Positions 1-64,000 of a DNA stretch of 64,000 nucleotides are shown here, piece by piece; the first letter of the stretch is position 1; each line of letters starts with the position of its first letter. A model generated the notes under the pieces. The model saw only the letters and a list, made by a program, of their open reading frames with translations. It was not told where the DNA came from and did not search any database. The translations under genes and the position numbers were made by a program. Origin of the DNA: Alphaproteobacteria bacterium (lineage in GTDB: Bacteria; Pseudomonadota; Alphaproteobacteria; JAAEOK01); NCBI GenBank assembly GCA_024244705.1, contig JAAEOK010000018.1, forward strand, positions 1 through 64,000. Direction: 5' to 3'.

Positions 1-55
1 CAAGATCCTCGATACGCCGCCACTGATCGGGTGTCAGTTCATATCGCTTGTTCAT
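1..55 (-). CDS. IS5-family transposase, N-terminal fragment (cut by the window edge)
   Basis: Eighteen codons are visible. They begin MNKRYELTPDQWRRIEDL, which matches the usual opening of IS5-family DDE transposases (xYELTDxQWxxIEPLLP). A GGAGG ribosome site lies about 7 nt before the ATG, inside the 3' arm of the palindrome at 61-88. The catalytic DDE residues lie off the window. It is probably an intact gene that continues to the left, but this cannot be judged from here. Confidence 0.65.
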   Translation of the reverse strand, partial: MNKRYELTPDQWRRIEDL

Positions 56-60
56 CCGTC

Positions 61-88
61 GGCCTCCAGATCATCGAATCTGGAGGCC
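61..88. repeat. Palindrome masking the transposase ribosome-binding site
   Basis: GGCCTCCAGAT (61-71) and ATCTGGAGGCC (78-88) form a perfect 11-bp stem with a 6-nt loop. Read on the minus strand, the 3' arm contains the GGAGG ribosome site of the transposase starting at 55. In a transcript that enters from outside the element the hairpin would hide the ribosome site. That device is known from other IS elements as protection against read-through activation. Confidence 0.7.
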
Positions 89-365
89 TATGAATCACAC
101 ATCACCGCAAAAATGAATCCTGAATGTCGATTGGCCCTAGGAGTCTGTCGGCGGTGACGCGTTCGCTCCACACAGCGGACTCCACGACCCATCTACTAAA
201 GCACAACAATTCGAGTGGTTTGTTGATCGGCAATCGGCTGAAAGTTGGCATCAGGCCTGATCGCAATTCGAGCCGATTGAGGGCCCCGCAACATACCCCC
301 AACAGGCGCCCACAAACCCGACACCGCGGAACCCACGACTACGACCAAAACCAACAGATAGCGCG

Positions 366-1982
366 CTAGAACAGCGGCTCGGTGCCGAACCCGCGCCACC
401 GTTCCGCCGCCTCGGCGCGAAAATCAGGCGTCCGCCTGCTGTGCCAACCGATAACGCGCTCGGATGCCGTGACCAAGTCCGGCAGCTCTCTCGCGTCGTC
501 GCAGGCCAGCTGAAGCTTTTCGGTCAATGACCGCAGGGTCCTAATATCGTTCAGATGGCCGAGCTGATCCTGCAAGGATATCAGTGACTTGCGGCAACGT
601 CGAAATTTTCGCCGCGGCATTACGGCGCCAAAGAACTCTATCGTGGAGCGCAAGTCTTTAAGCCCGATGCGCAACCGGTGAAGGTCGCGGTCGGTCAAGG
701 TCTCGAAATGCCGGCCGCGCTTCAGTAGCCGTTTACGGCGGCGGGCCAGATGGTCGCAGGCGTAATCTCGTACCGGCGCGGCGAGCAGACGCGCCGTCTT
801 TCCGCGCGCTCCATCGTTCCATCCCCGGCGATTGAGCCAGGCCGCGAGGGTCAAGACCAGACCCGCATAGTCGCGCGACCGCACTGTCCGCCGCCACGCG
901 TCATAGGCTCGTCTACGCTCCCTCTCGGCGATCTCCTTGAGGCGGAGCAGCCGGTCGTCGTTCTCGTAGTCTTCGAGCACCGGCGCCAGCATGTCGTTGA
1001 GAAACACATCCCAGTCGCGGGCAGGTCCGAGACCACGGGCCAGCCACTTCAACTCGCTCGACAGCCAAAGCGCGTGATCGGGCGACACCACCTTCCTGAA
1101 CACATTCAGCATCGACCGCATGCGGCGTGTCGCCACCCGCACCTGATGGACGCCCTCGGTATTGGTGCCATCGACCGCCGCGGTCTCGTTGATCAACCAA
1201 TGATTGAAACATTTCGACAAGATGACTTCGATCGCATCATCGAGGGGCCGATCGGGATTCAGGTCGGTGACCCAGCCGCCCGTCCGCACCGGGGCCTTGC
1301 CGACGGCGAGCGCATAGCCACGGGTCGACTTGCTCAGCGGCTCGACGCGTACCGGCACCTGATCGAATAGTGAAAGGGCGAAGTCGAGGATGGCCGATGG
1401 CGGGCCATCGATCAGCTCAAGCTCGATCTCGGCGATCGGTAGGGACCGTTTTCCGGCTTGGATCTCGCCGATGTCGAGGGCCGCTTCGACCGATACCGGT
1501 TTGCTGCCTTGGGCGTTGAACGTTAGCCGCCTGGTGTCACGGCGATAGGTGGTGCGAAACACCGGCCGCAGATCGCCGGGTCGAAACGGCCCGAGCTTTT
1601 CGCGCAGTGCCGGGTCGGTGATGAGCTCGAGGCTGGGCTGGGGGCCGGGCAATATCCATTGCCACTCGAGACGGTCCTGGATCGCGCCGCTTTGGTGTTC
1701 GCTAAACTTGACGGCCTGTTCGAACCGGCCTTCCGCGCGCCGAACGCGAAACGAAATGTTGCGTCGGTGCAGGCGGTTCTTGGTGGTGTCGTAATAGATG
1801 TTGTCGAACCTGCCGCGCGGGCGGCATTCGGTCGTCGGTCCGGAGAAACATTGGCTCTCCCACAGCGCGCTCAGGACTTCCGGCGCCGCACTCAGCTTGA
1901 GTTCGATTTCGACGTCGACTCGCTTCGAGTCGGCACCGAGCCCCCGTTTGGTGTGGTCGATGATCGAAGAATTTCGTTTCAT
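366..1982 (-). CDS. CYTH and CHAD domain-containing protein
   Basis: A 538-residue protein. The N-terminal CYTH (triphosphate tunnel) domain carries the signature ExExK as EIELK at residues 25-29. The C-terminal CHAD domain has its basic helical repeats, visible as VHQVRVATRRMRSML and LHRLRIGLKDLRSTI. CYTH proteins hydrolyse triphosphates or inorganic tripolyphosphate, and CHAD domains bind polyphosphate, so a role in polyphosphate metabolism is likely (family knowledge). I chose the ATG at 1982 because the longer reading frame to 2126 overlaps the divergent gene and its extra residues look non-coding. The protein is soluble with no signal peptide. Confidence 0.85.
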   Translation of the reverse strand: MKRNSSIIDHTKRGLGADSKRVDVEIELKLSAAPEVLSALWESQCFSGPTTECRPRGRFDNIYYDTTKNRLHRRNISFRVRRAEGRFEQAVKFSEHQSGAIQDRLEWQWILPGPQPSLELITDPALREKLGPFRPGDLRPVFRTTYRRDTRRLTFNAQGSKPVSVEAALDIGEIQAGKRSLPIAEIELELIDGPPSAILDFALSLFDQVPVRVEPLSKSTRGYALAVGKAPVRTGGWVTDLNPDRPLDDAIEVILSKCFNHWLINETAAVDGTNTEGVHQVRVATRRMRSMLNVFRKVVSPDHALWLSSELKWLARGLGPARDWDVFLNDMLAPVLEDYENDDRLLRLKEIAERERRRAYDAWRRTVRSRDYAGLVLTLAAWLNRRGWNDGARGKTARLLAAPVRDYACDHLARRRKRLLKRGRHFETLTDRDLHRLRIGLKDLRSTIEFFGAVMPRRKFRRCRKSLISLQDQLGHLNDIRTLRSLTEKLQLACDDARELPDLVTASERVIGWHSRRTPDFRAEAAERWRGFGTEPLF

Positions 1983-2205
1983 TGGCGCCAAGTCCAACGG
2001 GTTCCCTTTTCCCAGACTCGCCCAATCTTGGATTATGTGACGCGCTGGTACAAAGGAATTGTCGTTTTCCGGCCCTGATTCGCAAACTAAAATCGCCGAC
2101 AAGCGGTCCCATGCCGCGGCGGCCAAGGTAACTGGATCTCAGTGCCGGGCCGATATTGGCGGTATGCGATCCCCATCCGAGCCGCAAACCGGGAGTAAAC
2201 CGCCG

Positions 2206-2940
2206 ATGTCCAAGGGTTCATCCGAGGCCGTACCGATCGACCCCACCGAGCTGGATACGGCGGACAAGGGCAACACCCTGCGCGCCGCCATTCTCGGCGC
2301 CAATGACGGCTTGGTTTCCAACCTCAGCTTGGTGATGGGCGTGGCGGGCGCCGATTTCGCCCGCGAAACGGTGTTGGTTACGGGGTTGGTCGGCCTCCTC
2401 GCGGGGGCCTGTTCGATGGCCATGGGAGAATGGATTTCGGTCCATAACTCCCGCGAACTCTATGGGGCGCAGATCGCGCGCCAGAGCCGGGAATTCGATA
2501 ATCGCCCCGACCAGAAGCGGGCCGAGTTGGTGGCGATCTTTCAGGCGCGTGGGTTGACCGCGGAGGAAGCGGCAACCGTCGCCGAGCGCGAACTCGCCAA
2601 CCGAGAGCGAGCGATCCACACCCTGTCGGTAGAGGAGCTTCAGATCGATCCGCACGATCTCGGCGGTTCGCCATGGTCGGCCGCCCGGGCATCGTTCCTA
2701 TTATTTCCGACCGGCGCCATTTTCCCGATCCTGCCGTTTATTCTTGTCGACGGCGTAGAGGCGATCCTCGGCAGCATTGTCCTCAGCGGCATCGCGCTTT
2801 TCGCCTTTGGCGCGATTCCGACCCGGCTCACCGGGCTCGGTTTGTGGCGCGGCGGCTTGCGTCAGCTCGTCTTTGGCCTTGGCGCGGCCGGCGTGGCTTT
2901 CGGCGTCGGCCGCCTGCTCGGCGTCGCCATCAGCGGCTGA
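2206..2940 (+). CDS. VIT1/CCC1 family transporter (Fe/Mn)
   Basis: A 244-residue membrane protein of the VIT1/CCC1 family, which moves ferrous iron or manganese. The first helix carries the family motif AAILGANDGLVSNLSLVMGV, followed by ACSMAMGEWISV. Then comes a cytoplasmic helical segment of about 70 residues rich in Glu and Arg, typical of the metal-binding domain, and three C-terminal membrane segments. The start at 2206 is chosen for the GGGAG 10 nt upstream. An in-frame ATG at 2164 has no ribosome site. It is divergent from the CYTH-CHAD gene, and the true start leaves about 220 bp for two promoters. Confidence 0.88.
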   Translation: MSKGSSEAVPIDPTELDTADKGNTLRAAILGANDGLVSNLSLVMGVAGADFARETVLVTGLVGLLAGACSMAMGEWISVHNSRELYGAQIARQSREFDNRPDQKRAELVAIFQARGLTAEEAATVAERELANRERAIHTLSVEELQIDPHDLGGSPWSAARASFLLFPTGAIFPILPFILVDGVEAILGSIVLSGIALFAFGAIPTRLTGLGLWRGGLRQLVFGLGAAGVAFGVGRLLGVAISG

Positions 2941-2948
2941 GCCCGCCG

Positions 2949-3128
2949 CTAGGGTTTCCGGGTTGCTCCGGCGTCGAACGAAAGCACATAGTCGAGCACG
3001 CCGTGCCAGGCGTTTTCGAGGCAGGCCTGGACCGCGCCATCGATGCCCATGCAGGCGACAAGGGAGGCCGCGAGCTTTTCCTGATAGCTGCGGTTGGTAT
3101 CCGCTTCGCGATCGATCACCACTGCCAT
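2949..3128 (-). CDS. Small hypothetical protein (59 aa)
   Basis: An open frame of 59 codons beginning MAVVIDREADTNRSYQEK. A strong AGGAGG ribosome site lies 6 nt before the ATG. The composition is protein-like, with an amphipathic central helix that includes two Cys (about residues 25 and 33), and it has neither signal peptide nor membrane segment. It is convergent with the VIT transporter, with 8 bp between the stops. I do not recognise the family. The ribosome site and the good codon use argue that it is real. Confidence 0.6.
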   Translation of the reverse strand: MAVVIDREADTNRSYQEKLAASLVACMGIDGAVQACLENAWHGVLDYVLSFDAGATRKP

Positions 3129-3348
3129 TGCCGACCTCCTCGTTCGGCTTTCGTCTGCAACCCGTGACCGTCCACCCCGAATTTTCGCGAGCCGGCCCGG
3201 CTACGGTAAATATGAGATTAGCAATAGGCGGTTTCCGATCGGTTAATCGCGCTCGGAGTCCCTTGCGGCGATTGGGCGCATCGGGTTCACTAACACGCGT
3301 TCCACCGATCGGGACTCGACTTTATCGGGAACCGAGGAGAGGATTTCG

Positions 3349-4212
3349 ATGCGCCAGATTAATTCGACCGTATCCCGGTGTTTGATTGGTATTTTCGTGT
3401 TGTCGGCTATGGCGTTGGCGGCGGAATCGACGCGCGCCAATGACGACGCTGCCACGCTGGATCTCCATCAATTGGCGGCGCAAGGCCGGATGCCGGCTTC
3501 GGTCGATATCAAGACCGAAAACGACATCGTCTACCATAAGGCGAAGCACTACAGCGGTTATCCGCTTCGTAATCTGCTGGCGCTCATCCCCAAGCTCGAC
3601 GACTTGCGACGCGGCGGCGCCGAAATCGTTTTCACCGCCGAGGACGGCTACCGTGCGACGATGGGACTCGACGAAGCCCTGGCGGCGAACGGGGTCGTCG
3701 CGTTCCGCGACCTCGACGCGCCGGCGGGCAAAAAATGGGTGCCGTTCACGCATGGCAAACAGACTATCACGCCGGCGCCCTATTACCTTGTCTGGCCGAA
3801 ACAGGACCCTAGCAATTGGGCGTACTCGTGGCCCTATCAATTGGCGAAGATCGCCGTTCAGCCCTTCAGCGACGTCTTTGGCGCGGCGGTGCCAAAGGAC
3901 CCCAACGCCGCTGTTCGTGAAGGTTTCTATGTCTTCAAGACTTATTGCCTGCAATGCCATTCGGTGAACCTGTCCGGTGGTGATTTGGCTCCCGAGCTAA
4001 ACGTTCCCCGCAACATCACCGAATATTTGCAGCGTCCGGTGCTGGAGGCGTTCATCCACGACGTACCCAGCTTTCGCGCCGGATCCAAAATGCCGAGTTT
4101 CAAAGATGTCCTGGCCGCGAAGGACGTTACCCGCGCCGTCGACTATCTCGAGCACATGGCCCGCCAAAAGGCGTGTCACGATGCCGAGGCCTGCGCCGGC
4201 ATGGTTCGGTAA
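3349..4212 (+). CDS. Exported mono-heme cytochrome c with an N-terminal oxidoreductase-like domain
   Basis: A 287-residue protein. Residues 1-30 form a signal peptide. Residues 35-165 resemble the small periplasmic domains related to the molybdopterin-oxidoreductase fold (YPLRNLLALIP, then VFTAEDGYRATM), but I see no cofactor-binding Cys there. The C-terminal part is a cytochrome c domain with CLQCH at 200-204 and the probable Met ligand in GSKMPSF (Met248). It is the first gene of a run of five on the same strand, 13 nt before the FAD monooxygenase. It may pass electrons in the periplasm. The pairing with a cytosolic flavoprotein is unusual, so the shared task is unclear. Confidence 0.75.
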   Translation: MRQINSTVSRCLIGIFVLSAMALAAESTRANDDAATLDLHQLAAQGRMPASVDIKTENDIVYHKAKHYSGYPLRNLLALIPKLDDLRRGGAEIVFTAEDGYRATMGLDEALAANGVVAFRDLDAPAGKKWVPFTHGKQTITPAPYYLVWPKQDPSNWAYSWPYQLAKIAVQPFSDVFGAAVPKDPNAAVREGFYVFKTYCLQCHSVNLSGGDLAPELNVPRNITEYLQRPVLEAFIHDVPSFRAGSKMPSFKDVLAAKDVTRAVDYLEHMARQKACHDAEACAGMVR

Positions 4213-4225
4213 GGGAGCCCCGGCC

Positions 4226-5503
4226 ATGAGTGACACCAGGCCGACACGACGGCTCGAGACGCGGTGCTGCATTGTCGGCGGCGGGCCCGCGGGGATGGTG
4301 CTCGGCCTGCTCCTCGCGCGCGCCGGGGTCGAAATCGTTGTGCTCGAAAAGCATACCGATTTCCTCAGGGATTTCCGCGGCGATACCATTCATGCATCAA
4401 CACTGGAGCTGATGCACGAGCTTGGCCTGCTCGATCGGTTCCTTAAGCTGCCGCACCAGGAATCCCACCAGTTCGCCGCCTATTTCGGCGCCGCAAGTCC
4501 GGCCGTTATCGATTTCGCGCACCTGCCGACGCGGTGCAAATACATCGCCCTGATGCCGCAATGGGATTTTCTGGACTTCCTCGCCGCGCAGGGCCGGCGC
4601 TATCCCGGCTACGAGTTGCTGACCCGGACCGAGGCCGTAGACCTGATCGAGGCGGACGGCCGCGTCGTCGGCGTCCGCGCCGAAACCGCGAATGGCGCGC
4701 TGGAGGTTCGCGCCGATCTCGTCGTCGCGGCGGATGGCCGCCACTCTACCGTGCGCCAATGTGCCGGGTTCGAAGTCGTGGATCTCGGCGCGCCGATGGA
4801 CGTGTTGTGGACCCGTCTCCCGCGCCGCCCCACCGACGGCAGCGATCCAAACTTTCGCGCCGCTAGCGGACGGATCCTGGTGCTGATCGACCGCGGCGAT
4901 TATTGGCAATGCGCCTTCCTCATTCCGAAGGGCGGCTATGATGAGTTTCGCCGTCAGGGATTGCCGGCGTTCCGCGAAAGCATGGCGGCGATCGCGCCGT
5001 TCATGGCGGACCGGGTCGACCTGCTCACGGACTGGGACGATATCAAGCTGTTGACCGTGCGCGTCGACCGATTGCGCCAATGGTGGCGGCCCGGGCTTCT
5101 GTGTATCGGCGATGCCGCCCATGCGATGTCGCCAATCGGTGGGGTCGGCATCAACCTCGCCATACAGGATGCGGTCGCGGCGGCAAATATCCTCGCCGCA
5201 CCGCTGAGCGCGCAAGTCGTGACAGACGACCACTTGCGCCAAGTGCAACGGCGGCGGATGTTTCCGACCCGGGTCACTCAGCGCATTCAGCTCGCCATGC
5301 AGAACAGCATCATCAAGGAAGTGCTCGCCGGGCGGGGCGAGGTCACCACGCCGCTCCCGTTCCGTATGTTGCGATCGGTTCCCTGGCTGCGCCGTATTGC
5401 CGGCCGGCTCATCGCGGTCGGCATCCGTCCCGAGCATATCGGCACGCCGGATACCATGGCTGACGATTTATTATCCTCCCAGCCCTATGCCCAACAATCG
5501 TGA
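4226..5503 (+). CDS. FAD-dependent monooxygenase (PHBH family)
   Basis: A 425-residue flavoprotein of the class A (p-hydroxybenzoate hydroxylase) type. It has an N-terminal dinucleotide motif GGGPAGMVLGLLLARAG near residues 18-34, the RGDTIH segment that contacts FAD, and the second FAD motif GDAAHAMSPIGGVGINLAIQDA-like near residue 295. Such enzymes hydroxylate aromatic or polyketide rings with NAD(P)H and O2. The start at 4226 has GGGAG 8 nt upstream, and 13 nt separate it from the cytochrome gene. The substrate cannot be read from the sequence. Placement before acyl-CoA genes suggests it acts early in a degradation route. Confidence 0.85.
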   Translation: MSDTRPTRRLETRCCIVGGGPAGMVLGLLLARAGVEIVVLEKHTDFLRDFRGDTIHASTLELMHELGLLDRFLKLPHQESHQFAAYFGAASPAVIDFAHLPTRCKYIALMPQWDFLDFLAAQGRRYPGYELLTRTEAVDLIEADGRVVGVRAETANGALEVRADLVVAADGRHSTVRQCAGFEVVDLGAPMDVLWTRLPRRPTDGSDPNFRAASGRILVLIDRGDYWQCAFLIPKGGYDEFRRQGLPAFRESMAAIAPFMADRVDLLTDWDDIKLLTVRVDRLRQWWRPGLLCIGDAAHAMSPIGGVGINLAIQDAVAAANILAAPLSAQVVTDDHLRQVQRRRMFPTRVTQRIQLAMQNSIIKEVLAGRGEVTTPLPFRMLRSVPWLRRIAGRLIAVGIRPEHIGTPDTMADDLLSSQPYAQQS

Positions 5504-5572
5504 ACCGGGCGACATGACGCGACCGTGGCGAAGCACTATGATCGATCGCCTCGCAGCAAGCACGGCGAACCG

Positions 5573-6757
5573 ATGACGGACGCACTGCCCCCGGAACCTG
5601 ATATCGGTGAATCGGACCTCGATCGGATCAGAGCGTCGGTGGGCACGCTGTGCGCCGATTTTCCGGGCGCGTATTGGCGCCGGCTGGACGCGGAACGCGC
5701 TTACCCGACCGAATTCGTCGCGGCGCTGACCGAGAGCGGCTATCTCGCGGTTCTCATACCCGAGGCCTATGGCGGCAGCGGCCTCGGCCTGCGCGCGGCG
5801 TCGGCGATCCTCGAAGAGATCCACAAGAGCGGCGGCAACAGCGCCGCCTGTCACGCGCAAATGTACATCATGGGAACCATTCTGCGGCACGGCTCGGAAG
5901 CGCAGAAACAGGATTGGCTGCCACGGATCGCTTCGGGGGAATTGCGCCTCCAGGCATTCGGCGTTTCCGAACCGACCAGCGGTACCGACACGTTGAGCTT
6001 GCGTACGACGGCCCGCCGCGACGGTGACGAATATGTGATCAACGGGCAGAAAGTCTGGACCTCCCGGGCCGAGCATTCCGATCTCATGCTGCTGCTGGCG
6101 CGAACGACGCCGCGCGACGAGGCGACCGAACGCACCGGGGGCCTCTCGACCTTCCTCGTCGATATGCGCTCGGCGCTCGGCGACGGCCTGACCGTGAAAC
6201 CGATCGCGACCATGATCAACCACAGCACGACCGAGGTGTTCTTCGACGATCTGCGCATCCCGGCCGAAAACCTAGTTGGCGAGGAGGGCAGGGGGTTCCG
6301 CTACGTGCTCGACGGCATGAACGCGGAACGGGTCCTGATCGCTGCCGAGTGCATCGGCGACGCTCGTTGGTTCATCGCCAAGGCGACCGGCTACGCCACC
6401 GAGCGCCATGTTTTCGGCCGCCCGATCGGCCAGAACCAGGGCGTCCAGTTTCCCATCGCCCGAGCCTACGCGATGACCGAAGCGGCCGATCTGATGGTGC
6501 GCAAGGCGGCGGCCCTGTTCGATGCCGGCCGGTCGATCGGGGAGCAGGCCAATATCGCCAAGCTGCTCGCTTCCGAAGCGTCGTGGCAGGCCGCCGAGAT
6601 GTGCCTGCAGACCCATGGCGGCTATGGTTTCGCGGTCGAGTACGACATAGAGCGCAAGTTCCGTGAAACCCGCCTCTATCAGATCGCGCCGATCTCGACC
6701 AACATGATCCTGGCCTACGTCGCCGAGCATGTTCTGGGCCTGCCGAGATCATATTGA
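5573..6757 (+). CDS. Acyl-CoA dehydrogenase family protein
   Basis: A 394-residue flavoenzyme with the full three-domain ACAD layout. Visible are the FAD loop FGVSEPTSGTD near residue 130, KVWTS near residue 155, the C-terminal four-helix bundle and LQTHGGYGF. The catalytic Glu of the medium-chain enzymes (in YEGTSE) is absent: this region reads YQIAPIST. A Glu does occur in MNAERVL, which aligns with the alternative base position of isovaleryl-CoA dehydrogenase. The start at 5573 is the ATG. A GTG at 5525 is possible. The stop overlaps the next start (TGATG). Confidence 0.85.
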   Translation: MTDALPPEPDIGESDLDRIRASVGTLCADFPGAYWRRLDAERAYPTEFVAALTESGYLAVLIPEAYGGSGLGLRAASAILEEIHKSGGNSAACHAQMYIMGTILRHGSEAQKQDWLPRIASGELRLQAFGVSEPTSGTDTLSLRTTARRDGDEYVINGQKVWTSRAEHSDLMLLLARTTPRDEATERTGGLSTFLVDMRSALGDGLTVKPIATMINHSTTEVFFDDLRIPAENLVGEEGRGFRYVLDGMNAERVLIAAECIGDARWFIAKATGYATERHVFGRPIGQNQGVQFPIARAYAMTEAADLMVRKAAALFDAGRSIGEQANIAKLLASEASWQAAEMCLQTHGGYGFAVEYDIERKFRETRLYQIAPISTNMILAYVAEHVLGLPRSY

Positions 6758-7893
6758 TGGCGGGGGCGTTGGAAGGTGTTTTGGTGGTTTCCCTCGATCA
6801 GGCGGTGGCGGCGCCGTTCACCACGTCGCGCCTCGCCGACGCCGGCGCTCGGGTGATCAAGGTCGAACGTCCGGGCGGCGATTTCGCCCGCGGCTACGAC
6901 GACGTCGTGCGAGGCCTGAGCAGCCATTTCGTATGGCTAAACCGGGGCAAGGAATCGATCGAGCTCGACCTCAAGGAGCCGAACGACGCGGCGCTCCTCA
7001 CGCGGATGATCGCCGGCGCCGATGTTTTCGTACAGAACCTGGCGCCCGGCGCGGCGTCGCGCGCCGGCTTCGATTCCGATGCCCTCCGCGCCCGCCATCC
7101 GCGCCTCGTCACCTGCGACATCAGCGGCTATGGCGAAGACGGTCCCTATCGCGATATGAAGGCCTATGACCTGCTGATCCAATCCGAGTCGGGTCTGGCA
7201 TCGATTACCGGCCGCGCCGAGGGCCCCGGCCGGGTCGGCGTATCGGTGGTCGACATCTCGGCCGGTATGTATGCGCTGGTCGGCATTCTGGAGGCGCTTT
7301 ACGAGCGCGCCACGACCGGGCGGGGCAAAGGCATCAAGGTTTCGCTGTTCGACAGCATCGCCGATTGGATGTCGGTTCCGTTCCTGTTTCAGGACCAAGC
7401 CGGAATCACGCCCCAGCGCATCGGACTGAACCATCCGTCGATCGCACCTTACGGCGTCTTTCGCACCCGCGACGAGCGCGACGTCGTCATTTCGATCCAG
7501 AACGAACGGGAATGGGAAAGCTTCTGCGCGACCGTGCTGGAACGCCCGGCCATGGCTGCCGAGCCGCGCTTCGGCGGCAATGTGGCGCGGACGGAAAACC
7601 GGGAGGCGTTGGAAGCGATCATCAGGGAGGTGATCGGCGATATCGATCACGCGACACTGATCGATCGGCTGCGGCGGGGCCGCATCGCGTTCGGCAACCT
7701 CAATTCAATGGAAGATTTTTGCCGCCACCCGCAACTGCGGCGGTCGCCGGTGGCGACACCGGCGGGCATTGTCGACGCGGTCGGCGATCCGATCCGGGAC
7801 GGCGACGGCGATCGCCTGTTCGGTCCGGTGCCGGGTTTGAACGAACATGGTGCCGCCCTTCGTGCCGAATTCGGCGACCGGGGTGAGGGATGA
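6757..7893 (+). CDS. Class III (CaiB/BaiF) CoA-transferase
   Basis: A 378-residue family III CoA-transferase. The N terminus reads LEGVLVVSLDQAVAAPF, with the family's R-L-ADAGARVIKVERP segment. The likely catalytic Asp lies in VSVVDISAGMYA near residue 167. These enzymes move CoA between carboxylic acids through an enzyme-bound anhydride. The ATG overlaps the upstream stop by one base, and its own stop overlaps the next ATG (ATGA). Because the next gene is a mesaconyl-C4-CoA hydratase relative, an intramolecular or intermolecular mesaconyl-CoA or methylmalyl-type transferase is plausible. That assignment is an inference from context. Confidence 0.85.
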   Translation: MAGALEGVLVVSLDQAVAAPFTTSRLADAGARVIKVERPGGDFARGYDDVVRGLSSHFVWLNRGKESIELDLKEPNDAALLTRMIAGADVFVQNLAPGAASRAGFDSDALRARHPRLVTCDISGYGEDGPYRDMKAYDLLIQSESGLASITGRAEGPGRVGVSVVDISAGMYALVGILEALYERATTGRGKGIKVSLFDSIADWMSVPFLFQDQAGITPQRIGLNHPSIAPYGVFRTRDERDVVISIQNEREWESFCATVLERPAMAAEPRFGGNVARTENREALEAIIREVIGDIDHATLIDRLRRGRIAFGNLNSMEDFCRHPQLRRSPVATPAGIVDAVGDPIRDGDGDRLFGPVPGLNEHGAALRAEFGDRGEG

Positions 7894-8753
7894 AACCGGA
7901 CCTCGAACGGCTCGCGGAATGGGTCGGACGCGCCGAGACAACCCAAGACGTGGTAACGGCGAGGAAGGTCGCGGCGATGGCGGCCACGCTCGACCGCGAC
8001 GACCCGCCACCGCAAGACGGCGATCCGCTGCCGCCGCTGTGGCACTGGATGTTCCATGCCCCGATCGTGCGCGTTTCCGAGGTCGGGCCCGACGGCCATC
8101 CGGCGCTGGGCGGGTTCATGCCACCGGTCCCGCTGCCGCAACGCATGTTCGCCGGCGGCCGGCTGTGGTTCCGGCGTCCGGTGCGCGTCGGCGAGGCGAT
8201 CGAACGCCGCGCCGAGATTGCCGCCGTCACGCCCAAGACCGGCTCCAGCGGTGAATTGGTATTCGTCACCGTTCGTCACCTGATCTCGACCGCGGCGGGC
8301 GTGGCCATCGAGGAAGAACAGGACATCGTCTACCGCGAAGCCGTCGCCTTGCGACCGGGAGAACGGGCGCCTGCCGAGGTTTCGGGACTGCCCTGGCGGC
8401 GACGGATCACGCCCGGACCGGTGATGCTTTTCCGCTATTCGGCGCTGACCTTCAACGGCCACCGTATCCACTACGACTGGCCCTATGCGACGCGGGAGGA
8501 GGGCTACCCCGGACTGGTCGTACACGGCCCGCTGATCGCGACCTATCTGGCCGAGCTGTGCCGTGACAGCAACGACGGCCGTGCCCTCGAGAGCTTCGCC
8601 TTTCGTGCCCGCGCCCCGCTTTTCGATACCGCGCCGTTCGAAGTCGCCGGCGGCCCGGCGGCGGCCGGCGACGCCTGTACGTTGATCGCGACCGGGCCCG
8701 GCGGAGAAACGGCAATGACCGCGACGGCGACACTCGCGCGCGCGCCGGGCTGA
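7890..8753 (+). CDS. Mesaconyl-C4-CoA hydratase-like, double hotdog (FAS1-like/MaoC) protein
   Basis: A 287-residue tandem hotdog protein. The first half is a FAS1-like dehydratase domain (LWHWMFHAP, then GGRLWFRRPVRVGE). The second half is a MaoC-like domain (RYSALTFNGHRIHYDWPYA, then GLVVHGPLIATYL) carrying the Asp/His hydratase site. The closest named group I recognise is mesaconyl-C4-CoA hydratase, also called HTD2-type 3-hydroxyacyl-thioester dehydratase. It is the last gene of the catabolic operon and is translationally coupled to the CoA-transferase by ATGA. The substrate is inferred from family and neighbours. Confidence 0.8.
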   Translation: MKPDLERLAEWVGRAETTQDVVTARKVAAMAATLDRDDPPPQDGDPLPPLWHWMFHAPIVRVSEVGPDGHPALGGFMPPVPLPQRMFAGGRLWFRRPVRVGEAIERRAEIAAVTPKTGSSGELVFVTVRHLISTAAGVAIEEEQDIVYREAVALRPGERAPAEVSGLPWRRRITPGPVMLFRYSALTFNGHRIHYDWPYATREEGYPGLVVHGPLIATYLAELCRDSNDGRALESFAFRARAPLFDTAPFEVAGGPAAAGDACTLIATGPGGETAMTATATLARAPG

Positions 8754-8905
8754 GACGGCGGCGCGACACGGGCTTGCCTCCCGGACCGACCTTGGCCGGG
8801 ATTGATGCTTCGACCCATCCCTGTAACAATGACGGGGACGAATCGCGGGGACGGAACCGGTCGATGGCAATCGAAGGGTGCACAATTCGCTTAGCCGGCG
8901 GCTGG

Positions 8906-10384
8906 ATGATCCGCGCGCTGATCGTTGCTCTCATGGTCTATCTGCCGGCACTCGTTGGCCCGTCGCCGACACGCGCAGCCGACGAGCCGCCGGCAACCTT
9001 CGACACCGAAGCCATCATGAATCTGGCCAACGAGCCGTGGACCGGTGATTTCGCGGCCATGAAAGATCGGCGGTTTATCCGCGTCCTGGTCAGCCACAGC
9101 ATGACAAATTTCTTCATCGCCGCCGGCCGTAATCACGGCTTCGAATACGAGCTGATGGACGAGTACGGGAAATTCCTCAACGGCAAGACCAAGCGCGGCA
9201 ACCGCATCGAGATGGTTTACGTTCCGGTGCCCTTCGACGATCTGATCCCGGCGCTTCGCGAAGGGCGCGGCGATATCATCGCGGCGGGAATGACGGAGAC
9301 CCCGACACGCGCCGAAAAGGTGCAATTTACGAAGCCCTATATGCCCGCGGTCGACGAGATCGTCGTCGCCAACAAGTCGGTAAAGGGATTGCGGAACCTC
9401 GACAGCCTGTCGGGCAAGAATATCTATGTCGTTGCCGGTAGTTCCTATATTCCCAGCCTCAAAAGGGTCAGCGATGATATGGTTGGCCGCGGTTTGGTCG
9501 CCATCGGCATCCAGACCGCGCCGTCCGAATTCGAGGCCGAGGATATTCTGCAGCTGGTCAATGCCGGTATCATCGACATGACCGTGGTCGACAACCATAT
9601 CGCGGAAATCTGGTCGAGCGTGCTGCCCGAAATCGAGCCCTATCCCGAGATCGCGGTCAACAAGGAGGGCTGGATCGCTTGGGCGATCCGGCAGGACAGT
9701 CCGGAGTTGCTAAAGAGCCTGAACGCGTTCGTCGCCAAGCATCGCCGCGGCAGCCGGATGGGCAATATCCTGTTCAAGAAATACTTCGAGAATACCAAGT
9801 GGGTGACGAACCCGGTGACCCCGGCCGAACAGAAGAAGCTCGACAAGTACGACGAGCTGTTCAAGAAGTACGCCGAGGAGTACGGATTCGATTGGCAGTT
9901 GATCGCGGCCCTGTCGTATCAGGAATCCGGGTTCGACCAGTCCCGCCGCAGCAAGCAGGGCGCGGAGGGCCTGATGCAGATCAAACCCAGCACGGCGCGG
10001 GACAAGAACGTCAATATTCCCGATATCAAGAGTGCCGAGAACAACGTGCACGCGGGAGTCAAATACCTCGCGTTCCTGCGCGATTTCTACTTTTCCGGCG
10101 CGGAAATCGAACCCGAGTCGGGCGTGCGCCTATCGCTAGCGGCTTACAACGCCGGGCCGGGCAATATCGCAAAAATGCGAAAGGCGGCCGCGAAGTCCGG
10201 GTTGGACCCGAACAAGTGGTTCAACAATGTTGCCCGCATCACCCTCGAGCGAATCGGTTCACAGCCGGTCGTCTATGTCGCCAACATCAACAAGTACTAT
10301 TACGCCTACAAGCTGGCCGACGAAAAGCTGGCCCGGCGCCAGCAGGAACTCGAGGCGCTTAAGAAGGAAGAGGGCGGGGAGTAG
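8906..10384 (+). CDS. MltF-like membrane-associated lytic transglycosylase
   Basis: About 492 residues with a signal peptide (MIRALIVALMVYLPALVG, cut near RAADEPP). A family 3 solute-binding domain spans about residues 50-290 (RVLVSHSMTNFFI, then GRGDIIAAGMTETPTRAEKV), followed by a C-terminal SLT lysozyme-like domain. The catalytic Glu is in SYQESGFD, followed by GLMQIKPSTA and YNAGPGN. This is the MltF layout: peptidoglycan cleavage in the periplasm, controlled by a binding domain. An alternative ATG at 8864 would extend the N region by 14 residues. It stands alone, with 150 bp before it. Confidence 0.87.
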   Translation: MIRALIVALMVYLPALVGPSPTRAADEPPATFDTEAIMNLANEPWTGDFAAMKDRRFIRVLVSHSMTNFFIAAGRNHGFEYELMDEYGKFLNGKTKRGNRIEMVYVPVPFDDLIPALREGRGDIIAAGMTETPTRAEKVQFTKPYMPAVDEIVVANKSVKGLRNLDSLSGKNIYVVAGSSYIPSLKRVSDDMVGRGLVAIGIQTAPSEFEAEDILQLVNAGIIDMTVVDNHIAEIWSSVLPEIEPYPEIAVNKEGWIAWAIRQDSPELLKSLNAFVAKHRRGSRMGNILFKKYFENTKWVTNPVTPAEQKKLDKYDELFKKYAEEYGFDWQLIAALSYQESGFDQSRRSKQGAEGLMQIKPSTARDKNVNIPDIKSAENNVHAGVKYLAFLRDFYFSGAEIEPESGVRLSLAAYNAGPGNIAKMRKAAAKSGLDPNKWFNNVARITLERIGSQPVVYVANINKYYYAYKLADEKLARRQQELEALKKEEGGE

Positions 10385-10473
10385 AAGCGGCGCCTGGGCC
10401 GACCGTTTCTTTGCAAAGCAGCACTTATCTCCTATCGTTCGGGCGGCACTTTGGCTGAACCGAGGACTGGCAC

Positions 10474-11709
10474 ATGACCGCTGACAGTTTCGCCCTCAAT
10501 GACGATTGGAGCCGGTTGGCCGATATTCGCCCGCTGCCCGATATCGAGACCGGAAAGATGGTGCGCTATCGGCTCGACCGGGTGCGCGGCGAGCTGGCGC
10601 GCCGCGGCATTCCGCTCTGTGTGCTGTTCAATCCGGTCAGCCTCCGTTATGCCGCCGACCTGCGCGAATTTCCGACCTTCCAATCGCACGTACCCTACAT
10701 GTACCTGGCGATCCCGGCGGCGGGTCCGGTCATCGCCTATGGCGGCTACGCCCCGCCGGCGACCGGCGGCGACAGCGTCATCGACGAAGCGCGACCGGCG
10801 CGCAATCTCAGCGCCTTTATCGGCGGACCCAACATCGACGAGCAGGCGCGTCTGTTCGGCCGCGACATGAAGGCGTTGATGGCGGAAATCGGCGCCGACG
10901 ACCGCCGTATCGCGGTCGAATATGTCAGCCCGCTGGCGACCCAGGCGCTGCTCCAGGAAGGCCTCGACGTGCTCGACGCACAAGGCCTGATGGAAGACGC
11001 ACGATTGATAAAATCCGCCGAGGAAATCGCCTGCATGAAGTGGTCGATCGCGGTCGCCGAGCACGCCATGGCGAAGATGAAGGAGGCGCTTCGTCCCGGT
11101 GTCCGCGAAAACCAGCTCTGGGGCCTGCTGAACTATGCCAACCTGGCCAACGACGGCGACTGGCACGATACTCGCCTGCTGGCCTCGGGGCCGCGGACCA
11201 ACCCGTGGCCGTGTGAGGCCAGCGAGCGGCCGGTCGAGGATGGCGATCTTGTCGCCTTCGACACCGACATGATCGGGCCCTTCGGCTATTGTGCCGATAT
11301 CTCACGGACCTATCATTGCGGGCCGAGCCGGCCGACCGCCGAGCAGCGCGGCCTCTACACGCTTTCCCATGAGGAACTCCAGCACAACCTCGGGCTGCTG
11401 AAGGCGGGCACGACGTTCCGCGAGATCAGCGAGCGGGCATTCAAAAAGCCCGCCGGCTGCCGCGGCTATTCCAGCGTCATCCACGGCGTCGGCCTGTGCG
11501 ACGAATACCCCCGCGTGCCGTTTCCCGAGAACTGGGACTCGAAGGGATACGACGGTGTCATTCGGCCGGATACGGTGATCTGCGTCGAGAGCTATGCCGG
11601 CTATGAAGGCGGCCGCGAAGGCGTCAAGCTCGAGGAGCAGGTGCTGGTCAAATCCGATGGCATCGAAATCCTGTCGCAATTTCCCTTCGAAGAAGAGCTT
11701 TTAGCCTAA
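10474..11709 (+). CDS. M24 family metallopeptidase (Xaa-Pro aminopeptidase-like)
   Basis: A 411-residue protein with an N-terminal creatinase-like domain and a C-terminal pita-bread catalytic domain. All five metal ligands are visible: the two Asp in FDTDMIGPFGYCADIS, the His in VIHGVG, the Glu in CVESYAG and the Glu in KLEEQVLV. These enzymes cleave Xaa-Pro bonds or related amides in the cytosol. Here the family includes creatinase and DMSP-lyase-like members, so the substrate is open. GAGGA lies 8 nt before the ATG. A hairpin at 11729-11763 follows the stop. Confidence 0.85.
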   Translation: MTADSFALNDDWSRLADIRPLPDIETGKMVRYRLDRVRGELARRGIPLCVLFNPVSLRYAADLREFPTFQSHVPYMYLAIPAAGPVIAYGGYAPPATGGDSVIDEARPARNLSAFIGGPNIDEQARLFGRDMKALMAEIGADDRRIAVEYVSPLATQALLQEGLDVLDAQGLMEDARLIKSAEEIACMKWSIAVAEHAMAKMKEALRPGVRENQLWGLLNYANLANDGDWHDTRLLASGPRTNPWPCEASERPVEDGDLVAFDTDMIGPFGYCADISRTYHCGPSRPTAEQRGLYTLSHEELQHNLGLLKAGTTFREISERAFKKPAGCRGYSSVIHGVGLCDEYPRVPFPENWDSKGYDGVIRPDTVICVESYAGYEGGREGVKLEEQVLVKSDGIEILSQFPFEEELLA

Positions 11710-11728
11710 GCCTCTAGTCCCGGAGCAC

Positions 11729-11763
11729 CGGCGCCGCAGCCCATGATTGGGGCTACGGCGCCG
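11729..11763. terminator. Hairpin between convergent genes, possible bidirectional terminator
   Basis: A 14-bp stem with one mismatch joins 11729-11742 and 11750-11763, with a 7-nt loop. It sits 20 nt after the peptidase stop and 58 nt before the convergent lectin-like gene. No T-run follows on either strand, so it is a weak candidate for intrinsic termination. Confidence 0.4.
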
Positions 11764-11821
11764 AATGCGTCCGAATTCATGACCGTCCGTCGGGGACCGG
11801 CAGACCGTCAAATTCACAGAG

Positions 11822-12463
11822 TTAGTCGGCTGCGAAACAGTAGAACAGCCCGGCACCGCCAGTGCCTTTCAGCGCGTCCTGGCTGCAGCCGCGCGTTGCG
11901 TGGGCCGAATTCCACGACGTGTTGCCGCCGCCATGCCGGTCGTGATGGCCGACCTGGGCGCTGCCCTCGCCGCTACTCGTCCAATTGCTGCAGGTGTTAT
12001 CGGCATCGTCGGGCCAAAACGGCGTGCCGTCGACCTGGGTACCGGTCAGGATGTCGTGTTCGTTGACGTCGTGATAACGGCCCTTGACCGGGTTCCCGCT
12101 CTCGTCGAGGGCCGTGCGCTGAAAGATATTGGGGCTGATGTGCAATTCGTCGAGGTCGCTCGCGATGAGCTCGTTGCGCGCATTGTACCATGGTCCGATG
12201 CCGATCCGGCTGCGCGCGAAGACGCCGCGCTTGTCGGGCTCTTCCGTGCTGAGGTAGGCGCGCCAGGTCTGGCCGCCGGCACCAACCGCCTCGGCAAGCT
12301 GTTGGCAATGGGCGTCGGCGCCTTCCAGGCCGCCGAGGTCGGCGCCATTGCCCACACCGACGCTGGTTATGAAAAAGCTCATCTCGTGTTGCTGGGCCAG
12401 CGCCGACGAGGCGCCAAATACCAACACTAGACTCGCAAGAACGGCTGCGCATTTCGTTTTCAT
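11822..12463 (-). CDS. Exported lectin-like protein (endostatin/DUF1554-type fold)
   Basis: A 213-residue protein with a clear signal peptide (MKTKCAAVLASLVLVFGAS, cut after ALA before QQHE). The mature part has the layout of bacterial exported lectin-like proteins related to the collagen NC10/endostatin fold: GADAHCQQLA near the start, TWRAYLST, WYNARNELI, GTPFWPDDADNTCSNWTSS, and a final Cys pair in ATRGC and LFYCFAAD that would form disulfides. The function is unknown, and a surface or periplasmic binding role is likely. An AGGGAGGA ribosome site precedes the ATG. It is a single-gene unit. Confidence 0.8.
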   Translation of the reverse strand: MKTKCAAVLASLVLVFGASSALAQQHEMSFFITSVGVGNGADLGGLEGADAHCQQLAEAVGAGGQTWRAYLSTEEPDKRGVFARSRIGIGPWYNARNELIASDLDELHISPNIFQRTALDESGNPVKGRYHDVNEHDILTGTQVDGTPFWPDDADNTCSNWTSSGEGSAQVGHHDRHGGGNTSWNSAHATRGCSQDALKGTGGAGLFYCFAAD

Positions 12464-12699
12464 TCTGTCCTCCCTTATTCGATGGGTCGTTTCGGTCGGT
12501 TTTCAATCCCAATAAGCTAGGGCCTGCGGCACGGAAAACAAGCACGACGCGAACCAGATTTGTGCCGTTTTCGATCAGTCATTGGCCGGCGTGATCGCGA
12601 GGTGGAAAACCATCAATACGAGCATGCCCTTGGCGGGGAGACAGCGCCGCCACGCGCGGAAGCGCCCAGTCGACGGCAGCTAAATCATACTCGGAGGCT

Positions 12700-13545
12700 C
12701 TATTCGGGAAGCGGCGAGATCAAATACATCGCCTTCATCAGGTCGCCGGGTTCGGCGCCGCCAAAGGAATTTTGGAACAAGGTCACGATCGCCGCCGAGC
12801 GAAATATGCGGCTCAACACGCCATCGACGAGCAACCGAAAATCGCTTTCGCCGCGGCGTAGAGCCAGCGCATAGGGCTCGTGCGAAAACAGCTGGTTGAG
12901 TACACGAAGATTATTTCGGTTGTCGCTCCCCGCGACCAGGAAGATCAATATCGCCCGGTCGGCGAAATAGGCTTCGATTTCTCCGGTCTCGAGTTTCTTG
13001 AGGCCGTCGACGTGGTTCTCGACGGGGACGACTTCGGCGTCGACCGAGAGTTCGCCGATAGCGCTCTGGAGCAATTCCTCGGTGGTCGTTCCGGCGCGCA
13101 CGCCGACCTTGTGCCCGGCCAGCGCCTCGAAGCTGTCGGGCCCATCCGACCGGGTCAACACGCCGGCCCCGGTCACGAAGATCGGCAGCGAGAAGTCGAC
13201 CAGCGCCCGCCGCGAAAGCGTCGCCGTGGTGGCGCCGCACAGGATATCTATGCTGCCGTTCTGGATCGCTTCGAAACGGCCCTCGGTGGTAACCGGGATA
13301 TAGCTGATATTGATTTCACTCATACCCAGTTCATCCTTGGCGGCGGCCGCCACAGCCTTGCACAGGCCAACCGAGTAGCCCGAGGCTTCGCCGACCGAAT
13401 TCTTGAATGAGAATGGCGGCGCATCATCGCGATAGCCGACCTTGATCTCGCCGCTCTTCTTGATCGTTTGCAAGGTGTCCGCGCCGGCGTTGGCCGCTAA
13501 GCCCATCGCCACCGCCACCAGGATCGCCGTCAGGGCAGGTCTCAT
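12700..13545 (-). CDS. Amino-acid ABC transporter substrate-binding protein (family 3)
   Basis: A 281-residue periplasmic binding protein. The signal peptide (MRPALTAILVAVAMGLAA) is followed by the family 3 signature GEIKVGYRDDAPPFSF. IDILCGATTATLSRRALVDF carries the Arg/Asp that bind the amino-acid backbone, and VGVRAGTTTEEL is the second-lobe motif. It would deliver a polar amino acid to an ABC importer, but no permease or ATPase gene is adjacent. The start at 13545 has a GGAGGA site 7 nt upstream. It may work with an importer encoded elsewhere. Confidence 0.87.
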   Translation of the reverse strand: MRPALTAILVAVAMGLAANAGADTLQTIKKSGEIKVGYRDDAPPFSFKNSVGEASGYSVGLCKAVAAAAKDELGMSEINISYIPVTTEGRFEAIQNGSIDILCGATTATLSRRALVDFSLPIFVTGAGVLTRSDGPDSFEALAGHKVGVRAGTTTEELLQSAIGELSVDAEVVPVENHVDGLKKLETGEIEAYFADRAILIFLVAGSDNRNNLRVLNQLFSHEPYALALRRGESDFRLLVDGVLSRIFRSAAIVTLFQNSFGGAEPGDLMKAMYLISPLPE

Positions 13546-13805
13546 GCACTTGTCCTCCACAGTCGTTGCGGCCCGGGTCCGGGAACCGCCGATGGAAAAT
13601 CGTTGCTTTGGCGCCCGCTGAGGCGGTTGCCTACCCAGAAGTCGGAGACCCATGTTTGTGGCAGGATATAGTTACTTCGCGGCGAATACCAACTCTACGA
13701 CTCGGAATATCCGCGATTGGCGTCGCTTCGCTGAAAATCGTCACGGGCCGTTACCGGAGTCGGAGCCGGACGCGTGTCGGGCTTGCTTCGCCGGCGAACG
13801 CCGCC

Positions 13806-14597
13806 TCAAGTCTCCGCGGCTTCAGCGGCCTGGCGCAGCGCCATCCGCCGGAACAGGCGCGGCCAAGTGCGCAGCGATACCAAGTGGAGATAGACAAAGT
13901 CGAGATAGCCGTTACGCCGCCATTCGAGAAACGTCTCATCCGGCAGTTGGTCCAGTTTCGCCTTGTCGACCGCGCGGAAGCCATCGAGCTTGATCTTGCG
14001 TCCGCCGGGCAGGGTATAGACGTCGTCATGGGCGGCCAAAATGCCGCTGTTCGCGATCGCCGCCGCCAAGGCGTGGGTGATCTCCGACTGGCGTTGATAG
14101 GCGAGGCACGATTCGGTGATCTCGTCCAGCAGCTTGTTTTTCCTGCCATCTTCGAAGAACGGCTCGCCGTCGCCGTCGACGATCATCGCCGACGCCGAAT
14201 CGATGCACAGGATATACCCGCGCATATCCGAGCCCTGTCGCAGGATGAAAGGATAGCGGCGAATATAGTCCGGCACCGGATGTCCGGTGGCCCATTGACC
14301 GTCGGCCTCGACGAACAGGTTTTCGCCGCCGCGCAGCCCCATCACCGCGACCGTCATGACCGGGTCAGCCGCAGTGAATAACACCGGAAACGCCGCCGCC
14401 GCGTCGACGATCTGCGGCGCATTGATCGGCACGATGTGGGCGCCGCGCGCATAACCGTAGTCGGCAGGCCGCGCGAACGACTTTCCGTCCAGCGCCTCCG
14501 GCGTCACCGTGATCGGCTTTTCATAGAGAATGGGCATCGCGGAGGCCGGGGCTTCGTGTTCGTCACGCGGTGTTGCTAGTCTTGCACCCTGATCCAT
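13806..14597 (-). CDS. SapC family protein
   Basis: A 263-residue protein of the SapC family, named after a Campylobacter S-layer locus protein. Typical features are YEKPITVTPE near the start, the AHIVPINAPQIVDAAAAFPV segment, YIRRYPFIL, and the C-terminal LVSLRTWPRLFRRM. No signal peptide or membrane helix is visible. The biochemical function of the family is unknown. An in-frame ATG at 14537 would remove 20 residues of doubtful quality, so the start is uncertain. It is divergent from the helicase gene. Confidence 0.8.
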   Translation of the reverse strand: MDQGARLATPRDEHEAPASAMPILYEKPITVTPEALDGKSFARPADYGYARGAHIVPINAPQIVDAAAAFPVLFTAADPVMTVAVMGLRGGENLFVEADGQWATGHPVPDYIRRYPFILRQGSDMRGYILCIDSASAMIVDGDGEPFFEDGRKNKLLDEITESCLAYQRQSEITHALAAAIANSGILAAHDDVYTLPGGRKIKLDGFRAVDKAKLDQLPDETFLEWRRNGYLDFVYLHLVSLRTWPRLFRRMALRQAAEAAET

Positions 14598-14815
14598 ACC
14601 ATGCCCCGGTCTATTGGGCCGACTCCTGATTGGCGCTGCCGCGACGGGAGCTCGCCGATTGGCCGACGCAGATTTCGCCGGCGATGCGTTAACGGCCCCT
14701 CGGCCGCGCCAAGAGCCAGGATTCGGAACCGGCTATCCGTCCTGGGATAGCCTGCGGCGGCCGTCGTGCAATGCCGTCGCTGGCGCCGGCAGAGCCGCGG
14801 CTTATACTCGGCTTC

Positions 14816-17275
14816 ATGGCCGAGCGCGCTGTACCCACTCCCGCCGCGACCCTGCCCGAACCGATCGCCGACTGGTTCGCCGGGCGCGGCTGGCAACCCT
14901 TCGCCCACCAGCTCGACATGCTGGCGGCGGTCGAAGCGGGCCATAACGCGTTGCTGATCGCGCCGACCGGCGGCGGTAAGACGCTGGCCGGGTTCCTGCC
15001 GACGCTCGGCGAGTTGATCGCTGCACCGCGCGCCGGCCTCCATACCCTCTACATCTCGCCGCTCAAGGCGTTGGCCGTCGACATCCACCGCAATCTCACC
15101 CTGCCGGTCGAGGAAATGGGACTCGATGTGACGCTCGAAACGCGCACCGGAGACACGCCCCAATCCAAGCGGCAGCGGCAGCGGCGGCGCCCACCCAACA
15201 TCCTGATGACGACGCCGGAATCCCTCGCCCTGATGCTGTCCTATGCGGAGGCGCCGCGGATGTTTGGGAACCTGCGTCAGGTCGTGCTCGATGAACTGCA
15301 TGCGCTGATCGGCACCAAGCGCGGCGACCTGCTGGCGCTCGGCCTCGCCCGTCTTGCGGCGCTGGCGCCCGATTGCCGCCGCATCGGCCTGTCGGCGACC
15401 GTCGCCTGGCCCGATTCGGTCACCGCCTTCCTGTCGCCGCACGGCCGTGCCGACGATCCGGCGGTCGCGGTTATCGAAGGGCAGGCCGGTGCCGAGCCGC
15501 GTATCGAGACCCTGGTCGCCGACGACCGATTGCCATGGTCGGGCCATATGGCGGCCTATGCCGCCCCCGACATCTACGCCCGGATCAAGGCCGCGCGCAC
15601 GGCCATCGTCTTCGTCAACACCCGCGCCCAGGCCGAGATCATGTTTCAGGCCTTGTGGCGGCTCAACGAAGACACGCTGCCGATCGCGCTTCATCATGGC
15701 AGCTTGTCGGCGCCGCAGCGGCGTAAGGTCGAGGCGGCGATGGCGCGCGGCGATTTGCGCGCGGTGGTCGCGACCTCGTCGCTCGATCTTGGCATCGACT
15801 GGGGCGACGTCGATCTGGTGTTGCAGGTCGGGGCGCCCAAGGGTGCCAGCCGCCTATTGCAGCGCATCGGCCGCGCCAACCACCGGCTCGACGAACCGAG
15901 TCGTGCCATTCTGGTGCCGGGAAACCGGTTCGAAGTTCTCGAGTGCCAGGCGGCGACGGCGGCGGTCGCCAACCATGAGCTCGACGGCGACCCGCCGCGC
16001 CCCGGCGGGCTCGATGTGCTCGCCCAGCATGTCTGGGGCCGTGCCTGCGCCGGACCGTTTCGACCCGACGACCTCTATGCCGAAATCGTCCGCGCGTCGC
16101 CCTATGCCTCCCTCAGCCGCAAGGACTTCGACGATGTCCTCGATTTCGTCGACCACGGCGGCTATGCGCTGCGGACCTACGACCGCTACCGGCGTTTGAT
16201 CCGCCAGGATGACGGCACCTATCGCATCGCCGGGCCGGCCCATGTCCGCAAGTACCGGCTCAACGTCGGCGTCATCGTCGAGGCGCCCACGCTCCGCGTC
16301 AAACTCAAGCGCGGCCGCGTGCTGGGCCAGGTCGAGGAGCACTTCATCATGGGCCTGGTGCCGGGCGACACTTTCTTTTTCTCCGGTGAGTTGCTGCGCT
16401 TCGAAGGCATTCGCGAGACCACCGCGGAAGTCACCCGGGCGGCCGGCGGCGAACCGCAGATCCCGGCCTATATGGGCGGTCGCCTGCCGCTGTCGACCCA
16501 TCTTGCCGACCGCGTCCGGGCAAACCTCCACGACCGGCGGCAATGGCGCGATCTGCCGCCCGCGGTCCATGAATGGCTCGACCTGCAACGGCTGCGCTCG
16601 GAGCTGCCGCGGCCGGATGGCCTGCTGGTCGAAACCTTCCCCCGCGGCGGCAAGCATTTCCTCGTCGCCTATTGCTTCGAGGGCCGCAATGCCCATCAGA
16701 CGCTCGGCATGCTGCTGACCCGGCGCATGGAGCGGTCGGGCGCCGGGCCGCTCGGTTTCGTCGCCTCCGACTATGCGATTTCGGTGTGGAGCCTGAGACC
16801 GCCCGGCGATGTCGCGGCGCTGTTCGACGAGGACATGCTAGGCGACGACCTCGAGGAATGGATGGACGAATCGACGATGCTGAAGCGCACCTTCCGGAAT
16901 TGCGCCGTCATTGCCGGCCTCATCGAGCGGCGCCATCCCAATCAGGAAATGACCCGGCGCCAGGTCACCTTCAACGCGGACATCATCTACGATGTCCTGC
17001 GCCGGCACGAGCCCGATCATGTGCTGTTGCGCGCGACCCGGGGCGACGCCGCCGGCGGCCTCACCGACATTGCACGTCTCGGCCAGTTGTTGGCCCGTAC
17101 GCGGGGACGCATCCGTCACCGCGAACTCGATCGGGTATCGCCTTTGGCGGTGCCGGTACTGCTCGATATCGGCCGCGAGGGAGTTTACGGTTCGGCGCTC
17201 GACGACCTGCTGGACGAAGGCGCCCGGGCGCTTATCGAAGACGCCATTGGCCCGACCCAGGACCGATTGCTGTGA
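14816..17275 (+). CDS. Ligase-associated DNA-damage-response DEXH-box helicase (Lhr-like)
   Basis: An 819-residue superfamily 2 helicase. It has Walker A in APTGGGKTLAGFLP, a DELH box (VVLDELHALIG), motif III GLSATVAWP, the second RecA lobe with HHGSLSAPQRRKVEAAM, then SLDLGIDWGDVDLV and the motif VI IGRANHR. An Lhr-type winged-helix and core C-terminal part follows. In bacteria this subfamily travels with an ATP-dependent ligase, an exonuclease and the PdeM nuclease. Here only PdeM is present, 334 bp downstream. The start at 14816 gives the usual N terminus. An upstream ATG at 14771 is possible. Confidence 0.9.
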   Translation: MAERAVPTPAATLPEPIADWFAGRGWQPFAHQLDMLAAVEAGHNALLIAPTGGGKTLAGFLPTLGELIAAPRAGLHTLYISPLKALAVDIHRNLTLPVEEMGLDVTLETRTGDTPQSKRQRQRRRPPNILMTTPESLALMLSYAEAPRMFGNLRQVVLDELHALIGTKRGDLLALGLARLAALAPDCRRIGLSATVAWPDSVTAFLSPHGRADDPAVAVIEGQAGAEPRIETLVADDRLPWSGHMAAYAAPDIYARIKAARTAIVFVNTRAQAEIMFQALWRLNEDTLPIALHHGSLSAPQRRKVEAAMARGDLRAVVATSSLDLGIDWGDVDLVLQVGAPKGASRLLQRIGRANHRLDEPSRAILVPGNRFEVLECQAATAAVANHELDGDPPRPGGLDVLAQHVWGRACAGPFRPDDLYAEIVRASPYASLSRKDFDDVLDFVDHGGYALRTYDRYRRLIRQDDGTYRIAGPAHVRKYRLNVGVIVEAPTLRVKLKRGRVLGQVEEHFIMGLVPGDTFFFSGELLRFEGIRETTAEVTRAAGGEPQIPAYMGGRLPLSTHLADRVRANLHDRRQWRDLPPAVHEWLDLQRLRSELPRPDGLLVETFPRGGKHFLVAYCFEGRNAHQTLGMLLTRRMERSGAGPLGFVASDYAISVWSLRPPGDVAALFDEDMLGDDLEEWMDESTMLKRTFRNCAVIAGLIERRHPNQEMTRRQVTFNADIIYDVLRRHEPDHVLLRATRGDAAGGLTDIARLGQLLARTRGRIRHRELDRVSPLAVPVLLDIGREGVYGSALDDLLDEGARALIEDAIGPTQDRLL

Positions 17276-17278
17276 TGA

Positions 17279-17416
17279 TCAGAAAGGCAGTCCGAGAGTA
17301 ACGCGCTGCTTGGATTGGCTGCCCTTGGCGCGCACCGTCGGGTCGCCCGCGCAGGACGCGGCGAATATCGTAATGATCGCCAGGATCAGGACCTTCGATA
17401 GTCCCCTTCTTGCCAT
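17279..17416 (-). CDS. Tiny predicted lipoprotein (45 aa)
   Basis: A 45-codon frame starting MARRGLSKVLILAIITIFA. The basic start, hydrophobic stretch and lipobox FAASC indicate a lipoprotein signal with Cys at residue 22. The mature peptide is only about 24 residues (start AGDPTVRAKG, end TLGLPF). A GAGGCGG ribosome site lies 5-6 nt before the ATG. It sits antisense between the helicase and pdeM genes, its stop only 4 bp from the helicase stop. I do not recognise a family. The coherent lipobox and ribosome site make it a credible small gene. Confidence 0.6.
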   Translation of the reverse strand: MARRGLSKVLILAIITIFAASCAGDPTVRAKGSQSKQRVTLGLPF

Positions 17417-17609
17417 TGCGTCCGCCTCGTGAGCCGATCGACCGGCGAACGCCATTTTGGCACAGTCGGCGATTCATTCAAAGGGCCGCCGGTCTCCGCC
17501 AGGGAGGGACCTGGATTCGGGGGCCGAAAGCGAATAGTTTGATTATCCGCCAAACGCCTGGGGTGATTATGCAACGTATTGAAATAAAAAGAGAAATCAG
17601 GCACATTCC

Positions 17610-18281
17610 ATGAGATCGGCTGCGCTCGCCCTCAACGGCGCCAAGTTCGTCGCAGATCTCTCCGGGGCCCTCTATTGGCCTCATCAGGACACGCTGATCG
17701 TGGCCGACCTTCACCTCGAGAAAGGATCGCGGCTGGCGGAGAACGGACGCTTCCTGCCGCCCTACGATACGCGGGCGACGCTGAAACGATTGATGGCGGT
17801 GTTGAAGCATTTCCGGTCGCGGCGGGTTGTCTGCCTCGGCGATAGTTTCGATGACGACGGCGCCGAGCGTCGTGCCGACGATGGCGATGCGGCGACCGTG
17901 CAGGCGCTTACCGGCGCCTTCGACTGGATCTGGATTCGCGGCAACCACGATCCCGAGCCGCCGCGATCATGGGGTGGGCGGTGCATGGACAGTTGGGCTT
18001 GCGATGGACTGATCTTTCGCCACCAGGCCGGGAATGCCCATGGCGAGGTCTCGGGCCATTTCCATCCCAAGGCGTCGATGCAGGTGCGCTCGCGGCGGTT
18101 GACCGAGTCGTGCTTCATCGGCGATGAGGCCCGGCTGATCCTGCCGGCCTTCGGTACCTATACGGGAGGGTTGAACGTCCTCGAGCCGGCTATTGCGCGG
18201 CTCTTTCCCGGCGATTTCGAGGCCATCCTGCTTGGCCGACGGCGGGTCCACCGATGCCGGCGCGCCACGCTCGTGCGGTAG
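17610..18281 (+). CDS. pdeM: Ligase-associated DNA-damage-response endonuclease PdeM
   Basis: A 223-residue calcineurin-like metallophosphoesterase. The metal-binding motifs are all present in order: VADLHLEKG, LGDSFDDD, WIRGNHD and SGHFHP. The N-terminal AKFVADLSGALYWP and LHLEKGS segments match the PdeM group that accompanies Lhr-like helicases and ATP-dependent ligases in DNA repair cassettes. Here the ligase and the exonuclease are not adjacent. The leader is AT-rich with only a weak ribosome site. The C-terminal tail is Arg-rich. Confidence 0.85.
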   Translation: MRSAALALNGAKFVADLSGALYWPHQDTLIVADLHLEKGSRLAENGRFLPPYDTRATLKRLMAVLKHFRSRRVVCLGDSFDDDGAERRADDGDAATVQALTGAFDWIWIRGNHDPEPPRSWGGRCMDSWACDGLIFRHQAGNAHGEVSGHFHPKASMQVRSRRLTESCFIGDEARLILPAFGTYTGGLNVLEPAIARLFPGDFEAILLGRRRVHRCRRATLVR

Positions 18282-18283
18282 TC

Positions 18284-18571
18284 CTAAAGCAGCGCTGCCC
18301 GTGACCGGTCGGCGAGCGTCGGCGTCGGCGTCAGTCGCGGCGCATCCGGAACCTTGGCGCCGGCGCGGATGCGATTCGTGACCATCGTCGAGTGAAGCTC
18401 GGTGATGATCCCGCTGCCGGTCTTTTCGAACAGGAAGGGCAACAGCGCATGCACGGCGCACACGATCGCCGCCGTAAACAAGCGCAGGCTGAAGCCGCTG
18501 GCGACGACGAAATGTTCGCCGTAGGTCTCGCCGACGCTGGCTGGATGGTCTGTGAAGAGGTCCTTGATCAT
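18284..18571 (-). CDS. DUF6356 family small membrane protein
   Basis: A 95-residue protein with the family's N terminus (LFTDHPASVGETYGEHF) and one strong membrane segment (residues about 28-50, LFTAAIVCAVHALLPFLFEK). The Pro/Arg-rich tail is probably cytosolic. The family is common in Alphaproteobacteria and its function is unknown. It is convergent with pdeM (2 bp between stops) and divergent from the Lrp gene. Confidence 0.8.
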   Translation of the reverse strand: MIKDLFTDHPASVGETYGEHFVVASGFSLRLFTAAIVCAVHALLPFLFEKTGSGIITELHSTMVTNRIRAGAKVPDAPRLTPTPTLADRSRAALL

Positions 18572-18640
18572 GGCGGCGACTGTAATCCAAAGCGGCGGAA
18601 GAAGGATTCCAAATATCTTAACATTTCGCCGTAAGTGTGG

Positions 18641-18679
18641 AAAAATATCCCTAGAATCGTGAATAATTAGAATATTTTT
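18641..18679. promoter_or_regulatory. AT-rich dyad immediately before the Lrp gene, candidate autoregulatory site
   Basis: AAAAATAT (18641-18648) and ATATTTTT (18672-18679) form an inverted repeat around 23 AT-rich bases and end 2 nt before the ATG at 18682. No ribosome site is visible there. Lrp/AsnC proteins bind AT-rich dyads and commonly repress their own genes, so this is a plausible operator for this gene and for the divergent DUF6356 gene. Confidence 0.4.
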
Positions 18680-18681
18680 CG

Positions 18682-19140
18682 ATGGACCGCATTGACCGGA
18701 AAATTCTGTCCCAGCTCCAGCAGGACACCACGCTGTCCCTGGCCGAGCTCGCCGAACGGGTCAACCTGTCGCCGACCCCGTGCTGGCGGCGCGTTCAACG
18801 CCTCGAACGGGACGGTGTGATCAGGGCGCGCGTCGCGCTTCTCGACCCAACCCACTTGAATGTCGGGGTGACCGTCTTTGTGCGCCTCAAGACCGATCGG
18901 CACGACCGGGAATGGCTGGAGAACTTCGCCACCCGCGTGCCGGCGATTCCAGAGGTCGTCGAGATCTATCGCATGAGCGGGGAGATCGACTATCTGCTCA
19001 AGGTCGTGGTCCCCGACATCGCCGGGTTCGACGCCGTCTACAAACGGTTGATCGAGGTCGCCGCCTTCGCCGATGTCAGTTCCAACTTCGCGATGGAATG
19101 CATAAAGGACACGACCGCCCTGCCGTTGGACTATATCTAA
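18682..19140 (+). CDS. Lrp/AsnC family transcriptional regulator
   Basis: A 152-residue protein opening MDRIDRKILSQLQQDTTLSL, followed by the helix-turn-helix (LAERVNLSPTPCWRRVQRLE) and a C-terminal RAM ligand domain (GEIDYLLKVVVPDIAGFDAVY). Such regulators sense amino acids and control their metabolism. The next gene, 27 nt downstream, is an FAD amine or amino-acid oxidase, which is the likely target. No ribosome site lies between the AT-rich dyad and the ATG, so a leaderless or near-leaderless message is possible. Confidence 0.9.
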   Translation: MDRIDRKILSQLQQDTTLSLAELAERVNLSPTPCWRRVQRLERDGVIRARVALLDPTHLNVGVTVFVRLKTDRHDREWLENFATRVPAIPEVVEIYRMSGEIDYLLKVVVPDIAGFDAVYKRLIEVAAFADVSSNFAMECIKDTTALPLDYI

Positions 19141-19167
19141 ATCTTTGCACCTGACCGCGAAGGCCCC

Positions 19168-20508
19168 ATGTCGACGCCCTTTCATGCCTCGATGTACGAC
19201 GATACCGCGCCGGTCGAAAGCTACTGGCAGGCTACCGCCCCGTCGCCGGAGACTTATCCGCCGCTGACCGCCGACGATAGCTGCGATGTCGCCGTTATCG
19301 GCGGCGGCTTCACCGGGTTGTCGGCGGCGCTGCATCTGGCACGCGATCATGGCGTCGACGTACGGGTGCTCGAGGCGGGGCCGATCGGATGGGGGGCTTC
19401 CGGTCGCAATGGCGGATTTTGTTGTATCGGCGGTTCGAAGTTGTCGGCCGCGGCGATGATCCGCCGCTACGGGCTCGAAGAGACCAAACGGTTCTACGCC
19501 GTCCAGGTCGAGGCGGTCGGGTTGGTCGAGGAGTTGTCCGAGACCGAAGGAATCGAACTCGACCGCCAGGGCGACGGCGAGTTCGAGGTCGCCCACAGCC
19601 CTTCCGGGGCCCGAGATCTGCAGGAAATGCGGGACGCCTATTGCGATTTGCTGAGGATTCCCGCCCGTCTGCTCGACGCCGATGAATTTGCCGAGGTCGG
19701 GCATCAATCGGCCGAACAGTTCGGCGCCCTCCATATCGGCGTCGGATTCGGCCTCCATCCGTTGAAGTTCGTCGCCGGTTTGGCTCGCGCGGCCGCCCGC
19801 GCCGGGGCAATCCTGCACCCGCACAGCCGCGTCGTGTCATGGCAGACCGGAAACCCGCATATCCTTCGAACGGAGGCGGGAACGTTGCGGGCGCGTCGGG
19901 TGATCGTTGCCACCAACGGCTTTTCCCGCGACGACCTTCATCCGGCCTTGCGACGACGGTTCATCCCCGTGATTTCCAACATCGTCACCACGCGGCCGCT
20001 GACCGTCGAGGAACTCGCCGCCCAGTCGTGGCGCACCGAGACCCCGCTGGCGAACACGCGATCGCTGCTGTTCTACTACCGGATGTTGCCGGACAACTCG
20101 TTTCTGTTCGGCGGTCGCGGCGACGCCACCGGCCGGCCCGCCGATGGCGAGAGGATGAAGGCTTGGTTGGTGCGCCGCCTGGGCGAGGTCTTCCCGGCTT
20201 GGCGGGAGGTGCCGATCACCCATTTCTGGCGCGGCTTTGTTTGCGCGACGGCCAGGCTGACGCCCGCCATCGGCCGCCTCGACGACGACCCCAGCATCAC
20301 CTTTGGCTACGGCTTTCACGGCAACGGCGTTGCGATGGCGCCGTGGACCGGGCGCATGCTGGCGCGACTCGCCGTCGGCCCGGCGAGTGCCTACCGGGAG
20401 CTGCCGGCGCCATTGGTCGGGCTTCCGGCACGCCTGCCACCCGACCCGTTCCGGCGCTGGGCGCTACGCGCCGCCTTTGCGTGGTATCGGTTGACCGACG
20501 ACCGTTGA
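19168..20508 (+). CDS. FAD-dependent amine/amino-acid oxidase (DAO family, PuuB-like)
   Basis: A 446-residue flavoprotein. The FAD-binding motif is DVAVIGGGFTGLSAALHLA near residue 37, preceded by the YWQATAP segment typical of gamma-glutamylputrescine oxidases and their relatives. GASGRNGGF follows near residue 73, and the C-terminal GYGFHGNGVAMAPWTGR closes the FAD domain. It would oxidise a primary or secondary amine, giving H2O2. The exact substrate (glutamylputrescine, an N-methyl or D-amino acid) is not decidable from sequence. The Lrp regulator directly upstream fits an amino-acid-linked substrate. Confidence 0.83.
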   Translation: MSTPFHASMYDDTAPVESYWQATAPSPETYPPLTADDSCDVAVIGGGFTGLSAALHLARDHGVDVRVLEAGPIGWGASGRNGGFCCIGGSKLSAAAMIRRYGLEETKRFYAVQVEAVGLVEELSETEGIELDRQGDGEFEVAHSPSGARDLQEMRDAYCDLLRIPARLLDADEFAEVGHQSAEQFGALHIGVGFGLHPLKFVAGLARAAARAGAILHPHSRVVSWQTGNPHILRTEAGTLRARRVIVATNGFSRDDLHPALRRRFIPVISNIVTTRPLTVEELAAQSWRTETPLANTRSLLFYYRMLPDNSFLFGGRGDATGRPADGERMKAWLVRRLGEVFPAWREVPITHFWRGFVCATARLTPAIGRLDDDPSITFGYGFHGNGVAMAPWTGRMLARLAVGPASAYRELPAPLVGLPARLPPDPFRRWALRAAFAWYRLTDDR

Positions 20509-20526
20509 GGAACGTGACAGGTAATC

Positions 20527-21003
20527 TCAGGCCGGGACGTGGCAGACCGCAAGCCCGCGTTTCTCGAGATATTGCTGATGGTATTCCTCGGCGCGGTTAA
20601 AGCTGTCGAACGGCGCGATCTCGGTCGCGATGTCCCGCGCGAAGCGGCCGGGCTGCTGCAGCTTTTCCTTCGACCGGCGGGCCGTCTCTGCCTGCTCCGG
20701 CGAGTGATAAAAGACGACCGAGCGATACTGGGTGCCGACATCGGGCCCCTGGCGGTTGACCTGTGTTGGGTCGTGGGCGCCCCAAAAGACATCGAGCAGG
20801 GCATCATAGGAGACAAGCTCGGGATCGTATTCGACCTGCACCACCTCGGCATGTCCGGTGCGGCCGGTGCAGACGTCTTGATAGCTCGGATTTTCGAGAG
20901 TGCCGCCCGAATAGCCGACGGCGGCATCGGAGACGCCCTTGATCTGCCGAAAGGTCACTTCAACGCCCCAAAAACAGCCGGCGCCAAATGTCGCGGTAGC
21001 CAT
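20527..21003 (-). CDS. msrA: Peptide-methionine (S)-S-oxide reductase MsrA
   Basis: A 158-residue enzyme with the catalytic motif GCFWG (Cys10) directly after the start. Other family segments are [25 protein letters not shown] and [11 protein letters not shown]. It repairs methionine S-sulfoxide in proteins. I chose the ATG at 21003 (GGGATC upstream) because the longer frame adds poor sequence. It lies 82 nt downstream of the ceramide cluster on the same strand and may be co-transcribed. A role in lipid synthesis is not implied. Confidence 0.9.
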
Positions 21004-21085
21004 GATTCGATCCCGTTCTTCGGTGGACATTGTTGTAGAGATAGGACGGCAGTCGACAAACGCAAGACGGAACGGCCGATCTGTC

Positions 21086-22243
21086 CTATTCCGCCGTGAG
21101 GTCCCGCTCATAGATCCGGTAGGTCTTGTAGGGCTGTCCGCCGACCGCCTCGATCATATGTCGCATGCGCGTATTGTCCTCCAGCACCCAGGACAGCTCG
21201 ACTTGGCCGATCCCGCTCTTCATGTGGGTTTGGCGGATCGTATCGATGACCGCGAAAGCGATCGCCCCGCCCATCGGTGTTTGCTGCAAGCGCTGACGAA
21301 TGCCCATCAGGGCGACCCGCGCGGTCTTGAGCGACCCCACCTTCAGCCGCCACAGCAGCTTGGCCCAGCCGAACGGCAACAGCGCGCCGTCGAGATCGGC
21401 GATGGCTTCGTTGAGATTGGGCAGGCTTACCGCCATCGCGGCCGGCACGCCGTCGATCTCCGCGATGCAGACCAGATCCTCTCGAATCAACGGTTTCATT
21501 TCCTTCGCGATATGGGCCATCTCAGCTTCGCCGAGGGGCACGAAGCCCCAATTGTTGGCCCAGGCATCGTTGAAGATGTCGAGGATGGCGTGGAGTTCCG
21601 CGTCATAGCTTTTCTTGCGCAGCGGACGAAGCGTCACCTCGGGGCTCTGGCGCACGCGCTCGACGAGAGACGCCGCGACCTTCGGCATCGGCGCAAAGGA
21701 ATCATAGATATAGGCGATGAGGTCCTTCGCCTTGGCGTAGCCGATGGCTTCCAATTGGGCGCCGTAGTAGGGCGGCGCATGATTCATCATGATCATCGGC
21801 GGCGTGTCGAAGCCGTCGACAAGGAGTCCGGATTCGTCATTGATCGACAGGCTGAGGGGACCGCGGACCCGGCGCATCCCGCGGTCACGAAGCCAAGCCT
21901 CGGCGGTCCCGGTAAGGGCCTGGAAGACCTGCGCGTCGTCCTCGGCCTCGAGCAGGCCGAAATGTCCGGTCGCATCCTGATGCAGCTTTAGATAGGCAGA
22001 ATCAATTTGGGCGCTGATTCGGCCGACGACGCGCTGGCCGCGCCGGGCCACCCACAGCGCGGCCTCGGCGTGGTCGAAGAATGGGTTTTTGCGCTGGTCG
22101 AGGTGGTCGCGGCGTTCGAGAACGAGCGGCGGCACCCAGTTTGAATCGTGCGCGTAGATTGGCCAAGGGGTGCGGATGAAGGTGTCGAGAGAGGACTTGT
22201 CGGTTACCGCTTCGACGACGACTGCCTGTGCTTCATCGGCCAT
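21086..22243 (-). CDS. Bacterial ceramide synthase (bCerS), GNAT-fold acyltransferase
   Basis: A 385-residue protein of the long GNAT-like group. It opens [20 protein letters not shown] and includes the N-terminal segment [19 protein letters not shown], then [30 protein letters not shown] and [12 protein letters not shown] near the end. In Caulobacter a protein of this kind N-acylates 3-ketosphinganine (established work on bacterial ceramide synthesis). It follows the hydroxylase by 11 nt, in an operon with all other ceramide genes, which strongly supports the same role here. It has no membrane segment. The acyl-chain preference is unknown. Confidence 0.82.
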
Positions 22244-22254
22244 GAAAGGGCGGT

Positions 22255-23049
22255 CTAGCCGGCTCGCGGGCGTGGCGGGGAGGAGCCCTGCGCGGCGGTC
22301 AGCCGCGCGACCCAGGGATAGCGCCTCGCTTCTTCCTCTGTGTAACCGAGGTTGAATACGGTCGGGCTGCGCGGCACCTCGCGCGGATCGTCGTAGATGG
22401 TGCCGAACAATGCATCCCAGCGGAAATTGGTGATCCCGTAATTCGCTTTTTCGTAATGAAAATGGTGGGCGAGGTGCCGCTTCTTTATGCGCCGCAAGAA
22501 ACGGGATCTCGGCTTGAACGACAAATGCTGAACACAATGGCAGAATTCGTAAAAGCAAATGAGGTAACAGCCGGTCGCCAGAGCGGCGGTCGCACCCGGC
22601 AGGCCGCCAATAAACCAGCCGATCGGTGCGACGATCAGAATGACGGCCGGAACGGTCGTCGGTAGCGCCCCAAACAGCACGCGCAGGTCGTTGGGATTGC
22701 GGTGATGATCGAAATGAATTCGTTTCCACAATGCCGCCGTATAGGGCGACTTGTAGAGGAACGTCCCGTGAAGGATGTAGCGGTGGACTAGGTACCAGGC
22801 GAGCGGATAGGCGACCGCGGTCGCCGCTATTGAAAGTCCGATCGGCCACAGTCGGTCGGCAAGAAAAACGGTCAGAACGGCAAAACCGATCGTCAGCGCG
22901 ATATAGGCCTGGATCGCCGGATAGGTAAAAAAGGCGCGAGTCAATTCGCCGAGGGTAATCCGGTCGAGCCGGTAGTCGCGGTTGCGCCGCGCCCGGTCGT
23001 CCTCGCGCAATGGTTCAGTACGATCGTCCGTATTGTCGCTCGCGGCCAT
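22255..23049 (-). CDS. Fatty acid/sphingolipid hydroxylase (sterol desaturase superfamily)
   Basis: A 264-residue membrane diiron enzyme. The His clusters of the fatty acid hydroxylase superfamily are visible in order: HRYILH, HFDHH, HCVQH and HLAHHFHYE. Hydrophobic segments lie at about residues 45-85 and 125-165. The YILHG and FDHHRNP spacing is like that of the FA2H group, which 2-hydroxylates ceramide acyl chains, but C4 hydroxylation of the base cannot be excluded. It lies 15 nt after the serine palmitoyltransferase gene. It was not among the core enzymes of the described Caulobacter route, so it probably decorates the product. Confidence 0.82.
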   Translation of the reverse strand: MAASDNTDDRTEPLREDDRARRNRDYRLDRITLGELTRAFFTYPAIQAYIALTIGFAVLTVFLADRLWPIGLSIAATAVAYPLAWYLVHRYILHGTFLYKSPYTAALWKRIHFDHHRNPNDLRVLFGALPTTVPAVILIVAPIGWFIGGLPGATAALATGCYLICFYEFCHCVQHLSFKPRSRFLRRIKKRHLAHHFHYEKANYGITNFRWDALFGTIYDDPREVPRSPTVFNLGYTEEEARRYPWVARLTAAQGSSPPRPRAG

Positions 23050-23064
23050 GACGAAACTCCGCGA

Positions 23065-24300
23065 TCAAGCCCGCGGGGCCGCCGCGCGCGGCGCGGCGCC
23101 GCCGGGCGCGGGCAGAATCCCGGCTTCGTGGCCGACAGTCTCGAAAATCTCACAGATCTTGTCGATTTGGGCCTTGCTGTGGGCGGCCGATACACTGCAG
23201 CGCAATAGCGATAGCGCATTTGGCGTCCCGGGCGGAATCGCCAGGTTGACGTAGACGCCCGAATCAAGCAGGCGGTTCCACAGAAACACCGCCTTGTCCC
23301 GCTCGTCGATCTTGACCGCGACGACCGGGCTTGGCGGCGAGGCGACGTCGAAACCCAACGCGCTGAGGCCACCCTGGAGGGCCTTCGAATTTTCGGCCAG
23401 CGTGGTACGCAGATGTGGCGACGCCACCATGACCCGCAACGTCGCCCGCACCGAGGCAACGCTGGCCGGTGACGGCGATGCGCTGAAAATATAGGCACGA
23501 CTGGTGAAACGGATGAGGTCGAAGCGCGGGTGGTCGGACACCGCGAATCCGCCGATCGCGGCCAGACTCTTGCTGAAAGTTCCTACGATCACGTCGACAT
23601 CGTCCTCGACGCCGGCCTCTTCGGCCAAGCCGCGTCCGGTTTCGCCGAGCACGCCCAACGAATGCGCCTCGTCGACCAATAGACAGGCGCCGTGCTCGCG
23701 TTTCACCCGCGCGATGTCGGCCAGCGGCGCGCGATCGCCGAGCATGCTGTAGATACCCTCGACGATTATCAATTTGTTGCCGCCGTCGCCATCGAGCCGC
23801 CGCAATCGGCGATCGAGATCATCGGCGTCGTTGTGGCGGAATCGGATGACCGTCGCGTCGCTCAGCTTGCAGCCGTCATAAATGCTGGCATGGCTGTCGG
23901 CATCGATCAGTATGTAATCGCCGGTCCCGGCGAGTGCCGGGATGACGCCGAGATTGGCCTGGTACCCGGTGGTGAAGACGATGCATCCGCGGCGCTTCAT
24001 GAACGTCGCGATATCCTGTTCGAGGTCGCGGTGCAGCGCATAGGTGCCGTTGGCCAGTCGCGAACCCGTCGTCCCCGTGCCCTCGGCACGCAGCGCCTCG
24101 ATCGCGGCCTCGATGCACTCGGGATGGAAGGTCAGTCCAAGGTAGTTATTGGTGCCGGCAAGAATCACCTCGCGGCCATTGATGATCGCCTCGGTCGGTG
24201 AAAGGACGCGATCCATGCGCACGCCGAATGGTATTGTGCCCGCCGCCGCCAACTGGTTGCGTCGGCCCTCGACCACCGAGAATTTATCGAAAAGGTCCAT
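23065..24300 (-). CDS. spt: Serine palmitoyltransferase (alpha-oxoamine synthase)
   Basis: A 411-residue PLP enzyme of the alpha-oxoamine synthase family. The PLP lysine is Lys244 in TFSKSLAAIGGF, and the cofactor Asp/His lie in LLVDEAHSLGVLG. GTNNYLGLTFHPE and GTGTTGSRLANGTYALH are typical of the group. It condenses serine with an acyl thioester to 3-ketosphinganine. Paralogous KBL or BioF functions are possible from sequence alone, but the directly adjacent acyl carrier protein (3 nt upstream), CerR and AasR identify it as Spt. The C-terminal Ala/Pro/Arg tail is extra. Confidence 0.88.
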   Translation of the reverse strand: MDLFDKFSVVEGRRNQLAAAGTIPFGVRMDRVLSPTEAIINGREVILAGTNNYLGLTFHPECIEAAIEALRAEGTGTTGSRLANGTYALHRDLEQDIATFMKRRGCIVFTTGYQANLGVIPALAGTGDYILIDADSHASIYDGCKLSDATVIRFRHNDADDLDRRLRRLDGDGGNKLIIVEGIYSMLGDRAPLADIARVKREHGACLLVDEAHSLGVLGETGRGLAEEAGVEDDVDVIVGTFSKSLAAIGGFAVSDHPRFDLIRFTSRAYIFSASPSPASVASVRATLRVMVASPHLRTTLAENSKALQGGLSALGFDVASPPSPVVAVKIDERDKAVFLWNRLLDSGVYVNLAIPPGTPNALSLLRCSVSAAHSKAQIDKICEIFETVGHEAGILPAPGGAAPRAAAPRA

Positions 24301-24303
24301 TTT

Positions 24304-24573
24304 CTAATCTTTGCCGATCAGCGATTGCACGGTCTCGGTAAGATCGCCGACAGTCCTGACCTCGGACAGGCGATTCATCGGAATCATGATGTCATAGGCA
24401 TCTTCGATCGTCATGACCAGATCCATGACCGAGACCGAATCGACCTCGAGATCGGCGGCGATGTCGGTATCGGCGTTCAATGGGATACCGGACTTGTTCA
24501 GCGGCGCCATGTAACCGCAGATTTCCTGGATCAATTCGTTGGAGGTGGGTGCCCCGTGATGGGTATCGGTCAT
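24304..24573 (-). CDS. Acyl carrier protein of the ceramide pathway (AcpR-type)
   Basis: An 89-residue carrier protein. The phosphopantetheine serine is Ser46 in EVDSVSVMDLV (the variant DSVS in place of the housekeeping DSLD). The acidic helices and the FNRLSEV-like third helix region are as in other carrier proteins. It would be loaded with a fatty acid by the acyl-AMP ligase encoded two genes upstream and hand it to serine palmitoyltransferase, whose gene starts 3 nt downstream. It is probably specialised and distinct from the fatty-acid synthase ACP. Confidence 0.88.
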   Translation of the reverse strand: MTDTHHGAPTSNELIQEICGYMAPLNKSGIPLNADTDIAADLEVDSVSVMDLVMTIEDAYDIMIPMNRLSEVRTVGDLTETVQSLIGKD

Positions 24574-24662
24574 CTTCGTTTCCTGCCGTGGCCGTCCTGT
24601 GGACCGTCGTTCCTAAGTTTCACCGCCCATTTGGGTGTCGTACGGCGCCAAGTCGAGCGGAA

Positions 24663-25604
24663 TCATAACCATCCCGCCTCCCGATACCAAGCCACCGTGT
24701 GTCGGAAGCCCTCCGAAATCGGCATCGTCGGGCGCCACGATATGTGGTCGATTAGTGAATTGTCGTGGCACACCCAGTCCCCATGATATAGCTCGCGTAC
24801 CTTGTCCGGGGTAATCAAAGGCGCACGCTTGGTCAAGAGGCAGTAGGCGGAATTCGCCGCCGCGGCGAGTTCCATGCCCTTGCGTGGAACGGGAACGCGC
24901 AAGACCTTTCTGGCCAGAACCCGCGCCGCGGTGTCGATGATCGTATCCCATGAATAGCCGTCTTCCGATCCATCGTGGATGTCGAATATCGCGCCGCTTC
25001 GCATTTCGGCACCGAGCATGGCCGCGACGGCGGTGGCCAGGTCCTCGACGTGGATCATTGAAATTCGGGCACCGTCGGTTCGTGGCAAGAAAGCCAGCCC
25101 GCGGCGGATTTGGCGAAACAAGAGCAAGGTCGCCTGGTCGCCCGGACCGTAAATTGTGGGCGGCCTGAGTGCGGTCCATGCGGCAATTCCGGGCCGGTCC
25201 GCCAGCGCCAGTTCGGCCCTGTTCTTGCTTGCCGCGTATGGCGAAATCCACGGTTCACGCGCCGCCAGCGAAGAGATCAGGATGAACCGCGTCACGCCGC
25301 CCTGCAGCGCCGCCGCGTCGGCCAAATTGGCGGTTCCGGCGACATTGACGGCCTCGAACGCCGCCGCCGCCGTCCCCCTGATCAGACCGGCGCAATGAAC
25401 GATGGCGTCGGCCCCTTCGACCAGCGTGAGAAGGCTTGGCGGATCGTCGAGCGCGCCCACAACGGGGATCGCGCCGGCGATATGATCGATGGCGCCTTGG
25501 CGACGGGTCAGGGCGCGGACCGTCCACCCGGAGTCGCTCAATCTTTGTGCAATATAGCCGCCGACGAACCCGGTTGCACCGGTCACCGCCACAACCCCAG
25601 TCAC
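24663..25604 (-). CDS. NAD(P)-dependent 3-oxo-ceramide reductase (CerR-type epimerase/reductase)
   Basis: A 313-residue extended short-chain dehydrogenase. The nucleotide motif GATGFVGG lies at residues 9-16. The catalytic pair is in SPYAASKNRAEL (Tyr and Lys), with SSL upstream as the Ser. The C-terminal half is variable, as in epimerase-like proteins. In Caulobacter the homologous gene reduces the keto group after N-acylation. The position between the ligase and carrier genes matches the Caulobacter order, and the start and frame are clean. The function is assigned mainly by context. Confidence 0.83.
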   Translation of the reverse strand: MTGVVAVTGATGFVGGYIAQRLSDSGWTVRALTRRQGAIDHIAGAIPVVGALDDPPSLLTLVEGADAIVHCAGLIRGTAAAAFEAVNVAGTANLADAAALQGGVTRFILISSLAAREPWISPYAASKNRAELALADRPGIAAWTALRPPTIYGPGDQATLLLFRQIRRGLAFLPRTDGARISMIHVEDLATAVAAMLGAEMRSGAIFDIHDGSEDGYSWDTIIDTAARVLARKVLRVPVPRKGMELAAAANSAYCLLTKRAPLITPDKVRELYHGDWVCHDNSLIDHISWRPTMPISEGFRHTVAWYREAGWL

Positions 25605-25712
25605 GGCAATTTCACCTCAATCCCCTGTCCGAGCTTCCGAGAAACACGAATTTCGGCGATGCCACCCCATCGAAATTCGAAGCCGCCGCAAACCGCGCCG
25701 CGAAAATGCCAA

Positions 25713-27494
25713 TTATTCGGCGATCGATGCGTTTTGCGAGGTCGCGGAGGCGCGGTCGCGGGCGACTTCCGCATAGAGGCCGGAAAGATAGTTGTCGCGC
25801 GCACCGGCTCGGCTGATCTTGCCGGACGATGTCATTGAGATGCTGCGCGGCGGAACCAGGACAACCTTGCAATCGACACCCGCGGTCGAGCGCACGATGG
25901 CGGTAATTTCGCGCTTTAGTTCCCGATTGGCCTCGGCGTCGGTCTTGCGGCTTTGCACCACGACGACGACGGCCTCGGCGCCGTCGGGCCCGGGTACTGA
26001 GAAGGCGGCAACGTCGCCGCTCCGCAGACCGGGCAGTCGCTCGATCGCCCACTCGATGTCCTGCGGCCAAATATTGCGACCGTTATGGATGATCAAATCC
26101 TTGCTGCGCCCGGTAATGACCAACGAGCCGTCGATCATGTAGCCCATATCCCCGGTATCCAGCCAGCCATCCGGCTGGAGTACGCGCGCGGTCTCACCGG
26201 GATCGTTGTAGTAACCGGACATGATGCTCGGTCCGCTAATGAACACGCGGCCGATGCGGCGATCGGGCAGAACATTCGCCTCGTCGTCGCGGACTTCGAT
26301 CTGGTAGCCGGGCATGGGTCGCCCGCAAATCGCGAACGATCGAGTATTTGCCGAGGACGGCGATGCGTCTGCGGCGATCGGTTCGGCGCGATTGCTGAGC
26401 GCATAAGCCATTTTGTCGACGCAATCGACCTTGATGCGTTCGTCGAGGCCGGCGAAGCTGACCGCCAACGTCGCCTCGGCCAAGCCGTAGCTCGACAGGA
26501 AGGCGGTGTCGCGGAACCCGCATTCACTGAACCGGTCGGCGAAGAGCCTGAGAACGTCGGCACGGATCATGTCGCCGCCGATGCCGGCGACGCGCCACGC
26601 GCTGAGGTCAAACCCGGACAGCGATGTATTTTCCGCCCGGCGTCGACACAGGTCGTATCCGAAGGTGGGACTGAACGACAACGAAGCGCCGTTGGCCGAC
26701 ATGACCATGGGCCAAATCAGCGGCCGCCGCGCGAAATCGGCGGTCGCGATGTAGTCGACCGAGACTTGCGTCAGCACCGGAACGAACAGGAACCCAACCA
26801 GTCCCATATCATGATAAAGCGGCAGCCATGACACGCATCTGTCGCCTGGGCGAGCGAAGACGCCGTGTCGCGCGATAGCGCGACTGTTGCTGACCGCGGC
26901 GCGTTGAGAAATGAAGACCCCATGCGGGAAACGCGTGCTGCCCGACGAATATTGGATATAGCAGGGGTCGTCTTTGTCGAACGGCCGAAGATCCGCGCCA
27001 TCGCCGGGCAGGCGGTAGAAGTCGTCCGGCGTTCCGACCAGTTCCAGCGACAGTTCGGAAACCGCTTCCTTGAGATCGCCGATGGCCTCCGCAGAGGAGA
27101 CGGCCGCCACCGCCCCGGCGCCGTCGATCAGGCCCTTGAGCCGCTGCACATAGGAATCCTTGCCGCCCAAATTCATCGACAAGGGCAGCGGAACCGGGAT
27201 CAGTCCGGCATACTGGCAGGCGAAGAAAAAGCAGGCAAAATCGGGAATCGTTTCGGCCATGATCGCCATCCGTCCACCTCTCGGCAGGCCGGAGCGAACC
27301 AAACCCTGTGCCAATGCGACCGCGCGGTCCCGCACTTCGCGGTAGGTCAGGCCTTCGACGAATTCGCCGCGGAAGGAATAGAAATTGCATCCCGTCGAGC
27401 CTCGCGCAGCATAGTCGAGACCATCGGTCAAGGTATCGAAAGGCGCAATTTCAAACGGAAGGTTCGAGTTTGTCGTCGGCGTCGGTGTCAGCAT
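25713..27494 (-). CDS. Fatty acyl-AMP ligase/acyl-ACP synthetase (AasR-type)
   Basis: A 593-residue adenylate-forming enzyme of the FAAL-like group. Motif I reads IQYSSGSTRFPHGV, then LPLYHDMGLVGF, the adenine-binding SSYGLAEATLAVSF, and DTGDMGYMIDGSLVITGRSKD in the hinge. It would activate a fatty acid and load it on the pathway's carrier protein. It is the first gene of the ceramide operon. A 294-bp leader contains the inverted repeat at 27567-27595, and the next gene begins 108 nt after its stop. Confidence 0.85.
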   Translation of the reverse strand: MLTPTPTTNSNLPFEIAPFDTLTDGLDYAARGSTGCNFYSFRGEFVEGLTYREVRDRAVALAQGLVRSGLPRGGRMAIMAETIPDFACFFFACQYAGLIPVPLPLSMNLGGKDSYVQRLKGLIDGAGAVAAVSSAEAIGDLKEAVSELSLELVGTPDDFYRLPGDGADLRPFDKDDPCYIQYSSGSTRFPHGVFISQRAAVSNSRAIARHGVFARPGDRCVSWLPLYHDMGLVGFLFVPVLTQVSVDYIATADFARRPLIWPMVMSANGASLSFSPTFGYDLCRRRAENTSLSGFDLSAWRVAGIGGDMIRADVLRLFADRFSECGFRDTAFLSSYGLAEATLAVSFAGLDERIKVDCVDKMAYALSNRAEPIAADASPSSANTRSFAICGRPMPGYQIEVRDDEANVLPDRRIGRVFISGPSIMSGYYNDPGETARVLQPDGWLDTGDMGYMIDGSLVITGRSKDLIIHNGRNIWPQDIEWAIERLPGLRSGDVAAFSVPGPDGAEAVVVVVQSRKTDAEANRELKREITAIVRSTAGVDCKVVLVPPRSISMTSSGKISRAGARDNYLSGLYAEVARDRASATSQNASIAE

Positions 27495-27566
27495 GGTCCG
27501 TCATATAACAATGGGAAAGACGCCCCCCCACAAGAGTGCTTACCATAAACCAAAGGCAAGTCAACG

Positions 27567-27595
27567 TTAGCGACTCAACAATGATGAGTCGCTAA
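27567..27595. promoter_or_regulatory. Perfect inverted repeat upstream of the ceramide operon
   Basis: TTAGCGACTCA (27567-27577) and TGAGTCGCTAA (27585-27595) are perfect 11-bp complements around a 7-nt loop, 73 nt upstream of the first ceramide gene. Read on the minus strand no T-run follows, so an operator is more likely than a terminator for the upstream gene. The palindrome has the size of a helix-turn-helix dimer site. No regulator gene is adjacent. Confidence 0.5.
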
Positions 27596-27788
27596 TAGCT
27601 TTCAGAAGGCGTGGTTTTGCTTGATCCAAAATAGATTTTAATCGTTGATCCGCTCAATTCCGCAGCGCTCGACTACGCCGGCAAAGATTTCTTCAAATCG
27701 GAACACCGCATCCTGCGGTCTCCAGGCAACATCATCCGCCGCCCATGCGGATGTGCAATTCTCGTTCAAACGTCACCGCCCCGACGGC

Positions 27789-28403
27789 TTACGCGGAACT
27801 CTTGGCCAACACATCTTTCATGCGCGAAATCAGGCCTGCCAAGCCCTCGCGCGACAAGACCGAGGCGAATTCCGAGCGTTTGGTCACCAGCAGGCTAACG
27901 CCTTCGACCTCGGTGTTGATGATCAGGAATCTCCCATTCGGCTTGGTGATATCGAAGGCAGCAGCGACATCGGGACCATCGTTGCGCTGGATCAGCCCCT
28001 GGACATAGGTCCCGTTTGTGCTCTTTCGCTCTTTGACGACCTTGAAGCCGTTGCCGTCATAGCCTGCAAATACACCGGCATAGATGGTCGCAACATATTC
28101 GGGCAGCAGCTCCATGAGGTCCTGTTGCTCGCCCGGTGTTGCCTTCTTCCAATAGCGGCCGGTGACGAACTTCGCAACGAAGGGGACATCGAATGAATCG
28201 AGGAAAATCGCCTCCAATTCCGATTGCCGTTCTTTGGGTTGGTCATTGGTTGCTTTCAGGACCTCGACGACCTTGGTTCCGAGCTCAGATACCCATTGAC
28301 CCGCGGTTTCCTCGGCTTGCGCTGGAAGCGCAGAGGCAGCGAATGCAAACACCATGGCGACCAAGCTCCGCCGCACCAACAAACGTGCTCCAGTTCCCGT
28401 CAT
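27789..28403 (-). CDS. MlaC/Ttg2D family periplasmic lipid-binding protein
   Basis: A 204-residue exported protein. A signal peptide is visible (VRRSLVAMVFAFAASALP, cut after AQA). The mature part has the MlaC signature: FDVPFVAKFVTGRYWKKATPG, then FLIINTEVEGVSLLVTKRSEF and the C-terminal LISRMKDVLAKS. MlaC carries phospholipids between the inner and outer membranes. No MlaD, E or F genes are next to it. It is upstream of, and in the same direction as, the ceramide operon, so a role in moving sphingolipids is an attractive inference but is unproven. Confidence 0.85.
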   Translation of the reverse strand: MTGTGARLLVRRSLVAMVFAFAASALPAQAEETAGQWVSELGTKVVEVLKATNDQPKERQSELEAIFLDSFDVPFVAKFVTGRYWKKATPGEQQDLMELLPEYVATIYAGVFAGYDGNGFKVVKERKSTNGTYVQGLIQRNDGPDVAAAFDITKPNGRFLIINTEVEGVSLLVTKRSEFASVLSREGLAGLISRMKDVLAKSSA

Positions 28404-28781
28404 GTCGTGTCTTAGCTCCTACGAGTTTGAAATCGTGGCACTGTTAGTTCGTTCATATAGGAATTCAAAGTGGCCGTAGGTAGGGCCTACCAGTCGGCCG
28501 CTATTTTACGCGGAATGTATGGCCTGCCAAGGCAAATGTCATCGTGCTGCGCGGCGCCCGGTACGCGGTTGCATGGCTGGCATGGCATCGCGTCATGATG
28601 CCGTTGGCGATCTCGCGTAACTGGCTGAAAATAAGACGGAAATCGAATTGGGGGCGGCGTGGGACAAGATCGCCGATCGCCGTGACATTAACGTGTCAGA
28701 GATTGCGCTCGCATCGCTCGTCGCCATGTCGTGCCATGGTCCCCGCACAATTGGTGGCCAATAGAATATTTGGAGGTTTCC
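28404..28781. other. Divergent intergenic region, no gene supported
   Basis: This stretch of 378 bp separates the MlaC-like gene and the glycine-zipper gene. It contains an imperfect palindrome around GGTAGGGCCTACC near 28475. Reading frames here (for example 28544 onward on the plus strand) run into the real gene in another frame and lack protein-like composition. I see neither an RNA gene nor a mobile element. Confidence 0.4.
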
Positions 28782-29015
28782 ATGAAACGCAACGCGATAC
28801 CATTGATGTTGGCGGCCGCGATCGGCCTTTCGGCCTGTTCCGGTCTCAACCAAACCGAACAGCGGACGCTGTCCGGCGGTGCCATCGGCGCAGGCGTCGG
28901 TGCCGCGGGCACGGCTCTGACCGGCGGATGCATCGCTTGCGGTGCCGCTATCGGAGGCGCGGTTGGCGCGGGAGCCGGCTATATCTACGACCAGTCGGAG
29001 AAGGGCAATCTCTGA
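28782..29015 (+). CDS. Small glycine-zipper lipoprotein
   Basis: A 77-residue protein. The lipoprotein signal (MKRNAIPLMLAAAIGLSAC) has Cys19 in the lipobox LSAC. The mature part is a glycine zipper with GxxxG repeats (GGAIGAGVGAAG, then GAAIGGAVGAGAG), ending YIYDQSEKGNL. It is related to YMGG-type and osmotically inducible envelope proteins, and is probably an outer-membrane or periplasmic envelope component. A TGGAGG site lies 5 nt before the ATG. It is monocistronic, closed by the strong terminator at 29047. Confidence 0.85.
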   Translation: MKRNAIPLMLAAAIGLSACSGLNQTEQRTLSGGAIGAGVGAAGTALTGGCIACGAAIGGAVGAGAGYIYDQSEKGNL

Positions 29016-29046
29016 GCGGAGGTCTCATAGTCATTACCTGGAATAG

Positions 29047-29072
29047 GGGCGCCGCCATGCGGCGCCCTTTTT
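29047..29072 (+). terminator. Rho-independent terminator after the glycine-zipper gene
   Basis: A perfect 9-bp stem (GGGCGCCGC, 29047-29055, with GCGGCGCCC, 29059-29067) closes on a 3-nt loop and is followed by TTTTT at 29068-29072. It lies 31 nt after the stop codon and insulates the SUF regulator promoter. Confidence 0.88.
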
Positions 29073-29132
29073 CTTCGCGCCGCTGCGTCGTTTCGCCGCG
29101 CCGACAAAGCGTCAAATATGACCGAAATCGTC

Positions 29133-29166
29133 TTGATTGGTGAGCTAACAAGACTAAATTAGTCTT
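29133..29166 (+). promoter_or_regulatory. SUF regulator promoter with an IscR type-1-like operator over the -10 box
   Basis: A TTGATT -35 box (29133-29138), a 16-bp spacer and a TAAATT -10 box (29155-29160) are visible. GACTAAATTAGTC at 29152-29164 fits the Escherichia coli IscR type-1 core GACTRWWWYAGTC at every position. It is part of the perfect palindrome AAGACTAAATTAGTCTT (29150-29166). A bound Rrf2 regulator would block the -10 box. This predicts Fe-S-dependent autorepression of the operon. Confidence 0.75.
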
Positions 29167-29225
29167 GATTGCAGGCGACGAGCAAACTTGCGGGTTTGCG
29201 GCCTGTTTCGATTGAGGCCAGGCAA

Positions 29226-29687
29226 ATGATCAGATTGAGCCGACTGTCGGATTACGCGGTGCTGCTGATGACGCAAGTGGCACGCACTGCCGACGATATT
29301 CACACTGCGCATGACCTCTCGGACAGCACCCATCTTCCGGCACCGACGGTGAGTAAGATTCTTGCCACTTTGGCCCGCGCGAACCTGCTCGAATCGGTGC
29401 GCGGGCGGCAAGGCGGTTACCGGTTGGCGCAGGATTCATGCGATATTACGGTCGAGGACATCATCGCCGCGGTCGATGGACCGATCGCCCTTACCCAATG
29501 CGTGGAACAGGGTCCCGGGATGTGCGACGTCGAGGCGTTTTGCCCGTCGAGTACCCATTGGCATCGGATCAATGAGGCCATTCGGCGGGCCCTGGGTGAG
29601 GTGACCTTGGCCGAATTGACGGCCCCGGCGCCGATCGCCGTTCCGCGTGAACGCGCCACGATGGCCCGTTCCGTGGCGACCAACTAA
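29226..29687 (+). CDS. SUF system Fe-S cluster assembly regulator (Rrf2/IscR family)
   Basis: A 153-residue Rrf2 regulator. The winged helix-turn-helix opens MIRLSRLSDYAVLLMTQVAR and includes LPAPTVSKILATLARANLLES and GRQGGYRLA. Three Cys in LTQCVEQGPGMCDVEAFC are placed to bind a [2Fe-2S] cluster as in IscR. It would sense cluster supply and repress itself and the sufBCDSUTA genes that begin 42 nt downstream. The operator at 29152-29164 lies 62 nt before its start. The start at 29226 gives the canonical N terminus. Confidence 0.9.
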   Translation: MIRLSRLSDYAVLLMTQVARTADDIHTAHDLSDSTHLPAPTVSKILATLARANLLESVRGRQGGYRLAQDSCDITVEDIIAAVDGPIALTQCVEQGPGMCDVEAFCPSSTHWHRINEAIRRALGEVTLAELTAPAPIAVPRERATMARSVATN

Positions 29688-29729
29688 GCGACTGCGTTAT
29701 CGGGCCTTACGGCGGGAGAATTACTCAAA

Positions 29730-31190
<1,461 letters not shown>

Positions 31191-31234
31191 CCGCTTCGAC
31201 GACAAACCCCCAGCGCGGAGATTAATGATCACCC

Positions 31235-31981
31235 ATGCTTGAAATACGCGATCTACATGCCGCCGTGGACGGTAAGGAAATCCTCAAGGGCCTCGACCTC
31301 ACCATCAATGCGGGCGAGGTGCACGCCATCATGGGTCCCAACGGGTCCGGCAAGAGCACGCTGTCCTATGCGCTCGCCGGACGCGAGGGTTATGTCGTCA
31401 CCCAAGGCGAGGTCACCTACGACGGTGAGAACCTGCTCGACCTTGATCCCGCCGAGCGCGCCCAGAAAGGCGTCTTCCTCGCCTTCCAGTACCCGGTCGA
31501 AATCCCGGGCGTGGCGACGTCGACGTTCCTGCGCACGGCGGTCAATGCGGTCCGTCGCGCCAATGGCGAGAGCGAGCTTGACGCGGTGAAGTTTCTCAAG
31601 GCTGCCCGGGCCAAGATGAAGGAACTCGACATGGATGAGAAATTTCTCAGCCGTGGCGTCAATGTCGGCTTCTCCGGCGGCGAGAAGAAACGCAATGAGG
31701 TGCTCCAGATGGCCATGCTGGAGCCGCGGCTCGCGATTCTCGACGAGACCGATTCCGGCCTCGACATCGACGCCCTCAAGATCGTCGCCGATGGCGTCAA
31801 TGCGATGCGCGGCAGCGACCGGGCGATGCTCGTGATCACCCACTACCAACGCCTGCTCGACTATATCATTCCCGACCATGTCCACGTTCTGGCCAAGGGA
31901 CGGATCGTGAAATCCGGCGGACGCGAGCTGGCGCTTGAGCTCGAGGCAAATGGCTATGCCGAATACGACAGCGCCGCCTGA
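31235..31981 (+). CDS. sufC: Fe-S cluster assembly ATPase SufC
   Basis: A 248-residue ABC-type ATPase. Walker A is GPNGSGKST, the Q-loop is FLAFQYPVEIPG (with the SufC-specific PVEIPGV), the signature is VGFSGGEKKRNEVLQM, and Walker B is LAILDETDSGLDIDAL. It drives conformational change of the SufB-SufD pair. There is no membrane partner. The ATG at 31235 is the only usable start. An overlapping ATG at 31225 ends after five codons. Confidence 0.95.
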   Translation: MLEIRDLHAAVDGKEILKGLDLTINAGEVHAIMGPNGSGKSTLSYALAGREGYVVTQGEVTYDGENLLDLDPAERAQKGVFLAFQYPVEIPGVATSTFLRTAVNAVRRANGESELDAVKFLKAARAKMKELDMDEKFLSRGVNVGFSGGEKKRNEVLQMAMLEPRLAILDETDSGLDIDALKIVADGVNAMRGSDRAMLVITHYQRLLDYIIPDHVHVLAKGRIVKSGGRELALELEANGYAEYDSAA

Positions 31982-32000
31982 AGCCGGGGAAAGACCGAGT

Positions 32001-33353
32001 ATGACCGCGGTGGATTATCAACAACTCTTTGCGCAATCCGCGCCCGAACTTCCCGGCGCCGAGCTCGATTGGCTCGCAGCAATGCGCGACGGCGCCATCC
32101 GGCAGTTCGTGCGGGACGGCTTTCCCTCGCCCCGGGTCGAAGAATGGAAATATGCGGCGCTCGGCCCGCTGGCCAAAACCCGTTTCGAGCTTGCCGGTAC
32201 GACCGCCGCCGACCTTCGCCGGACATTGGACCGCGCGGCGATGCCGGCCGAGTCCTACCGCGTTGTTTTCGTCAACGGCCGGCTGCGGGAAGATCTTTCC
32301 GAGTTGGCGGCGCTGCCGCCCGGTGTCACCGTCAAGAGCCTTGCCGCAACGATCGCCGAAAATCCAGAACGCCTGCAGCCCTGGCTCACGAAGACCGCCG
32401 ATCTGACCGAAGACCGGCTGTCGGGCGTTCGCGACGAGCGGCCGTTCGCCATGGTGGCGATGAATACGGCCTTTGCGACCGACGGCATCGTCATTCATTT
32501 GGCGCGAGAATCGGCGGCCGAGTTGCCGATCCACATCATCAATCTGACCGCCACCGACAGCAACGACCGCATGACCCAGCCGCGGAATATCATCATCGCC
32601 GAGGAAGAGGCTTCGGCGCTGATCGTGGAAACCTATGCCGCGGTCGGCGAGACGAGTTATCTGACCAACGCGGTGACCCAGGTCTTTGCCGCCAAGGACG
32701 CCCATATCCGCCACTATCGCCTGCAGGCCGAAGCGGCGACTGCGTTTCACATCGCCACCACCCTGGCCCACCTCGATACGGCGGCCGCCTACGACAGTTT
32801 CGTGCTGTCGATCGGCTCGGCGTTTTCCCGTAACGAGGTCCGGGTGGCGCTCGACGGCGAGCATGTCCATTGTCGGCTCAATGGCGCCTATCTCGGCCGC
32901 GGCCGCCAGCACCACGATAACTGGACCCGGGTCGATCACCTGAAATCCAACGGGACCGTGAGCGAGACCTATAAGAGCGTCCTCGACGACAAGTCCCGCG
33001 GTGCCTTCCAAGGCAAGATTCGCGTGTGGCCCGACGCCCAGAAGACCGATGCCCATCAGCTCAACAACAATTTGCTGCTTTCGGCCGACGCCCAGGCCGA
33101 CAGCAAACCGGAGCTGGAGATCCTGGCCGACGACGTGCGCTGCAGCCATGGCTCGACGGTCGGAGATATCGACGAATCGGCGTTGTTCTATCTCTGCGCG
33201 CGCGGCATCGACGAAGGCCGCGCCCGCGATCTGTTGGTCGAAGCGTTCATCGGCGACCTCATCGATCACATCGGTTTCGGCACGGCGCACGACTATTTTC
33301 GGGATGCGTTCGAGGACTGGCTGGCCGCCGTCCGACGGGAGCACCAACCATGA
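32001..33353 (+). CDS. sufD: Fe-S cluster assembly protein SufD
   Basis: A 450-residue partner of SufB in the scaffold complex. It has PRVEEWKYAALGPLA near the N terminus, a beta-helix core, and the C-terminal CSHGSTVGDIDESALFYLCARGI segment that pairs with SufB. I chose 32001 (after GGGGAAAG) as the start: the frame open to 31935 overlaps sufC and reads poorly. The stop overlaps the sufS ATG (ATGA). Confidence 0.93.
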   Translation: MTAVDYQQLFAQSAPELPGAELDWLAAMRDGAIRQFVRDGFPSPRVEEWKYAALGPLAKTRFELAGTTAADLRRTLDRAAMPAESYRVVFVNGRLREDLSELAALPPGVTVKSLAATIAENPERLQPWLTKTADLTEDRLSGVRDERPFAMVAMNTAFATDGIVIHLARESAAELPIHIINLTATDSNDRMTQPRNIIIAEEEASALIVETYAAVGETSYLTNAVTQVFAAKDAHIRHYRLQAEAATAFHIATTLAHLDTAAAYDSFVLSIGSAFSRNEVRVALDGEHVHCRLNGAYLGRGRQHHDNWTRVDHLKSNGTVSETYKSVLDDKSRGAFQGKIRVWPDAQKTDAHQLNNNLLLSADAQADSKPELEILADDVRCSHGSTVGDIDESALFYLCARGIDEGRARDLLVEAFIGDLIDHIGFGTAHDYFRDAFEDWLAAVRREHQP

Positions 33354-34606
33354 CCGAAACGGTGCAGGCACGGGACCGGGACTCGGCGCCGCTCGACGTG
33401 AGCGCGATCCGTGCCGATTTTCCGATCCTCGCGGAAAAAATGTACGGCAAGGACCTGGTCTTTCTCGACAGTGCCGCCAGCGCGCAGAAACCGCGCCAAG
33501 TGATCGACGCCATCTCGACCGCCTACGAGACCGCGTACGCCAACGTTCATCGCGGCGCCTACCGGCTCAGCGGCCTCGCCACCGACGCCTTCGAGGCGGC
33601 GCGCAAGAAGGCGCAGCGGTTCCTCAATGCGGCCAGCGAGAAAGAGATCATCTTCACCCGCAACACCACCGAGGGCATCAATCTGGTCGCCGCGAGCTAC
33701 GGCCGGAAATTCCTCAAAGAAGGCGATGAGGTACTCATCACCCACATGGAGCACCACTCGAATATCGTGCCATGGCAGCTGCTGCGCGAGCAGACCGGCA
33801 TCGTGCTTCGGGTGGCGCCGATCGACGACGACGGCAACCTGATCATGGCGGCCTTCGCCGATCTGGTCACCGAGCGCACCAAGATGATCGCGGTGACCCA
33901 TGTGTCGAACGCGCTCGGTACCGTGGTCCCGGTCGACGAGATCTGTCAGATGGCCAGGGAGCGGAGCATCGTGACCCTGATCGACGGCTCGCAGGCGGTG
34001 CCGCATATCCCGGTCGACGTGCGCGACATCGGCTGCGATTTCTACGTCTTCACCGGGCACAAGGTCTACGGACCGAGCGGCATCGGCGTGCTCTACGGCC
34101 GCGCCGAATTGCTCGACGCGATGCCGCCTTACCAGGGTGGGGGCGAAATGATTCGCACGGTGACTTTCGAGAAAAGCACCTTTGCCGACCTGCCGCACAA
34201 ATTCGAAGCGGGCACGCCCAATATCGTCGGCGCCATCGGTCTCGGCGCCGCCCTCGATTATGTATCGGCGATCGGCCCCGAACGGATCGCTGCCAACGAA
34301 GCCCAGCTGCTCGCCTACGGCATGGACCGCCTGGCCCGGGTGCCGGGGCTGCGGCTCATCGGCACCGCGCAGCGCAAGCTCAGCGTCATGTCGTTTATCG
34401 TCGAGGGCGTTCATGCCCACGATGTCGGCACCGTTCTCGACAGCGAGGGCATCGCCATCCGTTCGGGCCATCATTGCGCGCAGCCGGTGATGGACCGGTT
34501 CGGGCTGACGGCGACGGCGCGCGCCTCGCTCGGCGTCTATTCGTCGATCGAGGACATCGACGCCCTGGTCGCTGGCCTGGCCAAAGTGCGGGAGATATTC
34601 GGCTGA
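33350..34606 (+). CDS. sufS: Cysteine desulfurase SufS
   Basis: A 418-residue PLP enzyme. The PLP lysine is in FTGHKVYGPSGIGVLYG and the persulfide Cys is in RSGHHCAQPVM near residue 377. ANVHRGAYRLS and the EHHSNIVPWQ segment are typical of the SufS group. It releases sulfur from cysteine for SufU and SufB. The start overlaps the sufD stop by 4 nt, and its stop overlaps the next ATG by one base, so the three genes are translationally coupled. Confidence 0.94.
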   Translation: MTETVQARDRDSAPLDVSAIRADFPILAEKMYGKDLVFLDSAASAQKPRQVIDAISTAYETAYANVHRGAYRLSGLATDAFEAARKKAQRFLNAASEKEIIFTRNTTEGINLVAASYGRKFLKEGDEVLITHMEHHSNIVPWQLLREQTGIVLRVAPIDDDGNLIMAAFADLVTERTKMIAVTHVSNALGTVVPVDEICQMARERSIVTLIDGSQAVPHIPVDVRDIGCDFYVFTGHKVYGPSGIGVLYGRAELLDAMPPYQGGGEMIRTVTFEKSTFADLPHKFEAGTPNIVGAIGLGAALDYVSAIGPERIAANEAQLLAYGMDRLARVPGLRLIGTAQRKLSVMSFIVEGVHAHDVGTVLDSEGIAIRSGHHCAQPVMDRFGLTATARASLGVYSSIEDIDALVAGLAKVREIFG

Positions 34607-35064
34607 TGTCGGAACTTCGGGAACTCTATCAGGAGGTCATTCTCGACCACAACAAGAGGCCGCGCAATTACGGCCCGCTCGAGCCGTTCAATCACAAGGC
34701 GGACGGACACAACCCGTTGTGCGGGGACAACGTGACGGTCTATCTCGAAGTCGAGGACGGCATCGTCAAGGACCTCGCCTTTGAAGGGCGCGGCTGCGCC
34801 ATATCGGTGGCCTCGGCGTCGATGATGACGGAGCTGGTCAAGGGCAAGCCGGTTGCCGACGCCGAGCGTTTGTTCGACTCCTTCCATCATCTCTGCACGG
34901 ACGACGCGGCCGCGGCGCCGCCGGATGGGCTCGAGGACGAAATGGACAGCCTGCAGGTACTGTCCGGGGTGCGCGAGTTCCCGATGCGGGTCAAATGTGC
35001 GACTCTGGCCTGGCATACGATGCACGCCGCCCTGCATGGCGAGCGCGAAGTCAGCACCGAATAG
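34606..35064 (+). CDS. sufU: SufU-type sulfur transfer/scaffold protein
   Basis: A 152-residue IscU-like protein of the SufU type. The three metal or sulfur Cys are in NPLCGDNV, EGRGCAISVASASMM and RVKCATLAW, with Asp in CGDN. The insertion after the second Cys separates it from IscU. SufU accepts persulfide from SufS. The ATG overlaps the sufS stop (TGATG). The sequence EFPMRVKCATL is well preserved. Confidence 0.92.
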   Translation: MSELRELYQEVILDHNKRPRNYGPLEPFNHKADGHNPLCGDNVTVYLEVEDGIVKDLAFEGRGCAISVASASMMTELVKGKPVADAERLFDSFHHLCTDDAAAAPPDGLEDEMDSLQVLSGVREFPMRVKCATLAWHTMHAALHGEREVSTE

Positions 35065-35074
35065 GACGAAGTCG

Positions 35075-35482
35075 ATGACCGATCCGGTTAAGACATTGCG
35101 CGATTTCATGCCCGGGTTCGGCAGCGGCAGCGAGGACATCGTCGGCCGCGCCGGCGCGCCTCTCGAGGAAGGTGCGGCGGTCGCCTCCGAGAGCGCCCTG
35201 ATCGAGGCCCTGCAAACGGTCTACGATCCGGAAATTCCGGTTAACATTTACGATTTGGGCCTTATCTATAGCATGGAGCCGGGTCCGCGCGGATCGGTCT
35301 CGGTCGAGATGACGTTGACCGCGCCGGGATGCCCGGTCGCCGGGGAAATGCCGCAAATGGTGGCCGACGCGTTGGCCGCCGCCGAAGGAGTTGGCGAAGT
35401 CGTGGTTCGTCTGGTATGGGATCCGCCGTGGACCCAGGATCGTCTGACGGACGCGGCGAAGCTGGAATTGGGTTTGGTCTAG
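35075..35482 (+). CDS. sufT: SufT family Fe-S assembly protein (MIP18/DUF59)
   Basis: A 135-residue protein. The N-terminal 45 residues are variable, followed by the MIP18-like domain: YDPEIPVNIYDLGLIY, then TLTAPGCPVAGEMP with the conserved Cys. The C-terminal VVRLVWDPPWTQDRLTDAAK is typical of the group. SufT helps mature Fe-S proteins. It is 10 nt after sufU. Two palindromes separate it from sufA. Confidence 0.92.
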   Translation: MTDPVKTLRDFMPGFGSGSEDIVGRAGAPLEEGAAVASESALIEALQTVYDPEIPVNIYDLGLIYSMEPGPRGSVSVEMTLTAPGCPVAGEMPQMVADALAAAEGVGEVVVRLVWDPPWTQDRLTDAAKLELGLV

Positions 35483-35530
35483 AGCAAGATCGTTTCAGGT
35501 CGACTCAGCCTGAAACGTGAATCTTGCTCT
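35481..35530. repeat. Long imperfect palindrome after sufT
   Basis: The arms AGAGCAAGAT (35481-35490) and ATCTTGCTCT (35521-35530) pair perfectly. The inner arms CGTTTCAGG (35491-35499) and CCTGAAACG (35509-35517) add nine more pairs, with a 3-nt bulge on one side and a 9-nt loop. The left arm overlaps the last codons of sufT. No T-run follows. With the next palindrome it could slow or end transcription before sufA. Confidence 0.75.
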
Positions 35531-35542
35531 CATTCAATAGTG

Positions 35543-35594
35543 TAGAGCTTGATTCACGGCTCACACGTCTTCGATGTGAGCCGATCAAGCTCTA
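35543..35594. repeat. Second long palindrome before sufA
   Basis: Outer arms are TAGAGCTTGAT (35543-35553) and ATCAAGCTCTA (35584-35594). Inner arms are GGCTCACA (35558-35565) and TGTGAGCC (35575-35582), with an internal loop and a 9-nt end loop. It shares the outer TAGAGC core with the palindromes at 35481 and 44487, which suggests a repeat family. It ends 16 nt before the sufA ATG, close to its GAGGAAAG ribosome site. Confidence 0.75.
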
Positions 35595-35610
35595 GGTACC
35601 GAGGAAAGAG

Positions 35611-35952
35611 ATGGCCGAACATTCGAATATCGTATCGCTGACCGACGCCGCCGTGGCGCGCGTCGGTGCCATTCTGGCCAAGGCCGATACACCTCATATC
35701 GGGCTGCGTATCGGCGTCAAGTCGGTCGGCTGCTCGGGCCTCAGCTACAAGGTCGATTATGCCGACGAAATCCGCGACAACGATATTGTCATCGAGCAGG
35801 ATGGCGTGACCATCGTGGTCGAGCCGACCGCGACCCTATTCCTCATCGGCAGCGAGATCGACTACCAGGAAGACAAGATGCAGTCCGGCTTCGTCTTCAC
35901 CAATCCCAACGAAAAAGGCCGCTGCGGCTGCGGCGAATCGTTTCACGTCTAG
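35611..35952 (+). CDS. sufA: A-type Fe-S carrier SufA/IscA
   Basis: A 113-residue A-type carrier with its three conserved Cys: the first in VKSVGCSGLSY and two in GRCGCGESF near the C terminus. It passes clusters from the SufBCD scaffold to target proteins. A GAGGAAAG site lies 6 nt before the ATG. It is separated from sufT by 128 bp that hold two palindromes, so its expression may be partly uncoupled from the upstream genes. Confidence 0.93.
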   Translation: MAEHSNIVSLTDAAVARVGAILAKADTPHIGLRIGVKSVGCSGLSYKVDYADEIRDNDIVIEQDGVTIVVEPTATLFLIGSEIDYQEDKMQSGFVFTNPNEKGRCGCGESFHV

Positions 35953-35994
35953 GAACTGACCGCCCAGGCGAATCCAGGCTTGACGTGCGCCGGC

Positions 35995-36747
35995 TCAGGA
36001 AGCCGCCGCGACCCATCCCTGTTCGGCGAAGAAATGCCTGAGCTGCTCGGCGACCTTGTCGGCCAGCCGCTTGGCGTCGGCATCGACGTTGGCGTGCCAC
36101 GCCTCGTCCGCCGCGCTGGTGCCGGCGCTGATCGCGAGCGAAGTCGCCAGCCGACCGGTTAATGCGCCGACACCGCCCATTTCGGCGGCACCCGGTTTGT
36201 CGCCGCTCTCCGACTCGACCTTGAGCTGCTCGACTTCCTGGGGTTCGCCGTAGGTCAACTGAAACACCTGCACGGCGGCTTCGACGTCGGTGCGCCCGGC
36301 GCCGAGGCCGATGATCGTGCGCTCTGTGCGGTTGCCCTCGTCGATCGACAGCAATTGGCCGCGGACGACCAAGGTCGTGCCGCCGAACGGCGGCAGGCCG
36401 GAGGCCCGTTTGGCAGACAGGCCCATGCCGTTGATATCCTCGACCAACTGTGTCGCCAGGGCGCTTGCGACTTCCTTGCCGATCGCCAGTTCCTGGTCGC
36501 TGCGCGACGAGCTGTCGATCAATTCTCCGATCCGCGGCAGAATGCCCTTGTCGAGCGTGACTTGATCGGGCGCGAAGGCGAAGTCGTAGACCAGCACGAC
36601 GTCCGGCCGCGGCAGCGTATCCGGAGCCTGCATCATCTGCTCCGACTCGACCTTGGCCTTGCCGCAGGCGACGAGGCCGAGGCAGAGCATCATAGCGAGG
36701 AATGGTCTAACGGCATGCGCCGCGCGGGCTCTCATATGCGGGACCAT
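35995..36747 (-). CDS. DUF4410 domain-containing lipoprotein
   Basis: A 250-residue predicted lipoprotein. The signal is PFLAMMLCLGLVAC with the lipobox LVAC. The mature part matches DUF4410: VVLVYDFAFAPDQV, GGTTLVVRGQLLSIDEGNRTERTIIGLGAG, and a C-terminal amphipathic helix. The function is unknown. The ATG at 36747 has AGAGG 7 nt upstream. An ATG 4 codons further on is possible. It is convergent with sufA. Confidence 0.8.
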   Translation of the reverse strand: MVPHMRARAAHAVRPFLAMMLCLGLVACGKAKVESEQMMQAPDTLPRPDVVLVYDFAFAPDQVTLDKGILPRIGELIDSSSRSDQELAIGKEVASALATQLVEDINGMGLSAKRASGLPPFGGTTLVVRGQLLSIDEGNRTERTIIGLGAGRTDVEAAVQVFQLTYGEPQEVEQLKVESESGDKPGAAEMGGVGALTGRLATSLAISAGTSAADEAWHANVDADAKRLADKVAEQLRHFFAEQGWVAAAS

Positions 36748-36851
36748 AGGGCACCTCTTGAAGTTGTGGCGGAGCCGTTCCCCGGATGATCGAATGACGG
36801 CGGGCTGGAAAGCTAGCACGCCCAATCGGCCCGCTCTACGGCTTTGGAGCT

Positions 36852-37937
36852 CTAAAACACCGGCACGATGTCATCGGGATCGAAGGCCACCGATTCGCCG
36901 TCGATGCCGATCTCGGGGATCGCCGGAAACGCAATCCCGTAGGGATCGATCAGGCCCTTGAGCCGCAATAGGGCGGTCCGCCAATTCTCCTCGCGGGCCG
37001 CCAGGCTGAGGATGCCGAGGCCGGCGGAGCGGGCGGCGTCCTCGAGCAGGCGATGGGCCGGCCGCCACGTTTCCGGCAGTTCCCAAAACTGCTCTGGCGG
37101 CTCATAGAGGATACCGGACAGGAACACGAACCCGGCGCGGATCTGCTTGGTGATGGTCGCCTTCTGTTCGTCGGTCGCCTGGGGCAAGATGTTCTGGAGC
37201 AGCGTCAGGCAAATGCGCAGGTGCCGCGCCTCGTCCTGGCCGACCTTGCGAAAGCCTTCCTTGATCACCGGGATCGTCGTCTGCTGATGCATGGTCTGAA
37301 ACAGCGTCGAGGACGCGATCTCGCCCATCAGGAACGAGGTGAACAGGATTTGCAGGGGGTATTTATGGATGCCCTTCTTGTAGCCCTCCCAATACCGCGT
37401 GCCGTTGCGGAAGTACCATTTGACGTTGTTCTGGGCGAGCTTGCTGAGCGTGGTCTGGGGCTCGTAACCGAGCGGTCCGCCGGGGGTCAGTTTTTCGATC
37501 ACGCGCTGGCATACCTCGTCGTGGTTGACTTCGTCGCGGGTGATCAGGAAGAAGCATTTCCGCACCGGGTCTTCCTCATGCTTCTCGTAGGTGCGGATCA
37601 TGGCTCGGGCGAAGACCGCGGGGCCCGAACTGTCGAAGACCGACAGCAAGCCGAACCAGTAGGCGATGGCATAGCGCTGGTCGAGGGTGAAATCGTCCGG
37701 GTTCAGCGTATCCCACGGCAATTCCGGCGGCGTCCAGGTTTGACGCCGCGCACTCTCGTACACCTTCATCAATTTCGGCGTCTCGACGTGCCATTCGATG
37801 GGAAAAATGTTGTCGTCCGGAAACGGCGGCGGCTCGGTCGCGCCGTACAGGATCGCTTCGGGGTCGGGCGCGGATTGAGCGTCGCCGGGCGGAACGGCGG
37901 CCGGCGTGGCCATGTCGGCGGTAGTGTCGGCGGTCAT
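36852..37937 (-). CDS. Ferritin-like diiron protein of unknown function
   Basis: A 361-residue, mostly helical protein. A four-helix diiron set is visible: Glu in RTYEKHEED, ExxH in RDEVNHDEVC, Glu in LMGEIASS and ExxH in GQDEARHLRIC. This matches the ferritin-like/ribonucleotide-reductase-like oxidase layout. There is no signal peptide or membrane segment. The substrate is unknown: N-oxygenase (AurF-like) or fatty-acyl oxidase activity are both possible in this superfamily. The ATG at 37937 has CAGGAAAG upstream. No iron storage partner or reductase lies next to it. Confidence 0.75.
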   Translation of the reverse strand: MTADTTADMATPAAVPPGDAQSAPDPEAILYGATEPPPFPDDNIFPIEWHVETPKLMKVYESARRQTWTPPELPWDTLNPDDFTLDQRYAIAYWFGLLSVFDSSGPAVFARAMIRTYEKHEEDPVRKCFFLITRDEVNHDEVCQRVIEKLTPGGPLGYEPQTTLSKLAQNNVKWYFRNGTRYWEGYKKGIHKYPLQILFTSFLMGEIASSTLFQTMHQQTTIPVIKEGFRKVGQDEARHLRICLTLLQNILPQATDEQKATITKQIRAGFVFLSGILYEPPEQFWELPETWRPAHRLLEDAARSAGLGILSLAAREENWRTALLRLKGLIDPYGIAFPAIPEIGIDGESVAFDPDDIVPVF

Positions 37938-38139
37938 CTGTCGGGCTTTCCTGAACTGGAATCGATACAAATAACTGATCGATAAATAGGATACTGTTTC
38001 ATAATGATCGGAACAAGCCCCGGCCCCACCAATGCCCTGTATCGCTTTCCGAGGGTCCGTTGGGCCGGCGTCACGTTGTCGCCACGAAATCGTGTAAAAA
38101 GGTCTTACCTCGAAAAATCATGAGCGGTCGCGAACGGCG

Positions 38140-38847
38140 ATGCGCGGTGCGAGACTCTACGTTCTCATCCTGATCTACGGCGTCTTCCTGGTCGCCGCTG
38201 TCGCACTCTATTTCGGCAAGCTGACCCTGCCGCCCGAATGGAACCCGTTTACCATCGTCCGGCTCGACGGCGCGGTCGGTCCGTTCACCCGGATGAAGTT
38301 GCGCCGGCTCCACGAAGAGCCGGAAATCTGTCTCGCTGCGCTGTCGGTAAGCGAATTGGCCTTTTCGCCGCATCCGGGTATCCCCATCGAGGAGGGGTGC
38401 GGTATCGAGAACGGCGTCGAGGTTGTCGGCGCCGATATCACTTACAGCGACGACTTCGCCGCGACCTGCGGGCTGGCGGCGGGGCTCTATATGTTCCAGC
38501 GCGAAATCCTCCAGCCGGCCGCCGAGCGCCATTTCGGCCAGCGCGTCGTCGGGATCGACCACTCCGGCACCTACGATTGCCGCAACGTCGGTTTCCGTAC
38601 GGCCGGGCCGCGGAGCCAGCACGCCCGCGCTAACGCGATGGATATGGTCGGGTTTCGATTCGGGGACGGGACGCGCGTCCGGGTCTCGCGACAGAACTGG
38701 GAGTCGGACGGACCCGAAGGCGGGTTTCTGAGGGAGGTGCATCGCGGCGCCTGCCGTCTTTTCGGCTCGGTGCTGGGCCCCGACTACGACGCCATGCACT
38801 ATACTCACTTCCACTTCGACATGCGGCCCGATGGAGTCTGTCGCTAG
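38140..38847 (+). CDS. Extensin-like family protein, membrane-anchored
   Basis: A 235-residue protein with an uncleaved N-terminal membrane anchor (residues 4-25, ARLYVLILIYGVFLVAAVAL). The extensin-like C domain of bacteria follows: CGIENGVEVVG, then FGQRVVGIDHSGTYDCRNV, SQHARANAMDMVGF and the C-terminal HYTHFHFDMRPDG. The His/Asp/Cys pattern is reminiscent of peptidoglycan DD-peptidases of the M15 fold, so a cell-wall role is likely. It is divergent from the ferritin-like gene. Confidence 0.82.
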   Translation: MRGARLYVLILIYGVFLVAAVALYFGKLTLPPEWNPFTIVRLDGAVGPFTRMKLRRLHEEPEICLAALSVSELAFSPHPGIPIEEGCGIENGVEVVGADITYSDDFAATCGLAAGLYMFQREILQPAAERHFGQRVVGIDHSGTYDCRNVGFRTAGPRSQHARANAMDMVGFRFGDGTRVRVSRQNWESDGPEGGFLREVHRGACRLFGSVLGPDYDAMHYTHFHFDMRPDGVCR

Positions 38848-38915
38848 TTCCAAGTTCCTCGTCGCTCCCGGCAAACTGCGATACTGTCACGGGCGTCAGC
38901 ACGGCTATTCGGATA

Positions 38916-40406
38916 ATGCCAGACTTCCTTCTCGCCATCGATCAGGGCACCACCAGCAGCCGCGCGATCGTCTTCGGCGCCGACGGTCTGCCGCGAGGTA
39001 GCGCCCAGATCGAGCTGCCGCAAATCTACCCGCATCCCGGCTGGGTCGAGCACGACCCGGATCGAATCTGGCAGGATAGTGTGACGACCTGCCGCGCGGC
39101 GGTCAGCGATGCCGGCCTCGAGGCCGACGACATCGCCGCAATCGGCATCGCGAACCAACGCGAAACCGTGGTGGTGTGGGAGCGGGCCAGCGGCCGACCG
39201 ATCCACAATGCGATCGTGTGGCAGGACAGGCGGACCGCGAGGGCCTGCGATGCGCTGCGCGAAGAGGGCCACGAAGATACGCTACGGATGAGGACCGGTC
39301 TTGTCGCCGACCCCTACTTTTCCGCCACCAAGCTGGCATGGCTGCTCGATTCGGTCGACGGCGCGCGCGCCGCGGCGCGCCGGGGCGAACTCGCCTTCGG
39401 CACCATCGACAGCTTCCTGCTATGGCACCTGACGGGCGGCGAGGTCCACGCGACCGACGTGACCAACGCCTCTCGTACGCTGCTGTTCGATATTCGTCGG
39501 CTGAACTGGGACGAGGATTTATTCGAGCTCTTCGATATCCCGTTGGCCATGGCGCCCGAGGTTCGTTCCAACGTGTCGGATTTTGGTTTTGCCGAGCCAT
39601 CGATTCTGGGACGGGCCGTGCCGATCTGCGGCATCGCCGGCGACCAACAGGCGGCGGCCATCGGCCAGGCCTGCATCCGACCCGGTATGATCAAGGCGAC
39701 TTACGGCACCGGTGCCTTCATCCTGCTCGACACCGGGCCCGATCCCGTGCTGTCCGAAAACCGGTTGCTGACCACCGTCGCCTTCCGGGTCGGCGATCAT
39801 TGCCATTATGCGGTCGAAGGCAGCATCTTCGTCGCCGGCGCCGCGGTGCAATGGCTGCGCGACGGTGTCGGCGTGATCGGCGACGCGGCCGACACCGAGG
39901 CGCTTGCCGAATCGCTTGCCGATACGGGCGATGTCTACCTCGTGCCCGCATTCGCGGGTTTGGGCGCCCCCCACTGGGATGCGGCGGCCCGTGGCGCGAT
40001 CGTCGGCCTGACCCAGAACAGCGGTGCCGCTCAGCTGGTTCGCGCGGCACTCGAAGCCGCCGCCTTTCAGACCTATGATGTCCTGGCCGCGATGACCGCC
40101 GACGGCGCCGCGCCGCCGCTCGCCTTGCGGGTCGATGGCGGCATGGCGGCCAATTCGTGGATGCTCGGCTTCCTTGCCGACATCGCGAACGTTCGTGTTG
40201 AGCGGCCGGTCGTCACCGAAACCACCGCTCTCGGTGCGGTCATCCTGGCCTCGATCGGCGTCGGCTGGTTTGCCGATCTGACCGCCGCCGAACGGATGTG
40301 GCGATTGGACCGCGGATTCGACCCGGCGATGACCACCGATCGTCGGGCAAACCTGTTGGGTGGATGGCAGCGCGCCGTCGAGGCGGTTTGCGTGGTACAT
40401 GGTTAG
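38916..40406 (+). CDS. glpK: Glycerol kinase
   Basis: A 496-residue FGGY-family kinase. The N-terminal phosphate motif is AIDQGTTSSRAIVFG. The glycerol site is in NQRETVVVWERASG, and TYGTGAFILLDTG and LRVDGGMAANSWML are the ATP-site motifs. It phosphorylates glycerol to sn-glycerol 3-phosphate. No glpF or glpD is adjacent. Length is normal. Confidence 0.93.
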   Translation: MPDFLLAIDQGTTSSRAIVFGADGLPRGSAQIELPQIYPHPGWVEHDPDRIWQDSVTTCRAAVSDAGLEADDIAAIGIANQRETVVVWERASGRPIHNAIVWQDRRTARACDALREEGHEDTLRMRTGLVADPYFSATKLAWLLDSVDGARAAARRGELAFGTIDSFLLWHLTGGEVHATDVTNASRTLLFDIRRLNWDEDLFELFDIPLAMAPEVRSNVSDFGFAEPSILGRAVPICGIAGDQQAAAIGQACIRPGMIKATYGTGAFILLDTGPDPVLSENRLLTTVAFRVGDHCHYAVEGSIFVAGAAVQWLRDGVGVIGDAADTEALAESLADTGDVYLVPAFAGLGAPHWDAAARGAIVGLTQNSGAAQLVRAALEAAAFQTYDVLAAMTADGAAPPLALRVDGGMAANSWMLGFLADIANVRVERPVVTETTALGAVILASIGVGWFADLTAAERMWRLDRGFDPAMTTDRRANLLGGWQRAVEAVCVVHG

Positions 40407-40411
40407 GGGAC

Positions 40412-40434
40412 GGCCGCCGGGCACGGCGGCGGCC
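40412..40434 (+). terminator. Weak hairpin between glpK and putA
   Basis: GGCCGCCG (40412-40419) and CGGCGGCC (40427-40434) form an 8-bp GC stem with a 7-nt loop, directly after the glpK stop. No T-run follows, and the putA ribosome site begins 9 nt later. It could weaken read-through but is not a convincing intrinsic terminator. Confidence 0.3.
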
Positions 40435-40455
40435 AGGAATTAGCGGGAGTATGAA

Positions 40456-43400
40456 ATGATCTTTGACTATGAGCTGCCGGAACGCTCGGACCTGCGCCAG
40501 TCCGTTGCCGCCGCCTATCGGCTGGACGAAACCGAAATGGTCGAGCGGCTCCTCGCCTATGCACAGTTTTCCGGCGATGCCCGGACGCGCATCGCCGACC
40601 GGGCCGAAGCCCTGGTGCGCGCGGTACGGGCACGGCCGAGCGAGGGCAGCGTCGAGGCCTTCATGCACGAGTACGAACTGTCCAGCCATGAAGGTATCGT
40701 GCTGATGTGTCTGGCGGAGGCGCTCCTGCGGGTGCCCGACGATGAAACCGTCGACAAGCTGATCCAGGACAAGATCACATCGGCCGATTGGGGGCGGCAT
40801 CTCGGCCACAGCGGGTCGCTGTTTGTCAACGCGTCGACCTGGGGGTTCATGCTGACCGGAAGCCTGCTGGCGGCAAAGGACAGCTCCGAGCACGACCTGC
40901 GCACGACCCTGACCGGATTGCTCGGACGCACCGGCGAGCCGATTATCCGCCAGGCCATTCGTCAGGCGATGCGCATCCTCGGCCGGCAGTTCATCATGGG
41001 CGAGACCATCGAGGAAGGGCTGCATCGCGCCCGCTCCTACGAGAAACAGGGCTACCGCTTCTCCTATGACATGCTCGGCGAGGCCGCGCGCACCAACACC
41101 GATGCGGAGAAATTCTTCGACGCCTATGCGAAGGCGATCGACGCCATCGCCGCCACCAACCCCAAGGACCCGATTATCGGAGCCGGCCTGTCGGTCAAAT
41201 TGTCCGCGCTCGACCCGCGCTATGAATTCGCCCAGCACCGGCGCACGATGAGCAACGTCCTCGGGCGCCTCAAGGCACTGGCGATCAAGGCCAAGCAGGG
41301 GCGCATCGGCCTCACCGTCGATGCCGAGGAAGCCGATCGTCTCGAGCCGTCGCTCGACATCATCGAGGCGCTCGCCGCCGATCCCGAACTTGCCGGATGG
41401 AATGGATTCGGCCTTGCCTTGCAGACCTATCAGAAGCGCGCCTTTCACGTCGTCGATTGGCTGGCCGACCTGGGCCGGCGCAGCGACCGCCGGTTCATGG
41501 TGCGCCTGGTCAAGGGCGCCTATTGGGACACCGAGATCAAGCGCGCGCAGGAAGCCGGCGAGGACGGTTATCCGGTCTTCACCCGCAAGGCATCGACCGA
41601 CCTGTCCTATATCGCCTGCGTCCGCAAGGCCTTCGAGTGCACGGACGCGATCTATCCTCAATTCGCGACCCACAACGCCCAAACCGCCTCGGTCGTTCTC
41701 GAACTCGCCGGCGACTATCGTGATTTCGAGTTTCAGCGCCTGCACGGCATGAGCGCGCACCTTCACGACGAACTCATCGCGCCCGAGAAGTATGGCGTTC
41801 CGGTCCGTGTCTATGCCCCCTGCGGTGGCCACAAGGAGCTGCTGCCCTATCTCGTCCGCCGCCTGCTGGAGAACGGCGCCAACACGTCGTTCGTCAACCG
41901 GATCATGGACGAATCGGTTCCGCTCGAGAAGATCACCGGCGATCCGGTCGAGGAGGTGGCGGCGCTGCAGCACAAGCCCCACCCAAGGATACCCTTGCCG
42001 CGTCAGATCTATGCACCACGGCGTCTTAATTCGATGGGCGTGGACCTCACCGACGAGCGGTCGTTGCGCGGGCTGGCCGAAGAATTGACCGGCTTCGCCG
42101 ACGCGGGGTGGAGCGCCGGACCGATCGTCGACGGTAGCGAAGCGCTGACGCGGCTCGGCGACATCACCGACCCGGCCGACCGTGCCCGGGTCGTCGGCGG
42201 TGTCCAGGAGGCCGACGAAGCGGACGTCGCGGCTGCGCTCGACGTTGCCGAGAAGGCGTTCCCCGCCTGGCGCGACCGGCCGGTCGAGGACCGGGCGGCG
42301 TTCCTCGAACGGGCGGCCGACCTGTTCGAGGCAAACACGCCCGAACTGATGGCGATCGCCATTCGCGAGGCCGGCAAGACGCTCGCCGATGCCGTCGCCG
42401 AAGTGCGCGAGGCGGTCGACTTTTGCCGCTACTATGCGGTTCAGGCGCGGCGGCTCTGCGGTGCGCCGACCGCCCTGCCGGCGCACGGCGGCGACCTGTT
42501 CGAGACCGGCGGCCGCGGCATCTTCGTCTGCATCAGCCCGTGGAACTTTCCGCTCGCCATATTTACCGGACAAATCGCGGCGGCGCTCGCCGTCGGCAAC
42601 GCGGTGATCGCGAAGCCTGCCGAACAGACCTCCCTGATGGCGGCGCGCGCGGTTCGCCTGCTGCACGAGGCGGGGATTCCTCCTGCGGTGCTGCAGCTGC
42701 TTCCGGGACGTGGAGAAGTGGTCGGCGCCCGGCTCGTTGCCGATCCACGCGTCGCCGGCGTCGCCTTTACCGGCGGAACCGACACCGCGCTGGCCATCCG
42801 ACGCACGCTCGCCGCCGGGCCGATTGGACCGGTCCCGCTGATCGCCGAGACCGGCGGCCAGAATGCGATGATCGTCGATTCGACGGCCTTGCCCGAGCAG
42901 GCAATCGGCGATGTGTTGCATTCGGCGTTCGACAGCGCGGGCCAGCGCTGCTCCGCGTTGCGTGTGCTGTTCCTTCAGGACGACATCGCGCCGGGCATGA
43001 TCGAGATGCTGGCCGGCGCCATGTCGGAGCTTCGAATCGGCGACCCCTCGGTTCTATCGACCGACGTCGGACCGGTCATCGACGACGAGGCGAAATCGGT
43101 GCTCGAAGCCCATGGCGAACGAATGGCGGCGGAAGGAACGCCGATCCACGTTTGCGCTCTCGACGAATCGACGGTCCGCGGCACGTTCTTCGGCCCGCGC
43201 GCCTATGAAATCGATTCCCTCGACCGACTGCACCGGGAGGTCTTCGGTCCGGTTCTCCATGTCATTCGGTTCGCCGCCGATCGTATCGATCAGGTCGTCG
43301 ATCGCATCAACGCCACCGGCTACGGTCTGACTTTCGGCGTTCACAGTCGGATCGATTCGGTCGCCGACCGTCTCCACCGACGAATCCGCGCCGGCAACAC

Positions 43401-44478
43401 CTATGTCAACCGCAACATCATCGGCGCCATCGTTGGTGTTCAACCCTTTGGCGGCGAAGGTCTTTCGGGTACCGGGCCGAAGGCGGGCGGGCCCAATTAT
43501 TTGCGCCGCTTTGCCGTTGCCGCACGAGCGACCGGCGATGACGATGGCGCAGCGCCAACGTCGCCCGGGTTTCGTTCGCCCGGTGCGGGATGGCAGACAT
43601 CCCCGATCGTCGGCGGGCGACGCCAATCGGGCCCAATGGTGATAACCCACCCGGCCTCTCATCCCGAAGCGATAAACGGCACACTGGTGCTGGCCACCCA
43701 GGAGCATGCCGACGAGGCCACGACGTTGGCACTGGCGGCGTTTCCGCGCTGGGAGGCACTGCCGGCCGATCACCATGCGGTGATCCTTGACGATATCGCC
43801 CGCGAATTGGTCAATGCCTTGCAGGACCACATCGACCTCTGTGTCGACGCCGCCGGCATAGAGCCGCGCGCGGCCGCGCGGGCAATCGAGGATGCCGCTA
43901 CGCTGTGCCGCGCCTACGCCGCCGAGGCGCGGGCCAGCCTGGCGGCGCCGCTGCGCCTGCGCGGCTATACCGGCGAACGCGATGAGCTTTCGTTGCGCGG
44001 CCGCGGTCTTTTCCTGTGCATTGTCGAAGGCGCGGCTCCGATTGCCACGATCGCGGGCATGGTCGCCGCGGCTTCGGTGGCGGGAAATGGGTCGCTGGTC
44101 ATTGCCGGCGAGGCTTCGGCCCATCTCGCGGCACGGCTCGTCGCGCGCTTCCACGCCTCGGGAATGCCGCCGGATGTCCTCCATTTCCTGCCCATCGCTG
44201 ACGACGCTCTGCGTGACGCGATGGCGACCGACCCGCGCATCGCGGGTATCGCTTTCGCGGGCACCGAAGATCGCGCCCGTGATCTCGACCGCATCCTGGC
44301 GGCGCGCGAAGGACCGATCATACCGCTCATTGTGGAGCGATCAGACATCGCTGCCGAGGTAGGGTTCTCCAACGTCGGTGATATCTACCGCTTCGCCACC
44401 GAGCGCTCGCTGTCGATCGACACCACCGCTTCGGGCGGCAACGCATCGCTGTTCAGTATCGAAGAGAACGGCGGGTGA
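40456..44478 (+). CDS. putA: Bifunctional proline dehydrogenase / L-glutamate gamma-semialdehyde dehydrogenase PutA
   Basis: A 1340-residue enzyme. The proline dehydrogenase barrel spans about residues 180-500 (VKLSALDPRYEF, RLVKGAYWDTEIKRAQ, FATHNAQT). The P5C dehydrogenase domain spans about 560-1010, with catalytic Cys832 in GQRCSALR and GVQPFGGEGLSGTGPKAGGP near its end. The residues beyond 1030 form a further aldehyde-dehydrogenase-like domain without a catalytic Cys, as in long type-B PutA proteins. There is no N-terminal ribbon-helix-helix repressor domain. GGGAG lies 7 nt before the ATG. It oxidises proline to glutamate. Confidence 0.93.
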   Translation: MIFDYELPERSDLRQSVAAAYRLDETEMVERLLAYAQFSGDARTRIADRAEALVRAVRARPSEGSVEAFMHEYELSSHEGIVLMCLAEALLRVPDDETVDKLIQDKITSADWGRHLGHSGSLFVNASTWGFMLTGSLLAAKDSSEHDLRTTLTGLLGRTGEPIIRQAIRQAMRILGRQFIMGETIEEGLHRARSYEKQGYRFSYDMLGEAARTNTDAEKFFDAYAKAIDAIAATNPKDPIIGAGLSVKLSALDPRYEFAQHRRTMSNVLGRLKALAIKAKQGRIGLTVDAEEADRLEPSLDIIEALAADPELAGWNGFGLALQTYQKRAFHVVDWLADLGRRSDRRFMVRLVKGAYWDTEIKRAQEAGEDGYPVFTRKASTDLSYIACVRKAFECTDAIYPQFATHNAQTASVVLELAGDYRDFEFQRLHGMSAHLHDELIAPEKYGVPVRVYAPCGGHKELLPYLVRRLLENGANTSFVNRIMDESVPLEKITGDPVEEVAALQHKPHPRIPLPRQIYAPRRLNSMGVDLTDERSLRGLAEELTGFADAGWSAGPIVDGSEALTRLGDITDPADRARVVGGVQEADEADVAAALDVAEKAFPAWRDRPVEDRAAFLERAADLFEANTPELMAIAIREAGKTLADAVAEVREAVDFCRYYAVQARRLCGAPTALPAHGGDLFETGGRGIFVCISPWNFPLAIFTGQIAAALAVGNAVIAKPAEQTSLMAARAVRLLHEAGIPPAVLQLLPGRGEVVGARLVADPRVAGVAFTGGTDTALAIRRTLAAGPIGPVPLIAETGGQNAMIVDSTALPEQAIGDVLHSAFDSAGQRCSALRVLFLQDDIAPGMIEMLAGAMSELRIGDPSVLSTDVGPVIDDEAKSVLEAHGERMAAEGTPIHVCALDESTVRGTFFGPRAYEIDSLDRLHREVFGPVLHVIRFAADRIDQVVDRINATGYGLTFGVHSRIDSVADRLHRRIRAGNTYVNRNIIGAIVGVQPFGGEGLSGTGPKAGGPNYLRRFAVAARATGDDDGAAPTSPGFRSPGAGWQTSPIVGGRRQSGPMVITHPASHPEAINGTLVLATQEHADEATTLALAAFPRWEALPADHHAVILDDIARELVNALQDHIDLCVDAAGIEPRAAARAIEDAATLCRAYAAEARASLAAPLRLRGYTGERDELSLRGRGLFLCIVEGAAPIATIAGMVAAASVAGNGSLVIAGEASAHLAARLVARFHASGMPPDVLHFLPIADDALRDAMATDPRIAGIAFAGTEDRARDLDRILAAREGPIIPLIVERSDIAAEVGFSNVGDIYRFATERSLSIDTTASGGNASLFSIEENGG

Positions 44479-44486
44479 GCGCCGCG

Positions 44487-44518
44487 GCTAGAGCACTTTG
44501 AACGCGCGGTGCTCTAGC
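44487..44518. terminator. Hairpin between convergent putA and herA-like genes
   Basis: GCTAGAGCAC (44487-44496) and GTGCTCTAGC (44509-44518) are perfect 10-bp complements with a 12-nt loop. The right arm contains the stop codon of the HerA-like gene (44514-44516). It shares the TAGAGC core with the palindromes near sufA. No T-run follows. Confidence 0.45.
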
Positions 44519-46238
44519 GTTGGCGGTGACGCCACCGCTCGATGACGCGCTCGACGAATCTTTCGACCTCGATATCCTGCGACCATCCGCTGGAGAAACT
44601 GGCGGTTCCGCTCATCGGGCGCTCGTCGTTGGGAAGCTCGTCGAAGCAAACACGCATCGGCACCGAAACGCCTTCGCCGACGGCAATGGCTTCCGCGTTG
44701 CGCAACGAGGGCAGGAAGTCCATCAGACCGATCGCCGATTCCGACATCGCGCTGCGGACGAAATCCTGGTCCTTCTGGTTCGACATGCGGAGCGCGAAGA
44801 CCGTATTGCACTGGGACAGGATCTCGGCGGCGAGCTCCGACGGCCGCTGGCTGACCAGGCATAACGAGACGCCGTATTTGCGGCCTTCCTTGGCGATTTG
44901 CGACAGCGCGCGCTTGGTCGGCTCGAAACCGCGTCCCGAATCGGTCGGCGCGTAGCGATGGGCCTCCTCGCAGACCAGCAGCATCGGCATCGAACGTTCG
45001 CTCCACAGCGCGAAGTCGAAGGTCATCCGGCACAGCACCGAGACCACGACATTGATGATTTCCGACGGTACGCCGGAAAGATCGACGATCGTCACCGGTT
45101 TGCCGGCGACCGGGATGCGGAATAGCTGCGAGATGATCTGCGCCATGTTGTCGCGTACCGACAGGCCGGGGAACATGAAGTCGAAGCGCGGATCCGCCTG
45201 GAGCGCCGCGAAGCGCGCTTTTAGCCGCATATAGGGGGCGACATCGCGCGGCCGGTCGAGGCGTCCAGCGGTCTCGTCGAGAATCCGCGCCACCTCGCCG
45301 AGCCGGTAGGGGACCGGCGCATCGACGGTAATTCGGCCGGCATTTTTTCCGTCACCGACAAACTGGCGTTTGGCGGCAACGATGACCTCGTTGAGTATTG
45401 CGGCCTCGACCTCCGCGTCCTGGCCGTCGCTGTTGATGACGATTTCCTCGATCTCCTCGGAATTGAGGAGCCAATAGGGGATCTGCAGGGTCCCGGGATC
45501 GAGCACTTCGGCGGCGTCGCCGAGCGCTTTCGAATATTCGTTGTGGACGTCGAGCAAGAGCACGTGCCCGTTGGGGTGTTCCGACAGGATCGCGCGCAGG
45601 ATAAGCGCAACGGCACAGGACTTACCGGCGCCCGTGGTGCCGAGAATGGCGAAGTGTTTGCCGAGGAGGTCGTCGGTCACGACATAGGCGGGAATCGTCC
45701 GGTCTTGATGAATGCTGCCGATCGGTACCGCGGACTTGGTGGGAAATGTGTAGACATTGGCCAGATCGTCAGCCGTGGTGGCAAAGACGTTGTCCGCCAA
45801 CGACGGAAAATACGACACGCCGCGCTGAAAAGTGCTATCGCGATTTCCCAACCCGACCGATGTCTCGCCCAACAATTCCAGCTCGACGATCCGATAGGTT
45901 TCGTTGTTGGGATCGGTCGACGGAACCGGGATGCTGAGGCCGCTGACGATGCCATAGACGGTCGTGTAGGGTGTTCCCATCTTGACCAGGGAGCCGATCT
46001 GCAAGGGAGTCGGTTGGTCGCCTTCGTCCCTGTCGAGATCGTCGTCCAGCAACATGATAGCCTGCGAGCCGGAGACCGCGACGATCCGCCCCAACCGGTC
46101 GGAAAAGGTTTTGACCGGATGCAAGTCGCGGCCGATGTCTCCCAGCCGACGATGCCTATCGATCTCCGCCGTTAGGCTTCTATTTGTCGAGGAGACTTCT
46201 TCCAGCCGCATGCTCAAGTCTGCCGTCGCTTTAGCCAA
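44514..46238 (-). CDS. HerA-like ATPase (DUF87/FtsK-HerA superfamily)
   Basis: A 574-residue ATPase. It has a short N-terminal coiled segment, then a HAS-barrel-like domain (residues about 40-170), Walker A GTTGAGKS at 200-207, Walker B VLLLDVHNEY, and MLLVCEEAHRYAP in the second half with NTVFALRMSNQKDQDFV. HerA proteins are hexameric DNA translocases that usually pair with the nuclease NurA. No nuclease gene is adjacent. The start is TTG at 46238, with AAGGAG 8 nt upstream. It overlaps the end of the histidine kinase gene by 8 nt. An in-frame ATG at 46211 has no ribosome site. Confidence 0.85.
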   Translation of the reverse strand: MAKATADLSMRLEEVSSTNRSLTAEIDRHRRLGDIGRDLHPVKTFSDRLGRIVAVSGSQAIMLLDDDLDRDEGDQPTPLQIGSLVKMGTPYTTVYGIVSGLSIPVPSTDPNNETYRIVELELLGETSVGLGNRDSTFQRGVSYFPSLADNVFATTADDLANVYTFPTKSAVPIGSIHQDRTIPAYVVTDDLLGKHFAILGTTGAGKSCAVALILRAILSEHPNGHVLLLDVHNEYSKALGDAAEVLDPGTLQIPYWLLNSEEIEEIVINSDGQDAEVEAAILNEVIVAAKRQFVGDGKNAGRITVDAPVPYRLGEVARILDETAGRLDRPRDVAPYMRLKARFAALQADPRFDFMFPGLSVRDNMAQIISQLFRIPVAGKPVTIVDLSGVPSEIINVVVSVLCRMTFDFALWSERSMPMLLVCEEAHRYAPTDSGRGFEPTKRALSQIAKEGRKYGVSLCLVSQRPSELAAEILSQCNTVFALRMSNQKDQDFVRSAMSESAIGLMDFLPSLRNAEAIAVGEGVSVPMRVCFDELPNDERPMSGTASFSSGWSQDIEVERFVERVIERWRHRQR

Positions 46239-47097
46239 TGATCCGCTCCTTTGGAAACGCTGCCGTTACCGTGGTCCCCTGGCCGACCGTGCTCACGATG
46301 GCAAAGCTGCCGCCATGCAACTCGATCAGGGCCTTGGCCAGCGGCAAACCGAGCCCGGTGCCCGGATATTTTCTGTTCAGCACGCTGTCCAGTTGGGTAA
46401 ACGGCGCCAGTACCTTGTCGATGTCCTGCTGCGCGATACCGATTCCGGTGTCGATGACGCGAAGATGAATGCCGTCGTCCGTTTCGCCCGTCTCGACCCG
46501 GACCTCGCCGCCCGAGGGCGTGAATTTCACCGCATTGGATACGAGATTGATGCCGATCTGGGTCAGTTTGCGTTCGTCGGCGCGAATCTTGGGAAGGTTT
46601 GGCGCCAGACCGTGGGTGAAGGTCAGTCGGCTGTCTTCCGCCTTCTGGCGCAGCAGCTTGAGACACCGAGCACCGACGAGAGACAGGTCAACCGAGCCTT
46701 CGTCCAGCTCCAGTTTGCCCGCTTCGACCTTGGACAAGTCGAGGATGTCGTTGATCAGTGACAGCAGATGCTGGCCCGAATCGTTTATGTCGCGCGCATA
46801 TTCGAGAAATTTGTCGGTGTCGTTTTGGCCGACCATGCTGCGCGTCATCATGTCCGAAAAGCCGATGATCGCGTTCAACGGCGTGCGCAGTTCGTGGCTC
46901 ATATTGGCTAGGAACTCCGATTTGGTCCGATTGGCGGCCTCGACCGATGCGCTCCGCATCTCGGCCATGGTCGCGACCTCCTGTGCGGCGCCCAGGGCCT
47001 CGCGCCAACGGTCGTGCGGCGAATAGCGCGCCAGCTGCGTGCCGTATGTGTCGATAAGCGTCTGCCGCCGACGTTGTTCGCTGCGAAGCCGATTCAT
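46231..47097 (-). CDS. Soluble sensor histidine kinase
   Basis: A 288-residue kinase. The first 55 residues are a helical segment without a recognisable sensor domain. The dimerisation box has the phospho-acceptor His68 in SHELRTPLNAIIGF. The ATPase part has NLVSNAVKFTPSGG, DTGIGIAQ, FTQLDS and GTGLGLPLAKALIE. No membrane segment or response regulator is adjacent. Its stop overlaps the start of the HerA-like gene by 8 nt, so the two proteins are made together. An ATG at 47097 is chosen: an upstream start at 47136 adds Arg-rich sequence. Confidence 0.85.
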   Translation of the reverse strand: MNRLRSEQRRRQTLIDTYGTQLARYSPHDRWREALGAAQEVATMAEMRSASVEAANRTKSEFLANMSHELRTPLNAIIGFSDMMTRSMVGQNDTDKFLEYARDINDSGQHLLSLINDILDLSKVEAGKLELDEGSVDLSLVGARCLKLLRQKAEDSRLTFTHGLAPNLPKIRADERKLTQIGINLVSNAVKFTPSGGEVRVETGETDDGIHLRVIDTGIGIAQQDIDKVLAPFTQLDSVLNRKYPGTGLGLPLAKALIELHGGSFAIVSTVGQGTTVTAAFPKERIIG

Positions 47098-47300
47098 CAC
47101 TTCGGGGCGACTCCTCTCCCATCTGCCGGCCGACACTAGAAGGGAAAAGGAAACAAAAAATTAATAACGATTAAATTCTTACCGAGGCCGGGACGTGCCC
47201 GCACGGGCCGATGCTAGCGGTGTTGGGGGCTTGTAAAAAAATTATGAAAAGATCTTTGCAATCGCGGCCGCGGTTGGTCGAGCCAAGCCGCCGGTGGTGG

Positions 47301-48374
47301 TCAGTCAAGTCGCGCCAGCTCCGTCACGACGATCGTCGGCACCGCGCCCAAGGACGAGCCGGCGAATTCGAGCTCGCGCATCTGCATTTGGCCGCTGGTG
47401 CGGACGTGACACAAGAAACAGTCGTTGCGTAGGCTCGTCCGTTGCGATTCGCTCAACCCGTCGAGCAGGATGTAGACGAAATCGGAACTCGATCCTTCGT
47501 CGGACAGCAGTTTCGCCCAATTGCCGTTATAGTGGAGGTAGGTTCCCGAGGCGGTCACGTCTTGGCCCACCAAGCTCGATCCGTCGCGCGCCAACGTGGC
47601 CACCGCTATCTCGCCGCCGGGCGCGCTCGCGGCCGGCGGCGTTGTCGCTTGCTGGGTCGTCGACGGCGGTGCCGGCGCGCCCGGCGCCGCGGGTATGGGT
47701 TGGATGATAACCTCTTGCTCGACCACGGTCGGCGCTGGAGCCGGCGCCGCGGACGTCGAGCGGTTCTGAGCCGACGTGCGTAAATGGTCCAACAATTGCG
47801 GCGACGGCTGACCGTCGACGAGAAGGCTGTTGTTGCGCTGATAGGTCGATATCGCGCTCCCCGTCCGGCTTCCGTAGAGACCGTCGATCGGGCCCGGGTC
47901 GTAGCCGAGCAGGGTGAGCAATTCCTGGGTCTCGTAAACCATCTGGCGGTTGTGCCGCGGCGGCGTGGCCGCCGTTGCCGGTGCCGTGCCGGCGGTTGCC
48001 GAGGGTGTGCCGGCACTCGTCGTCAGCGTGCCGGCCGACCCCGTGCCTTCGTCGACAATTTCCCACAGCCCATCCGGCGTCCGGCAGGCGCGGCCTTCGA
48101 CGGTCTGCATGGTGCCCGGCTTGCCATAGCTGCGTTGGAAGATCCAACACGGCTGCCCGGCGTTGTCACCGGCGGGACGCACCGCCTCGACCCGGCCGCG
48201 ATTCCCAGTCTGTGTGCTGGCATATTCCATGCTCAAGTTCGACCGACCCACATTGAGCACGTCGTTGAGCGTTTCGAGCATGGCGCCGAGATCTCGCACG
48301 TCCTCAAGGGCGTGGCTCGAAAACGGCGACAACAACACCGCCGCGAAAATACCCGTCATCAATCGTCTGGCCAT
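47301..48374 (-). CDS. Exported peptidoglycan-binding domain protein with a C-terminal CxxCH motif
   Basis: About 357 residues with a signal peptide (FAAVLLSPFSSHA). An N-terminal domain of about 100 residues resembles exported surface-antigen-like domains. A PG_binding_1 domain lies at about residues 145-200 (TQELLTLLGYDPGPIDGLYGS), followed by a Pro/Ala linker and a C-terminal beta domain. The latter contains CFLCH, which has the form of a heme c site, although the surroundings do not look like a cytochrome. The GGAGGT site touches the first ATG (48377), so the second ATG (48374) is more likely used. Confidence 0.72.
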   Translation of the reverse strand: MARRLMTGIFAAVLLSPFSSHALEDVRDLGAMLETLNDVLNVGRSNLSMEYASTQTGNRGRVEAVRPAGDNAGQPCWIFQRSYGKPGTMQTVEGRACRTPDGLWEIVDEGTGSAGTLTTSAGTPSATAGTAPATAATPPRHNRQMVYETQELLTLLGYDPGPIDGLYGSRTGSAISTYQRNNSLLVDGQPSPQLLDHLRTSAQNRSTSAAPAPAPTVVEQEVIIQPIPAAPGAPAPPSTTQQATTPPAASAPGGEIAVATLARDGSSLVGQDVTASGTYLHYNGNWAKLLSDEGSSSDFVYILLDGLSESQRTSLRNDCFLCHVRTSGQMQMRELEFAGSSLGAVPTIVVTELARLD

Positions 48375-48574
48375 CATACCTCCGCATCGCCGGTTCGGCG
48401 CCCAACGATGGTAGCAAACCTGCTGGCGCGCACCAACAACGAGTGTGGGCCGCCGTTCGGCCATGAGCCCAGCGCATCCGCGCCCTGCATGCGATGCGGT
48501 GGCCTCGGGTTGAGGGACGCGATAGAGTGGCGCGCCTTTCTTGAGGGGTGTATCCCACGCCCGCCGGAGCTTTC

Positions 48575-49852
48575 ATGAACGGAGCCGCCTCGATCGTGAC
48601 GCGACCTGGTCGCCGTGCCTGGCTGGTGTGGGGGGTGGCGGCGCTGTCATTCGCCTATGCCTTCATGCAACGGGTCGCGCCCAGTGTCATGGTCGACGAT
48701 TTGATGCGTGATTTCGCCGTGTCGGGCGCCATCCTCGGCAATTTGTCGGCGATCTACTTCTATGCCTATGCCGGTTTGCAGATACCGGTCGGCGTCGCCC
48801 TCGACAATTGGGGGCCGCGGCGGATGCTGACCGCGGCGGCGGCGATCGCGGCCTGCGGCAGCGTGCTATTCGCTATGGCCGACGGACTGTGGCTGGCCTA
48901 TCTCGGACGTCTACTCATTGGTATCGGCTGCGCGGTCGGTTTCGTCGGTGCGCTCAAGATCGGCGTCAATTGGTTTCCGCCCAATCGATTCGCCTTCGTT
49001 TCCGGGATGAGCATGTTGGTCGGCTTGTCGGGCGGCGTGATCGGGCAGGCACCGATGGCGGTGGTTGTCGAGCTGGTCGGTTGGCGCGACGCGTTGTTGG
49101 GCGCGGGCGTTCTTGCCGTCATCATTGCGGTGACGACATGGATCTTCATCCGCGACCACCCGCCGGATCGGGACCCAATCGACGCCGCGACGCCGAGGCG
49201 CAATATCCTGGCCGATTTCCGCGACGTGGTGGCGCGCCGGCAGATCTGGATCATCGGATTTTATAGTGCCGTCATGTCGGGTCCGATGTTGGCCTATGGC
49301 GGGCTCTGGGGGGTGCCCCACCTGATGCAGGTCTATGGACTGGATCGCCCGGCGGCGGCCGGCTCCGCTTCGCTCTTGCTACTGGGCTGGGCGGTCGGGG
49401 CGCCCTCGGCCGGATGGATATCCGACTTTCTCGCCCGGCGGCGCCTACCGCTTGCGGTCGCCGCCGGACTGGCCCTGGCGTGCTGGCTGGCGTTGCTCTA
49501 CGTTCCTGGCCTGCCGCTGGTATTGACGTGGGTTTTGCTGTTCCTGATCGGCGCCACCAGCGCCGGCATGGTAATTTGTTACGCCCTGGCGCGCGAATTG
49601 TCTCCGGCGACGGCCAGCGGTGCCGCGACCGGGTTTGTCAACATGGTTACGGTCGGTTCGGGCGCATTGATGCAGCCGTTTCTCGGTTGGCTGCTCGACA
49701 CCTTTTGGGACGGGACGCTGGTCGACGGGGTTCGCGTCTATTCGATCGCCGCCTTCGACGCGGCCTTGGTCACGATGCCGGCCTGCGCGGTCGTCGCCTT
49801 CGGGCTCGCCTGGCTGATCAAGGAAACCCACGGCCGGCCGCAAGTTGCCTGA
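48575..49852 (+). CDS. MFS transporter
   Basis: A 425-residue protein with 12 membrane segments. The first helix opens WLVWGVAALSFAYAFMQRVAP. The family motif between helices 2 and 3 is visible as IPVGVALDNWGPRRML. The central loop is RDHPPDRDPIDAATPRR. The opening is like that of major facilitator proteins of the organic-anion and D-galactonate group, so a carboxylate substrate is possible. GGAG lies 6 nt before the ATG at 48575. It is a single gene, convergent with the GST. Confidence 0.83.
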   Translation: MNGAASIVTRPGRRAWLVWGVAALSFAYAFMQRVAPSVMVDDLMRDFAVSGAILGNLSAIYFYAYAGLQIPVGVALDNWGPRRMLTAAAAIAACGSVLFAMADGLWLAYLGRLLIGIGCAVGFVGALKIGVNWFPPNRFAFVSGMSMLVGLSGGVIGQAPMAVVVELVGWRDALLGAGVLAVIIAVTTWIFIRDHPPDRDPIDAATPRRNILADFRDVVARRQIWIIGFYSAVMSGPMLAYGGLWGVPHLMQVYGLDRPAAAGSASLLLLGWAVGAPSAGWISDFLARRRLPLAVAAGLALACWLALLYVPGLPLVLTWVLLFLIGATSAGMVICYALARELSPATASGAATGFVNMVTVGSGALMQPFLGWLLDTFWDGTLVDGVRVYSIAAFDAALVTMPACAVVAFGLAWLIKETHGRPQVA

Positions 49853-49860
49853 CAACCGGG

Positions 49861-50556
49861 CTACGAAACGGCACGGGCGGCGAAGCCGCGCGCATACCCG
49901 TCGAATAGATCGAGCATGCGCCGGCGCCAGGCGTGGATCGGATCGTCGGATGCGAGCAAATCGTCGGCGCTGGTGCAGCGCGCCCATTGAAAGCACCCGA
50001 ATATCGCATAGTCGGCAAAGGCCGGTGCGTCACCGGCGACGAATTCACGCTGCGCAAGCGTCACACGCAAGGGTCGAAGCGCGAGATTGAGCACGGCCAT
50101 GTTTGTCGTGCGGTTGGCGCGCATATCGGCGAACGATTTGCCGAACCGGCCCTCCCGGCTGGTGCGGAAGTAGTCCCGGTCCTCCGCCGTCACCACTTCA
50201 TAGATGTCGGGCAGGATGATTTGGACGGTCTGGGAAATCAGCGTGGTGTCGGCCCAGTCATAGATGAACCGGCCCAGGGTTTGGCCGTGGTCGCCGCCGA
50301 ACAGGCTGGGCCGATCGGGATATGCGCGATCCAGATAAACGGCGATATCCCAGGATTCGGAAACGACCTCCTCGCCATCGACCAGAACCGGGACCGTGCG
50401 GCTGCGGGAAAAGGCGAACTTGTCCTTTTCGGTAAACCGGCACGGCACGAACTCGGCCTCCAGCCCCTTGTGGGCCAGGGCCATGCGGCTCATCCAGCAA
50501 TAGGGGCTGAAGCGGCGATCGTCGCGACCGAGAAGCTCGTACAACTGGCGGGCCAA
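49861..50556 (-). CDS. Glutathione S-transferase family protein (LigE/LigF-like)
   Basis: A 231-residue protein with an N-terminal thioredoxin-like domain and an all-helical C-terminal domain. FSPYCWMSRMALAHKGLEAE resembles the beta-etherase (LigE/LigF) subgroup. TVPVLVDGEEVVSESWDIAVYLD holds the glutathione-binding cis-Pro and Glu-Ser. The C-terminal FVAGDAPAFADYAIFG is the GST helix motif. The substrate is unknown. Confidence 0.82.
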   Translation of the reverse strand: MARQLYELLGRDDRRFSPYCWMSRMALAHKGLEAEFVPCRFTEKDKFAFSRSRTVPVLVDGEEVVSESWDIAVYLDRAYPDRPSLFGGDHGQTLGRFIYDWADTTLISQTVQIILPDIYEVVTAEDRDYFRTSREGRFGKSFADMRANRTTNMAVLNLALRPLRVTLAQREFVAGDAPAFADYAIFGCFQWARCTSADDLLASDDPIHAWRRRMLDLFDGYARGFAARAVS

Positions 50557-50634
50557 TGGCGGAAACCCCAGATTGGCGCGGGCACGTCCGCGACAAGCCC
50601 TCTATAATCGAAACACGGCAGCGAAGGAAATCCG

Positions 50635-51036
50635 ATGATTACGACCGGCATCAAGGAATTGTGCGAGTCCGCGGAAGCGGAGATCGAAACTCTGACCGTC
50701 GAAGAAGCGATCGCGCTGCGCGACGACCCGGGCGTGCAGCTTGTCGATATTCGCGATATCCGCGAGTTGTGGCGCGAGGGGGGCGTGCCGGGGGCGCTTC
50801 ATGCGCCGCGCGGCATGCTCGAATTCTGGGTCGATCCCGATAGCCCGTATCACAAGCCAGCCTTTGCTTCGGGAAAGAAGTACGTTTTTTTCTGTGCCGG
50901 CGGTTTGCGCTCGGCGCTCGCAACTCAGGCGGTACAGCGCATGGGCCTCCGCCCGATCGCTCACATCGCCGGCGGGTTCGGCGCCTGGGAAGAGGCTGGC
51001 GGGCCGATCGAGACAATCGAGCCCAAGTCGAGCTGA
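50635..51036 (+). CDS. Rhodanese-like domain protein
   Basis: A 133-residue single-domain rhodanese. VQLVDIRDIRELWREG is the family opening. The active-site Cys lies in VFFCAGGLRSALAT, with the catalytic loop CAGGLR, and GFGAWEEAGGP is the C-terminal motif. It moves sulfane sulfur between small molecules or proteins. It sits 32 nt before the phosphotransferase gene and is divergent from the GST. The physiological acceptor is not evident. Confidence 0.88.
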   Translation: MITTGIKELCESAEAEIETLTVEEAIALRDDPGVQLVDIRDIRELWREGGVPGALHAPRGMLEFWVDPDSPYHKPAFASGKKYVFFCAGGLRSALATQAVQRMGLRPIAHIAGGFGAWEEAGGPIETIEPKSS

Positions 51037-51067
51037 GAATGGCGGTCGAATTCCGGCGCGCCACGCA

Positions 51068-52150
51068 GTGAGCGACTTGTCCGCCTGGCCCGAGACGGCG
51101 CGCCTGCGGGCGCCGGACGACGCGGTGCCCCAGCCCTGGGATCGGCTCGCCCATCACCTCGCGATCCAGGGCCGCGACCTCGATCTCGCCCTTCCGCCCC
51201 GTCAATTTGCCGGCGGGTTCGGCAATCTCAACTATCTGTTGCGTCTCGACGATGACTGGGCGGTCCTGCGACGGCCGCCGTTGGGGCCGCTGCCGCCCGG
51301 GGCCAACGATATGGCGCGGGAGAACCGAATGCTCGTGGGCCTGGCGCCGATCCTCCCCCTGGTCCCGCGAAGTCTCTATTTCTGTGACGACGGCGGAGTC
51401 CTGGGGCAGCCCTTCCTGATCATGGAATACCGGCCGGGCATCGTCATCGGCGGTGAAATCCCGGCGCGCTATGCCGATTTCGAGGACTTGGGCGGCCACA
51501 TCGCCACCACGCTTGTCGACGTCCTGGCCGCGCTCCATGCGGTCGATCCCGCGGCCGCCGGTCTCGGCGATTTGGGCCGCCCGGACGGATTCTTGGAGCG
51601 GGCCGTCGACGGCTGGGCGAAGCGCGCGAAGGTGGCCACCGACGACGCGCCGCCACCGGTGGTGGCCGAAATCGTGGCGTGGCTGCGCGCGCACGGCGTC
51701 CGGCCGCAGCCACCGACTCTGCTGCATAACGATTTCAAACTCGACAACACGATCCTGGATCCGGCGACGCTCGCTCCGGTCGCGGTCGTCGACTGGGATA
51801 TGGGCAGCCGCGGCGATCCATTGTTCGATCTGGCGACGCTCCTCAGCTATTGGGTCGAGGCCGGCGATCCGCCGGCGATGCACGCGATCGGACAGATGCC
51901 GACGGCGGCCCCCGGCTTCCCCGGGCGCGACGAGGTCGCCACCGCCTACGCCCGCAAGACCGGCCGCGACCTTTCGGATTTCCTCTTCTATCGCGTGCTG
52001 ACCGGCTTCAAGTTGGGCGTCGTGTTCATCCAGCTCCACGCCCGCTATCGCCGCGGCGAGACCGATGATCCGCGCTTCGCCGGTTTCGGCAGGATGGGCG
52101 AAGGGCTGCTCGAGTTCGCCTATGAGATCGCGCGCGGCCGCGGCAGTTAA
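51068..52150 (+). CDS. Phosphotransferase family protein (APH/ACAD10-like)
   Basis: A 360-residue kinase-like protein starting with GTG at 51068. It has a nucleotide-binding loop (QFAGGFGNLNYLLRL, then WAVLRRPPLGPLPPGANDMARE). The catalytic Asp is in TLLHNDFKLDNTILD and the metal Asp in VVDWDMGSRGDPLFDLA. The ACAD10-like group with PGANDMARE may phosphorylate hydroxyacyl-CoA or related compounds (inference from eukaryotic ACAD10/11). No ATG is available in the correct region, so the GTG start is well supported. Confidence 0.82.
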   Translation: MSDLSAWPETARLRAPDDAVPQPWDRLAHHLAIQGRDLDLALPPRQFAGGFGNLNYLLRLDDDWAVLRRPPLGPLPPGANDMARENRMLVGLAPILPLVPRSLYFCDDGGVLGQPFLIMEYRPGIVIGGEIPARYADFEDLGGHIATTLVDVLAALHAVDPAAAGLGDLGRPDGFLERAVDGWAKRAKVATDDAPPPVVAEIVAWLRAHGVRPQPPTLLHNDFKLDNTILDPATLAPVAVVDWDMGSRGDPLFDLATLLSYWVEAGDPPAMHAIGQMPTAAPGFPGRDEVATAYARKTGRDLSDFLFYRVLTGFKLGVVFIQLHARYRRGETDDPRFAGFGRMGEGLLEFAYEIARGRGS

Positions 52151-52167
52151 GGTGACATCCTCGGCGG

Positions 52168-52782
52168 CTAGAATTCGCGTTTGGTGATCGGGATGTGGCC
52201 GGGCTCGGCGGCGACGCGGGCGAGCCACGATCGGATCGCCGGATAGCCGGCGAGGTCGAAGCCGCCCTCGGCGGCGACATGGGTATAGGCGTAGAGGGCG
52301 ATGTCGGCGATCGAATAGGCGCCGCCGACCAGAAAGTCGACCGTCCCGAGCCGCTGTTCCATGACGTCGAGCGCAGCATAGCCCTGGGCCATCTTCTGCG
52401 GCAGCAATTGTTTTCTGAGCGCATCCATCTCGCCATGCTTGGTCCAGAATCGGGCGACCGCGATCGTCGGTTCGTGATTGTATTGCTCGAAGAACATCCA
52501 CTGCAGGACGCGGGCGCGGTCGAGTTGGTCGTCGGGAAGCAGCGGCGTACCTTCCGCGAAATAGAACAGGATCGCGTCCGATTCGGACAACACCGTCCCA
52601 TCGTCGAGGACCAAAATGGGAATGCGACCGTTCGGATTGAGGGCGAGGAATTCCGGCGTCCGGGTCTCGCCCGTGAGGACGTCGATTTCGATCAATTGCA
52701 AGGCAATGCCCAGTTGGCTCAGCAGCAGGCGGACCTTGTAGCCGTTGCCGGAATCGAGGAAATCGTACAACCGTAAGGTCAA
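52168..52782 (-). CDS. Glutathione S-transferase, TTG-started, coupled to the nitrile hydratase activator
   Basis: A 204-residue GST with the family's N-terminal segment LRLYDFLDSGNGYKVRLLL, NPNGRIPILVLDDGTVLSES (cis-Pro and Glu-Ser) and FLVGGAYSIADIALYAYTH in the helical domain. The TTG start at 52782 overlaps the stop of the upstream activator gene (TTGA). The extra 22 residues of the longer frame to 52848 overlap that gene and look non-coding. Co-translation with the nitrile hydratase genes suggests it works on related or toxic products, but that is inference. Confidence 0.82.
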   Translation of the reverse strand: MTLRLYDFLDSGNGYKVRLLLSQLGIALQLIEIDVLTGETRTPEFLALNPNGRIPILVLDDGTVLSESDAILFYFAEGTPLLPDDQLDRARVLQWMFFEQYNHEPTIAVARFWTKHGEMDALRKQLLPQKMAQGYAALDVMEQRLGTVDFLVGGAYSIADIALYAYTHVAAEGGFDLAGYPAIRSWLARVAAEPGHIPITKREF

Positions 52783-53186
52783 TCCGAGCGCTCCTCGGTC
52801 AACTCGATGGGGTGACCATGGGGAGTCGCTTGGGCTGCCTTGTCCCAAGCGTCACGACGTTCGGCAAGCGCGGTTTCCGCGACCAGGCCCTTCGCAGCAA
52901 CGATCTTTTCGAGCGCGGCCAGCCAGTGATTGTAATAGGTCTCGCCGGCGTCGGGATCGCCGTCCGCCTGGGCCGCCTTGATCTCGGCCGACAAAAAGGC
53001 TGCCCATTCGGGCCAACTGAAACAGCCCTGTTCGTGGAGTCTTACCGTCATCGCGAAAGCCTGCGCCTGCCACGGGGCGGCGAAGATCGGGCCGTCACGA
53101 TCGCGCGGCAGTCCGGGCACGGCGTCCATGTCCACCGCCGCCGCACCTTCTGCCGCGGCGCGCTCAGGCGGGGTCGAGGTGGTCAT
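52779..53186 (-). CDS. Nitrile hydratase accessory/activator protein
   Basis: A 135-residue protein of the nitrile hydratase activator (P14K/NhlE-like) group. Typical parts are FAAPWQAQAFAMTVRLHEQGCF, SWPEWAAFLSAEI and GETYYNHWLAALEKIV, which resemble the beta N-terminal domain. Such proteins help insert cobalt into the alpha subunit. The ATG at 53186 overlaps the end of the beta C-terminal gene by 23 nt. The start is chosen for the family's N-terminal length. The stop overlaps the TTG of the next GST. Confidence 0.83.
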   Translation of the reverse strand: MTTSTPPERAAAEGAAAVDMDAVPGLPRDRDGPIFAAPWQAQAFAMTVRLHEQGCFSWPEWAAFLSAEIKAAQADGDPDAGETYYNHWLAALEKIVAAKGLVAETALAERRDAWDKAAQATPHGHPIELTEERSD

Positions 53187-53512
53187 CCCACAGGTCGACA
53201 TGGACGCAGTCGCGATCCGAAGCCTCGTCGCCCCACAATTCGCGGGCGGTGAACCGCACGCTGTAGACATGCTGCGGGTTCTTGCCTTTCCCGGCGGCAT
53301 GATCGTCGGCGAAAATGAAGACGCCGTGGTCGCGGTCGACGATTCCCCTTCGTCCCCGGACATAACGCGGAATGCGGGTGTGGCCGATCGGATGGATACT
53401 GCGCGATCACGGTATCGCCGGGCTGGAACTTGGCCGGAACCTCCGTATCGACCCGCGCCGACGCGCCCTTCGCCAACACGTCCGCGACCCGATCTCTGGT
53501 CAGGACTTTCAT
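53164..53512 (-). pseudogene. Nitrile hydratase beta subunit, separate C-terminal (SH3-like) domain, frameshifted
   Basis: This gene encodes only the C-terminal half of a nitrile hydratase beta subunit: MKVLTRDRVADVLAKGAS, then KFQPGDTVIA, and in a second frame IHPIGHTRIPRYVRG, NPQHVYSVRFTARELWG and the end VDLWDDHLDPA. The change of frame falls near 53401-53406, where a 2-nt loss in a GCGC run would explain it (intact relatives read VIARNIHP). Restoring two bases gives 116 residues. Without that the product ends early with an unrelated tail. The ATG overlaps the upstream stop (ATGA). It may be a true mutation or a base error. Confidence 0.82.
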
Positions 53513-53823
53513 GGCTCCATTCCCTTTCGTATTTCCGCCTCCTTGGCTTCGATCTCCGCGGGCGTGACCAGCCCGTTTTCTATCAAGAGCAATTCGAGGC
53601 CATGAAGCCAATGCTCGTAGTAACTGCTGTCCAGGTATGCGGCCGGATCCATGCGCTCGCGGGCATGACGCGTCATATCCAGGTTCCACACGCCGAGGGC
53701 ACCGCAGGCAAGCGTTATCGCGAAAGCGCGGCGCTCCCAGGCATCATGGAAAACGGGTTCGTTCGGGTCCGGCGCGATCGGCCCCAATCCATGCATGCCA
53801 CCGAGGTCATGGGCGCCATTCAT
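53509..53823 (-). CDS. Nitrile hydratase beta subunit N-terminal domain, copy 2
   Basis: A 104-residue protein that is the N-terminal domain of a nitrile hydratase beta subunit: MNGAHDLGGMHGLGPI, then WERRAFAITLACG, NLDMTRHARERM and DSSYYEHWLHGLELLL. It is homologous to the neighbouring copy 1 over its whole length. It lacks the SH3-like half, which is encoded by the next gene (ATGA overlap). The start is at 53823: the ATG 8 codons upstream overlaps copy 1. Confidence 0.85.
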   Translation of the reverse strand: MNGAHDLGGMHGLGPIAPDPNEPVFHDAWERRAFAITLACGALGVWNLDMTRHARERMDPAAYLDSSYYEHWLHGLELLLIENGLVTPAEIEAKEAEIRKGMEP

Positions 53824-53824
53824 A

Positions 53825-54154
53825 TCAATTCTCTTCGACGACGACACGTTCGGACGCGACGATTTCGGCCATTCGGGTCGCGATCTCTTCGGTGTTCAGA
53901 ACGCCCGCCTCGACCAGCAGAGCCTCGAGGCAATGGAGCCAGCGTTCATAATAGCTAGCCTGCGAATAGGCCGTCGCCGGCATGCGCTCGATCGTATGCC
54001 GCCATTGGTCGAGGTTGCCGAGATCGAGAGTGCCGCAGGCCATGTCGAGGGCGAACATGCGGCGCTCCCAATCGTCGAAGTAGGGCGCCGCATTGCGCTG
54101 GGCATCGATGGGACCGAAGCCGTGCATGCCGCCGATGTCGTGGAAGCCGTTCAT
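53825..54154 (-). CDS. Nitrile hydratase beta subunit N-terminal domain, copy 1
   Basis: A 109-residue protein, also a beta N-terminal domain: MNGFHDIGGMHGFGPI, then WERRMFALDMACG, NLDQWRHTIERM and QASYYERWLHCLEALL. It starts 10 nt after the alpha stop. Its stop abuts the start of copy 2. In ordinary nitrile hydratases one copy is fused to the C-terminal domain. Split versions exist in thiocyanate hydrolase and in toyocamycin nitrile hydratase, each with one N-domain subunit. Confidence 0.85.
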   Translation of the reverse strand: MNGFHDIGGMHGFGPIDAQRNAAPYFDDWERRMFALDMACGTLDLGNLDQWRHTIERMPATAYSQASYYERWLHCLEALLVEAGVLNTEEIATRMAEIVASERVVVEEN

Positions 54155-54164
54155 GCCGTCGCCG

Positions 54165-54791
54165 TCATTCTACGACCCTCTCGGCTTCGGCCGGAGACCG
54201 GGCGAGGCCGGTGCCGATCATCGAGTCGCGGGTTACCAGCTCGGCCAGTTCCGCCTCACCGAGATGGCCGCTGCCTTGGGGGCGCATCGGAATGACGAGA
54301 TAGCGCAGCTCGGCGGTACTGTCCCAGACCCGGATCACGGTTTCCTTCGGCAGTTCGACACCGAATTCACCAAGGACGCCACGCGGGTCGATCACCACGC
54401 GCGACCGATAGGGCGCCGACTTGTACCACACCGGCGGCAGGCCGAGCACCGGCCACGGGTAACAGGAGCACAAGGTGCAGACGACCATGTTGTGGACGTC
54501 GGTCGTGTTCTCCAGAGCGACCATATCCTCGCCCTGGCGGCCACTAAACCCAAGGTCGGCGATCGCCGCGGTGGCATCTTCGAGCAACCAGTCGCGATAG
54601 GCCGGGTCGGACCACGCCCGTGCGACCACCCGGGCGCCGTTGCGCGGACCGACCCTGTTTTCGTAGGTGTCGATCAGTTCGTCGAGGGCCGCCGGGTCGA
54701 CCAGGCCTTTTTCAACGAGCAACGATTCGAGGGCGCGGACCCGCAACTCGGTGTCGCTCAGCGGGCGGTTGTGATGGTCGTGCTTTGCCAT
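54165..54791 (-). CDS. nthA: Nitrile hydratase alpha subunit, cobalt type
   Basis: A 208-residue alpha subunit. The metal claw is [11 protein letters not shown], with Cys105, Cys108, Ser109 and Cys110. The Thr between the first two Cys marks the cobalt type (iron types have Ser). [16 protein letters not shown] and the C-terminal RDSMIGTG are typical. It hydrates nitriles to amides, with Cys108 and Cys110 expected to be oxidised. It is the first gene of the nitrile hydratase run and is divergent from the TPP enzyme pair. The thiocyanate hydrolase gamma subunit is related and cannot be excluded as its function. Confidence 0.88.
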
Positions 54792-54954
54792 GGGCCGGTA
54801 CTCGCGTCGTCGAACCGCCGAATTCTACGGCGAGAGCGGGTCGGTTCCAAGCGCGGTATGCGGTTTGGGATTGTTGCTCCCGCCGATCTCGCATACATCT
54901 TGTGGACCATGACGACGAACCCCGTGCGATCACGATATTCGTAGGTCCGATTCG

Positions 54955-55488
54955 ATGGACAATGCCGAGACCGCCGCCGAGTCCTGGTCGGACCCCACCT
55001 ATAACGAGCTCACACGGCGCGGCGTTCGCCATGTGGTCTACGTTCCCGATGCCGGACTGTCGCGGCTGATCGACCGTGCGGTCGCCGATGACCGGGTCGA
55101 GAATGTCGTGCTGACCACCGAGCAAGAGGGCATCGGCTATCTCTGCGGTGCCTGGCTCGGCGGCGATCGGGGCGTGCTGCTGATGCAGAGCAGCGGCGTC
55201 GGCAACTGCGTCAATACCCTTGGGCTCGTCCAAAGTGGCCGGTTTCCATTCCTCGCCCTGGTGACCATGCGCGGCGAGTGGGCGGAATTCAATCCGTGGC
55301 AGGTGCCGATGGGTCAGGCGACCGGGCGTGTCCTCGAGGCGATGGGCGTGATCGTTCAACGCGCCGATCGGCCGGAAGAGGTCGCCGAAATCGTCGCCGC
55401 GGCCGCCGACCACGCTTTCGGGGGCGACCAAGCGGTCGCCGTGCTGCTGTCGCAGCGCCTGATCGGCCGCAAGGTATGGACGCAATGA
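54955..55488 (+). CDS. TPP-dependent decarboxylase, subunit alpha (sulfopyruvate/phosphonopyruvate type)
   Basis: A 177-residue protein equal to the N-terminal PYR domain of TPP enzymes. VVYVPDAGLSRLIDRA and the catalytic Glu in LTTEQEGIGYLCGAWLGG are clear. LLMQSSGVGNCVNTLG follows. It corresponds to ComD or the first half of phosphonopyruvate decarboxylase. The stop overlaps the ATG of the next gene (ATGA). The pair would form one active site between two subunits. Confidence 0.83.
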   Translation: MDNAETAAESWSDPTYNELTRRGVRHVVYVPDAGLSRLIDRAVADDRVENVVLTTEQEGIGYLCGAWLGGDRGVLLMQSSGVGNCVNTLGLVQSGRFPFLALVTMRGEWAEFNPWQVPMGQATGRVLEAMGVIVQRADRPEEVAEIVAAAADHAFGGDQAVAVLLSQRLIGRKVWTQ

Positions 55489-56096
55489 CGCCTTCCATCG
55501 ACCCGCATCCGGCGCTGGAGCGCCGCGATGTCGTCGCTCGGTTGCTGCGCGACCGCGGCGATCTGCTCGTCGTGACCGGACTCGGTGCCGCGACCTACGA
55601 CGCCGCTGCCGCCGGCGACGATGCGGCCAATTTCTATCTCTGGGGCGCCATGGGCAGCGCCGCCACGGTCGGGCTCGGATTGGCGGTTGCGTGTCCCGAC
55701 CGGGCGGTTTTGGTGCTGACCGGCGACGGCGAGATGCTGATGGGGCTGGGCGCGCTGGCGACCATAGGGGTCCGCCGACCGGCCAACTTGACCATTGCCG
55801 TTCTCGACAATCGGCTTTTCGGCGAAACCGGCAGGCAACCCAGCCATACTGCCGACGGCGTGAGTCTGACCGCGGTGGCCGAGGCCTGCGGCTTCGCCTG
55901 GGTGGGCGATGTGCGCGATAATGGTGCCGTTGCCGAATTGCGCGAGCGGCTCCATTCCCTGGATGCCGGTGCTCGCTTCGCGCAAATCCACATCGGCGGG
56001 GGTATGCTGGAACGGGTGCTGCCGCCGCGCGACGGCGCGGTTCTGAAAAACCGCTTTCGAGCGGCGGTCTCGCCGGCCGGAGGTCGACCGCGATGA
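55485..56096 (+). CDS. TPP-dependent decarboxylase, subunit beta (sulfopyruvate/phosphonopyruvate type)
   Basis: A 203-residue PP domain. The TPP/Mg motif runs from GDGEMLMGLGALATIG to AVLDNRLFGETGRQPSH. LWGAMGSAATVGLGLAVAC matches the ComE/phosphonopyruvate decarboxylase group. Decarboxylation of sulfopyruvate would give sulfoacetaldehyde, and of phosphonopyruvate the phosphono analogue. The start at 55485 (ATGA) or the ATG at 55476 are both possible. No coenzyme M or phosphonate genes are nearby, so the substrate is open. Confidence 0.83.
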   Translation: MTPSIDPHPALERRDVVARLLRDRGDLLVVTGLGAATYDAAAAGDDAANFYLWGAMGSAATVGLGLAVACPDRAVLVLTGDGEMLMGLGALATIGVRRPANLTIAVLDNRLFGETGRQPSHTADGVSLTAVAEACGFAWVGDVRDNGAVAELRERLHSLDAGARFAQIHIGGGMLERVLPPRDGAVLKNRFRAAVSPAGGRPR

Positions 56097-56131
56097 CGGC
56101 GCGGCACGAACAACGGGAAGGAGGGTGACCC

Positions 56132-56560
56132 ATGACCAACGAAACCTCGGTTGAACGGCGCACCGGGCATTGCCTATGCGAGGCGGTGCGTTACGAAATC
56201 AACGGCCCCATTCGGCCTGTGGTGATCTGTCATTGCTCGCAATGTCTGCGCACCCACGGCCACTACGCTGCCTATACCGGGGTCCCCCGCGAATATGTCG
56301 CGATCGATGGCGAGGATCACGTCGCCTGGTACCGCTCTTCCGAAATCGCGCGCCGGGGCTTTTGCCGGGTTTGCGGCAGCCGCCTGTTCTGGGATCGCGA
56401 CGGTGCGGATTATATCGCGATCGCCGCCGGCACACTCGACCCGCCGACCGGGGTGCATTCGATCGCCCACATTTTCGTCGACGATAAATCGGATTACTAC
56501 GAGCTGGAGGATAGCCTCGAACAACGGGCCCGGGGATATGGCGAGCGACCGCCCGACTAG
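56132..56560 (+). CDS. GFA family glutathione-dependent formaldehyde-activating-like protein
   Basis: A 142-residue protein with the zinc-binding pattern of the GFA/CENP-V fold: GHCLCEAVRYEI, then ICHCSQCLRTHGHY and GFCRVCGSRLFW. GFA proteins catalyse or assist glutathione-formaldehyde adduct formation, but many are uncharacterised. GGAGG lies a few nt before the ATG. It follows the decarboxylase pair by 35 nt and may be co-transcribed. Confidence 0.87.
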   Translation: MTNETSVERRTGHCLCEAVRYEINGPIRPVVICHCSQCLRTHGHYAAYTGVPREYVAIDGEDHVAWYRSSEIARRGFCRVCGSRLFWDRDGADYIAIAAGTLDPPTGVHSIAHIFVDDKSDYYELEDSLEQRARGYGERPPD

Positions 56561-56742
56561 GTCGTGGGCCTGTAAAGGGTTGGGGTTCGCGAGGCCGCAC
56601 CTGTCCGCTCCGGAACGTGCTTGGGCCAGTCAGGTTGCGGCAGCGTTCGTCGTGAACGAGCGCCAGGCGGTCAATGGCGACATGCCAAATGCTGTGCCAA
56701 GGTGAATTTACAGCACATGATCCAAATCGGATATTCTAGGCC

Positions 56743-57519
56743 ATGAAAGCCCACATCTTACTTGCCCACCCTGAGCCGACATCATTCAACGCTCACCTGG
56801 TCGGTATCGCACAAAGAGCACTTGACGAACGCGGTTGGGCCGTTTCGGTCAGCGATCTCTATTCGATCGGGTTCGATCCGTGTGAAAGAGCGGAACACTA
56901 CGATGATCGGCAGAACCGACAACGATTTGATGTGCAAGCGGAGCAGCGGCATGCATCGGAAAACCAATCCATTCCGCTCGAAATTCGAGAGGAGCTCGGT
57001 CGCGTCGATCGAGCGGATTTGGTTATTTTTCAGTACCCGATGTGGTGGCACCTACCGCCTGCGATCCTTAAAGGTTGGTTTGATCGCGTCCTCATCTATG
57101 GCGAAGTGTACCGGAGCAATTACAGATTTGAGAAAGGTCGGTTCGTCGGGAAGAAAGCCTTGTTGTCTTTGACCGTCGGCACAAGCAGGGAAACATATGC
57201 TTACAATGGCCGAAGCGGCGACATCGATTTGTTGTTGTGGCCCATCAACTTCACGTTGGCCTATGTTGGCTTTGGAGTTCTTGAACCGCATGTCGCTTAT
57301 GGCGTTGAAGCTGGGCTGCGATATTCTGACCCCTGCGAGATCGAAGAACGCCTAGAAAAGATCCAGGAAAGATATGCGTGGCGTCTCCAGACCATCGAGA
57401 ATGACCGACCTATGTCATTCAACCGCATGAGTGAATGGGGAGCCGATGGAAGGATCAAGCCTTCCGCGCCTGTCTACAGCCCGTTCCTCAGGCACAGAGA
57501 GCAGCTTGAAATAGACTAG
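56743..57519 (+). CDS. NAD(P)H:quinone oxidoreductase (NQO1/flavodoxin-like fold)
   Basis: A 258-residue flavin enzyme. AHILLAHPEPTSFNAHLVG is the family opening, DLVIFQYPMWWHLPPAILKGW carries the flavin-binding loop, and the sequence is close to the NQO1/MdaB group. It would reduce quinones by two electrons. Its base composition looks lower in GC than its neighbours and 180 bp of unassigned sequence precede it, so acquisition by transfer is possible but unproven. The ribosome site is weak. Confidence 0.83.
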   Translation: MKAHILLAHPEPTSFNAHLVGIAQRALDERGWAVSVSDLYSIGFDPCERAEHYDDRQNRQRFDVQAEQRHASENQSIPLEIREELGRVDRADLVIFQYPMWWHLPPAILKGWFDRVLIYGEVYRSNYRFEKGRFVGKKALLSLTVGTSRETYAYNGRSGDIDLLLWPINFTLAYVGFGVLEPHVAYGVEAGLRYSDPCEIEERLEKIQERYAWRLQTIENDRPMSFNRMSEWGADGRIKPSAPVYSPFLRHREQLEID

Positions 57520-57655
57520 AGCCTGCAACGGGACACTATGGACGTTGGTTCTGCTCGTCGTGTTGACCTAGAAGTTCGTAACGCCATGTGCGAATCCGTG
57601 AAACGAACTTCCGACTTCGACAATCAGCGCAACGCCGCGTAAGGTCCCTTGCCGT

Positions 57656-58138
57656 TCAAGGAGCAAGCCGCCGGTAGGCGCCGCGATGATGGATCAGCGG
57701 CCCTGATTCTCGGTCGGCGACCGCCAACGCGACGACATGACCGACGATGATCAGATGATCGCCGGCTTCGTGGACCTGGGCCTTGCTGCATTCCAGGACG
57801 GCGATCGCCTGGGTCAGGATCGGGCAGCCGAGAGTCCAGGTCTCATAGTCCAGGTCTTGCCAATTGTCGGTCCCGACCTGCGCGAACCGCTCCGACAAAT
57901 GCGCGTGATCGTCCCCCAGTATGTTGATCGCAAAATGTTCGCAGGCGGTGAAATCGCCGAAGCGGTCGGCGTCACGGCCGAGGCAGAACAGCACCAACGG
58001 CGGGTCCAGCGAGACCGAACCAAACGAACTCGCGGTCATGCCGACCGGCCGGCCTTGCGGGTCGGCGGTCGTGACGATAGTGACCCCGCTCGCGTACCGT
58101 CCCAATGCGTTGCGAAATTCTTGGCTGGTAAAGGACAT
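57656..58138 (-). CDS. Flavin reductase family protein
   Basis: A 160-residue protein of the split-barrel flavin reductase family. GRYASGVTIVTTADPQGRPVG, then TASSFGSVSLDPPLVLFCL and CEHFAINILGDDHAHLSERF are the family core. The end, GPLIHHRGAYRRL, is typical. It supplies reduced FMN or FAD to a two-component monooxygenase, but no partner oxygenase is adjacent. It is divergent from corA. Confidence 0.9.
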   Translation of the reverse strand: MSFTSQEFRNALGRYASGVTIVTTADPQGRPVGMTASSFGSVSLDPPLVLFCLGRDADRFGDFTACEHFAINILGDDHAHLSERFAQVGTDNWQDLDYETWTLGCPILTQAIAVLECSKAQVHEAGDHLIIVGHVVALAVADRESGPLIHHRGAYRRLAP

Positions 58139-58210
58139 GGGCGACTCTGCGATCGATTTCGTGGCAGTTTACTGAAACCCGGATGGAACGGCCAAACCGA
58201 TTGAACTGCT

Positions 58211-59389
58211 ATGCCGAGAAAGAAGCACTCTCAGCGGCCTGTTGCCAAGACCCGCAATCGCGCGGGGCGCCGTGCATCCAGCCTTGTGCGCCGGTGGCAA
58301 AACAGGCATCCGGCGCCGGGGACGGCGCCCGGAACGCTGGTCGCCGATCCGAATGCCTCGATGCCGGTGATCCGTGTCACCGGCTACGGCCCCAATAATC
58401 ATTTCTCCAGGACCGTTACCAGCGTCGATGAAATTCAAACGGCTCGCGGGCAGGCGCCGATTGTCTGGGTCGATGTCCAGGGTTTGGGAGACGCCGACTT
58501 CGTTGCACGGCTCGGAGACCTTTTCGGCCTCCACCGACTCGCGCTCGAGGACGTGCTGCAATTGCAGCAGCGGCCAAAGATCGAGTCCTATGACAGCAAT
58601 GTCTTTATGATCTTGCGCCTTCCCGAACCGGGGCGGCAATTCGCCACCGAGCAAATCTCGATCTTCCTCGGCCGAAACTTCGTCATCACCTGCCAAGAGC
58701 ATCCCGGCGACTGCTTCGACCCGGTACGCACGCGCCTCGTCGATGCGCACGGTCGTTTACGGATCCGCGGCGCCGATTATCTTGCCTATGCCCTCATCGA
58801 TGCCACGATCGACGCCTATTTCCCCGTTCTCGAGGTATTCGGCGAGAGGGTCGATGAGCTCGAGCAGGAAGTTCTCGAGTCGAACCGGGAGTCCCTGGTC
58901 GAGGACGTCCACGACCTCAAACGAGATTTGCTGCTTGTGCGCCGGGCGATTTGGCCACACCGCGAATTGGTCAACAACATGATCCGCGACGAGCATGAAC
59001 TGGTTGAGCCGCATACGGTCATTTTTCTTCGCGATTGCTACGACCATCTCGTCCAACTGATGGATATCACCGAGACCTACCGCTAAATCGCCTCGAGCCT
59101 GGTCGACATATATCTGTCGCGGCAAAGCCAGCGCATGAACGAGGTGATGAAGGTGCTGACGATCATCGCCACCATCTTTATTCCTTTGTCGTTCATCACC
59201 GGCGTCTACGGCATGAATTTCGATCCCGCGGTTTCGCCCTGGAATATGCCCGAACTGGGCTGGTATTTCGGCTACCCCTTTGCCCTTGCGGTCATGGCGG
59301 TGATCGGCTGCGGCCTGCTGTTTTACTTTTGGCGCCGCGGCTGGATCTGGCGCGGTAAGAACGGGTCCGAGCATGCCGGGCGAAACTAG
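58211..59389 (+). pseudogene. corA: CorA-type magnesium/cobalt transporter with an in-frame stop codon
   Basis: The frame from 58211 to 59389 is continuous except for TAA at 59084-59086 (codon 292). The part before it (291 residues) is the CorA cytosolic funnel (VWVDVQGLGDADF, RLALEDVLQ, LEVFGERVDELEQEV). The part after it carries the two membrane helices, YGMNF (the GMN motif) and the C-terminal WRRGWIWR. Homologues read YREIASxLxDxYLS here, so a Glu codon became TAA by one base change. Either the gene is dead or the base is an error. A restart at ATG 59135 would give 84 residues with the GMN motif. Confidence 0.85.
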
Positions 59390-59402
59390 GGCGCGAAGCG
59401 CC

Positions 59403-61922
59403 CTAGGACGAAGCCTGATCGCTGCCTTGCCGATTGGCTTCGATGCGGTTCTCGGCGACCGCCTCGATCTTTTCCTTGAGCTCGGGGATCGTTCGCAGCA
59501 AAAGACGGAAATCGCGGGCTTCGAGGGCGAGCAACTGGCAATAGCCCTGGGAGACGACATCGGCGACGCGCGGCTGCCGAGTGAGAAGCGATAGCTCACC
59601 GAAAAACTCCCCCGATTTAAGCGCGATCGGGTTTTTCGGCAAGCGGACCTCGACCGAGCCCGATACGATAAAGTACATCGCGTTGCCAGGGGTGCCCTTC
59701 TTGATCACGCGCTCGCCGGGTACCGCGAGGTGAGGCTTCAAACAGCGTGCCACCTGGTGCAGCTGGGTGTCGTCGAGGGCACCGAACAGGGGCGCTCGGG
59801 CCAACATTTCCTTGAGCCTCAGGCCGAGATCGACTTGAGCCCTCTCTTCGAGAATGGCCCGCCGGCGATCGATGCCGCGTTCCAGGTCCGCATAGATCTC
59901 GCGCCCGATCAGCGATTCCTGCAATTGCCGCCGGTACTGTGCCTCTTCCAAGCGCAGCGCGGCCCGCTCCAAGTAGTGGTGGCGCAGTGATTGGGTATAA
60001 CTTGGATATTGCACTTCGACCGCTTCGAGCGCGGTCATGATTCCGTCGAGGCGGGCATTGATCACATCGCCCAGTTCGGCGCTGACGTCGCTTCCGAGCA
60101 GCGGCTCGATCGATTGCTTGTTGAACCGCGCCAGCTCGCGGACGACAAGCTGGGAAACGATCAGGCGCTCGAAACGATGAGAAAGGCGGATCGCCAGGGG
60201 CCGGCTCCAGCCGGTGTAGCGATGGACGCGGAGTGCGACGCGGAGGCCAAACGGAACCCGGACCGCGATACTGGTGTTCGCCTGATAGCCTTCCAGCCCC
60301 TGAATTTTTACGCGGTCGATCAGCCGGTCGGCATCGGTCACCATTCGGGTCACCATCTGGCGTGACATCGTGCCGTCGGCGTAATGCCGGAGATAGAGCT
60401 CCTTTTCCCGCGTCGCCAGCGTCAGCAGTCCGACCTGGAGACGGTCCGGCTCGGAGAGTTGGGAAATGAGGCTGTGATCGCCGTTTTCGCCGTTTCCCGA
60501 TTGCTCGTCATTGACGGCGGGTACGACATCGGCAGCCAGGACGGGATCGAAGCCGTATTCTCGTGCCACCGCCTTGACCTGTTCGTGCACTTGGCTCCGG
60601 CTCAAGGCGACCGCTCGGTCGCGCAGGGCCAGCTCCATCGGCGTCAATTGGCTGAGCCCGAGTAGATTCAGCAGCGGTTTGAGGGTCGTCGCTTGAACCA
60701 GCAAGGTGAACAGGACGAAGCCCGTCGCCAGCGTCAGGATGAACCGCTCGAGATCGTCGGGGATCTCGGGGTTCTCGTTAACCGACAACGCGAGGGTCAA
60801 TGTCAGCGCTCCACGCAACCCGCCCCACAGGATAACGGCCTTGTACTTGGGACCGACTCGGTGGGTGGCCTTGACCGCGCTGAGCAGCGGTAGCAAGCCG
60901 TAGAGCACCACCCCCCGCGCGACCAGCGCACCGGCGACGACAATGCCGATCAAAACAAGGTCTCGCCACTCGGCCTGGTTAATGACCCTGGTGGCGAACA
61001 TCGTGGCCAGGACGAAGATCAGGGAATTGGCCCAAAAATCGAGAAACTGCCAGGTCTGGACCAGCGGGTCCCAAGTTCCGGGGGTTGCCTTGGTGCGGCC
61101 GTGAACGGCGAAAGTGAATGACGCGGCGACCACCGCGACGACCCCCGAGACGTCGAAATATTGTTCGCCCAGGATGTAGCAAATGTAGGCAAGCGCGACG
61201 CTGAGCGTGATTTCGGCGACGCGCGTATTCCGCATCGCCGGCATAACCCAGCAGGTGATCCGCGCGAGAACATAGCCAAGGGCGAGCCCGCCGATGAAAT
61301 CCGTCGTCAATTGGAGCAGGCCGGCGGCAAAGTCTATCTGTTGGCCGCTGGTCAGCGTTTCCACCAGGATCGTGAATATCGCGATCGCCGCGGCGTCGTT
61401 GAGTACGCTTTCCCCGGAGATCAGGGTGGTCAACCGCCGAGGCGCGCCGAGGTCGCGGAACAGGCTAACAACGGCCGCGGGGTCGGTCGTCGCCACGATC
61501 GAACCGAGCAGGAGGCAGGTGACCAGGCTGTACTCGACGTACATCGACAGCGCGTACCCGACGGCGAGGGTGCAGACGAAGACGGCGACCACCGCCATCA
61601 CCAGGACCGCCCCGATTTCATCGATCAGCAGGCGGACATCGATGGTCAGCCCGGCGGTAAACAATAGCGGCGGAAGAAACAGGTAGAGGAAGAGCTCGGG
61701 ACTGATTCCGAGGTCCTGAAGCCCCGCGATCATGCCGCTCAGGGGCCCGAAATTGATCGGCGGATTGACCATGAACACCACCGCGCCAAAAGCGATGCCG
61801 AGGCACGCCAGGACAAGCGTGCTCGGGATCGAACGCCGCTCAGCCCACGGCTGAATCAGGCTGACCATGACCAGTACGATCATGACTGCCAGAATTGCGA
61901 AGATGGCCCCTTGAGTGCTCAT
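59403..61922 (-). CDS. CPA1-type cation:proton antiporter with a C-terminal cyclic-nucleotide-binding domain
   Basis: An 839-residue protein. The first 420 residues form 12-13 membrane segments of the NhaP-like fold, with PAAVVSLFRDLGAP and SVLNDAAAIAIFTILVETL carrying the ion-binding Asp. A long helical cytosolic part follows. The last 130 residues are a cNMP-binding domain (PGERVIKKGTPGNAMYFIVSGSVEVRL, then GEFFGELSLLTRQPR). Such fusion suggests gating by a nucleotide. A Na+ or K+/H+ exchange role is inferred from family. Confidence 0.88.
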   Translation of the reverse strand: MSTQGAIFAILAVMIVLVMVSLIQPWAERRSIPSTLVLACLGIAFGAVVFMVNPPINFGPLSGMIAGLQDLGISPELFLYLFLPPLLFTAGLTIDVRLLIDEIGAVLVMAVVAVFVCTLAVGYALSMYVEYSLVTCLLLGSIVATTDPAAVVSLFRDLGAPRRLTTLISGESVLNDAAAIAIFTILVETLTSGQQIDFAAGLLQLTTDFIGGLALGYVLARITCWVMPAMRNTRVAEITLSVALAYICYILGEQYFDVSGVVAVVAASFTFAVHGRTKATPGTWDPLVQTWQFLDFWANSLIFVLATMFATRVINQAEWRDLVLIGIVVAGALVARGVVLYGLLPLLSAVKATHRVGPKYKAVILWGGLRGALTLTLALSVNENPEIPDDLERFILTLATGFVLFTLLVQATTLKPLLNLLGLSQLTPMELALRDRAVALSRSQVHEQVKAVAREYGFDPVLAADVVPAVNDEQSGNGENGDHSLISQLSEPDRLQVGLLTLATREKELYLRHYADGTMSRQMVTRMVTDADRLIDRVKIQGLEGYQANTSIAVRVPFGLRVALRVHRYTGWSRPLAIRLSHRFERLIVSQLVVRELARFNKQSIEPLLGSDVSAELGDVINARLDGIMTALEAVEVQYPSYTQSLRHHYLERAALRLEEAQYRRQLQESLIGREIYADLERGIDRRRAILEERAQVDLGLRLKEMLARAPLFGALDDTQLHQVARCLKPHLAVPGERVIKKGTPGNAMYFIVSGSVEVRLPKNPIALKSGEFFGELSLLTRQPRVADVVSQGYCQLLALEARDFRLLLRTIPELKEKIEAVAENRIEANRQGSDQASS

Positions 61923-61982
61923 TCCGAACGCGACGTAATTGAAAATTCACGCTAGCCTAGGGGCCCACAGCAGGAAAGCGTC

Positions 61983-62225
61983 ATGTTTGGTGCGTGGTTG
62001 AAATGTGCGTGCGGCGAGGGCGTTCCCAAGCGGTCGCTGATCGTCGCCGTGATCGTCGGCACCATATTGAACCTGATCAATCAAGGCGACCACCTGCTCA
62101 ACGGCGATGCCCTCGATTGGGGCAAGATCGTGCTGACCTATTGCGTGCCGTACTGTGTCGCCACCTACGGCGCCGTGTCATTTCACATGCGACAGCTGCG
62201 CGGGCCGGAGAGCCGGGCTGGCTGA
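61983..62225 (+). CDS. NrtS-like small membrane protein
   Basis: An 80-residue protein. The two hydrophobic stretches (SLIVAVIVGTILNLINQGD, then IVLTYCVPYCVATYGAVSF) and the NLINQGD motif match the NrtS nitrate/nitrite transport family described in cyanobacteria. That name rests on motif recognition only, and a nitrate role here is untested. It is divergent from the antiporter gene. Confidence 0.72.
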   Translation: MFGAWLKCACGEGVPKRSLIVAVIVGTILNLINQGDHLLNGDALDWGKIVLTYCVPYCVATYGAVSFHMRQLRGPESRAG

Positions 62226-62261
62226 TCATGCCTGCGCCAGACGCGCGGTCGAGATATTCAG

Positions 62262-63122
62262 TCAATCGTTCCGCCGCATCAGGATCATGCAATATTGGAT
62301 CCAATCGACCAGCTTCTCGGGGTCGGCGGTTTCACCTTTGCGGCGCATACGTTCGACGCCGACAATGCGATTCCGCAGGCGACCCAAGAAGAGCCGCGAG
62401 ATCAGCGGATGACGTTGCCGCAAACGCTCGGAGAATGCGTCCGTCAATGGCAACAACAGGTCGAGGTAGAGCCGCCGCTTGTATAAGAGATTCGGCTTGA
62501 CGTTACGGGTGATGTCGACATGGCTCACCACGTCATATCCGTATTGCGCTCGCGCCGATTCGAAGGCCTGCCAAGAGAATCCGCCGCCCTGCCGCGAGTC
62601 GGCGGAGATCTTGAAATAGTCGGCGATCAGGACATGGCGGGCGCAGCCGGCAAGCTTTTCGATCGCCTGCGGCAGCGCCACGTACTGGAAGCTTTCACAA
62701 AAAATCGCCAGATCATAGGCGCGGTCCGGCGCTAGATCCTCGAACGTGCTTTCGTGGATGACGGTGCCGGCGGCGAGCTTTGTGCGGGCCAGCCGGTTTT
62801 GCTCGATCGACGGGCAGACGCAAGTGACATCGTATCCCGCGGCCTGGAGGTGGGCCGCCAGCTCACCGGTGCCGCTGCCGATATCGATGATGGATTTGAC
62901 TCCCGGCGGGATCAGCGTCACGAGCTTGTCGAGAAAGGCTCGCTGCGCCACGGCTAGATTGACCAGCGTGAGTGCTCCCGGTTGGTCGGGGTTCTCCCAA
63001 TAGCCCCAATGGAGGTAGCTGTGGCCGACCACGAATTCGCTGATCCGCGCGTAGACATCGAGCATCCGTCCCTTGGATTGGTCTTTCGCGATATGAACCT
63101 TGTTGCCGTCGGTATAGGTCAT
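62262..63122 (-). CDS. Class I SAM-dependent methyltransferase
   Basis: A 286-residue protein. The SAM motif is SIIDIGSGTGELAAHLQAAG near residue 77, followed by VTCVCPS (motif II) and LAIFCESFQYVALPQAI. A C-terminal 90 residues (DVVSHVDITRNVKP, LYLDLLLPL) resemble those of MPBQ/erythromycin-type C- and N-methyltransferases. The substrate is unknown. It lies 73 nt downstream of the MATE gene on the same strand. Confidence 0.85.
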   Translation of the reverse strand: MTYTDGNKVHIAKDQSKGRMLDVYARISEFVVGHSYLHWGYWENPDQPGALTLVNLAVAQRAFLDKLVTLIPPGVKSIIDIGSGTGELAAHLQAAGYDVTCVCPSIEQNRLARTKLAAGTVIHESTFEDLAPDRAYDLAIFCESFQYVALPQAIEKLAGCARHVLIADYFKISADSRQGGGFSWQAFESARAQYGYDVVSHVDITRNVKPNLLYKRRLYLDLLLPLTDAFSERLRQRHPLISRLFLGRLRNRIVGVERMRRKGETADPEKLVDWIQYCMILMRRND

Positions 63123-63195
63123 GTTTGGTTGGCCAATTGTGGCGGAGTTGTCCGGCCGCGAGGGCCCGAGATGTAACCGAAGGGGCGGCGCTTTG

Positions 63196-64000
63196 CTATC
63201 GGCTTATGGGGTCCGCCGCCTGAACCACCCTGGGGTAGTAGAGCCCGAGCGTAACCGCACGGGCGACCATGTAGACCATCAGTGCCAGCCACAGCCCGTG
63301 GTTGCCCATGATTGGGAGCAACAGATGGACCGCGGCGAGATAGATCGCCACCGATACGATCATCGCGTTGCGCATTTCGCCGGTGCGGGTGGCGCCGATG
63401 AAGATGCCGTCGAGCTGGAAGCTCCACACCGAGATCAGCGGCATCACGATGGCCCAGGGCAGGAACTGCGCCGCCGCCGAACGGACCTCTTCGATCCCGG
63501 TCAGAACACCGATGATTTCGGTGCCGAGCAGGGCGTAGACGAGAACGTAGATCCCGGAGATCGCGAACGCCCACTGCGTCGTCACCGAAACGCCGGCGCG
63601 CAAAGCTTCCCGGTTGCGCGCGCCGACCGCGCCGCCGATCAGCGCCTCGGCGGCGAAGGCGAAACCGTCGAGGCCGTAGGCCATGAAATGCTGGAAGTGC
63701 ATCAGAACCGCGTTCGCCGCCAGCAGCACGTCGCCCATACGCGCCGACTGGGCGGTGAAGTAGGAAAACGCGAAGATCAGGCACAGGGTACGGATAAAGA
63801 TATCGCCGTTGACGCGAGCGAACGCGATCAGCCGCGTCCGGTCGAGGATTTGATCGCGACGCCAATTTCCGCCGGCCGCGATCAGCGCACGGTGCACGAT
63901 CCAAAGTCCGAGGAGGGCGGCGCTGTATTCCGAAATGACGGTTGCAAACGCCACACCTTCGACGCCCCAGCCGAGGCCGAGGACGAACCACAGGTCGAGG
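63196..64000 (-). CDS. MATE family efflux transporter (DinF-like), C-terminal part
   Basis: The frame is open to the right window edge; the N-terminal half lies outside. The visible part carries LGWGVEGVAFATVISEY (a DinF-type segment), then further membrane helices such as TLCLIFAFSYFTAQS and FAFAAEALIGGAVGARN. The family exports drugs or organic cations by H+ or Na+ antiport. The GTG at 63954 is only an internal codon: the coding sequence clearly continues upstream of it. Confidence 0.85.
   Translation of the reverse strand, partial: LDLWFVLGLGWGVEGVAFATVISEYSAALLGLWIVHRALIAAGGNWRRDQILDRTRLIAFARVNGDIFIRTLCLIFAFSYFTAQSARMGDVLLAANAVLMHFQHFMAYGLDGFAFAAEALIGGAVGARNREALRAGVSVTTQWAFAISGIYVLVYALLGTEIIGVLTGIEEVRSAAAQFLPWAIVMPLISVWSFQLDGIFIGATRTGEMRNAMIVSVAIYLAAVHLLLPIMGNHGLWLALMVYMVARAVTLGLYYPRVVQAADPISR

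Follow-up and report, generated by a model that had tools for sequence, protein, structure and literature searches.

The gene at positions 22255-23049 of the window (the whole stretch of 64,000 nucleotides that was analysed) would encode, with a probability that we put at roughly 80%, an FA2H/Scs7-type di-metal, O2-dependent membrane hydroxylase devoid of cytochrome b5, which would add a hydroxyl group at C2 of an acyl chain, either the one amide-linked in dihydroceramide or the fatty acid yet to be attached by the bacterial ceramide synthase bCerS. Its role as a sphingolipid hydroxylase is well supported by the strict co-occurrence of the gene with bCerS, by the linkage of the two genes and by the Scs7 fold of the protein. 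We infer the reaction itself, the C2 position, the order of the steps (before or after bCerS), iron as the metal and an external electron donor.

The hydroxylase gene and the ceramide operon

The reading frame of the hydroxylase starts with an ATG (Table 1), and the plus strand is interrupted by stops over these positions. On the minus strand the genes follow one another in the order aas, cerR, acp, spt, hydroxylase and bCerS with gaps of 108, 89, 3, 15 and 11 nt, which confirms the spacing, and the position inside the ceramide operon, that a sequence-only reading of this DNA had given to the hydroxylase. The GNAT Pfam match of the bCerS reading frame is below the cut-off, and the identity of bCerS in the window is that of the label given in the same reading, together with the conserved neighbourhood. 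The order spt-hydroxylase-bCerS is also found in another genome (G228). A remark in a passage of PMC11324152 has cerS and spt in separate operons without exception; the gene order of the window contradicts it.

Table 1. Positions in the window of the ceramide operon genes and of the histidine clusters of the hydroxylase
Feature	Position	Strand	Basis and remarks
bCerS, bacterial ceramide synthase (GNAT-like N-acyltransferase)	21086..22243	-	ATG at 22243; 11 nt downstream of hydroxylase
FA2H-like membrane hydroxylase (PF04116), 264 aa	22255..23049	-	ORF, Pfam, alignment, fold, tree
His cluster 4, H192-X2-H195-H196 (HLAHH)	22462..22476	-	alignment; coordinates computed from residue numbers
His cluster 3, H171-X3-H175 (HCVQH)	22525..22539	-	alignment; coordinates computed from residue numbers
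His cluster 2, H112-X2-H115-H116 (HFDHH)	22702..22716	-	alignment; coordinates computed from residue numbers
His cluster 1, H89-X4-H94 (HRYILH)	22768..22785	-	alignment; coordinates computed from residue numbers
spt, serine palmitoyltransferase	23065..24300	-	NCBIfam equivalog NF047599, 634 bits (cut-off 500); 15 nt upstream of hydroxylase
acp (AcpR-like acyl carrier protein), 89 aa	24304..24573	-	DSVSV motif, by eye
cerR-like NAD-dependent epimerase/dehydratase	24663..25604	-	domain/family matches
aas-like fatty acyl-AMP ligase	25713..27494	-	NF006624, 762 bits (cut-off 600)

Family, fold and phylogeny of the hydroxylase

The protein matches the Pfam family PF04116 (FA_hydroxylase) with 73 bits (cut-off 31), and the ten histidines of its motifs (HX4H, HX2HH, HX3H and HX2HH) are invariant in all 25 aligned orthologs, of which the other 24 share 43-57% identity with the window protein; the four histidine clusters of the fatty acid/sphingolipid hydroxylase superfamily that had been recognised earlier are thereby borne out. 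The alignment also contains a conserved C-terminal tail at approximately residues 226-247 (SPTVFNLGY...RYPWV). The Pfam search of the hydroxylase gave no cytochrome b5, PF00487 or P450 domain, and the NCBIfam search gave no match to any model, including that of OlsE (NF052566).

Scs7, which hydroxylates the very-long-chain fatty acid of ceramide in yeast, is the sole solved relative in the PDB sequence search (4zr0/4zr1, E 2e-9), and it was found at 3.6e-13 in the profile search, where the one other row stands at 0.16. The AlphaFold2 model of the hydroxylase (pLDDT 85.2, pTM 0.81) returned Scs7 as the only Foldseek match at E < 0.001, and VIA-align superposed the model and Scs7 with a Z of 13.6 and an rmsd of 3.4-3.7 over 190-197 residues, the next structure having a Z of 2.8. 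VIA-align matches with Z < 3 were set aside as unrelated.

In a tree of 68 PF04116 domains, 28 orthologs form one clade (97/97) that lies on the Scs7 side with two bacterial FA2H-like proteins (99/95), beside FA2H and not inside it. The opposite half is sterol-desaturase/OlsE-like and holds the three further PF04116 proteins of the window's genome, one of which is OlsE-like (L001, G000:C77:119322-119723) and matches the OlsE model with 353 bits, below the cut-off of 475. In this tree, which has some long branches and whose rows hold no SUR2 or CrtZ reference, the protein groups with Scs7, away from the HX3H half, and is not placed in a carotenoid or sterol clade, an outcome that the sequence-only reading had named as speaking against its proposal.

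That reading had offered either 2-hydroxy or C4-hydroxy ceramide as the product. The hydroxylated ceramide is upheld by the association with bCerS and by the fold, and acyl 2-hydroxylation is favoured over C4 hydroxylation. A sphinganine C4-hydroxylase resembling SUR2, which would make 4-hydroxysphinganine (phyto-type) ceramide, would belong to the same Pfam superfamily, and an enzyme encoded between spt and bCerS could meet the sphingoid base. The first motif of SUR2 is HX3H; that of the window protein is HX4H, as in Scs7, and HX4H is found in all 33 scorable rows of its own side of the tree, against 25 HX3H and one HX4H among the 26 of the other half (the motif was not scorable in 9 of the 68 rows). 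Moreover, in carriers of the gene among the Sphingomonadaceae the base is dihydrosphingosine and the acyl chain is 2-hydroxylated (PMC13318209). We consider a C4-hydroxylase very improbable.

Several weaker matches, among them L010 and L011, come from small genomes (1.4-2.0 Mb) with no bCerS match and encode a related protein with the HFHNENYNWGITN motif and a similar tail; in three such places the frame contains an internal TAA. Since the rows L010 and L011 stand nearby and come from genomes with no bCerS match, the link to sphingolipids does not hold throughout the wider clade.

Co-occurrence and linkage with the ceramide synthase

A search of 386 genomes of the class with the hydroxylase gave matches in 54 of them at an E value of 1e-6 or lower. 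These split into 41 genomes with values no higher than 2.3e-70 and 13 with values of 7.9e-20 or above. The 41 genomes (42 loci) include G235 (2.1e-70) and the second copy of G313 (2.3e-70), which fall just past a cut of 1e-70. bCerS is present in 56 of the 386 genomes and in every one of the 41 ortholog carriers, 36 of which have it immediately downstream in the same orientation; this recurrence of hydroxylase then bCerS shows that the arrangement is not due to chance. The remaining five carriers all belong to one family, three loci of which have their best match in Saccharibacter (Acetobacteraceae). Fifteen of the 56 bCerS genomes have no hydroxylase gene, and the gene is therefore not needed for ceramide itself. 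In most carriers the hydroxylase-bCerS pair stands apart from the aas-cerR-acp-spt block.

Of 510 confirmed named loci, the best 80 divide as follows: bCerS lies directly downstream in 52 and within about 5 kb in 3 more, 5 are of the Parvularculaceae type, in which the gene and the aas-cerR-acp-spt block are divergent, and 20, including one that sits at the end of a contig, have no ceramide gene nearby. These 20 come mostly from Myxococcaceae and Nitrospinota, together with Saccharibacter. Ten of their genomes, myxobacteria and nitrospinas among them, were searched and all ten contain bCerS and Spt elsewhere; with two linked carriers, this brings the further genomes in which both were found to 12/12.

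These counts bear on the reading in which the enzyme would act on another lipid (an ornithine lipid as OlsE does, a carotenoid, a sterol or a hopanoid) and would find itself in the operon by chance. PF04116 does include such enzymes, and the HX4H motif is that of CrtZ as well. The presence of bCerS in all 41 class carriers and all 12 further genomes tested, the lack of an NCBIfam match for the hydroxylase, and the existence in its own genome of a paralog that matches OlsE below the cut-off and falls on the opposite side of the tree make this reading extremely improbable.

Exchange with a DesA-type protein in the Sphingomonadaceae

2-Hydroxymyristate is a chemotaxonomic hallmark of sphingomonads, whose 2-hydroxylated glycosphingolipids stand in for LPS. 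Four class genomes of a single family have bCerS and no hydroxylase, and carry beside bCerS a divergent desaturase-like gene, whose product contained PF00487 in both proteins tested. This DesA-type protein was found in 7 of the 386 class genomes, one of them by a weak match; the other six all have bCerS, and two of them also have the hydroxylase. The family is the Sphingomonadaceae, because one genome matches Pacificimonas pallii at 100% and others are closest to Sphingomonas. A search of solved structures with the DesA-type protein gave no match.

In a sample of 59 genera of the Sphingomonadaceae, bCerS is present in 58, of which 26 have the hydroxylase only, 30 the DesA-type protein (PF00487) only, one both (G433) and one neither (G426, whose genome is 67% complete). 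G421, the sphingomonad lacking bCerS, has neither. The near-complete mutual exclusion of the two genes has a Fisher p of 3e-14 when kinship is ignored. The hydroxylase lies upstream of bCerS and on its strand in 27 of 27 cases, 25 of them within 400 nt, and the DesA-type gene lies divergent beside bCerS in 25 of 31 genomes. The SufB tree of 57 genera (without G412 and G426, where the gene is partial) is a single-gene tree and hence a weak species tree; on it, the swap comes to about 10 changes, of which no fewer than 5 fall on well supported branches. Independent pairs on supported branches went the opposite way in about 5/6 and the same way never; the median p of the sign test is 0.0625, which alone is not significant.

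We lean towards a model in which the FA2H-like and DesA-type proteins, two unrelated membrane enzymes usually encoded beside bCerS, would be interchangeable ceramide acyl 2-hydroxylases that replaced each other about 5-10 times, with exactly one of the two retained in nearly every case, and in which these enzymes, not CYP152B1, would make the signature 2-hydroxymyristate of the sphingomonads. The main glycosphingolipid of the Sphingomonadaceae is 2'-hydroxymyristoyl dihydrosphingosine (PMC13318209); the sphingomonad trait being an acyl 2-hydroxyl on dihydrosphingosine, and the enzyme one or other of the two, C2 is favoured as the position. The competing view is that P450s of the CYP152 type carry out the 2-hydroxylation in these bacteria and that the hydroxylase gene does something else. 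It draws on passages of PMC10002949 in which the 2-hydroxylases cloned from Sphingomonas are P450s, CYP152B1 of Sphingomonas paucimobilis being a P450 fatty acid alpha-hydroxylase. It leaves unexplained why 57 of the 58 sphingomonad bCerS genera have the hydroxylase or the DesA-type protein, with a single overlap, and we consider it hardly probable; the distribution points away from P450s for the family-wide trait.

Outside the sphingomonads, a third hydroxylase beside bCerS in a genome devoid of the hydroxylase occurs, among the loci listed, in G035 only, which is also the only one of the 13 weak class matches to have bCerS: an FA2H-like protein of 206 aa, with a Scs7 match at 9e-28, is encoded there between spt and a convergent bCerS. 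The bCerS neighbours in G068, G117, G188, G210 and G212 are metallophosphatase, weakly Tam41-like, unnamed or LptF/LptG-type proteins, and the hydroxylase-less non-sphingomonad bCerS genomes have other PF04116 proteins elsewhere.

Proposed mechanism

By analogy with Scs7, the di-metal centre held by the ten histidines would activate O2, and one oxygen would be inserted at carbon 2, beside the amide or carboxyl group. The electrons would come from a separate carrier, because the protein has no cytochrome b5 domain; plant FA2H is likewise described in a passage of PMC10002949 as lacking it. The substrate would be ceramide, or the fatty acid before the action of bCerS, and the tight pairing with bCerS, and not with spt, fits either.

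The second of these, in which a free fatty acid or an acyl thioester would be 2-hydroxylated and then transferred by bCerS, leads to the same product and is counted inside our explanation. The coupling of the gene to bCerS and its usual separation from the aas-cerR-acp-spt block speak for it, and excerpts of PMC10002949 describe an established in vitro assay of FA2H that uses free fatty acids as substrate. The same excerpts state that ceramide fits the active site of Scs7 well and that acyl-CoA is most likely no substrate, and we hold hydroxylation ahead of bCerS to be a tentative option.

Relation to known hydroxylases

The window protein resembles yeast Scs7 and mammalian FA2H in its Pfam family, its HX4H-HX2HH-HX3H-HX2HH motifs, its predicted fold and its sphingolipid pathway. 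It differs from them in having no cytochrome b5 domain and an identity of only about 23-27%, and its conserved C-terminal tail comes after residue 219, where the printed alignment with Scs7 stops. OlsE is also a bacterial PF04116 lipid hydroxylase, but belongs to the HX3H half of the tree, and the OlsE-like protein of the window's genome is a separate gene.

Hydroxylated bacterial sphingolipids have long been known. The sequence-only reading placed such a modification outside the core bacterial pathway as described, a claim to be qualified accordingly, since both a myxobacterial and a Caulobacter enzyme have been reported. In myxobacteria, FA2H-like enzymes with similar histidine motifs and a tie to sphingolipids are described as functional fatty acid 2-hydroxylases of either stereochemistry (Ring et al. 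2009, as cited in passages of PMC10002949). The Myxococcaceae ortholog has 52-57% identity to the window protein, and it may be the published gene; unlike the window gene, it is unlinked to spt-bCerS. The Myxococcus genome tested encodes five PF04116 proteins, of which the ortholog alone gave a detectable Scs7 match. In a Corallococcus genome, a second protein of this family is closer to Scs7. In Caulobacter, hydroxylation of the amide-linked acyl chain of the sphingolipid has been attributed to CC_0202 (passages of PMC11324152, citing Stankeviciute 2022), and a figure legend of that article notes that the hydroxyl position cannot be assigned to C2 from its own data. CC_0202 is of the DesA family (PF00487-type) and not PF04116, and the sphingomonad DesA-type protein may be its ortholog. 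CYP152B1 (P450-SPalpha), although it shares the reported fatty acid 2-hydroxylation, is an H2O2-dependent P450 of an unrelated family.

In the open-licence literature, to which the search extended (subscription journals lay outside its scope), we found no description of the hydroxylase-bCerS pairing or of the exclusion with the DesA-type protein; the bCerS linkage and the DesA swap are new as far as that literature shows. They name a concrete gene pair for the 2-hydroxymyristate trait of sphingomonads, supply metagenome surveys with a marker of 2-hydroxylated bacterial ceramides, and apparently place two unrelated oxygenases in one slot of a pathway. That the acyl hydroxyl can matter to the cell is indicated by its reported link to colistin sensitivity in Caulobacter (an excerpt of PMC11324152).

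Further observations on the genomic neighbourhoods

G313 has two hydroxylase-bCerS pairs (L073 and L074) on different contigs. In L104, L105 and L106, which have no hydroxylase, LptF/LptG-type export genes stand beside bCerS, as identified by Pfam in L104 and by eye in the other two. In the myxobacterial loci L345 (G398:C62) and G401:C466, a PF04116 protein adjoins a second Spt-like alpha-oxoamine synthase, an arrangement that possibly belongs to another lipid pathway. The loci L157, L187 and L193, titled Comamonas, Bacillus and Candidatus Kuenenia, resemble myxobacterial or alphaproteobacterial ones, and these records are probably mislabelled or contaminated.

The genes spt and bCerS lie close together on one strand in the window (21086-24300), in L094 and in the Myxococcus locus L356, where 6 nt separate the two reading frames. 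In the window, an MlaC protein (PF05494, E 5e-33) is encoded at 27789-28403 on the same minus strand, 294 nt upstream of the ceramide operon, and L356 also has one (3449-4087) beside its spt-bCerS-cerR genes, neighbours that hint at Mla-type transport of sphingolipids. Further on, positions 29169-34606 of the plus strand carry a suf iron-sulphur cluster set (Rrf2-like regulator, sufB, sufC, sufD and sufS-like), named by eye, of which sufB alone was used, as a marker.
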